Shown in pieces: positions 1 through 34,347 of a stretch of DNA of 34,347 nt. The position numbers were made by a program, and so were the translations under genes. The stretch is from contig SKZY01000475.1 in NCBI GenBank assembly GCA_007127095.1, positions 1-34,347 on the forward strand, in the 5' to 3' direction. Numbering within the stretch: the stretch's first letter is position 1; every line of letters begins with the position of its first letter. The notes below the pieces were generated by a model. It was not told where the DNA came from. It made no database searches and saw only the letters and a program-made list of their open reading frames with translations. The DNA comes from Planctomycetaceae bacterium (GTDB taxonomy: Bacteria > Planctomycetota > Planctomycetia > Pirellulales > Pirellulaceae).

Positions 1-786
1 GCTGTTGCTGGTCAGGTACTTGTGCCCCCAGCGGTCGAAGTCCATCCCGTGTTGAGCGCCACCCGGTACGGCCCGAAACGCGCGGTCGCGAGGGTCGATC
101 GAAAAATCCTGGCGCCCCAGTCGCAGCGGGCTCGGCAACGTGTCGCCGGTGATCTCGCCGGCATTGCTGCTCGACGCGCCATGCAGACGAAGGTCCGGCC
201 CCCAGCGGAAACTGTTCATCATCCCCTGGACATTCGAACGGCTGAAACCGCTGAACCAAGTCTGTTGTTCGCCGACGATCGCACGGCCCTGCGCATCGTC
301 CTCGATCGGATAGAAGAAGATGTAGGGTGGAGCCCCGACGATCACGCCGCCCGGCCACGATTCGACCGCGGTCGGCCAGGAAATGCCCTCGGCCAGCGTT
401 TCGACCTCGTCCATCTGGCCGTCGCCGTCACGATCGGTCAGCCGACGGACCCGGCCCAACGATTCGCTACCACGTTCGCTGTAATCGATCATTTCGACCA
501 CGATCATCCGCCCGGCCGGGTCGAAGCAGAAGGCGATCGGGTCGACGACCAACGGTTCCGCAGCGACCAACTCGACACGATAGCCGGGAGCGACATCGAA
601 CGATGCCAACGCCTCGGCCGGCGACAGTGGGTCGAACCGCTCGAGCACGCTGCTGGGCACTTCCTCCGCAGCCACCGACTCGTCGCCCAACGATTCTCGG
701 ATCGAGCCAAAGGGAAAAATGACCAGGCTCAGCAACCCGACCAACGCAGGCATTGAAATCAACCAACGGACGAATCGATACGTCAT
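1..786 (-). CDS. PVC-type membrane-bound dehydrogenase domain protein, N-terminal part (cut by window edge)
   Basis: Reading the minus strand from ATG at 786 gives 262 uninterrupted codons to the window edge; the rest of the gene lies to the left. The protein opens with a Sec signal or anchor (hydrophobic stretch around residues 8-27), then a soluble glucose dehydrogenase-like beta-propeller start (FDVAPGYRVELVAAEP, near residue 63) with an Asp-rich loop (DRDGDGQMDEVE) typical of planctomycete propellers. An AAGGTG Shine-Dalgarno at 795-800 lies 8 nt before the ATG and supports this start. The family usually continues with HEAT repeats and a C-terminal c-type haem domain, which cannot be seen here. 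It lies downstream of, and on the same strand as, a ThuA gene and a larger relative (1960-5511), so oxidation of a carbohydrate or alcohol outside the cytoplasm is likely, substrate unknown. Confidence 0.85.
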   Translation of the reverse strand, partial: MTYRFVRWLISMPALVGLLSLVIFPFGSIRESLGDESVAAEEVPSSVLERFDPLSPAEALASFDVAPGYRVELVAAEPLVVDPIAFCFDPAGRMIVVEMIDYSERGSESLGRVRRLTDRDGDGQMDEVETLAEGISWPTAVESWPGGVIVGAPPYIFFYPIEDDAQGRAIVGEQQTWFSGFSRSNVQGMMNSFRWGPDLRLHGASSSNAGEITGDTLPSPLRLGRQDFSIDPRDRAFRAVPGGAQHGMDFDRWGHKYLTSNS

Positions 787-873
787 CTCTTGAGCACCTT
801 GTGGGTTTCACAGAAAGGGACTGGCGGCGAAGCTTCTCAAGAGAACCGCAAGCCGCACGAGTTAGCAATCTGC

Positions 874-963
874 GGGAAAAAAGTGTCAGGCACCTTTTGC
901 GAGGAACTCGCCCTTCGGGTGCTTCGCACAACAGGTTCCAGACACTTATTTCCCGCTCGATCC
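874..963 (+). repeat. REP-like palindromic repeat, copy 1
   Basis: The outer arms AAGTGTC (881-887) and GACACTT (941-947) pair perfectly. The inner arms are imperfect, and the loop carries CTCGCCCTTCGGGTGC. Flanks GGGAAAA (left) and ATTTCCCGCTCGATCC (right) are shared with the other copies, so the unit is about 90 bp. It sits in the 186-bp gap between the ThuA gene and the next PVC-type gene. Confidence 0.8.
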
Positions 964-972
964 TTTGCCACT

Positions 973-1950
973 TTAACGCTTGGGGTCGAGGTTTGCGTTC
1001 AAATCGTCAACCGTGACCTGCGAGGCAACGCCGCCTGCCGGGACGTCCGCCTTCACGACCCATAAAAGGGCGTTTAAAACCACTTTTCGAAAAGCGTCGT
1101 TTCCCCAATTGTCATGAAAATGACCACCGGTGAAGCCGAATCCCCGTCCGCCATCGGGCCGATCGACGGCCCACATCATCGTTTCCGCCCGTCCCCGGTT
1201 CGCCTGGATGTGCTCATACGGCCCCGGCGGGTAGACGTAGGGACCGTCGCGGACCTCGTCGCTCGGTGTGGCAACCAGGATCGGTACGAAGTTCATCCCC
1301 GCGACATCCGCCGGTTCGATCCCCGCGATGCGACCAGCGAAACGCATGTTGAAATACCATTCGTCCTTGATCTGGAACGGTTCGACGCCGCGCGTGATTT
1401 CGTGATCGGGAAAACTTAAAAACTGAGGTTCCCACATCGGATTGCACGAAAACATGTGCTCATAATGACCTCCTATCCACCGCCGAAACTCTTCACCGGC
1501 CTGCTCGGCGATCACTTCCACGCCGTAATGTATGAACCCCAGGCCGACACCGTCACGGGCCCAACGGTCGATCAGCTGCAAACGTCGTCCGTCCTCCTGA
1601 ACCGCCTCGTGTCGCCCGCCGCCATCCATAAAAAAGACGATCCCGTCGGCCCCTTCGAACACGCTTTCATCTTCTGGCCAACCGTTCAGCAACACGCGGA
1701 CTTCCAGACCAGGTGTGTCCTGGAGGCATTTGGCCAGCAACTGCACGCCGGCATTGAACTCATGCATCCGCGGCGGGTGCGACGGTTTACCAGCCATCAA
1801 GATCAATGTCCGCTCCGGCGCCGCTCGCACGCTACCGTTCGGTTGTTCGGCCACAGCCGGTCGCGAATTCGCAGCCCACGATCCCAACACGGCGAACGCT
1901 ACCAACCACGCGATCGCCGGCAGCGCTTTCAGTAACCATTTCCGTAACAT
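973..1950 (-). CDS. Exported ThuA-like domain protein
   Basis: 325 aa. Residues 1-35 form a Sec signal peptide (basic start, hydrophobic core, AVA-type end). The rest is a ThuA-like (trehalose utilisation, glutamine-amidotransferase-like fold) domain: a first strand RTLILMAGKPSHPPRMHEF, GIVFFMDGGGRH, and GVGLGFIHYGVEV. C-terminal motifs include GRAETMMWAVDRPDGGRGFGFTGGH cut into conserved Gly/His turns, as in other planctomycete ThuA proteins. ThuA domains are linked to sugar metabolism, but the reaction is generally unknown. The gene starts 9 bp after the stop of the large PVC-type dehydrogenase (1960-5511), so the two are almost certainly cotranscribed. Such ThuA/PVC-haem pairing is common in Planctomycetota. 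No strong Shine-Dalgarno is visible, consistent with translational coupling. Confidence 0.88.
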   Translation of the reverse strand: MLRKWLLKALPAIAWLVAFAVLGSWAANSRPAVAEQPNGSVRAAPERTLILMAGKPSHPPRMHEFNAGVQLLAKCLQDTPGLEVRVLLNGWPEDESVFEGADGIVFFMDGGGRHEAVQEDGRRLQLIDRWARDGVGLGFIHYGVEVIAEQAGEEFRRWIGGHYEHMFSCNPMWEPQFLSFPDHEITRGVEPFQIKDEWYFNMRFAGRIAGIEPADVAGMNFVPILVATPSDEVRDGPYVYPPGPYEHIQANRGRAETMMWAVDRPDGGRGFGFTGGHFHDNWGNDAFRKVVLNALLWVVKADVPAGGVASQVTVDDLNANLDPKR

Positions 1951-1959
1951 TTCTTGACT

Positions 1960-4900
1960 CTACCTTTGCGGGTTGCGAATGAACGAAATCAGATCGGCCA
2001 GATCCTGTGCCGAGAGGACTTCAGCGAGATTGCCCGGCATCAACGAGCGAAATGACTCGACCCGTGTCTCGACTTCGTCGGTTGCCAACGTGATCGTTTT
2101 TCCGGCCGAATCGGCGAGTCGGATTTCGGCGTCATCCTCCGACTGGACCATGCCGACAACGACCCGGCCGTCTTCCATCAGCAAGCTAGTCGTCCGGAAT
2201 GCCGCGTCGACATTCTGATCCGGCAGCATGATGTCTTCGAACAACCGCGCGACGCTGCGGGTGACGACGCCGTCTAATTGGGGACCTACCAACGCCCCGC
2301 TGCCGCGGAACTGGTGGCAGGCCGCGCAATGACGGGTATAGATCGCCTGCCCCGCCACCCGATCGCCGCGAATCGATTCGACCTCATTCAAAAGCTTCGC
2401 CTGAGCCGCCAAGTCGACCGGGTCCGACTGCGGCAATTCGGCGGTAATCTGCTGCAAACGGCCGCGTGTATCGGCATCCAGTCGCGGTTCGAGCAACTCA
2501 CGTACCGAATCCTCCGTCAGTACGGCGGGACTGATCCAACCTCGTTCGCAGACGTCCAGCAACGATTCGAGCGAACCGCCACGACGAACCCACGATCGGG
2601 CAAACCCCGGCTCCTCGCGGGCGGATAGGTGAGACGTCAACTTTCGAATCGCCTCCTCGACCGGTTCTCGATTGGCGGCATCAGCTGTAGCGGCATCGAC
2701 GGCGGCATTGACCGCCAAATATTCTTCGACCACTTCTCCAGCCAATACGGCCAATCGCGGCGCGTCGGCATAGCTACTCAACAACGCTTCCCAATCTCGT
2801 TGTCGACGAATCGCCGCGATTGTCGTCGCGACCTCGAGCCGGATACTCGACGAACAACGATCGGATGCCGCGATCTGTTGCAGTGGTTCGAGTAACTCGT
2901 CGAAACGCATCCGCCGTGACCATCGCAAGGCAGCCCGCAGGTCGTCATCGGCCACGATCGGGTCGATCCACTGCGGCTCAAAACCGCCGATCGCCAGCCA
3001 AGCGTAGGCGCCGCCGGAATCGCCGTCCCGACACTCGATCCGGACCGATTCACCGTCGGGCAGGTCCAAATCCCAGTGAATCTGGGTGGCGGTATCGCTC
3101 CGCGGCGTCAGCTCGGTTCGAAGCACCTCACCGTCGACAGCTCGGACCAGGCGGATCAGGTTTTTGCCATGGTCGCTTTGGTCCGGCGGTCCACCATGGC
3201 CGGCGATCCAAAACCGGATGCTCGGCGGCGCCGGGAACGGATCGGAAATCAGGCTTCCGGTATAACTTTCGCCGCGGGTGTGGCTGCTCCGCAACAGCCC
3301 GTCGCCCGCATCGCGACGAGGGCGGGATTGAAGTCCCCAGGGCTGACCATCGGTGGTGGTCCAGCCGACCGTCAGCGGTGCCTGGCGTGTGGTGGTTAAA
3401 AAAGATTCCAATCCCTGATTCGCCAAACTCAACGCCCACTCGCGGAGCGCTCCCTCGGTTTTTCCAGCCGCATCACCTTTCCCCTGGGCGGCAAGCAAAA
3501 TCTCGAGCATCTCTCCCTGCTCGGCCAGCGAACCTGCGGTGATTTCGCGTGCCAATCCGACAACGGGGCCGAGTGAGTCGAGGCTGGCATGGGTCGCGGC
3601 ATGCCGCACGAGTTCCTGTCGCAGCGTGGTTTCGGGATTCCGGGTCAGGAACGCGACCGACGGTGCGACGACGATCTCATCGGCTACACCCAACAGGATC
3701 GAGGCGATCTCGGTCGCCATCCGCTCCGCACTCGGGCCACCGATCGACTCCGAATCGAGCAACTGTCGCCACAACGGTGAGTCCGACGTCAGGCGGGCGA
3801 GACGATTTCGAATCGCGATCCGCAGCGATTGTCGCAGCACCGGGTCATCATCGCCGACTTCCAACAGCCGCTCGGCCAGACGGCGAACGTCACGGTCTTT
3901 ACTCGGGACCCGGCCGATCGCTTCGGCGGCGGCACGAGCGACATGGGCGTTCTCATCATCCAAGGCAGTCATCACCGCGACTTGTAGGGCCGACGACCAA
4001 GCCTCTCGCTCAGCGGCAACAGCGATCGCCACGACGCGTTGCCGAGCTTCGCCGATGTCGGAAATCGCCGCAGCCAGCGCCACCTCATCGAGTCCCGCCA
4101 ACTCGCGTTGCCGCTCCCGCACGCTTTTCGCATCGCGGTACGCAGCGGAAGAATCGACCTCGCCTGCCGTCGTCTCGTTAGCTGACTTTGCGGCCGGCGA
4201 ATAGCGGATCTGCCAGATCCGACCGCTGGTCCGATCGCGTTCAGGATGGTCCAACGGCACTTCGTAATGACCGATAATCTTGTTGTAAAAATCGGCGACG
4301 TAAAGATTCCCCGAATCGTCTAACTGCAAGTCGACGGGACGAAACCAAGGGTCATCGCTCGTCAGAAAATCAGGCAATTCGATCCCGCGAGCCGTCGCGC
4401 CTCGGTACGTCAACAGGTCGCGGTTGATCCGCGAGGTCATCACGTTACCGCTCAACAATTGGCCTCGCAGCGGCACCAACGGCGACGCGTCGTCGATGTA
4501 GACGATTCCCGAGATCGCGGTGCTACCGTGTAGGTGGTCGATCGTCGGTGGCAGAAAGCCGAGCCCGTCGTGCGGCCGGCCAAAACTCGGATAACTCGCC
4601 CCGGCGATCAATTGCGTGATCGGTTTGCTGTGACAATCGGCCGAATACCAATATCCCCAATCATCTCGCGTCAAACCGAACGGATTGACTTGGCCCTGCG
4701 TGTAAAGCTCAACACGGCTGCCATCGGGCCGAAAGCGAAAGGTGTTCCCCGATTCCATCCGTACCTGATGGCCGTCCTGACCGGCGACGATCGAACGGTT
4801 GTTGAATCCGTGGCAGGCATAGATCCAGCCGTCGCCGCCGTCCCGCAGCGCGTTGACCATCCCGTGGGTGTCGCGAGTGGTGTCGAACGGGCCGAGGATG

Positions 4901-5511
4901 ACTTCACGCTTGTCGCACACGCCATCGCCAGTGGTATCGCGCAGATAATAGAGGTTGGGGATACTGAAGCAGATGCACCCGTCGCCATACGGCAGCACCC
5001 CGATCGGGATGTTCAAGCCGTCGGCGAACGTCGTCACCTGATCGGCGTGGCCATCACCCGTGGTATCTCGCAAAACCTGAACCGCGTCACCGGGGCTCGC
5101 GCCGGATGGGTCCGGATGCGGGTAGGCAGTCGTTTGCGTCACCCACACTCGGCCCTCGCCATCGACCGCGATGTTGATCGGTTTAGCGATCTCCGGTTCG
5201 GAGGCGAATGATCGAATCTCAAAACCGGGCGGCAAGTGAAAGCCGGCCCGCTGTTCCTGTGGCGATCGCCAGCGGGTCGGACGCACCATCTCGCCGTAGA
5301 CTTCCTCACCCGTCGCCGGGTCAGCCGCACCGGGAAATCGCGACGGACGAATTTCACTTTCGACAGCTTGCAATGCTGAAGTGTTTTGGCCGCTCGCTCG
5401 GTCGATGACGAGCCCAGAGCAGCTCAGGACCCCGAGCGAGATGATCAACAGCCGAAAGGAACGTCGTGAACGGTCGTCGGTGGAGCACTGTCGCCGGATG
5501 CAGGGTTTCAT
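1960..5511 (-). CDS. PVC-type dehydrogenase: beta-propeller, HEAT repeats and C-terminal cytochrome c domain
   Basis: 1183 aa from ATG at 5511; an in-frame TTG at 5544 would add 11 residues but is less likely. A hydrophobic signal (about residues 19-35, with LSC near its end, possibly a lipobox) exports it. Residues about 70-430 form a six-blade propeller of the membrane-bound dehydrogenase type, with repeated DTTGDG loops and conserved HGMVNALRDGGDGWIYACHG-like signatures. HEAT-like helices lie near 460-570, then a galactose-binding or beta-rich stretch. The C-terminal PVC-type cytochrome c has CAACH at residues 1062-1066 (bases 2314-2328); MPGNLAEVLSAQDLADLISF near the end may supply the distal Met ligand. 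Known of the family: predicted sugar or alcohol oxidation with electrons passed to haem; the substrate is not predictable. First gene of an operon with the ThuA gene 9 bp downstream. Confidence 0.9.
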   Translation of the reverse strand: MKPCIRRQCSTDDRSRRSFRLLIISLGVLSCSGLVIDRASGQNTSALQAVESEIRPSRFPGAADPATGEEVYGEMVRPTRWRSPQEQRAGFHLPPGFEIRSFASEPEIAKPINIAVDGEGRVWVTQTTAYPHPDPSGASPGDAVQVLRDTTGDGHADQVTTFADGLNIPIGVLPYGDGCICFSIPNLYYLRDTTGDGVCDKREVILGPFDTTRDTHGMVNALRDGGDGWIYACHGFNNRSIVAGQDGHQVRMESGNTFRFRPDGSRVELYTQGQVNPFGLTRDDWGYWYSADCHSKPITQLIAGASYPSFGRPHDGLGFLPPTIDHLHGSTAISGIVYIDDASPLVPLRGQLLSGNVMTSRINRDLLTYRGATARGIELPDFLTSDDPWFRPVDLQLDDSGNLYVADFYNKIIGHYEVPLDHPERDRTSGRIWQIRYSPAAKSANETTAGEVDSSAAYRDAKSVRERQRELAGLDEVALAAAISDIGEARQRVVAIAVAAEREAWSSALQVAVMTALDDENAHVARAAAEAIGRVPSKDRDVRRLAERLLEVGDDDPVLRQSLRIAIRNRLARLTSDSPLWRQLLDSESIGGPSAERMATEIASILLGVADEIVVAPSVAFLTRNPETTLRQELVRHAATHASLDSLGPVVGLAREITAGSLAEQGEMLEILLAAQGKGDAAGKTEGALREWALSLANQGLESFLTTTRQAPLTVGWTTTDGQPWGLQSRPRRDAGDGLLRSSHTRGESYTGSLISDPFPAPPSIRFWIAGHGGPPDQSDHGKNLIRLVRAVDGEVLRTELTPRSDTATQIHWDLDLPDGESVRIECRDGDSGGAYAWLAIGGFEPQWIDPIVADDDLRAALRWSRRMRFDELLEPLQQIAASDRCSSSIRLEVATTIAAIRRQRDWEALLSSYADAPRLAVLAGEVVEEYLAVNAAVDAATADAANREPVEEAIRKLTSHLSAREEPGFARSWVRRGGSLESLLDVCERGWISPAVLTEDSVRELLEPRLDADTRGRLQQITAELPQSDPVDLAAQAKLLNEVESIRGDRVAGQAIYTRHCAACHQFRGSGALVGPQLDGVVTRSVARLFEDIMLPDQNVDAAFRTTSLLMEDGRVVVGMVQSEDDAEIRLADSAGKTITLATDEVETRVESFRSLMPGNLAEVLSAQDLADLISFIRNPQR

Positions 5512-5624
5512 AACGATGCGAATGCCGCGTAAGGGTCGAGCCAAAAGTACGTTCCGATAGCTTAACCTGTCGATCGAAACGGCGGTAACCGTCGGCTAAG
5601 GGCTGATGGCAATCCGTTCGCAGG

Positions 5625-6506
5625 TCAGCGGCCGCGGACCTGCGAAGCCTCGCCGCTGCGGAAAGCCCGGATCCGATCGCCATCGTGGATCAGCAGCGAG
5701 CCCGATTCGTCGATGCCGACACAGCGGCCCTCATGCCGGAAATCGCCGACATTCAATCGAACCAAGGTGCCGGTCAACAGACATCGCCGCCGCAATTCCG
5801 CCAACAACAACTCGGGCCCCGACCAGAGCGACTCGAAGCAGACGTGCAATTGGGCGATCAATTCCGGTAACCACTCGTATCGCTGGTGTGGTCCCCGGGC
5901 GAGCCGTTCCAGCGAATCGGCTGGCTGATCGATCTGCTCCGCGAATGCCGACAGATCGGTGGCAACGTTCAAGCCGATCCCGACGACGAATCGGTCGGGA
6001 TGATTGGCGACCGTTTCGACCAGCACGCCGGCCACCTTGCCACCGCCGACGTAAACATCGTTGGGCCATTTGATTCGAGCCGTAACGGGAGCGGCCAAAA
6101 ATTCGATCGTGCGGGCCACGGCGACACCGACGGACAGCCCAACCAGCGGCCCCGAGCCGGGCGGCAACCAACCGGGTCGCTCCGTGCTGGCACGATCCTG
6201 TGGCACCTCGCTCGCGGTTAAAGGCGTCCCACATAACAGCGAAAAGGTCAATGTCCCGGCATCGGCAACCCACTGCTTACCGAGTCGACCTCGCCCCGCG
6301 GTCTGACGATCGGCCAGATAAAGCCTTGGTAACATCGCGGCATCGACTGTCGCGGTGGCCAACTCACGAGCCGCCGCGGAATTGGTCGAATCGACTTCGG
6401 CGAAGTAGCGAATCGAGCCACAAGCCGCGGTTCGCAGGAGCTGCTGACACGCCGACCGGCCTGCCTCACACACATCGTCGTCGATCGAGACAAGCTGATC
6501 CGTCAT
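5625..6506 (-). CDS. birA: Biotin--[acetyl-CoA-carboxylase] ligase
   Basis: 293 aa. It activates biotin with ATP and attaches it to the carboxyl carrier protein of acetyl-CoA carboxylase in the cytoplasm. Visible signatures: DSTN at residues 39-42, the adenylate loop GRGRLGKQW at 71-79, KWPND at 146-150, the catalytic-loop Lys in GGGK (157), and a C-terminal SH3-like domain (GTLVRLNVGDF onward). There is no N-terminal helix-turn-helix, so it should be a monofunctional ligase and not a repressor. The start at 6506 is chosen because its ATG overlaps the upstream stop as ATGA; a longer in-frame reading back to 6587 would lie entirely over the upstream gene. It is the third gene of a coupled trio. 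The other biotin gene in the window, bioD, is unlinked at 22100. Confidence 0.95.
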   Translation of the reverse strand: MTDQLVSIDDDVCEAGRSACQQLLRTAACGSIRYFAEVDSTNSAAARELATATVDAAMLPRLYLADRQTAGRGRLGKQWVADAGTLTFSLLCGTPLTASEVPQDRASTERPGWLPPGSGPLVGLSVGVAVARTIEFLAAPVTARIKWPNDVYVGGGKVAGVLVETVANHPDRFVVGIGLNVATDLSAFAEQIDQPADSLERLARGPHQRYEWLPELIAQLHVCFESLWSGPELLLAELRRRCLLTGTLVRLNVGDFRHEGRCVGIDESGSLLIHDGDRIRAFRSGEASQVRGR

Positions 6507-6781
6507 CGTGTCAACGCTTGAATCAACAGCAGGACCAAAGGGAGCAAGAAAGCCGTCAACACGATAAACACGGTGTAATATTGCCACGACGACAGCCGCG
6601 ACCCACCACGCCCGCTGACGTCGCGAATCCCGAACTCTCGCTCCAAAAACTCCTCATATTCGTCCTCCTCCTCCGCGGCGTCGCCTTCGCCGTAACCGAG
6701 GCTGTCGTCATACAGATCGTCCTCCTCCGACTCCTCATCGGGATCCTCCCAGGCGTTGCTACGACCACGGCGGTTGATCAT
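6503..6781 (-). CDS. Small acidic protein with one C-terminal membrane helix
   Basis: 92 aa; I recognise no family. Residues about 12-50 are extremely acidic (runs such as DEESEEDDLYDD and EEEDEYEEF), followed by a short basic patch and one strongly hydrophobic helix (about 69-88, VFIVLTAFLLPLVLLLIQAL) ending in TR. It looks like a tail-anchored protein with a disordered acidic cytoplasmic part. The ATG at 6781 overlaps the stop of the upstream hydrolase as ATGA, and its own stop overlaps birA's ATG the same way. This fixes both ends and argues that it is a real translated gene. An earlier in-frame start at 6808 is possible but would overlap the hydrolase more. Function unknown. Confidence 0.85.
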   Translation of the reverse strand: MINRRGRSNAWEDPDEESEEDDLYDDSLGYGEGDAAEEEDEYEEFLEREFGIRDVSGRGGSRLSSWQYYTVFIVLTAFLLPLVLLLIQALTR

Positions 6782-7683
6782 CGGACCGCCTCGAAACGGG
6801 TCAACCAATCCCGCAGTTTGGCCACGACATGAGCGCGTTCGGGTTCGTGAAAAATTTCGTGCAGCAGCCCCGGAAAACTGACGAACTCGGCTCGTTCGCC
6901 AGCCCGCAACGCAAACGACTCACTCGCCCGATGACTGGTGATCGGATCGTCCTCGCCGTGCATTAACAGCGTCGGCAGATCGAGGGCCGCGGCGTGGTCC
7001 AACGCGTACCGCCCCTGAGCCAATAACTGGGTGCCGAGGTACAGCGACAGCCGGTTGTGCATCAACGGATCTTCACGAATCTCCTCGATCACCGTCCGGT
7101 TATGCGTTAGTCGATCGCCAGAAATCGGCGTGCGGATCGTCCACCACGGCAGCAATCGGCCGGTCAACCACGCGGCAAAGATCTGAGGCCGTGGAGGTGG
7201 CTTTTGTGGCAAAAACATCGGCCCCGAAAGAACTAAGCCGACCGGACATATCGACTCGCGAGCAACCTCCTGACGGCGGAGTACGTAATTGGTCGCTAAG
7301 TTGCCACCCATGCTGTGCCCTAGCAGTACCAGCGGCAGATCGGGGCAGACCGTGGCCGCGGAATCGAGCATCGTGCCCACCTCCCTCAACGTCTGATCGT
7401 AGCTGGCGATGTGCCCTCGCCGACCCGGCGACAAACCATGGCCGGGCAGGTCGACAGCGACCACGCACCAACCCGCGGCCGTCAAATCCTCAGCCAATGA
7501 ACGATAACGTTGGCCGTGCTCGCCGAGCCCATGGACGATCACCAAACCACCGACAGGCTGTACCTCGGGTCGCTTCCAAAAACGTCCGCGCAGGTCGCCC
7601 CGAAATCCCGATAACAACGCCTCCTCGATCATCCCCTCGCCCGTTTCGATACCCTCGCCCGTTTCGATCCGCTCCACCGTCAC
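6778..7683 (-). CDS. Alpha/beta hydrolase, monoacylglycerol lipase / lysophospholipase type
   Basis: 301 aa from a GTG start. The fold shows the oxyanion motif HGLGEHG (residues 51-57), the nucleophile elbow GHSMG with Ser124, Asp246 in MHGEDDP and His275 in PGLLHE, a complete catalytic triad. This matches the Hydrolase_4 group, which cleaves monoacylglycerols or lysophospholipids; the natural substrate here is unknown. No signal peptide is seen, so it is probably cytoplasmic. The GTG is preferred because AAGGAG lies 4 nt upstream; an ATG at 7632 is the alternative. Between the two starts is an exact tandem peptide repeat (IETGEG twice) encoded by an 18-bp DNA duplication. First gene of the trio with the small acidic protein and birA. 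Confidence 0.9.
   Translation of the reverse strand: MTVERIETGEGIETGEGMIEEALLSGFRGDLRGRFWKRPEVQPVGGLVIVHGLGEHGQRYRSLAEDLTAAGWCVVAVDLPGHGLSPGRRGHIASYDQTLREVGTMLDSAATVCPDLPLVLLGHSMGGNLATNYVLRRQEVARESICPVGLVLSGPMFLPQKPPPRPQIFAAWLTGRLLPWWTIRTPISGDRLTHNRTVIEEIREDPLMHNRLSLYLGTQLLAQGRYALDHAAALDLPTLLMHGEDDPITSHRASESFALRAGERAEFVSFPGLLHEIFHEPERAHVVAKLRDWLTRFEAVR
7634..7668 (+). repeat. 18-bp tandem duplication at the hydrolase 5' end
   Basis: The 17-mer CCCTCGCCCGTTTCGAT occurs at 7634-7650 and again at 7652-7668. It encodes the repeated IETGEG residues and keeps the reading frame. Confidence 0.9.
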
Positions 7684-7790
7684 TTCGCTCCTTCGCCGTG
7701 AAACGTCGTCAGCAGTTCCAGACAGCTCTGTTTGTACTCGTCATCGGCAGAGCCACGAGCCCCCTATCGCAGCGACTATCGGCCGACCGC

Positions 7791-8633
7791 TCAATCCCTA
7801 CCGACTGCCCAACGGGTTCCGGCAGCAACCACCGCCTGCCAAGTATCGCTCCGCATCGTCTCGTTGTGATGGCCCAGCGTCGTACCGAAGACGCGAACAC
7901 CGTCCTTTTCGCGGCGCCAAATCACCGGCTGATCGGCTTCCACCTCTTCGCTGTAAGCGGTAGCCAAAACAGTCGTACCAGGCCAGACTCGCTTGATCAC
8001 ATACAGCTCACCGTTGGGAGTCTTCCAGCCGTCGCCCAAGGCTTCGACCAGCCCGCTATCGCGTCCGGCGGCGGTCGGCACCACTGGCAAAGAACGCTTC
8101 GCACGTTCGTGAAAGGTCGACGTGACGCCGAGCAATTCCCGCCACTGGTCAGCCGCGTCGGAGTTGCGGTACGAATGCATCGAACAGTGAACCATCACCG
8201 CCGCGGCACCCGACTTGTGATGGCCGGCAACGATGTTACCGATCAATTTCGGATCCTTCATGTCGCCGAAACACTCGTTGTGAACAACGAAATCGAAGCC
8301 GTCCGCCCAGTCGGGATCCTCATACACGGTCGCACGCGTGTCCTTGTTCTGGTCATACTGATGGATCGTCCAATCGATCGCCCCCAACCGCTTCGTCAAC
8401 CCTTCGGTAATGATTAACTTTTGAGCGTCATAATCGTGGCAACAACCCCCGGTGACCAGCATCCCTCGCAGCGGACTCGTTTTCCCCGACACCGCCGCTT
8501 GGTCGCCCGCCGGAACGTCATCCGCCGCGCCGAACGCACCGCCGGGCATCGACGACGCCGCCGCAACGAGCGATAAGGAAGATAACAACACGTTTCGCCG
8601 AGTTAGGCGAAGCCGGGGTCGAGACTGGATCAT
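7791..8633 (-). CDS. Tat-exported ThuA-domain protein
   Basis: 280 aa. The N-terminus carries a twin-arginine signal (LTRRNVLLSSLSLVAAASS, about residues 10-28), followed by an Ala/Gly-rich cleavage region. The mature part is a ThuA-like domain: LRGMLVTGGCCHDY near its start, a central VHNECFGDMKD, an AAVMVHCSMHSYR strand with conserved His/Ser, and VFGTTLGHHNETM near the end. Tat export implies folding before secretion, often with a cofactor or metal, but no ligand can be named. It is a second, divergent ThuA type compared with the Sec-exported one at 973-1950. It ends 107 bp before the hydrolase start with no clear terminator between. The 64-bp gap to fxsA should hold both divergent promoters. 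Confidence 0.88.
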   Translation of the reverse strand: MIQSRPRLRLTRRNVLLSSLSLVAAASSMPGGAFGAADDVPAGDQAAVSGKTSPLRGMLVTGGCCHDYDAQKLIITEGLTKRLGAIDWTIHQYDQNKDTRATVYEDPDWADGFDFVVHNECFGDMKDPKLIGNIVAGHHKSGAAAVMVHCSMHSYRNSDAADQWRELLGVTSTFHERAKRSLPVVPTAAGRDSGLVEALGDGWKTPNGELYVIKRVWPGTTVLATAYSEEVEADQPVIWRREKDGVRVFGTTLGHHNETMRSDTWQAVVAAGTRWAVGRD

Positions 8634-8697
8634 CGAAAATTAAACTCCCAAGGAGGGCGGCGGGAATCGGCCGCCCCCGCCCGAAAAGAGACGTCGC

Positions 8698-9270
8698 ATG
8701 CTGTTGAAATTGCTGGTGGTCTTCGTGACCGTTCCGCTGATCGAATTGTACCTACTGCTCTGGCTGGCGAACATAACCAGCATCGCGACAACCGTCTTGA
8801 TCGTCATCGCCACCGCCATCGTCGGTTCTTGGCTCGCCCGCCAGCAAGGCTGGATGGCGATTTGGCGGTTTCGTCGGGCCGCGACCGAAGGACGTTTACC
8901 GACCGACGAAATCGTCGACGGTCTGCTGATCGTCTTCGCGGCGGCGCTGCTCTTGACCCCCGGACTGCTAACCGATGCGTTCGGGTTGGCGCTGCTGATT
9001 CCAACCAGCCGCAAACGGATCCGACGCTTCCTACTGCGGCGTGTCAGCCAGCGGATTCGCGTACAGACGGCGGTCTTCACCGATCGGGCAAACGGCAATA
9101 GCGACTTCGACCACGGCGGGACGATCGATGCCCAATTTCGTCACGCACCGCAGGCTCTCGCCCCCGGCGATACCGACGAAGCGGTGACCGACGGTCTGGG
9201 CGACCAACAATCGACGCCCGAATCGCCAAGCCCCGGACAACCCCGCCCGCCTAGCGATAAACTCGATTAA
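8698..9270 (+). CDS. fxsA: FxsA family membrane protein
   Basis: 190 aa. Residues 1-120 match the FxsA family: an N-terminal helix (MLLKLLVVFVTVPLIELYLLLWLA cut at Leu/Trp), a second helix near 27-46, the cytoplasmic segment ARQQGW followed by GRLPTDEIVDGLL, and helices containing LLLTPGLLTDAFGLALLIP, the most conserved part of the family. The C-terminal 70 residues are polar and Pro-rich. FxsA of E. coli is an inner-membrane protein whose loss lets phage T7 exclusion by F plasmids proceed; its own cellular role is unclear. It is divergent from the Tat-ThuA gene and convergent with the next gene, overlapping its 3' end by 20 bp. Confidence 0.93.
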   Translation: MLLKLLVVFVTVPLIELYLLLWLANITSIATTVLIVIATAIVGSWLARQQGWMAIWRFRRAATEGRLPTDEIVDGLLIVFAAALLLTPGLLTDAFGLALLIPTSRKRIRRFLLRRVSQRIRVQTAVFTDRANGNSDFDHGGTIDAQFRHAPQALAPGDTDEAVTDGLGDQQSTPESPSPGQPRPPSDKLD

Positions 9271-10636
9271 AAATCGCAGGGTCGAACGGGTTTTCAACCT
9301 TGGGTAATCGCTGTGGCTTCATTCGATCACCACCGCGCGTTGTCGTTCGTTCTCGCGAGGTTCCGGCCGCTGGCACGACATCGCCGACGGGCCAATTTCC
9401 ACGGTCCGGACCGAAACCGCCACTCGACTCCCGCGGTTGATCGACAAATCCCGCCTGGCGTACCGCCGGTTCGGATTCGATCTGCCGGTCGATCATGTCG
9501 CCGCGCACAGGTCGCGACCTCGCCGGCGGCTGAGACGGCGCCGGTATCTTCGCTGCAACGTCGCTATCGTGCCCCGATTCCCAATCGGCGACCTGTGTGA
9601 CCCAATCGCGAAGGCTCTCGATCGCCGATTCGTCGCCCCGTTTCAGTGGTGCGTCGCCACGACCGGCGTGAGCCATCGTGGCGTATCGCAACAAAGGACT
9701 CGTCTGCGGCGAACTCGACTCAATCTGGCCAAGCGTCGCTGCCAGATTCAATCTCGTCAATCGAGCCGGCGTTCGCACACCGATCCCCAGGTGACTCAAT
9801 TGCCAATTCGCGTCGGTCGGACTGCGGTGGCAACCGGCATTGCCACAGCGGTTGATCAACAATGGCTGGATCGGGTTTGCAAAATGGGCCAGCGCCCCCG
9901 AGGGCCACTGCGAATCATCGATCCCATCGTCTTCTCGTTCCGACGCGCGGCCCTGATCGCGATCGGGAAACGCATCGGCCATCACCAAGCCGCCGCGGCC
10001 CGTGTCAGACTTGCCAGTGATCGCATCGAGCGAGCGGCGGAGTCGGAGTGTTTCGGGGTGCGACGGGTCGAGCATCGCCGCGGCGTCGAGCGCCACCGCC
10101 ATTTCATAGTAAAGTCGGTTCTGCAAGCACCAGCGGGCATCATCGTTAAACGACTTGACGTCCGGAAAGGGGCGGTTTGCCGTCCGGTAACGGTAGACCT
10201 CATCCAGACTCGACGCCACACAGCTGACCTGTCGGCGATCAAGCCGCAATTCACTGCCGTCGCCACGATCGATCACGACCGTCGTACCGAGCAACTTCGC
10301 GCTGCCCTGAATCACGTTGCCGTTTCGCAACAACACAAACCCTGCCGCATCGTCTGTCGCCGCTGAGGGTACTGTCGTCGTCATCGGGTTGATCGTCGGC
10401 GCAGGGTTGATCGTCGGCGCAGGTTTGATCGTCGACGCCGGGGTTTGGCCATCCACCACGCCGGGAGTCAAACCGAACCCAACCAACAGAGCGATCAACC
10501 GCGGCAGCAACCAGCGGTTCAGTCGCTCGATATTGGCAGGAGATCGTGAGGGAGAAATGTGTCCGATACCTGTTCCGAGCGCTTCGCCCTCCGGATGCTT
10601 GGAACAACAGCTACCTGACACGTGATTCCCGTTCAT
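9251..10636 (-). CDS. Exported protein with CX4CH haem-like motif, function unknown
   Basis: 461 aa if started at ATG 10636. The first 40 or so residues are translated repeat sequence (10550-10640), so the true start may be a downstream TTG, CTG or ATT before the signal core WLLPRLIALLVGFGLTPGVV; no good Shine-Dalgarno decides. After cleavage (near VDGQ) comes a Pro/Thr repeat, then a small domain (GFVLLRNGNVIQGS...DGSELRLDRRQVS) and a TPR-like helical stretch (YYEMAVALDAAAMLDPSHPETLRLR). A CGNAGCH motif (bases 9827-9847) begins a region resembling planctomycete cytochrome-like domains, ending in ESLRDWVTQV. CX4CH would be an atypical c-haem site. The C-terminal 100 residues are Pro/Arg-rich and disordered. 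Its stop lies inside the convergent fxsA. Confidence 0.8.
   Translation of the reverse strand: MNGNHVSGSCCSKHPEGEALGTGIGHISPSRSPANIERLNRWLLPRLIALLVGFGLTPGVVDGQTPASTIKPAPTINPAPTINPMTTTVPSAATDDAAGFVLLRNGNVIQGSAKLLGTTVVIDRGDGSELRLDRRQVSCVASSLDEVYRYRTANRPFPDVKSFNDDARWCLQNRLYYEMAVALDAAAMLDPSHPETLRLRRSLDAITGKSDTGRGGLVMADAFPDRDQGRASEREDDGIDDSQWPSGALAHFANPIQPLLINRCGNAGCHRSPTDANWQLSHLGIGVRTPARLTRLNLAATLGQIESSSPQTSPLLRYATMAHAGRGDAPLKRGDESAIESLRDWVTQVADWESGHDSDVAAKIPAPSQPPARSRPVRGDMIDRQIESEPAVRQAGFVDQPRESSGGFGPDRGNWPVGDVVPAAGTSRERTTTRGGDRMKPQRLPKVENPFDPAIFNRVYR
10386..10439 (+). repeat. Three 18-bp tandem repeats in the exported-protein gene
   Basis: The unit GGGTTGATCGTCGGCGCA occurs exactly at 10386 and 10404, with a third slightly diverged copy at 10422-10439. 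On the minus strand it encodes a Pro/Thr/Ile/Asn-rich linker just after the signal peptide and keeps frame. Confidence 0.9.
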
Positions 10637-10640
10637 TACC
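10550..10640 (+). repeat. REP-like palindromic repeat, copy 2 (diverged)
   Basis: Outer arms GTGTC and GACAC and inner arms TGTTCC and GGAACA pair, around a loop CTTCGCCCTCCGGATGCTT related to copy 1. The right flank GATTCCCGTTCATTACC aligns with the tail of copies 1 and 3. The only ATG available to the 9251 gene lies within this tail. Confidence 0.7.
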
Positions 10641-11126
10641 AAATCATTGCCAAAACACTCGAATCGATTCAGCCGCCAGACATCAACTCATCCCGGTCAT
10701 CTCGACCGGCCAGCACGGGCGACGCAACGCTCCCACAAGTAGCTTGGTTAGCGACCACCGACGGCGAATCGCAAGGCCAATCGCGAGCCTAGCAGCGTTT
10801 TTTCATGGCTTACCGCCGGTCGCCGGTAGGTCTGGCCTCGGCAGGGCAGGGCTGCCAACCTTTGGAGGTCGACAAAATGAATGAAGGGTTGCCGATCGCG
10901 ATGTTTTTGTTCCGCCCCCAGCGCCCCACCTTTCCCTCAGTACACCCAGCCAAGGCAAAACACCCCAGGGTGTTAGGATCGAGCGAAAAATCAGTGCTTG
11001 AAACTTTTTGTGCGGAGCACCCGAAGGGCGAGCTCGTCGCGAAAGGTGCCGGACACTTTTCCCCCATACCCACGACGTCACTTATCGATTCCGACTGGCT
11101 CAGGACCGGATCGGACAACGCGATCG
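10641..11126. other. Non-coding stretch between two minus-strand genes
   Basis: No convincing gene in either direction. It holds repeat copy 3 (10976-11065). A GC-rich segment at about 10815-10860 has overlapping short GGC/GCC palindromes, and there is a T-run at 10797-10802 without a strong stem. The left part should contain the promoter of the 9251 gene. Confidence 0.6.
10976..11065 (-). repeat. REP-like palindromic repeat, copy 3 (opposite orientation)
   Basis: Reverse complement of the copy 1 layout: loop GCACCCGAAGGGCGAG, arm GGTGCCGGACACTTTT followed by CCCCC, and GGATCGAGCGAAAAATCAG at the other end, matching the tail of copy 1. It lies about 60 bp past the stop of the zinc-ribbon gene and could act as its 3' end structure. 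Confidence 0.8.
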
Positions 11127-12638
11127 TTACTGGTCGGCATCGGCGGATGCCGTCGCCTTCCGTTCTCGTTCTCGTTCCCGTTCGATGTCGTTGACCATCG
11201 GCGGGGCGTTGACGGCGTGACCGATCGCGAATGCCAATCGCCCGATGATCCCGAAATAGGCGAACACGCCCGACACGGTGACCACAATCGCGAGCAAGGC
11301 ACCGGTCTTCGGCGGACAGACACTGGCGATCATGAAGCAGAGAAACATCGCGAAGAACAACACGGCCGATGCCAGATAGGCCGCCCCCCATTGATCGGGG
11401 CTGCGAACGATCGATTTGCTGACGTCGGTCGAGAACGGCACCATCACACTCTGCTCGTCGAGCATCGACATCAGTACGACCGGAAACAACGCGTACAGAG
11501 ACAGCATGGTCAACGCGACCGTCAGCAACCCGCCGGGAAACAGGAAATGGGCGACCATCCAGATCGGTCCGGCCGAGACCGCGACCGCCGAAATCACGAC
11601 GATCAGTTGGCCGAACCATTCCATCGGATCGAAGACCGGCCAATCGCTGACCCGTTCCTCGCCGTTGGCGACCGATTGCAAAATCGCGAACCCACAGGCG
11701 AGCACCAAGGCCCCGAACACGGCGCCGCCGGCAAACATCCCGAGCACCACGACGCGGCTCTCATGTTCCACCGACAGGGCGATCGCGGCGGGGATGAAGG
11801 CGAGCAGCGAGAGCAACAAGATATGGACCGCGACGGCGGGATCGACGAAAACCCGTCCGAGCCCCGAAAACCAGGCTCCGAAGGCGGGGAGTTCCCATTC
11901 CTCTTCCTCCGAATCGTCCTCGGCCGCTTCAGCCGCCCGCAACAAATCGTCAGCCGATTTACGGAACGGGTCGGACACGCGAGCCGGTAACTGATCACCG
12001 TCACCGTCGCTGAACGCGTACGTCGCGGCCGCCTCGAGGTCAGGCTTATACTTCGGTTTCGCCCGCTGAGGCGGCGGGACGACGATCGCCGAATGACAAT
12101 CGGGGCAGCGAATCCGCTTACCCACCTGAGCGACCTTCGCGTAAGTCACCGATTCGCAGACCGGACAGCGAACCCGAAACGAATCGTCAGCCGACGGCTT
12201 GGCTTCCACTCGCTTCATCGGAGCCGCTTGCTGGTCGTCGTCGTTAGCAAAACCGGCCAACGCATCGAGGTCGGAGGAGCTCAACGGCGGCGGATCAACC
12301 GGCTTCCCGCCAGCCGAACCTCCACGTCCCGTGACTCCGCCAGTCGAGCGGGTCGGAGGTTCCGCCGGAATCATAAACTCGTCGTCATCATCCGCATCCG
12401 CCGGGCCCGCTGCATCCGCCGCACGCGCCGGACCCGCTGCATCCGTCGACGCCGATGTCAAATCGGTCTCGAGTTTCAACCAATCGTCGTCGTCGCCAGC
12501 GGTCGCGGCGACACCGGGCACCTTGATCTTGTTGCCACACTGTTCGCAAGCGACCCGTTCGCCCCGCCGCGATGAGGGAATCAACAAGATCGATTCGCAA
12601 ACCGGGCATTTGACCTTAATCGGCTGAACCTCAGACAT
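11127..12638 (-). CDS. Double zinc-ribbon multi-pass membrane protein, function unknown
   Basis: 503 aa. Two MJ0042-like zinc ribbons are visible: Cys11/14/31/34 (CPVC, CEQC) and Cys158/161/178/181 (CPVC, CPDC). A disordered Ala/Asp/Pro-rich linker joins them. From about residue 265 the chain becomes hydrophobic, with roughly five or six membrane helices (for example IAALSVEH-flanked, VVLGMFAGGAVFGALVLACGF, LLAIVVTVSGVFAYFGIIGRL), ending in a charged tail of Arg/Glu. The arrangement, soluble ribbons on a membrane domain of DUF4013-like size, is frequent in planctomycetes but has no assigned role. It starts 49 bp after the frr stop on the same strand, so it may be the last gene of the pyrH-frr transcript. 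Repeat copy 3 follows its stop. Confidence 0.85.
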   Translation of the reverse strand: MSEVQPIKVKCPVCESILLIPSSRRGERVACEQCGNKIKVPGVAATAGDDDDWLKLETDLTSASTDAAGPARAADAAGPADADDDDEFMIPAEPPTRSTGGVTGRGGSAGGKPVDPPPLSSSDLDALAGFANDDDQQAAPMKRVEAKPSADDSFRVRCPVCESVTYAKVAQVGKRIRCPDCHSAIVVPPPQRAKPKYKPDLEAAATYAFSDGDGDQLPARVSDPFRKSADDLLRAAEAAEDDSEEEEWELPAFGAWFSGLGRVFVDPAVAVHILLLSLLAFIPAAIALSVEHESRVVVLGMFAGGAVFGALVLACGFAILQSVANGEERVSDWPVFDPMEWFGQLIVVISAVAVSAGPIWMVAHFLFPGGLLTVALTMLSLYALFPVVLMSMLDEQSVMVPFSTDVSKSIVRSPDQWGAAYLASAVLFFAMFLCFMIASVCPPKTGALLAIVVTVSGVFAYFGIIGRLAFAIGHAVNAPPMVNDIERERERERKATASADADQ

Positions 12639-12686
12639 GACAGCGACACGCTCGAAAAACGCGGGGGGCGATTCAACCGATTCAGT

Positions 12687-13247
12687 TTACTCTTCCAGCA
12701 CTTCGGCTTCGCGGGTTTTCGCCAATTCGCTCGCCTGCGACTCAAATTTTTTGGTCAACTCCTGGACCTCATCCTTCAGCCTAGCGCGGTCGTCCTCCGA
12801 CATCAGCTTTTCCTTTTCGGCGGTATCGGCCGCTTTGTTGGCGTCACGGCGAATGTTTCGGATGCTGATCTTCGCGTCCTCGGTCAACTCCTTGATCCGG
12901 GCGACCATTTTCTTCCGTACTTCGGTCGACAATGGCGGGACGTTGATCCGAATGATCCGTCCGTCGCTCTGCGGATTGAGTCCCAAATCACCGGCGACGA
13001 TCGCTTTTTCGATTTCCTTAATCGTCGACGTGTCGTAAGGCCGGATCACGATCTGCTGCGGTTCGGGGGTACCGATCGAGGCGAGTTGTTTCAGCGGCGT
13101 TTGTGAACCGTAGACCTCGACGCGAACCGAATCGACCAACCCCGGATTGGCCCGTCCGGTTCGGATCCCAGCCAAATTGTGACTCAACACGGCGAGCGCT
13201 TTATCCATTCGCTGTTCGGTGTCGGTCAGGGTTTCTTCGTAGGTCAT
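12687..13247 (-). CDS. frr: Ribosome recycling factor
   Basis: 186 aa, the usual length. RRF acts with EF-G to split the post-termination ribosome. The whole chain fits: N-terminal helix EQRMDKALAVLSHNLAGIRTGRANP with the invariant RTGRA (residues about 29-33), then a beta domain (VYGSQTPLKQLASIGTPEPQQ, IVIRPYD). A second helical arm carries the conserved GLNPQSDGRIIRINVPPL and TEVRKKMVARIKELTEDAKISIRNIRRDAN elements, cut at their usual positions. A GGAG lies 8 nt before the ATG. It follows pyrH by 106 bp on the same strand, a common bacterial pairing. Confidence 0.98.
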   Translation of the reverse strand: MTYEETLTDTEQRMDKALAVLSHNLAGIRTGRANPGLVDSVRVEVYGSQTPLKQLASIGTPEPQQIVIRPYDTSTIKEIEKAIVAGDLGLNPQSDGRIIRINVPPLSTEVRKKMVARIKELTEDAKISIRNIRRDANKAADTAEKEKLMSEDDRARLKDEVQELTKKFESQASELAKTREAEVLEE

Positions 13248-13353
13248 GAGGGAGACTCCATCGTTGGGGTGTTGAGGTGCATTTTTGATCGCGATTGCGA
13301 TTGATAGGACGGCGCTGCTTCAGGCCGTTAGGTCGCGGTCGCGACGTCGTCGA

Positions 13354-14112
13354 TCATCCGCTCGGGCCGCCGATCCAGGTCCCGATACTTTCGCCCGCCA
13401 CGGCACGAACGATATTGCCATCCTGCTTAAAATTGAACACCAAAATCGGGACTTGGTGTTCACGGCAAAGCGCGATTGCGGTGGCGTCCATGACCCGGAG
13501 GTTCTTTTCGATCACTTGCTGGTAGCTGAGTGACTCGTAGAGCACGGCATGGGGGTTCTTTTCGGGGTCTTCAGTGTAGACGCCGTCGACTCGGGTGGCC
13601 TTGAGCACGACATCGGCGCCAAGTTCCAGGGCCCGTTGGGCGGCTGCGGTATCGGTCGTCACGAAGGGCCTGCCGATCCCGGCGGCGAGGATCACAACGC
13701 GTCCCTTTTCGAGGTGCCGGAGGGCTCGACGACGGATAAACGGTTCGGCGACCGTATCGACTCCGATCGCCGACATCACGCGGGTGCTGCAGCCAAGCGA
13801 CTCCAGGGCGTCCTGCATCGCCATCGAGTTGATCACGGTCGCCATCATACCCATGTAGTGGGCTGTGGCCTGTTGGACCATCGTATTGGTGCCGCTGAAC
13901 TGGGCTCCGCGAAGGATATTTCCGCCACCGATCACCACCGCGATCTGGCAACCCGTGGCATGAGCCTGTTGGATCTGCCGAGCGATGCACTCGACCTCAT
14001 CACCGCTGATCCCCCGTTGATTCGAGTCGGCCAAACTTTCGCCGCTAAGTTTCAGAATCACGCGGTGGTAACGCAGCGGGGGCGGGGCGTTGGCTTCGGG
14101 CATGACGGTCAT
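13354..14112 (-). CDS. pyrH: UMP kinase
   Basis: 252 aa. Hexameric bacterial UMP kinase phosphorylates UMP to UDP with ATP, for pyrimidine and cell-wall precursor supply. Signatures: KLSGESL (phosphate loop, near residue 21), GGGNILRG (about 62-69), [21 protein letters not shown], and [14 protein letters not shown] (nucleotide-binding C-terminal half). The chain is slightly long because of an N-terminal [13 protein letters not shown] extension. A second ATG at 14103 is an equally plausible start; neither has a clear Shine-Dalgarno. The gene is followed by frr. The usual upstream partners rpsB and tsf are absent; a large exported-protein gene lies there instead, ending 74 bp before. Confidence 0.97.
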
Positions 14113-14186
14113 TTTCGGGAATCGGGGAATCCGTGCGGCGGTATTCTAAACAAATGCTCGCCCCACGCCATGCCGGGTCGACGACT

Positions 14187-17177
14187 CTAGCGGTCGCGAA
14201 AACGCTTCAATTGCTCATGAACATGCCACTCACCCGGATCGTCCAGCAGGCACAATTCGGCGACCTCGATCGCCTCGTCGGTACGACCGAGACGATGCAG
14301 CACCTCGGCCAATGTGTCGCGATAGACCGTGCTGTCAGGGGCGAAATGGACCGCGGTCCGAGACAACTCGAAGGCCTCGTCGAGACGGTGATCGGATAAC
14401 GCCAGCACCCAAGCGAGATTATTCGCGGTGACGATATCGAGCGGGAACCGTTTCAGGTATTCGTCGCCCGAACGGTAGATCGCCTCGATCGTCGCTTCGG
14501 CGACTTCGCTGAACCCCGCATCACGTAATTTGCCGATCGCCTTTTCGGCGAAGTCGATATCGACGGGATTGAGCCGCAACAAGGCGTCGCGGTGCTTGAA
14601 GATCGCTTCCAAATCGCCCTGGGCGATCGCGGCGTAGACCCGCTTGCGGTGAACCACCGAAGGCAACGCAACATAAGCCGCCGGGAAAAAACTGGCCGAT
14701 TCGATCGTTCCGACAACTGCCAGGTCGAGCAGGTCGGCCTCCAACTCGGGGTCACGTTGGTCGACAGACCGCCGGTAGTTGCTGACCACCGAGTAGAATC
14801 CGTCCTCCTCACCTGCCCCGAACGCGACCAGCGGCAGCAGGTCGCGATAGATCGCCTCACCGCGATCGTGATAGCCCTGTTCGACCAGCCAGTTGGCTAA
14901 TGAGTCACGCAGTTTGACCGACGGGCTACACGCCATCAGATCGATCAATCGCCAGAGCCGCTCCGAACCCTCGTCATCACCGGATCGCGCCGCCGCGATG
15001 GCTTCCCCGACGATCGCCCGCAGCGCAACCGACGCGTCGTCCTCGCTGCGACTGAGCCGCGAGTCGACTCGGCGATTGCGTTCGCTACGATTCCAGATCG
15101 AAGCGAAAGCGTCGCGGGCCGTCGCGGCCCGCCCACCGTTCAATTCCGATTGGGCATATTCCAAGATCGCCTCAAGTTCACCGAATGATGCCAATTTGAC
15201 CAGTGTCCGCTTCGCCAATGCGACTTCGCCATGAGCCTCCAACAGCCGAACGATATCGAGCGACAGCCGAACCACGGGGCGCTGGTCCAACCGCCTGGCA
15301 TCGAGCGGCCTGGCGGCCCGTCGTCGGGTCGAATTGAGCGACGGTCCGGTAGCCTCCCCGGAGAGTACGGCGACCAACTCCCGGTAATCGGTCTGGGGAT
15401 CGAACCCGAGCGGTCGTTTGCCGGCGACGAAGTCGACGACTGCGGCCAGCAGATCAGGCCCTTCCAGCGAGAGCACTTGGGCAAGCCCGATTCCGACCGA
15501 CGCCAACGTTTCGGGTTCAACACCGAAGGCCCGGGCGAGGTAGGCCTGGGTATTCCCCGCTGTCGGCCCCCCTTCACCCGAGACGTAAATTTCGGCCAGC
15601 CAATCGGACCGATTCAACCTCATCAGCGCCTGCAACGAAAACAACCAAGAAAAACGCTTCGCTTGATCGTCGCCCTCGACCGGCGATAAGACCAAACCGC
15701 GAAAAATTTCCCAGGCGGCGTCACGCCGCCCGGTCTGGTAGAGCAGGCGGGCGATCGTCAAGGCGCGGCCGAGTGTCGGCGGCGGCTCGCCCGACCGGAT
15801 GTCGGCCAGATTGACGACGACCGCTTGGGCGGCCGCGATGATCTCCGCAATCTGGCCATCGGTTTGATCGGTATCGAATCCGACGGCCTCGAATGCCTCG
15901 GCCGCTCGACCCGCCTGAAACAACAATTCGGCCGCCACAAATGGCTGATCGGGAAGTAAGATCTCGACCGCCCGGTCGATTTCGCCATGCATCGCCAGCA
16001 CCCGCCAGCGAAGACTGACGAACGGGTCGTCGATCGCCGCATCCGAGCGGTGGTCGTCGTCGCGGTGAGACAACGCGGCGATCGCTTCTCGCCGTAGCTC
16101 CGTATCACCCGAGCGATCCGCGGCGATCAGAGTATATGCCCAGTGCCGGTCGGCGATGTCCGATCCGGGCACCGCAGCGCGGGCCTCCGCGACCTGGCTG
16201 AGGGCTAATTCCGACCAGTGTTTTCCCAACAACTGACAGACCCGCAAGAGTTCGGGGTCACCCGATTCGCGGGCCAACGAAATCGCTTCTTCCTCACGCC
16301 CCAAAATGGTCAAATTGAGCACCGCGATCCGCTGACGATCTTCGTCCGACGCGACCCGATCGGCCGGCAGTTCGATGATCGGCGCCCCCTTGTCGAGACG
16401 TTCCCAGAGACGGTTTCGACATTCGATCATTTCCGTCGTCGTGGCTAACCGGTCGATCAATTCGGCGAACTCATCCAATTGATCTTGGCTGTCGGCCAAT
16501 CGAACATAAAAGGGAAAACCGCGGGTCACCACGGCGGTCACGCGGACGAGTGTCGTCTGATCGTCCGCATCGATCGCTTCCTCGGTCGCCACGCGGGCGC
16601 CGGCGAACCATCCTTGATCGAGCAATTGCTCGACCGAATCGCCCTCGTTGGCCGATTCGAGTTGGCGGACGAGAGAGGTAGGGGTTTCGAACAGGATCCC
16701 ATGTCGCCAGCGATCGAGAATCCATCGGGCTCGTGACGCGACCTCGGGATCGGAGGCTCGGGTCGCCCGCAATACCGCGTCTCGACTCGTGTCGCGGTCA
16801 CGCCACAGTTCGAGAGTCGCCCGCTGCCGCTCGCCAAACGTGCCGCCGCCGAGTGCCGCTTCGAGGTCCTCCGCCGTCCAGGTCGTCGCCGGGGCATCTG
16901 GCGACAGGGCCAACGGTGTCGTATCGGCGAGCCCGCCCGCCTCGACTACCGATCGGGTCGAATCGGTGGCAGATCGGTCGACGTCGGTATTCGTCGGGTC
17001 GGTGCCGGCCTGCGCGGCTGTCGCCCGGTGCGGCGAAAGGCACCACCCGAGCGTCAACAGCGTAATGACGACGGCACCGATCAGCGGTCGACATCTCGAC
17101 CGAAGTCGGCGTTGGGGCTTGATCGAGCCGGTCGTCGAGAGCCGCAGGACGCGTGGGCAGATCGGGATAAACGGCAT
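14187..17177 (-). CDS. Large exported TPR-like repeat protein
   Basis: 996 aa from ATG at 17177; an in-frame GTG at 17228 would add 17 residues. A long basic N-region (RRLRSRCR) leads into a signal or anchor helix (PLIGAVVITLLTLGWCLS, about residues 32-50), so it is periplasmic or anchored in the membrane. The mature chain is almost entirely helical. A HEAT-like segment comes first (ERQRATLELWRDRDTSRDAVLRATRASD and EVASRARWILDRW, split), then many degenerate tetratricopeptide-like pairs. The clearest TPRs are at the C-terminus: NNLAWVLALSDHRLDEAFEL, DTLAEVLHRLGRTDEAIEVA, DPGEWHVHEQLKRF. It probably acts as a protein-binding scaffold; no enzyme domain is seen. It is divergent from the PQQ-type propeller gene at 17329, and the shared 151-bp gap contains TAAAAGTATACGCTAATG, a possible promoter. 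Confidence 0.87.
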   Translation of the reverse strand: MPFIPICPRVLRLSTTGSIKPQRRLRSRCRPLIGAVVITLLTLGWCLSPHRATAAQAGTDPTNTDVDRSATDSTRSVVEAGGLADTTPLALSPDAPATTWTAEDLEAALGGGTFGERQRATLELWRDRDTSRDAVLRATRASDPEVASRARWILDRWRHGILFETPTSLVRQLESANEGDSVEQLLDQGWFAGARVATEEAIDADDQTTLVRVTAVVTRGFPFYVRLADSQDQLDEFAELIDRLATTTEMIECRNRLWERLDKGAPIIELPADRVASDEDRQRIAVLNLTILGREEEAISLARESGDPELLRVCQLLGKHWSELALSQVAEARAAVPGSDIADRHWAYTLIAADRSGDTELRREAIAALSHRDDDHRSDAAIDDPFVSLRWRVLAMHGEIDRAVEILLPDQPFVAAELLFQAGRAAEAFEAVGFDTDQTDGQIAEIIAAAQAVVVNLADIRSGEPPPTLGRALTIARLLYQTGRRDAAWEIFRGLVLSPVEGDDQAKRFSWLFSLQALMRLNRSDWLAEIYVSGEGGPTAGNTQAYLARAFGVEPETLASVGIGLAQVLSLEGPDLLAAVVDFVAGKRPLGFDPQTDYRELVAVLSGEATGPSLNSTRRRAARPLDARRLDQRPVVRLSLDIVRLLEAHGEVALAKRTLVKLASFGELEAILEYAQSELNGGRAATARDAFASIWNRSERNRRVDSRLSRSEDDASVALRAIVGEAIAAARSGDDEGSERLWRLIDLMACSPSVKLRDSLANWLVEQGYHDRGEAIYRDLLPLVAFGAGEEDGFYSVVSNYRRSVDQRDPELEADLLDLAVVGTIESASFFPAAYVALPSVVHRKRVYAAIAQGDLEAIFKHRDALLRLNPVDIDFAEKAIGKLRDAGFSEVAEATIEAIYRSGDEYLKRFPLDIVTANNLAWVLALSDHRLDEAFELSRTAVHFAPDSTVYRDTLAEVLHRLGRTDEAIEVAELCLLDDPGEWHVHEQLKRFRDR

Positions 17178-17328
17178 GGATGGTTCCCGCAGGGCTCGTC
17201 GGATGAGGAAATCAACCTCAGGGGGCACGTTGAATCTGAGCTAAAAGTATACGCTAATGAAGGTGTGGGTCGGGGATTTGGAAGCCCCGACCGTGACCAT
17301 TCGACTTGCCCCCGCCGAGGAATCCGAC

Positions 17329-18729
17329 ATGCCTACCAAGCCCGAACAGCAGACTCTTGGCGAGCTAGCCTACTGCGGTTCCCTGCCACGGTTTCGTTCA
17401 CCGCAGTTCTCACCGCCGCTGCCGCGACGCGTCGGCTCCCGCTCTGTCGTCGTGGCGTTGGCGATCGGCTCACTGATCGTCGCTTTCGGGGCGATTTCGC
17501 CCACGATTGCCATCGCCGACGATTGGCCTCAGTGGCGTGGCAAGTCGGCCAGCGGCGTCGCGGACGGCGACGGGTTTCCCGTCCGTTGGTCGCCCGCAGA
17601 AGGGTTCAAATGGAAGTGGGACGATCCGGGCATCGGTAGCAGCACCCCGGTGCTGCTCGGCGACCGGGCTTTGGTGACCAGCGGTATCGATGGCCAGAAT
17701 CGGTTGCTGAGCATTGATTTGGAAACCGGAGAAATCGCTTGGACGGCTCGACTCGGTACCGATCGCGGCGGCAAGCATCGTAAGGCGAGCGGGGCGAATT
17801 CGTCGGCGGTCACCGACGGCAACTTGGCGTTCGCTTATTTCCGTTCCGGTGATATCGCTTGTGTCGACGCCCAGGGAAACGTCCGTTGGCAAAAAAATCT
17901 TCAGGACGCCTTCGGGGAGGACACGCTGTGGTGGGACCTGGGGACGTCACCGGTATTGACCGAGGACGCCGTCGTCGTCGCCGTGATGCAAACGGGGCCG
18001 AGCTACTTGGTGGCGCTCGATAAATTGACCGGCAAGGTCAAATGGAAGGTCGATCGGGTCCTCGACGCTCCCGAGGAAGCGGCGCACAGCTATTCAACCC
18101 CGGTCCTGACGACGATCGGTGACACCCGCGTGATCGCCGTGTTGGGAGCCGATCACCTGACACTGCATTCCGTGACGGACGGCCGTGAACTCGCCCGACT
18201 CGGCGGATTCAACCCGACCGGCCAGCGTTTCTTTCGCTCGATCGCCTCACCGGTCATCAGTGGCGACATCATCGCCTGTCCCTACGCTCGGGGAGCGACT
18301 TTGACCGGCGTGCGGCTCTCCGACCTGCTGGCCGGCAAAGGTGACGAAGCGATCGCTTGGTTCCGCGACGACATCGGCAGCGACGTACCGACACCGGCCG
18401 CCGACGACGGCCGATTTTATGTCTGTGGCGACAAGGGCGAAGTCACCGCCCTCGATGCCGAATCGGGTGAAACGCTCTGGACGGTCGACTTGCCCCGTAA
18501 CCGGCACGCTTACAGCAGTTCGCCTTTGGTCGCCGGCGATCATCTCTATCTGACCCGCGAAGATGCGGTGACCTTTGTGGTCGGCCCGCTGTCGGATCCG
18601 ACGCCGAAACTCGTCGCCACCAACGAAGTCGATGACGATTCACTCAACACCGTCGCCAGCCTGATCCCGGTCGGCTCGGACCTGCTGCTCCGCAGTCGGC
18701 AGTTTCTCTACCGACTGAACCGGCAATGA
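17329..18729 (+). CDS. Exported PQQ-like beta-propeller protein
   Basis: 466 aa from ATG at 17329, chosen because GAGGAA lies upstream at a normal distance; an in-frame ATG at 17257 lacks this. The N-terminus has a basic stretch and a signal core (VVVALAIGSLIVAFGAI) ending AIA, so the mature protein probably begins at DDWPQWRG near residue 63. That opening is highly characteristic of planctomycete PQQ-like (BamB-type) propellers. Repeated blades show the W-motif pattern: LSIDLETGEIAWTARL, CVDAQGNVRWQKNL, VALDKLTGKVKWKVD, TALDAESGETLWTVDL. No PQQ-ligating or dehydrogenase active-site pattern can be assigned, so it may be a scaffold instead of an enzyme. It stands alone: the gene on its left is divergent, and cobL starts 121 bp downstream. 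Confidence 0.9.
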   Translation: MPTKPEQQTLGELAYCGSLPRFRSPQFSPPLPRRVGSRSVVVALAIGSLIVAFGAISPTIAIADDWPQWRGKSASGVADGDGFPVRWSPAEGFKWKWDDPGIGSSTPVLLGDRALVTSGIDGQNRLLSIDLETGEIAWTARLGTDRGGKHRKASGANSSAVTDGNLAFAYFRSGDIACVDAQGNVRWQKNLQDAFGEDTLWWDLGTSPVLTEDAVVVAVMQTGPSYLVALDKLTGKVKWKVDRVLDAPEEAAHSYSTPVLTTIGDTRVIAVLGADHLTLHSVTDGRELARLGGFNPTGQRFFRSIASPVISGDIIACPYARGATLTGVRLSDLLAGKGDEAIAWFRDDIGSDVPTPAADDGRFYVCGDKGEVTALDAESGETLWTVDLPRNRHAYSSSPLVAGDHLYLTREDAVTFVVGPLSDPTPKLVATNEVDDDSLNTVASLIPVGSDLLLRSRQFLYRLNRQ

Positions 18730-18850
18730 ACTCCGCGTTCGACGTGATCCACTGGACAACTGGTCGGCGAGCGCCGACGATTTGAGTTTCGCCGGTCGAT
18801 CGACTCGATCGACTCCCTTTGTCCCCTGGTCACTAGCGAGGTTCGTTCTG

Positions 18851-20107
18851 TTGTCGTCGAGAATCAACATCGTCGGGATCGGAGATGACGGTCTGGATGG
18901 CCTCACCCGACAGGCCCGTACGGCCGTGGAAACGGCCGAGGTCATCATCGGCAATCGTGTGATCATCGAGGGAATCGCCGACGACTCCTTTCCCGGAATC
19001 GAACGGGTGGTGGCCGACGGCGGCCTCGATGAACTCCTCGACGCGTTACAACTTCATGCCGACCGACGCGTCGTGTTGCTGACCGGCGGTGATCCGCTGT
19101 TCTACGGAATCGCACGGTTTTTGGCTGATAAACTCGGCAAGGACCGCTTCGACGTCATCCCGCACGTCAGCAGCATGCAGCTGGCCTTCGCACGGGTGAA
19201 AGAGAGCTGGGATGACGCCTACCTTTCCAATCTCGCCACGCAGTCGCTCGACCGTGTCGTCGACAACATTCGCACCGCGGAACGGGTCGGGCTGTTCACG
19301 ACCGAATCGATCTCGCCGGCGGTGGTCGCCTCGGCGCTGCTCGACCGACGGATCGATTATTTCACCGCCTACGTTTGCGAGAATCTCGGCACGCCCGACG
19401 AAATCGTAACCCAAGGCGATTTGAAGACGATCGCCGGACTCGATTTCAATCCGCTCAACGTGATGGTGCTGCTCCGCAAGCTCGGTCGGGCCGACCGACC
19501 GAGCGAAGCCGGGGCGACGCGATTGTTCGGCAACCCCGACGATGCGTTTCTGCAATCTCGCCCCAAACGTGGCCTGTTGACCCCCTGTGACGTCCGCTGC
19601 ATCGCCCTCGCCGAACTCGATTTGACCCCGACCAGTATCGTTTGGGATGTCGGTGCCGGCAGCGGTTCATTGGCGATCGAAGCCGCCCGGATCGCTCACC
19701 GAGGAAAAGTCTACGGGATCGAAATGGATGCCGAAGACTATGGGCTGATGCTCGAAAATGCCGCCCACTTCGATTGCCCATCGTTGATCCCGACCCACGG
19801 TCGGGCGCCCGACGCCTGGGCCGACTTGCCCGACCCCGACGCCGTCTTTGTCGGCGGTACCGGACGCATCGTCTCCGACCTGGTCGCCCGGGCCGTTTCG
19901 CGGCTCAACCCGGGCGGCCGGATCGTGATCAACGTTTCGTCCCCCGAAAGCCTGGTCGAGGTCCAACGGGTGCTGGAAGGTCAAGCGATGCGAGTCGACG
20001 TCCGCATGATCAATATCGCTCGCGGCCAATATCAGCTCGATCGAATGCGGTTTGAGGCGATCAACCCGACTTTCCTGATCGTCGCCTCCCGGGCGTCGGA
20101 CCGCTAG
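18851..20107 (+). CDS. cobL: Fused cobalt-precorrin methyltransferase/decarboxylase (CbiE-CbiT)
   Basis: 418 aa from a TTG at 18851, preceded by GCGAGG 9 nt upstream; the frame stays open back to a TTG at 18782, but the family starts at INIVGIGDDG. Residues 1 to about 205 are CbiE (precorrin C5 methyltransferase): VGIGDDGLDGL, IIGNR, LTGGDPLFYGIARFLADKLG as the SAM-site loop, and SSMQLAFARV. Residues about 215-418 are CbiT (C15 methylation with C12 acetate decarboxylation): the SAM motif I WDVGAGSGSLAIEAARI and the FVGGTGR loop. The fusion is the CobL layout, making precorrin-8 in the corrin ring pathway. No other cobalamin gene lies in the window, so the pathway must be scattered. Confidence 0.94.
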   Translation: MSSRINIVGIGDDGLDGLTRQARTAVETAEVIIGNRVIIEGIADDSFPGIERVVADGGLDELLDALQLHADRRVVLLTGGDPLFYGIARFLADKLGKDRFDVIPHVSSMQLAFARVKESWDDAYLSNLATQSLDRVVDNIRTAERVGLFTTESISPAVVASALLDRRIDYFTAYVCENLGTPDEIVTQGDLKTIAGLDFNPLNVMVLLRKLGRADRPSEAGATRLFGNPDDAFLQSRPKRGLLTPCDVRCIALAELDLTPTSIVWDVGAGSGSLAIEAARIAHRGKVYGIEMDAEDYGLMLENAAHFDCPSLIPTHGRAPDAWADLPDPDAVFVGGTGRIVSDLVARAVSRLNPGGRIVINVSSPESLVEVQRVLEGQAMRVDVRMINIARGQYQLDRMRFEAINPTFLIVASRASDR

Positions 20108-20325
20108 CCAGATTGCATCGCATCCCACGTCCGCGGCAAGTGGTTGATCCTGCCGCCGCAGGCTAGTCGCCCATGCGTTGTAATCCTGCCCCGTCGGGTT
20201 ACAATCCGCCCGCGGTCGCCGGTTCGAGGGGCCCGGTCCGATAGCCGTCGGACCGTTCGCAGAATCCGACGGACAGGCTACCGAACCGAGCCGAATCGCC
20301 CCCATCCGTTGCACTTCCCCGTTAG
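20108..20325 (+). promoter_or_regulatory. Hairpin-rich leader before the Na/Pi cotransporter gene
   Basis: This 218-bp gap contains several possible stems. GCGGCA/TGCCGC (20133-20138 with 20151-20156). TTGTAATCC/GGGTTACAA (20178-20186 with 20196-20204, one G-U pair). CGGTCCGA/TCGGACCG (20234-20241 with 20248-20255, 6-nt loop). A competing stem CCGTCGGA/TCCGACGG (20245-20252 with 20265-20272) shares bases with the previous one. No T-run follows any of them. A promoter and perhaps leader control of the downstream gene are inferred; no known riboswitch class is recognised. Confidence 0.4.
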
Positions 20326-22017
20326 GTGACCCCGTTGGAACTTTCAGCCTTGACCTCGCTATTGAGCGAGTTTATCGGCGGCTTGGGACTGTTCCTGCTA
20401 GGCATGAAGAGCATGTCCGACGGGATGCAGGCGGTCGCTGGCGCCAGTCTGCGGCGAATGATCAGCGTCGTGACAAAAAATCGCATGCTGGCATTGTTCG
20501 TCGGCATCGTGGTGACCTGCGTCGTCCAGTCGAGTTCGATCACGACGGTGATGACCGTCGGTTTCGTGAACAGCGGGTTGATGACGTTGCAGCAGGCTGT
20601 CGGCGTGATCATGGGGGCCAACATCGGCACCACGATCACCGGCTGGATCCTGGTGTTGCAAATCGGCAAATACGGCTTGCCGCTGATCGGCGTCGCGACC
20701 TTCATTTACCTGTTTTCGAAGTCTGATCGGTGGCGGTACTGGGGCATGTCGCTGATGGGCGTCGGCATGGTCTTCTTCGGGTTGGAGGTGATGAAGGATG
20801 CCTGTGCGATCATCAAGGAAAATCCGGGCTTTGAGGAATGGTTCCACCAATTCCAAGCTCACAACTACGCGGGGGTGCTCAAGTGCGCCCTGGTCGGTTG
20901 TCTCCTGACCGTCCTCGTCCAATCGTCCTCGGCGACACTCGGGATCACGATCTCGCTCGCCTACCAAGGAGTGATCGGCTACGAGACCGCCGCGGCGCTG
21001 GTCCTGGGCGAAAATGTCGGCACGACGATCACGGCCATCTTCGCCTCGCTCGGTGCGACCACGACGGCCCGGCGTGCGGCCTACTTTCATATCATCTTCA
21101 ACCTGTTGGGGGTCTTCTGGATCACACTGGCGTTCCCTTGGTACGTCCGCCTGATTCAGATGTTGCTGGGCGGCGGGGTGTCGGATGAGGTAATCGTCAA
21201 TGGCGTTGCGACGTTCCCTCACACGACCGCCGCGATCGCTGCTACCCACAGCCTATTCAACATCGCCAATACGATCCTGTTCCTGCCCTTCGTTCCCACC
21301 TTCGTCCGCCTCCTCGATCGCTTCGTACCGGCCAAGGAATACAAGGAACGTCCGCAGTTAACCGACCTCGATATCCGAATGCTGGAAACGCCCGCCCTGG
21401 CGATTCAACAATCTCGGAACGAGATCGAAAAGATGGGCGATGGTTGCGAAAAAATGCTCAGCTGGCTCGGTGACCTGCGTGATCAAGACGCCCCCGACAA
21501 GGCGCTCGGCGATCGGCTCAAACTACGCGAACAGGTCTTCGATTCGGTCCAAGACGAAGTCGCCGCGTTCGTCACCGACCTATTGGCCAACACGCTTCCA
21601 CACTCGGTCGCCGATGAGGCCCGACGGCAACTCACCCTGGCTGACGAATTCGAATCGGTCAGCGATTATCTGCTCAGCCTCGATAAGTTCGACCGCAAGC
21701 TCCGCCGCGACGGATTCCGCTTCACCAGCGCACAACGCGAAGATTTACGTGAACTCAACGACCACGTCATCACCTACTTGAAGGCCGTCAACGAAGGCTT
21801 GGGCAAGGATAACCGTCACGTCGCTCGTGATACCGATGGTCTTTCCAAACGGATCAAGGTCGAGATCAAACAATTGCGCAAAAAACATCTCGAAGACCTC
21901 TCCGGCGGCGAGATCCCTCCGCAGGTCAGTGTCGCTTTCCTGGCCGCTTTGAACGCTTACGCCCGGGTCCGCGATCACCTCGAGACGATCGCCGAAACGA
22001 TTTCGATCGACAAGTGA
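20326..22017 (+). CDS. Na+/phosphate cotransporter family protein with PhoU-like C-terminus
   Basis: 563 aa. The membrane half (residues 1-330, about eight helices) is the inverted repeat of the Na/Pi cotransporter (SLC34/NptA) family. QSSS signatures lie at 68-71 and 199-202, each followed by a paired loop: GANIGTT (97-103) and GENVGTT. Residues about 355-560 form a helical PhoU-like domain (RNEIEKMGDGCEKMLSWL, LADEFESVSDYLLSLDKFDRKL). Expected role: sodium-coupled inorganic phosphate uptake or efflux in the inner membrane, perhaps tied to phosphate sensing through the PhoU part; solute choice is inferred. The start is GTG 20326, or TTG 20335, which has AGGTGA 5 nt upstream. It is convergent with bioD, 82 bp away. 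The leader has competing hairpins. Confidence 0.93.
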   Translation: MTPLELSALTSLLSEFIGGLGLFLLGMKSMSDGMQAVAGASLRRMISVVTKNRMLALFVGIVVTCVVQSSSITTVMTVGFVNSGLMTLQQAVGVIMGANIGTTITGWILVLQIGKYGLPLIGVATFIYLFSKSDRWRYWGMSLMGVGMVFFGLEVMKDACAIIKENPGFEEWFHQFQAHNYAGVLKCALVGCLLTVLVQSSSATLGITISLAYQGVIGYETAAALVLGENVGTTITAIFASLGATTTARRAAYFHIIFNLLGVFWITLAFPWYVRLIQMLLGGGVSDEVIVNGVATFPHTTAAIAATHSLFNIANTILFLPFVPTFVRLLDRFVPAKEYKERPQLTDLDIRMLETPALAIQQSRNEIEKMGDGCEKMLSWLGDLRDQDAPDKALGDRLKLREQVFDSVQDEVAAFVTDLLANTLPHSVADEARRQLTLADEFESVSDYLLSLDKFDRKLRRDGFRFTSAQREDLRELNDHVITYLKAVNEGLGKDNRHVARDTDGLSKRIKVEIKQLRKKHLEDLSGGEIPPQVSVAFLAALNAYARVRDHLETIAETISIDK

Positions 22018-22099
22018 TTTCAGGCACCGTCAGGCAACCGGGGCTCGCACGGCCCGATTGCCGGTCACGGTTGAGGCCGAGGCTCGATTCCAGCTCGCG

Positions 22100-22840
22100 T
22101 CAGAGCCAGGCCCGCGTCATCCCCGCTTCGAGATCGCCAGGCACTTCGGCGGGCGGTCGTTGTGGTACCGCCAGCGAGCACCAATCGATCCCCGTCTCGA
22201 TAGCGCCGTGAGCGACCTGACCGAGCAGCGGGACGGAGGTAAAGCGACGCAGCGTCGCGGCGTTGCTGGCAGCCGACGGGTCGAGCGGTTCCGCGACATC
22301 GCTCAGTACGATACCGAGGATCGGTAGCCCCAGCGTCTTGGCCGCTAAGACAGTCGCGAGAACCTGGTGGATCGTGCCGAGCCGATTGGCCGCGACGATC
22401 ACCAATTCGGCGTCGAAGCGAGCGGCGAGATCGCTGTTGAGCATCCCGGTCGATAGCGGCGAGAGCAATCCGCCAGCCCCCTCGATGACGACAAAATCGG
22501 CATCACCGACGACCGCATCCAGGCCAGAGACCAGTCGCGCTTCGTCGACGTGGCGGCCTTCCAGTTCCGCCGCCGCGGGCGGGGCCAGCGGAGCGATGAA
22601 TCGTTGCGGACAGACCGCATCGAGATCGCCCGGTTCACCAGCGGACCTCCACAACGATTCGGCGTCGGGGCTGACCCGCGATTCACCCCGCTGCTGACAG
22701 CCACTCGCCACCGGCTTGTAGACCGCCACGCGATGGCCAGAATGACGGACCTCGGCAACGGCCAACGAGGCGACGTAGGTCTTGCCCACGTCGGTGTCAG
22801 TACCGGTAAAGTACCACTTGCGAGCAGCGGGCTGGGGCAT
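22100..22840 (-). CDS. bioD: Dethiobiotin synthetase
   Basis: 246 aa. ATP-dependent closure of the ureido ring, converting 7,8-diaminopelargonate and CO2 to dethiobiotin, the penultimate step of biotin synthesis. Motifs: the P-loop GTDTDVGKT (residues 13-21), catalytic Lys42 in YKPVASG, and EGAGGLLSPL (120-129). VIVAANRLGTIHQVL corresponds to the conserved switch/Asn-Arg-Leu-Gly region. The start is set by GGAGG 9 nt before ATG 22840; a TTG immediately ahead is also possible. No bioA, bioB or bioF neighbours are seen. It is divergent from the amidase gene at 22987. birA, in the same window but 16 kb away, uses the final product. Confidence 0.95.
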   Translation of the reverse strand: MPQPAARKWYFTGTDTDVGKTYVASLAVAEVRHSGHRVAVYKPVASGCQQRGESRVSPDAESLWRSAGEPGDLDAVCPQRFIAPLAPPAAAELEGRHVDEARLVSGLDAVVGDADFVVIEGAGGLLSPLSTGMLNSDLAARFDAELVIVAANRLGTIHQVLATVLAAKTLGLPILGIVLSDVAEPLDPSAASNAATLRRFTSVPLLGQVAHGAIETGIDWCSLAVPQRPPAEVPGDLEAGMTRAWL

Positions 22841-22986
22841 CAAGCGATTCCTCCGCGGATTATCCGGGCCGGCCGGGGCGAGTCAACGATCCCTGACTGA
22901 AACGAGCGGAGCGGACCGGCCGTCAACCGTCTCCGACGCGACAATCTAACACTTCGTTCCCCGTTCACCAGAAGGCGATACCGCTC

Positions 22987-23850
22987 ATGTCCAGCGTCCG
23001 TTTGGCAGTCCTGCAGATGCGTGGAAACGATTCCCGAGACGGCAATGTCGATCGCGCGATCGCGGAGATCGAACGGGCGGCCGACGACGGGGCAAAAATC
23101 ATCTGCCTGCAAGAACTGTTCACCGGCCCCTATCCCTGCCAAGCCGAGGACCATCGTGTCTTCTCCTGGGCCGAATCGGTTCCGGGACCGACCACCGGAC
23201 GACTCGCCGAGGTCGCGGCCCGTCGCAGCGTGGTGATCGTCGCCCCGCTGTTCGAACGCCGGGCCCCCGGGCTCTACCACAATACCGCGGCGGTGCTCGA
23301 TGCCGACGGTTCGCTCGCGGGCATCTATCGCAAAATGCATATCCCCGATGATCCGCTGTTCTACGAAAAGTTTTATTTCACTCCCGGCGATCTCGGGTTT
23401 CGCGTCATCCCGACTCGCTATGCCAAACTCGGAATCGGGATCTGCTGGGACCAATGGTATCCCGAGGCGGCGCGACTCTTTTCGCTCGCCGGCGCCGATA
23501 TTTTGCTCTACCCGACCGCGATCGGCTGGATTCACGAGGAAAAAGAAGAATACGGAACCGCCCAGCACGACGCCTGGCAGACGATGATGCGGTCTCACGC
23601 GATCGCCAACGGGATCTGGCTGGGTGCCCCCAACCGTGTCGGTATCGAGGATTCGCTGGAGTTTTGGGGCGGATCGTTCATCGTTTCTCCCCGCGGCGAA
23701 ATCGTCTCGCGTGCCGGACATGACGACGAAGCGATCGTGACCGCCGATTGCGATCTGGCGCTGTCCGACGAAGTCCGTACCCACTGGCCGTTCTTCCGTG
23801 ACCGCCGGATCGATGCGTATGGTGACCTGACCCGACGCTGGCTAAATTAG
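22987..23850 (+). CDS. aguB: Carbon-nitrogen hydrolase, probably N-carbamoylputrescine amidase
   Basis: 287 aa, nitrilase superfamily. The Glu-Lys-Cys triad is complete: Glu43 in CLQELF, Lys116 in YRKMHIPDD, Cys153 in GICWDQWYPE. The sequence around it (CLQELFTGPYPCQ, KMHIPDDPLFYEKFYFTPGD, CWDQWYPEAAR, LYPTAIGW) closely follows the N-carbamoylputrescine amidase group, which converts N-carbamoylputrescine to putrescine, CO2 and ammonia in the agmatine route to polyamines. Beta-ureidopropionase-like activity is the alternative. It has no signal peptide, so it is cytoplasmic. AAGG lies 11 nt before the ATG. The usual partner, agmatine deiminase, is not in the window. An FAH-family gene follows 69 bp later on the same strand. 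Confidence 0.9.
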   Translation: MSSVRLAVLQMRGNDSRDGNVDRAIAEIERAADDGAKIICLQELFTGPYPCQAEDHRVFSWAESVPGPTTGRLAEVAARRSVVIVAPLFERRAPGLYHNTAAVLDADGSLAGIYRKMHIPDDPLFYEKFYFTPGDLGFRVIPTRYAKLGIGICWDQWYPEAARLFSLAGADILLYPTAIGWIHEEKEEYGTAQHDAWQTMMRSHAIANGIWLGAPNRVGIEDSLEFWGGSFIVSPRGEIVSRAGHDDEAIVTADCDLALSDEVRTHWPFFRDRRIDAYGDLTRRWLN

Positions 23851-23876
23851 TCGACTTTCTCGCCGCTCCACACTGG

Positions 23877-23909
23877 CCGCTCCACACTGGCCGCCCCACA
23901 CCCTCGGAC
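23877..23909 (+). repeat. Short direct repeat upstream of the FAH-family gene
   Basis: TCCACACTGGCCGC appears twice in tandem, with part of a third copy (CCCCACAC), between the amidase stop and the next start. Too short and isolated to assign a role. Confidence 0.6.
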
Positions 23910-23919
23910 ACCGACCAAG

Positions 23920-24774
23920 ATGAAACTTTGCCGCTACCGCGACGACGCTGCCGAAGACCGCTTCGCTGTCGTCGCCGACGGAGGACTGATCCCGCTTGAT
24001 CAATTGATGGAATCGCCACCGACCGCAGCGACGATCTGGCAGCGATTACCCGAGGTGATCGCGGCGGCCAGCGATGCCAAAACGGCCACGATGACGATGC
24101 CTGCCTGCCTGCTGCCGCCCGTGGCGTCGCCCGAAAAGATCATCTGCATCGGACTCAATTACCTCGATCACGCGATCGAGACCGGGGCCGAACCGCCGAC
24201 CGAACCGATCGTGTTCAGCAAGTTCAATACGGCTTTGGTCGGCCATGGCGATCCGATCGTGCTACCGACGCTGAGCCGCGAGGTCGACTACGAGGCGGAA
24301 TTGGTCGTCGTCATCGGCCGAACCGCCAAGCACGTTTCGAGCGCGGAAGCCCTCACCTGCGTCGCTGGTTACAGTTGTGGACACGACGTTTCGGCTCGAG
24401 ATTGGCAGAAAGGTCGTCCCGGCGGCCAATGGCTGTTGGGCAAATCGTTCGACAGCTTCGCACCGCTGGGCCCCTGGATGGTTACCAGCGACGAACTGGG
24501 CGACCCGTCCGACCTCCGCGTCCGCATGTTTTTGGGCGACGAGGTCGTCCAGGATTCGACGACCGCCCAACTGATCTTTAACATCCCCCAATTGATCGCC
24601 CACCTCTCTTCGATCATGACGTTGAAGCCTGGCGACCTGATTTTTACCGGCACGCCGCCGGGTGTGGGCGCGGCGCGTCAGCCGCCACGATTCCTGCAAG
24701 CCGGCGATGTCTGCGGCGTCGAAATCGATGGCATCGGCCGACTGATCAACGCTTGCGTCGACGAACCGGCCTGA
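23920..24774 (+). CDS. Fumarylacetoacetate hydrolase family protein
   Basis: 284 aa, the usual length for the FAHD1-like group of acylpyruvate hydrolases, oxaloacetate decarboxylases and hydratase/isomerases. Residues 1-65 are the small N-terminal domain. The catalytic domain begins at KIICIGLNYLDHAIE (about 73-87). Metal ligands are expected at Glu125 and Glu127 (DYEAEL) and Asp156 (HDVSARD), with GKSFDSFAPLGPWMV and GDLIFTGTPPGVG further along, all standard for the family. It probably handles a 2-keto or acylpyruvate intermediate of aromatic or sugar-acid breakdown; the substrate cannot be told from sequence. Possibly cotranscribed with the amidase gene. Its stop lies 7 bp from the stop of the convergent permease gene, with no room for separate terminators. 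Confidence 0.92.
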   Translation: MKLCRYRDDAAEDRFAVVADGGLIPLDQLMESPPTAATIWQRLPEVIAAASDAKTATMTMPACLLPPVASPEKIICIGLNYLDHAIETGAEPPTEPIVFSKFNTALVGHGDPIVLPTLSREVDYEAELVVVIGRTAKHVSSAEALTCVAGYSCGHDVSARDWQKGRPGGQWLLGKSFDSFAPLGPWMVTSDELGDPSDLRVRMFLGDEVVQDSTTAQLIFNIPQLIAHLSSIMTLKPGDLIFTGTPPGVGAARQPPRFLQAGDVCGVEIDGIGRLINACVDEPA

Positions 24775-24781
24775 TCACCGG

Positions 24782-26362
24782 TCAATCGCGAAACGCGTCT
24801 CGCCACCTCCGCTCAACCGCAAACAGATCGTTCAATACCGCGTCGACCTCGTGCTGCTCGTAAGGGTCATGTTCCAACTCGTGTTCGAGCAGTTCGAGTT
24901 TCTTGCGGAGCAGATAGCCCTGCATCCGCTGGTAGGGGCGGACTTCTCCACGACGCAAGAACGTCCCGACCTCGAGCCGGCGACTCCAATCTTCGATCTG
25001 CTCGACCCAATGCAATGCCTGGTCGACGTTGCCCGTCCGCGCCGCCGAATAGGCTTCGCCGCGAGCCACCGAAATCTCCTCCAAACAGACTTTCGCCGGC
25101 GGGTAATAGGCGAAACAGCCGACCACACTGACCGCAATCAATCCGACCAACAAAGTCCCACCGAGTACCGACGGAGGTACCAAACGATCATAGCTCGCCA
25201 GTTCGGCGGCTTGAGCAGAACGGAATCGCGATTCATCGATCCCGAACTTCCTGAATGTCAGTCCGGTCGCCGCGACCAATGCCAACATGCCGAAACCGAT
25301 CATCTCGAACAGTTGGAACGGACGCATCGCGGCCGCCCAGATCGCCTCAACGCTGAGTGCCGTCTGTGGTGCAAACGGAGTGGCATAATTGTCGAACGCA
25401 TGGGTATGACCGGCCGGCTCGGCCCCAGGCAAGATCAGCGGCCGGTCGATCGCGTAAGCGGCCAACAAAACGATCGTCACCAACGAGATGAACCAGATCG
25501 AAATCGCTCGCCGGCCATAGCGACCGACGAACCAAACCAACGTCGCCAGGTTCATCCCCGCGCCGAGCAACAACAGCGAGAGGGCGGCACCCGGCGAATT
25601 GGAATGAACAAACATCATCCCCAATTGACTCATCGCTGTCATCGGCGTGGCGTAAACCGGGATCGCCAAGAACGTCATCCGCGCCGGGGCCCAGTGGTCG
25701 TGCATCTCGAACGAAGATTGCAGCGCCGCGTAGGGCAATAGGGCTCCGAGTATGCCGAGCCCGGCCGCCGCGATCAGCGTCAAACGGCCGGTGTCGCCGA
25801 CCAGGTCGCGGGCGGCGAATACCGCCAAAGCCAACATCCGTCGCAACCCGATGATTCGCAATCCCTCGCCGCTCTGCTGCTCGTGATCATGCCCCGCAAC
25901 GTCACTGCTTTCTCGGTCAGCAACCGCGCCGTCGGACTCCACCGACCGTGACGAAAAGCGGTCCCAGATCATCCCCAGAACGGTCACCAATACCAGCGAC
26001 GCGAGCGCGAAACAGATGATCACGATCGGCCGCGAAAGCGTCAGTCCGTAGAGCAGCGATAACGGATTGAACAGCGGCGCCGATAACGCGAAGGCGGTCA
26101 TCGCTCCCGGTCGAACCTTGGCCCGATAGAGTTCTGCCAAAATCGGCAAGACGCCGATCGAACAAACCGGCAACAACATTCCGATCAACCACGATTGCGG
26201 TAGCGAACGGATCGATTCGCCGCCAAACAATCGCCGCGTATCAGCGGCACCCAAGTAATAGCGCAACACCCCAGCGATGAACAAGCCGACCAACAGCGTC
26301 GGAGCACTCATCACCAACGCCTGAAACATCCGCACCAATCCGGAAACCAACATCAAGCTCAT
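24782..26362 (-). CDS. ArsP/DUF318-type permease with C-terminal helical extension
   Basis: 526 aa. Two clusters of membrane helices resemble the predicted permease family PF03773 (ArsP_1, YraQ type): LLVGLFIAGVLRYYLG, GMLLPVCSIGVLPILAELYRAK, AFALSAPLFNPLSLLYGL in the first half, and SQLGMMFVHSNSPGAALSLLLLGAGMNLATL in the second. The family usually has two Cys and a Gly in the PxCSCG motif; here it reads PVCSIG, so the second Cys is missing. The helix clusters are separated by a polar loop with His (GHDHEQQ). The final 110 residues are a soluble helical domain rich in Glu, Arg and Leu. Known members export organoarsenicals or are uncharacterised; the substrate here is unknown. Last gene of the five-gene operon; its ATG overlaps the lipoprotein stop as ATGA. 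Confidence 0.85.
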   Translation of the reverse strand: MSLMLVSGLVRMFQALVMSAPTLLVGLFIAGVLRYYLGAADTRRLFGGESIRSLPQSWLIGMLLPVCSIGVLPILAELYRAKVRPGAMTAFALSAPLFNPLSLLYGLTLSRPIVIICFALASLVLVTVLGMIWDRFSSRSVESDGAVADRESSDVAGHDHEQQSGEGLRIIGLRRMLALAVFAARDLVGDTGRLTLIAAAGLGILGALLPYAALQSSFEMHDHWAPARMTFLAIPVYATPMTAMSQLGMMFVHSNSPGAALSLLLLGAGMNLATLVWFVGRYGRRAISIWFISLVTIVLLAAYAIDRPLILPGAEPAGHTHAFDNYATPFAPQTALSVEAIWAAAMRPFQLFEMIGFGMLALVAATGLTFRKFGIDESRFRSAQAAELASYDRLVPPSVLGGTLLVGLIAVSVVGCFAYYPPAKVCLEEISVARGEAYSAARTGNVDQALHWVEQIEDWSRRLEVGTFLRRGEVRPYQRMQGYLLRKKLELLEHELEHDPYEQHEVDAVLNDLFAVERRWRDAFRD

Positions 26363-27075
26363 CGGGAACCCTCCCCGATTGGGTCAACGAGCTCGCTTTC
26401 AACCGTCGGTTCCTCGCCGTCAACCGTCGGTTCGGAATCGGGCTCCGAATCGCTCGGAGGCGCATCCCCCGCAATATCGTCGCCCAACAGATTCGCCCGT
26501 TCTCTTAACAGTTCGCAGTAACGGTCCAACTCCGCCAAGGTCGCGGGGTCGAGCTTCGCCCCGCCCTGACGTAGCCGCCGCGACAACGATTCGCTCGCCA
26601 CATGAATCGGAATCCACTGCTCCTCGGTCAAGTCGGTGTCCGCCGCGATTTCGGGGACCCAGCCGACGATGTCTCGCAATTCGCTCAAGACGATCGTCGG
26701 CGAACGTTTCTCGATCGCGACGTCGTCAAGGCCGGTTTCACTTAGCGCCGCTGCACGATCCCGCAGTTTGTCCGCCGCATCGACCAGGTCGGCTGGCCAG
26801 TGCTCGGGGACAAAATGCTCGGCGACAGGAGCATCGCCTGCGGTACCCGAACAACCGCCGCTCAACACCAACCCGCAAACCAACAGCACGGTCAGAAAAG
26901 GGGTCAGGCCTCTTTTGCGAGGGTCAGAAAAGGGGTCAGGCCTCTTTTGCGGGTCAGGGGTCAGAAAAGGGGTCAGGCCTCTTTTGTGCGCAGCACCCGA
27001 AGGGCGAGTTCCTCGCAAAAGAGGCCTGACCCCTTTTCTGCACCCTTTTCTGCGGCTCTTTGCGATCGACATCAT
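26359..27075 (-). CDS. Lipoprotein with a repeat-encoded N-terminal insertion
   Basis: 238 aa from ATG at 27075, chosen because it overlaps the MoxR stop as ATGA. After MMSIAKSRRKG the frame runs straight through the repeat array (26893-27040), giving a basic, Pro-rich stretch of about 45 residues. Only then comes a lipoprotein signal (VLLVCGLVLSGGC, lipobox LSGGC). The mature part is helical and soluble: a region of LRDRAAALSETG, SELRDIVGWVPEIAADTDLTEE and LDRYCELLRERAN, then an acidic Pro/Glu-rich tail. No family recognised. An alternative start is the GTG directly before LLVCG, but it has no Shine-Dalgarno and no positive residues, so the coupled ATG seems better. The mature part probably faces the periplasm, next to the permease encoded immediately downstream. 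Confidence 0.78.
   Translation of the reverse strand: MMSIAKSRRKGCRKGVRPLLRGTRPSGAAHKRGLTPFLTPDPQKRPDPFSDPRKRGLTPFLTVLLVCGLVLSGGCSGTAGDAPVAEHFVPEHWPADLVDAADKLRDRAAALSETGLDDVAIEKRSPTIVLSELRDIVGWVPEIAADTDLTEEQWIPIHVASESLSRRLRQGGAKLDPATLAELDRYCELLRERANLLGDDIAGDAPPSDSEPDSEPTVDGEEPTVESELVDPIGEGSR
26893..27040 (+). repeat. Compound REP-like array: three direct and one inverted 25-bp arms
   Basis: Identical 25-bp arms, beginning CAGAAAAGGGGTCAGGCC, occur at 26893-26917, 26925-26949 and 26962-26986. The exact reverse complement is at 27016-27040, so the last pair can form a perfect 25-bp stem. Its 29-nt loop contains GCACCCGAAGGGCGAG, the same loop core as copies 1 and 3. Part of another arm follows at 27043-27052. 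The array lies wholly inside the lipoprotein reading frame. Confidence 0.95.
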
Positions 27076-28088
27076 GTTCGATAATCCGGTACGGGAGTGT
27101 CGTTCAACAAGCTTTCGACCACCGCGGTTTCGGTTCCCGTCCGCATCACCAAGCGGACCGCTAGGACGTGCGGGGCGACGTCCTGAATATCTTGCGGCGT
27201 GACGAAATCCCGGCCATCGAGAAACGCCCAGGCCTGCGCGACACGCTGCCAAGACAGCATCCCGCGAGGGCTGACGCCCAATTCGATCGATTCATGCCGT
27301 CGCGTCGCCTCGACCAAATCGACCAGATACCCCTGGACCGCCGGATGGACCGTCACGGCCGCGACCCGACGCTGCAGGTTGCGGAGATCCTCGATCGACA
27401 GCCGATCGGTCTCGGTGGCGACCGGTTCGCCTTCACCCACAGGCTGAGCGAGCATGGCCAGTTGGGCCTCGCGATCGGGGTAACCGATTTCTAGCCGCAT
27501 CGCGAAGCGGTCAAGCTGCGCCTCGGGCAACGGGTACGCGCCGTGGCTGTCGATCGGGTTCTGGGTCGCGATCACAAAAAAAGTGTCGACCAGGCGATGG
27601 GGCACCGCGTCGATCGTCACCTGCCGCTCCGCCATCGCTTCTAGCAACGCACTCTGAGTTCGCGGCGTGGTGCGATTGATTTCGTCAGCTAACAAAATGT
27701 CAGAGAAGACCGGACCGGGGTGAAACTCAAACTCGCGAGTCTTCTGGTTGAACAGGTTGAACCCGGTGATGTCGGTTGGCAACAGATCCGGCGTACACTG
27801 CAAGCGGCCGAACCGGCCGCTCAAACAAGCCGCTAACGTCTTGGCCAACGTCGTCTTGCCGGTACCGGGCAGGTCGTCGAGCAACAGGTGGCCGTGGGCG
27901 AGCAAGCAGGCCAACACCAATTCGATTTGCCGTCGCTTGCCCAACAATACCCCGTTGAGCCGATCACGGAGACTATCGAGCTGGCGTTTGGCCGTGGTGG
28001 AAGTCGGCGTGATCGTCGAAGTCGTCATCATCGAAGTTGTCATAGTCAAATGTGTCGCTGTCGGAGTCGTCAAAACCGGTGTCGTCAT
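27072..28088 (-). CDS. moxR: MoxR-family AAA+ ATPase
   Basis: 338 aa. Residues 1-34 are an unusual Thr/Met-rich stretch, about half Thr; Met16, 20 or 21 are possible later starts. From residue 36 the chain is a typical MoxR ATPase: LGKRRQIELVLACLLAHGHLLLDD split before Walker A LPGTGKTT (73-80), the CTPDLLPTDITG loop, Walker B ILLADEINR (131-139), sensor FVIATQNPID, and the arginine-finger region EAQLDRFAMRLEIGYP. GVSPRGMLSWQRVAQAWAFLDGRDFVTPQDI marks the C-terminal lid. MoxR proteins act as chaperone-like ATPases, often with a DUF58/von Willebrand-type partner, encoded two genes upstream here. It starts 3 bp after the stop of the transglutaminase-like gene, and its stop overlaps the lipoprotein ATG. 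Confidence 0.95.
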   Translation of the reverse strand: MTTPVLTTPTATHLTMTTSMMTTSTITPTSTTAKRQLDSLRDRLNGVLLGKRRQIELVLACLLAHGHLLLDDLPGTGKTTLAKTLAACLSGRFGRLQCTPDLLPTDITGFNLFNQKTREFEFHPGPVFSDILLADEINRTTPRTQSALLEAMAERQVTIDAVPHRLVDTFFVIATQNPIDSHGAYPLPEAQLDRFAMRLEIGYPDREAQLAMLAQPVGEGEPVATETDRLSIEDLRNLQRRVAAVTVHPAVQGYLVDLVEATRRHESIELGVSPRGMLSWQRVAQAWAFLDGRDFVTPQDIQDVAPHVLAVRLVMRTGTETAVVESLLNDTPVPDYRT

Positions 28089-28091
28089 CGG

Positions 28092-30551
28092 TTACCGATC
28101 CTTCGTTCGGTTGTGGGCAGCGGGCGACGCGACAGGCTGCCGGTCGCGACTTTGGATCAACAGTCCGACCCTTACCCCGGTCGCGACCCGGTCGGCGTCG
28201 CCTAACCAGTTCGCCGAGGCGATCTCGCCGGGCCCAAAAAACACAGCGTCGGCGAGATCAAAAAAACGCTCTGCCGAAGCGGCAAGCGAACCGTCGACCG
28301 CCCGGACCGTTCGCTCGATCCAATCCCGCGGCGTCATCCCGACCGGACGTCGGACGCCCGCCAGGCGACCGCGAATATCGAGCAACCGGACCAACAAGGC
28401 CACCCGCCGACGCGCGGCGAGCGGCCATGACAACCGCCACGCCAAGCGACAAGCCCATTCGCCCCAGCGACACCGCGACCACCAGAGTACGGCGACCGCC
28501 AACAAGGCCGCCAGCAACGTCGGTGTGGCCGCCTTGACCGCCGCCAACGCCCGCTGTGAGGCCGATTCGTAAAAGACCGGCAATGCATAGCCCGGCGTCG
28601 GCTCGATCGCCATCCAAAGGTCCTCGGCCACCAACACCTCCGCCCAAACGTGAGCGTCATCGGCCAGCACATCGACATGCCCCGCCAACCAATCACGCCC
28701 CCTTGGCGGCGTATAAAACCCCGTCACCAAACGCGACTCGATTCCCAACGAACGGAGCATCACGGCGGCCGCGGTAGCGAACAAGTGGTCACCGCCACGC
28801 CGACGGTCGAGAAAATCGGCCAGCGGATCGTCGCTGTCACTCGCCGTCGTACGATCGAACACGAAACCTTCGCGGAGACGTGCTACCACCCGCTCCACCC
28901 GCTCGTAGTCCGACTCCAGCCCCGCTGTCCAACGCCGAGCCAACCGGGCTGCTGCCTCCTTACCCTCAAAATCGGGTTCGGCTGACCGATCATTCAGCGC
29001 CCGCGGCATCGTCTCGACCGCTCGCAGTTCCCCAGCAACGAAGCGACGCGTCAACAACCGTACCACCGTCAATTCCGGGATCCGACTGCGCCCCGGCATG
29101 AACCAGGCGTCATCCGCCGTGATCCCGAAGAAGTCGTCGCGATCGACGTCGGCGACATGCACGGCCGCGGTTCCGACGGGCGCCGGCACCCGGGGCGACT
29201 GCAGATTGATGATCTTGACCGCATCGCCGCGGTAAGGACCGAGCAGCGACGAGGCAAACGGGGCGCCGGCCGGCAACGTCAATACCGCCGGTTTTCGCCT
29301 GAAAAACCAGACCCGATCCGCGATCTCCTGACGCCTCAGCCGATCGTTCTGCCCCGGCGATCGCCCGTCGATCGCGTCACCACCATCCAGCGATTCGTCT
29401 CGTGTCCAATCGAGACCATCGAATCGATCGAACCGCTCCAACGCCAAACGGACCCCCGTCGGTCCCACCCACTGCAGCAATGCCGGCGAGGTCGCCTGAC
29501 GTGGCTTCGACGACGTCTGGTCGGGTCGACGCGCGAGCGAAAAACCGGCATCTCCCCGCTGCGAACGGGTCGTCCGTGGCCGGTCGCGACTCTGCTGGCG
29601 GTTGGCCAGCGCGATCGCCCGCTCCGTCCGACGCACCTTATTGGGACGCCCCAACACATCGTCGAAAACGTCGTACAAACTCGGTTGGTGAGACTGCAAA
29701 AAGATCTCCGACTCGACGGCCCCAAAGGATGCGGCATGTCCTTTGGCCGCCACCACCGCATCGCCATCACCGACACCCGAACGCGCGGTCGGATCATTCC
29801 ATTTCGTACCGCCACTGGTCGGCATCACCCCCCATGAAAGCAGTCGCGTCGCCGGACCGCGGCCCCAACTGGCCAAAAACGCGATCCCGCAAATCACCAT
29901 GCCGAGCGCGGTCATCCCCAGTCGCACCCCGTGATGCCGCCGCACCGAGTCGGCCAAATGAACCTCGATCCGCTCCCAGTGATTTGCCAGCAACCACCAC
30001 AAGCAGAGCAGTACCCAAACGCCCGCCAGTACCAACGTGTCGCCACGATCGCTGATCGAGGTCGCGAAGAGCGTCAAGAATCCACTGCATATGACCGACA
30101 ACGACGCCTGACGAGTAGCGACGCTACAGACCGCCAAGACGACCGCACCGATCCCCAAAGTCGATAACAGCACCATTTCCCAGGCCGCCGCAGTGCCGCC
30201 CAGCGGGGTGAGCAAGAGCCGACCACAAAGCGGAATCAGGAGTGCGCTGATCACGAAAAAGCGGCCCGATCGCCGCGCGATCCGACCGTTGCCTGGCGCG
30301 AAACGATCGAGCAAAACTCCGATCGATACCCAGAGTGAGACGAACACCAACTCGGCCTGAACCACGAACGCCGACTGCCCACCGATGCGCACACCCGCCA
30401 ACGCAAATAACGCAACGACCGCCATCACCACGGCACCGCGACGGCGGCGGTCTCGCAGACTCGACCACAGCCCGCCAGACGAAACTTCCCCGTCGGTCGA
30501 TCGGGGCGTGGCAGCGAGAAACTCCGGCTGATCAAGCCGCGGCGTCAACAT
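28092..30551 (-). CDS. Transglutaminase-like membrane protein (TgpA/DUF3488 type) lacking the catalytic Cys
   Basis: 819 aa from ATG at 30551, chosen for AGAGG 6 nt upstream; the frame continues back to a TTG at 30644, inside the DUF58 gene. Residues about 45-260 contain six or seven membrane helices. A large periplasmic part follows, with a transglutaminase core near 580-660, then one more helix (about 668-690) and a cytoplasmic tail with a DUF4129-like stretch. The core reads RRGGDHLFATAAAVMLRSLG, where active relatives have RRGxCEHFA: Asp588 replaces the catalytic Cys. His634 is kept (DDAHVWAEV), and the Asp of the DPT motif is Glu650 (IEPTPGY). It is therefore predicted to be inactive as a peptidase or transglutaminase, unless another residue substitutes. 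It overlaps the DUF58 gene by 20 bp and is followed by moxR. Confidence 0.88.
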   Translation of the reverse strand: MLTPRLDQPEFLAATPRSTDGEVSSGGLWSSLRDRRRRGAVVMAVVALFALAGVRIGGQSAFVVQAELVFVSLWVSIGVLLDRFAPGNGRIARRSGRFFVISALLIPLCGRLLLTPLGGTAAAWEMVLLSTLGIGAVVLAVCSVATRQASLSVICSGFLTLFATSISDRGDTLVLAGVWVLLCLWWLLANHWERIEVHLADSVRRHHGVRLGMTALGMVICGIAFLASWGRGPATRLLSWGVMPTSGGTKWNDPTARSGVGDGDAVVAAKGHAASFGAVESEIFLQSHQPSLYDVFDDVLGRPNKVRRTERAIALANRQQSRDRPRTTRSQRGDAGFSLARRPDQTSSKPRQATSPALLQWVGPTGVRLALERFDRFDGLDWTRDESLDGGDAIDGRSPGQNDRLRRQEIADRVWFFRRKPAVLTLPAGAPFASSLLGPYRGDAVKIINLQSPRVPAPVGTAAVHVADVDRDDFFGITADDAWFMPGRSRIPELTVVRLLTRRFVAGELRAVETMPRALNDRSAEPDFEGKEAAARLARRWTAGLESDYERVERVVARLREGFVFDRTTASDSDDPLADFLDRRRGGDHLFATAAAVMLRSLGIESRLVTGFYTPPRGRDWLAGHVDVLADDAHVWAEVLVAEDLWMAIEPTPGYALPVFYESASQRALAAVKAATPTLLAALLAVAVLWWSRCRWGEWACRLAWRLSWPLAARRRVALLVRLLDIRGRLAGVRRPVGMTPRDWIERTVRAVDGSLAASAERFFDLADAVFFGPGEIASANWLGDADRVATGVRVGLLIQSRDRQPVASPAAHNRTKDR

Positions 30552-31824
30552 GCCGAACCTCTCGCCAAAATCGTGATAAAGCGATCCCCAGCGGTGCTTC
30601 CGCCAAAATCGTGAAGTCGCCGGAATCAGCCAATAACCCCTCAACGGACGGAACTATGGCGGATCGACGCGACTCCCGTAGCCGACTGCTGCGAGGCGAA
30701 TCGACCTGAACCCGAACCGCGCCAGCCGACGCCGACGACCCCGATATCCGGACCGTCGTCCGCGACCGTGAGCCGAGTGACGATTCGTTCTTCATCGTGT
30801 CAAAACATCCGTCGATCGGCACCTCCATCAAGGCCGTCAACAACTTTCGCCGTCCCGACGCGCCGGGGGCAAACGACAACTGGTCGCGCCCGATCACCAA
30901 TCGCAACGGCAGGTGACGGGCATGCAACGCCACCGCCACACTGGCGGCAACACGAACCCGACGAGCCAACGCCTCGCGATGGCAATCACGGTCGACTGGG
31001 GTCCAGGAATAGGGGAGGCTGGTGTCGAGCTCGATGGCGATCTCAGGACGCTGCGGACCGCCACGCTCGCAAACCGTCAAGTTGCCGGTACGGGCGGTAT
31101 GGATCCAATGGACATTCCTGAGCCGATCGCCGCTGCGAAACGCTCGCACCCCCAACGGCTCACCCGACTCGCCGGTTCGCAATCCGTCACCACTTTCGCT
31201 TCGCACGCCACTCGCCAATTCGGGATCGTCCTGAACCCGACTGACCTCGGGAAACACGACCAAAGGAGCACATTCGGCCAACCGCCGACGAGCCGTCCAA
31301 AGCCCGAACGGCATCGAACAGCTGACCGACGGCGGTTCCTCGGGATAGCGTCCGCGGAGCTTCGGGGCGACCCGCAATCGATACTCGGCATCGCTGCACG
31401 GCGGCACGCACGCCAATGCGATCGAAGGCTTGACGTCATCGCCTCGACGATCGAGATACCCCTCGACCGAAATCCCCCACAACGGGATCGGAAAACGATT
31501 CGCAACCACCAAAATCAGGTCGCAGCTCTGACCTTCGTGAAGCTCCGGTACCGACGGCCGCAGTCGACAGCGGGCAGCCCGGACAACGCACCATGGCCAA
31601 ACCATCCCGGCCACGATCACGGCGAAAATCATGCTCGCCAATACCCAACCGACCGAACTGACGTACAACCCGACCAGCAGACTGATCGCTAATGCCGCGA
31701 CGAACCAACCGATCGGCTCCTTCAACCAATAGACATATCGATTCGCCCAAGGACAAAAGTCGATGACCAACAAATCGGCCCAACCGGGCTGCGCCCGGTC
31801 AGCGCCTCGAGCTAAAAACGGCAT
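30532..31824 (-). CDS. DUF58-domain membrane protein
   Basis: 430 aa. Two adjacent membrane helices (about residues 38-80) are followed by a beta-rich region (LHEGQSCDLILVVANRFPIPLWGISVEG, split by turns). Then comes the DUF58 signature GVRAFRSGDRLRNVHW, with TARTGNLTVCE directly after, near residues 224-250. The following part is von Willebrand A-like (IAIELDTSLPYS, keeping DxS of the metal site). DUF58 proteins are regularly encoded with MoxR ATPases and transglutaminase-like membrane proteins and are thought to work as one complex at the membrane, role unproven. First gene of the five-gene operon. The 196-bp divergent gap to the helicase gene should carry its promoter. Its 3' end overlaps the next start by 20 bp. 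Confidence 0.92.
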   Translation of the reverse strand: MPFLARGADRAQPGWADLLVIDFCPWANRYVYWLKEPIGWFVAALAISLLVGLYVSSVGWVLASMIFAVIVAGMVWPWCVVRAARCRLRPSVPELHEGQSCDLILVVANRFPIPLWGISVEGYLDRRGDDVKPSIALACVPPCSDAEYRLRVAPKLRGRYPEEPPSVSCSMPFGLWTARRRLAECAPLVVFPEVSRVQDDPELASGVRSESGDGLRTGESGEPLGVRAFRSGDRLRNVHWIHTARTGNLTVCERGGPQRPEIAIELDTSLPYSWTPVDRDCHREALARRVRVAASVAVALHARHLPLRLVIGRDQLSFAPGASGRRKLLTALMEVPIDGCFDTMKNESSLGSRSRTTVRISGSSASAGAVRVQVDSPRSSRLRESRRSAIVPSVEGLLADSGDFTILAEAPLGIALSRFWREVRHVDAAA

Positions 31825-32020
31825 GACGAATCCAACACGACACCTGGCCCGCCGCGAAACCGATCGGACGCCCCGAGCGATTCGCTTGCTTCGATATTAT
31901 CCACAACCAGATACTACTGCAATCACAGTGCGTATGCATTTCGAGTGCGGTGGTTCGGGTAATGGCGAGCCGATCGTCGGGACAGTACCCAAGCGGCGCC
32001 GACTCGGGTAGGCTGCCGCC

Positions 32021-34045
32021 ATGAGCACGCAGGGACGCCCCCGAGCCGGTTCACCGACCTTCACCGAAGGGCTCAACGCTGCGCAGGGCGAGGCGGTCGC
32101 GACTCTGCGAGGACCGCTGCTGGTATTGGCCGGTGCGGGGACCGGCAAAACCCGTGTGGTGACGGTACGGATCGCCAATCTGATCCACCACGGCACCGCC
32201 GCCGATCGAATCTTGGCGGTGACGTTCACGAATAAGGCCGCGGGCGAAATGCGGGAACGGATCGGGCTGTTGCTCGACCACCGCCAATCGCCGCGCGGTC
32301 GCGGCAAACAGGACCGACCGACGCCGGTGATCGGCACCTTTCACTCGCACTGCGTCGGCGTCCTGCGGCGGCACGCCAAGGCGATCGGCTACCCAGCCAA
32401 GTTCACGATCTACGACCGCAGCGAACAAGAATCGCTCGCCCGCAGCGTGCTCCGCGACCTACGGTTGCCAGGCCAGGCGCTCAGCCCCAGCGATATGTTG
32501 GCGATCATCGGCGGCTGGAAAAACGCGTCGGTAATGCCCGCGGCCGCGTCGGGCGCTGCCCGAACCGACAAAGAACACCTCGCCTCGGCAGCCTACCGTC
32601 GCTACCAAGAGGGACTCAAAATCCGCGGCGCGATGGATTTCGACGATCTGCTGCTGAACACCGAAATCTTGCTGGCCCAACATCCCGAGCTGTTGCGCCA
32701 GGAGGCTTCTCGGTTCGATCACGTTCTGGTCGACGAATACCAAGACACCAACGGCAGCCAATATCGGATCATCCGAGCGCTGTCCGCCGCCCATCGCAAC
32801 CTCTGCGTCGTCGGCGACGATGACCAATCGATCTACGGTTGGCGTGGCGCGGATGTGACGCACATTTTGAACTTCAAGAACGATTGGCCCGACGCCAAAG
32901 TGATTCAGCTCGAATCGAATTACCGCAGCACCGCCGCGATCCTGCAGATGGCGAACACCCTGATCGCCTACAACACCGACCGCTACGGCAAGACGTTGCG
33001 TCCTCACCGCCCGGAAGGCCAGCGTCCTCGGATCCTGCAGTTCAAGGACGAGACCGAAGAGGCCAAGGTGGTCGTCGGCGAAATCGCCCGACACATCAAC
33101 CAAGATCACCGCCAACCACGCGATATCGCGATCCTGTTTCGGACCAACGAACAACCGCGGATCTTCGAAGTCGAACTCCGCAAAGCCCAAATCCCCTATG
33201 TACTGCTCGGCAGCCAATCGTTCTTCGATCGCCGCGAAGTCCGTGACATCCTCGCCTACCTGAAATGGATCGACCAACCCGACGATGAGGTATCGCTGTT
33301 GCGGGTCGTCAATACCCCGCCACGTGGCTTAGGGTCACAAACGATCCAACTGCTGATCGCTCGTGCGGTCAGTCGCGGTGAACCGGTCTGGCGAGTCATG
33401 AACGATCCCACGGCGATCCAAGACCTGACGCCCGCAGCCAGACGCGGGATCGATGACCTCCGCGGGATTTTGCGCGATATCGGCGGCGCGATGACGGGCG
33501 GCCCGATGGCCGAAGCGGTCCAGTCGTTGATCGCTCGCACCCGATACGCCGACGAGATCAACCGGGTGTACGACGAACCCGAGGAACGTGAATCAAGGAT
33601 GGCATCGATCCAAGAAGTGACCAACGCGGTCGGCGCTTACCAACAGCGAAACCCGACAGGCGATCTGAACGGCTTTTTGAACGAGATCGCCTTGGCCGGC
33701 AAAGAAATGGGTAGCGAAAAAGACAAGGCGGCGGCCAAAAATGCCGTTTGGTTGCTGACCATGCACGCCGCCAAAGGGCTCGAATTCCCGATCGTCTACC
33801 TGGTCGGAATGGAAGACGGATTGCTGCCCCACAGCCGCGCCGTCAAGAGCGGCGAAGAGAAAGATATCGCCGAGGAACGACGATTGTGCTACGTCGGCCT
33901 GACCCGCGCCCAAGAAACCTTGACCCTTTCGATGGCGCTGACCCGGATGAAATGGGGCAAACCGCGACCGACCACGCCGAGCCGCTTTCTCTACGAACTG
34001 ACCGGCAAGGCGACCAATCCCAACCGCTACCGACGCCGACGGTAA
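32021..34045 (+). CDS. uvrD: UvrD/PcrA-type superfamily 1A DNA helicase
   Basis: 674 aa. A 3'-to-5' ATP-driven helicase of the UvrD/PcrA/Rep group, for DNA repair and clearing replication obstacles. All motifs are present in order: Q motif LNAAQGEAV (18-26), Walker A GAGTGKT (38-44), Ia FTNKAAGEM, II VDEYQD (237-242), III GDDDQSIYGWRGAD, IV LESNYRS, V TMHAAKGLEFPIVYL, and VI ERRLCYVGLTRAQETL. The chain is somewhat shorter than typical PcrA or UvrD (720 or more), ending soon after the last core motif without the usual C-terminal RNA polymerase-binding domain. UvrD, PcrA and Rep cannot be separated by eye. No strong Shine-Dalgarno precedes the ATG. The stop codon lies inside a hexanucleotide repeat. 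Confidence 0.95.
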   Translation: MSTQGRPRAGSPTFTEGLNAAQGEAVATLRGPLLVLAGAGTGKTRVVTVRIANLIHHGTAADRILAVTFTNKAAGEMRERIGLLLDHRQSPRGRGKQDRPTPVIGTFHSHCVGVLRRHAKAIGYPAKFTIYDRSEQESLARSVLRDLRLPGQALSPSDMLAIIGGWKNASVMPAAASGAARTDKEHLASAAYRRYQEGLKIRGAMDFDDLLLNTEILLAQHPELLRQEASRFDHVLVDEYQDTNGSQYRIIRALSAAHRNLCVVGDDDQSIYGWRGADVTHILNFKNDWPDAKVIQLESNYRSTAAILQMANTLIAYNTDRYGKTLRPHRPEGQRPRILQFKDETEEAKVVVGEIARHINQDHRQPRDIAILFRTNEQPRIFEVELRKAQIPYVLLGSQSFFDRREVRDILAYLKWIDQPDDEVSLLRVVNTPPRGLGSQTIQLLIARAVSRGEPVWRVMNDPTAIQDLTPAARRGIDDLRGILRDIGGAMTGGPMAEAVQSLIARTRYADEINRVYDEPEERESRMASIQEVTNAVGAYQQRNPTGDLNGFLNEIALAGKEMGSEKDKAAAKNAVWLLTMHAAKGLEFPIVYLVGMEDGLLPHSRAVKSGEEKDIAEERRLCYVGLTRAQETLTLSMALTRMKWGKPRPTTPSRFLYELTGKATNPNRYRRRR

Positions 34046-34062
34046 CGGTGACGGTGACGGTG
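34039..34062 (+). repeat. Hexanucleotide repeat across the helicase stop codon
   Basis: ACGGTA followed by three copies of ACGGTG, then ACGTCA. The stop TAA (34043-34045) falls in the first two units. Confidence 0.85.
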
Positions 34063-34347
34063 ACGTCACAAGTGTCTCTCGTGACATCGCTGGCAACCAT
34101 TGGTTGGTTTTCCCAACACGGATTGGCTTAAACTGAAGTGTGTGAACGCCCTGACCGCAGGGTGGCACGCTGATGTTTGGGTGGCACGCTGAGGATTGGG
34201 TGGCACGCTGAGGATTGGGTGGCACGCTGAGGATCGGGTGGCACGCTAATGTTTGGGTGGCACGCCCTGAGACATCGGGTGGCACACGCTGATCATCGGG
34301 TGGCACGCCCTGAGGAACGAAGGACGTGAGCAGCGGCGTAAACGCCA
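34046..34347 (+). other. Non-coding region after the helicase gene
   Basis: About 115 bp of unique sequence, without a convincing terminator, precedes the minisatellite. No gene is supported; the open frame on the opposite strand is made of translated repeat units. Confidence 0.6.
34160..34317 (+). repeat. Minisatellite, 8 units of 19-22 bp
   Basis: GGGTGGCACGC recurs at 34160, 34179, 34198, 34217, 34236, 34255, 34277 and 34298 (the seventh copy as GGGTGGCACACGC). The first five intervals are exactly 19 bp, the last two 22 and 21. Variable parts are GAGGATT, TGATGTT, AATGTTT and similar. The tail, which contains GAGGAACGAAGGACGTGAGC, runs to the window edge and may belong to a larger dispersed element. 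Confidence 0.95.

Follow-up and report, generated by a model that had tools for sequence, protein, structure and literature searches.

The DNA analysed here, hereafter the window, is the stretch of 34,347 nucleotides that makes up positions 1 to 34,347 of contig SKZY01000475.1 of a Planctomycetaceae bacterium (assembly GCA_007127095.1). Five successive genes on its minus strand, in the order DUF58 protein, Cys-less transglutaminase-like protein, MoxR ATPase, lipoprotein and ArsP_1 permease, form the operon considered below. The first-pass annotation had put the transglutaminase-like gene inside a MoxR/DUF58 operon, which was correct as far as it went; it lacked this gene order, the lipoprotein and permease genes which follow, and the ordinary operon of the same type that lies elsewhere in the genome.

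30532–31824, minus strand: DUF58 protein, first gene of the operon, divergent (18.6 bits, below the Pfam cut-off of 23.4)
28092–30551, minus strand: transglutaminase-like membrane protein without the Cys, 819 residues when translated from the Met at 30551
27072–28088, minus strand: MoxR AAA+ ATPase, Walker A and B stretches kept
26359–26853, minus strand: mature part of a small lipoprotein, signal peptide upstream, start codon uncertain
24782–26362, minus strand: ArsP_1 (PF03773) permease by Pfam match, with a conserved C-terminal tail

The longest frame of the transglutaminase-like gene extends over 28092–30644 of the minus strand, with a TTG start at 30644, while its start is most plausibly the Met at 30551. 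Transglut_core is the sole Pfam domain of the product (73.3 bits, the cut-off being 23), and NCBIfam assigns no family to this protein or to the DUF58 protein. About seven separate hydrophobic segments lie before residue 228 and one at 671–689, with none between; based upon this hydrophobicity and the likeness to TgpA the middle part is presumably periplasmic, with membrane helices, present also in the predicted model, on both sides as in TgpA-type proteins, their sidedness being likewise presumed. The parts and residues on which the analysis turns are the following.

29025–29837, minus strand: N-terminal periplasmic part of the protein, the basis of the triad-blind sampling
28599–28946, minus strand: Transglut_core domain (PF01841, Pfam), residues 536–651
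28776–28796, minus strand: GGDHLFA motif, read from alignment rows
28788–28790, minus strand: codon GAC of Asp588, the nucleophile position (numbered from the Met at 30551; TgpA alignments)
28650–28652, minus strand: codon of His634; His in 101 of the 101 orthologues having that position
28602–28604, minus strand: codon of Glu650; Glu in 99 and Asp in 2 of 101 orthologues

A recount from the Met at 30551 returned exactly the three triad codons, and the range 28602–28790, that had been proposed from the sequence. With phmmer (limit of 1) the sole match of the protein among the PDB sequences was TgpA of Pseudomonas aeruginosa (6g49, E 1e-5); the same entry was matched at E 4.5e-10 by a profile built from 25 orthologues. 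The single-protein and the family-profile alignments agree in register: Asp588 stands opposite the Cys of RSGFCAHYA, His634 opposite the His of DAHAW and Glu650 opposite the Asp of VDPT. Asp thus occupies the place where active TgpA-type proteins have Cys, as the first-pass annotation had claimed. The cysteines of the protein are residues 109, 142, 155, 183, 221, 694 and 701, which sit within or next to the membrane segments or else in the C-terminal region, with none across 222–693; these positions leave no substitute Cys for the role of nucleophile, an alternative which the same annotation had named as fatal to its proposal.

A structure prediction, which had been suggested as a check, points the same way. 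The AlphaFold2 model (alignment of 91 family sequences, from which the short L016 and near-copies above 85 percent had been removed) has a mean pLDDT of 81, mostly above 90 across the transglutaminase domain. In the model Asp588 is the first residue of helix 588–601, His634 lies in strand 633–642 and Glu650 just after strand 645–649, a placement that corresponds, as predicted, to the arrangement of a transglutaminase core. The top match by Foldseek and VIA-align was the TgpA periplasmic domain (6g4h, E 9.4e-11). Against 6g49 the model gave Z 20.4 and an rmsd of 3.5 over 253 residues, so that the predicted fold is transglutaminase/papain-like; since the match spans model residues 289–657, the region ahead of the transglutaminase domain is also common to TgpA. 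Judged as a catalytic TgpA-type site, the protein has the His and an acidic third residue and lacks the Cys nucleophile.

Orthologues were collected in two ways. A whole-protein search of 60 genomes, the window's own included, gave 26 clear orthologues (own included), none with Cys at the nucleophile position; all four other genomes of the same genus that were searched (L010, L011, L012 and L016) carry Asp there, contrary to the sequencing error that orthologues uniformly bearing Cys would have indicated. To sample blind to the triad, a profile of the N-terminal periplasmic part alone was used. It matched 71 loci in a genome collection, their record titles naming planctomycete groups apart from two reading only "bacterium"; since the collection scan works through a single peptide pattern, this count does not demonstrate absence outside the groups found. 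Among 392 genomes of the phylum it matched 24, one of them weakly, and the other 23 belong to the window's family or to one other family of the same class.

The 133 loci assembled were reduced to 121 with the N-terminal part at E 1e-5 and to 119 with the transglutaminase domain in the same frame; 17 of these were duplicates, whose removal left 102 distinct orthologues, 26 from the domain and whole-protein searches (not blind) and 76 from the blind searches only. Two loci (L085 and L107) were left out as their sequence ends ahead of the transglutaminase domain, and a third (L133) as a weak partial match (E 3e-4) under the threshold. One further sequence (L074) ends ahead of the His and Glu, and these positions were therefore scored in 101 orthologues and not in 102.

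At the nucleophile position the 102 orthologues have Asp (83), Ser (7), Ala (7), Glu (3), Asn (1) and Arg (1) and in no case Cys, although, as a change from Asp to Cys takes two base changes, the absence of Cys is by itself weak evidence. The third triad residue is Asp in L131 and L088, the former having also Ala at the nucleophile position. As read from the alignment rows, the family motif around the nucleophile is mostly G-[PG]-D-[YH]-[LM]-F-A, while in the majority of the Cys-type TgpA paralogues it is G-[HN]-C-[EQ]-x-[FY]-A; the motif of the Cys-less family is rebuilt relative to that of Cys-type TgpA. Transglut_core was matched by all 25 members of the 25-sequence alignment (E 0.001 or better), though the Cys that a thiol enzyme would need is missing from every one of them, and such a match should be taken as a warning in annotation.

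As controls we chose, from the match lists, other Transglut_core proteins of the window's genome and of neighbouring genomes; together with 40 large frames they are a sample and not all such proteins of those genomes. Cys was found at the nucleophile position in 79 of 79 aligned rows (68 of 68 distinct proteins), as against none in the 102 orthologues, and the His in 68 of 68. The weakest match in the window's own genome (L008) fell under the alignment threshold and is outside the 68; its weak alignment also appears to show Cys. The third residue of the 68 was Asp in 60, Glu in 5, Gln in 2 and Arg in 1. Because five Cys-bearing controls also carry Glu there, Glu650 is no anomaly or defect in itself, and its reading as a second defect of the site is rejected.

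Among the 71 collection loci, DUF58 lies directly upstream in all 66 with 1.5 kb of room. In the 50 with 3.5 kb downstream, MoxR follows in 48 and the permease in 46, and the lipoprotein was detected in 36. Two loci (L072 and L073) have DUF58 and the Cys-less gene with no MoxR or permease in the available downstream sequence; two others (L058 and L094) have no permease downstream, making four of 50 without it. The 40 large-frame stretches of Cys type included 29 with DUF58 and 24 with MoxR, many being too short for all three genes; wherever all three were present, in the window's genome as elsewhere, the order was MoxR – DUF58 – TgpA. The window's genome also encodes a TgpA of the ordinary kind (L002), which has the Cys-His-Asp triad and is preceded by MoxR and DUF58 genes (L168). 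The Cys-less gene is likewise adjacent to MoxR and DUF58, in an order permuted relative to the paralogous operon, and its operon is a paralogue of the ordinary MoxR – DUF58 – TgpA operon persisting in the same genome.

A degenerate DUF58 in the Cys-less operon was considered and rejected, the stretches compared looking alike in both operons. The motif D-x-S-x-S, which is that of vWA domains, is not in the DUF58 consensus of either operon set. The lipoprotein of the window belongs to no Pfam family at E 0.01. In its own family the lipobox Cys is present in 44 of 44 aligned rows and an H-x-P motif is conserved (His in 42 of 44, Pro in 44 of 44); a His-containing stretch follows the lipid-bearing Cys. 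The predicted fold is a four-helix bundle whose best structural matches (Z about 10) are to various bundles and thus uninformative. The C-terminal tail of the permease (24782–25110; EDWSRRLEVG...YQRMQG...KLELLEHELEHDP) lies outside the Pfam match and is kept in the 14 rows compared. By eye it resembles the lipoprotein, a homology which hhalign rejected (probability 3.4 percent). Between MoxR and the lipoprotein (26890–27040) a palindrome-like repeat of 30 bases, which we take to resemble a REP-type element, is present four times, once in inverted orientation. A genome-wide count of its 21-base core, at no more than one mismatch, gave 30 occurrences, often as facing pairs, and none for the reversed control.

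A tree of 133 transglutaminase domains was built from 118 columns, with the nucleophile column excluded and the 102 orthologues reduced to 65 by thinning to 60 percent identity (L074 omitted). The 65 Cys-less rows form one side of a branch (SH-aLRT 99) with a stem of 1.54 changes per column, and they group with most of the TgpA-type rows, apart from the shorter families. Since every row outside the clade has Cys, a single loss of Cys on the stem is the simplest history. We infer the order of events, a duplication and a single loss, from a tree in which 68 of the 130 inner branches are drawn open. The observation is thereby widened from one odd protein to a whole Cys-less clade with its own conserved operon.

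Over 112 columns of the transglutaminase domain G611, H634, W636 and W646 are invariant and E650 ranks fifth, while D588 ranks only 28th. In 12 close pairs dN/dS was 0.08–0.22 for the whole gene and 0.04–0.32 for the transglutaminase domain. Ranks and ratios together indicate that the domain is under selection, the cleft more so than the seat of the nucleophile. The tree of the Cys-less proteins (785 columns) requires no fewer than 13 changes at position 588 between Asp and another residue (Ser, Ala, Glu, Asn or Arg), and 11 of them are forced by well-supported branches; the tree does not tell gain from loss at this position, where Asp is by far the commonest state. The proposal of a conserved pseudoenzyme or altered active site is borne out, with the balance on the side of the former given these changes at 588. 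We consider that the window's protein is a conserved pseudo-transglutaminase, which binds or regulates through an intact His/Glu/Trp pocket (probability about 0.65). Thiol chemistry is impossible at a site without Cys.

An invariant His and a near-invariant Glu are also what one would expect of an unusual enzyme, and this counts against reading the protein as a pseudoenzyme. The enzyme might, for instance, activate water by His634 and Glu650, leaving the nucleophile seat free to vary, and the contrast between 588 and the conserved His, Trp and Glu speaks for such a mechanism. We nevertheless regard this as unlikely on two indirect grounds: the portions of a survey of papain-like proteins at hand (PMC10318531) name several inactive members and no enzyme of this sort, and fungal Cyk3 is a case in which the remaining pair is of importance although the Cys is gone (PMC4758748).

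A second possibility, to which we give slightly less credit, is an altered but active site in which Asp588, His634 and Glu650 form a new nucleophile or a metal-binding trio. The predominance of Asp, which may be useful where it is present (83 of 102), the retention of His and an acid in all 101 proteins having these positions, and the predicted location of Asp in the exact seat of Cys would suit this proposal. The repeated changes at 588, however, imply that Asp is not required as a new nucleophile or metal ligand, as proteins with Ala (7), Ser (7), Glu (3), Asn (1) or Arg (1) keep, where the sequence extends so far, the His and the acid; the rank of the position is equally unfavourable.

One might also think of a conflict (defence) system centred on MoxR, which the protein would serve as decoy or effector in the way of the inactive enzyme domains of MoxR-vWA ternary systems. 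Such domains are described as a recurrent feature of these systems, and planctomycetes are among their hosts (PMC7159879); the MoxR of the window reaches 34.4 bits against the bpMoxR profile of Pfam, whose cut-off is 27. Its score on AAA_3 is far higher (200.9 bits), the transglutaminase-like gene is a fixed member of the operon and not a variable effector, and a PADLOC scan of the four operon proteins other than the lipoprotein yielded only two weak AAA matches, both to MoxR, so that these four proteins do not correspond to a known anti-phage system; we think this explanation very improbable. Lastly, the assembly that contains the window is a draft in 475 contigs, which might suggest an ordinary transglutaminase gene that is decaying, misread or misaligned; this explanation is refuted, as the first-pass annotation had held for decay, by the agreement of the genomes of the same genus, the single clade of 102 distinct proteins without Cys, the invariant His, Trp and Gly positions, the Cys-free stretch 222–693, the open frames, the purifying selection and two TgpA alignments in the same register.

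For the pseudo-transglutaminase we would propose the following course of events and mode of action. A MoxR-DUF58-TgpA operon may have been duplicated in a lineage ancestral to the window's family and to other families of its order and class of Planctomycetota, and the TgpA copy would have lost its Cys nucleophile once, to become fixed as a non-thiol protein. The protein is predicted to be anchored by about seven N-terminal membrane helices and one C-terminal helix, with the TgpA-like part in the periplasm. Conservation shows that the cleft is kept around the invariant His634, Trp636 and Trp646 and the nearly invariant Glu650, the nucleophile seat tolerating several residues, mostly Asp. We infer that this cleft most likely acts by binding alone: its ligand, a peptide, glycan or protein of the periplasm, would be neither cut nor cross-linked.

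Whether or not a ligand is bound might then be relayed through the membrane to the operon partners, the MoxR ATPase and DUF58; alternatively the domain may itself be worked on by the MoxR ATPase. The relay is suggested by the operon linkage and by the chaperone-like role described for MoxR-type ATPases as helpers of dedicated complexes, with VWA partners in metal insertion (PMC3893208, PMC13036017, PMC9976466). From gene order, the partner acted upon may be the downstream lipoprotein together with the ArsP_1-type permease. The link to the permease is presumably not absolute, since four of the 50 loci are without it, two of these being also without MoxR.

More tentatively, and with rather more doubt than belief, one could suppose a second planctomycete MoxR-DUF58-TgpA machine, in which a dead transglutaminase ectodomain senses a periplasmic ligand through the His/Glu/Trp cleft and, by way of MoxR, controls the ArsP_1-type permease and the His-bearing four-helix lipoprotein, possibly in the handling of metals or metalloids. 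If true, transport would here be under the control of an AAA+ ATPase, in a type of module absent from the open-licence PubMed Central literature searched; in the same literature neither this planctomycete family nor its loss of Cys is the subject of any title or opening of an abstract. A widely kept copy devoid of the chemistry, conserved beside a MoxR whose ATPase motifs are intact, suggests that some of what the machine does needs no catalysis, an idea made testable by natural variants at one site (Asp, Ser, Ala, Glu, Asn and Arg) and by a list of partners, the lipoprotein and the permease.

Among known systems, TgpA of P. aeruginosa (PA2873; 6g49, 6g4h) is likewise a membrane protein with a large periplasmic part, region 180–544 being predicted as periplasmic (PMC3507681), and has the same two-part periplasmic fold. 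It possesses the Cys-His-Asp triad and, according to the same source, shows transglutaminase activity in vitro, whereas the planctomycete protein has lost the Cys. Compared with the MoxR-DUF58-TgpA operon, the Cys-less operon is permuted and has lipoprotein and permease genes after it. In the PFNA operon of Bifidobacterium (pkb2, fn3, aaa-atp, duf58, tgm) MoxR, DUF58 and transglutaminase-like genes are likewise together (PMC8430577). This operon differs in its kinase and FN3 genes and in the order MoxR – DUF58 – transglutaminase, and the product of tgm is presumed in that source to be a cysteine protease (PMC8430577).

Loss of the Cys has parallels among papain-like proteins. The survey cited above (PMC10318531) lists as inactive menin (without Cys), EPB42, FBX21, PAN2, SNUT2 and XPC, some with scaffolding roles; a word search of its main text did not find the stem "planctomycet". 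The C39-like domain of the HlyB transporter is papain-like and inactive, has its Cys replaced (by Tyr) and sits on an ATPase-powered membrane machine (PMC8277102). As it belongs to peptidase family C39 and is part of an ABC transporter, the likeness is one of principle only.

Fungal Cyk3 similarly contains a transglutaminase-like domain without Cys in which the His and acid are conserved, the same combination of loss and retention as in the planctomycete family. Unlike the planctomycete protein, Cyk3 is a eukaryotic cytokinesis protein with an SH3 domain which acts on chitin synthase and has no MoxR partner. Its His/Asp double alanine mutant no longer stimulated primary septum formation and chitin synthesis, and still bound its partner (PMC4758748); the precedent therefore backs the need for the pair, and not a binding role for it. 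Cyk3 is the closest working precedent for a Cys-less transglutaminase-like domain.
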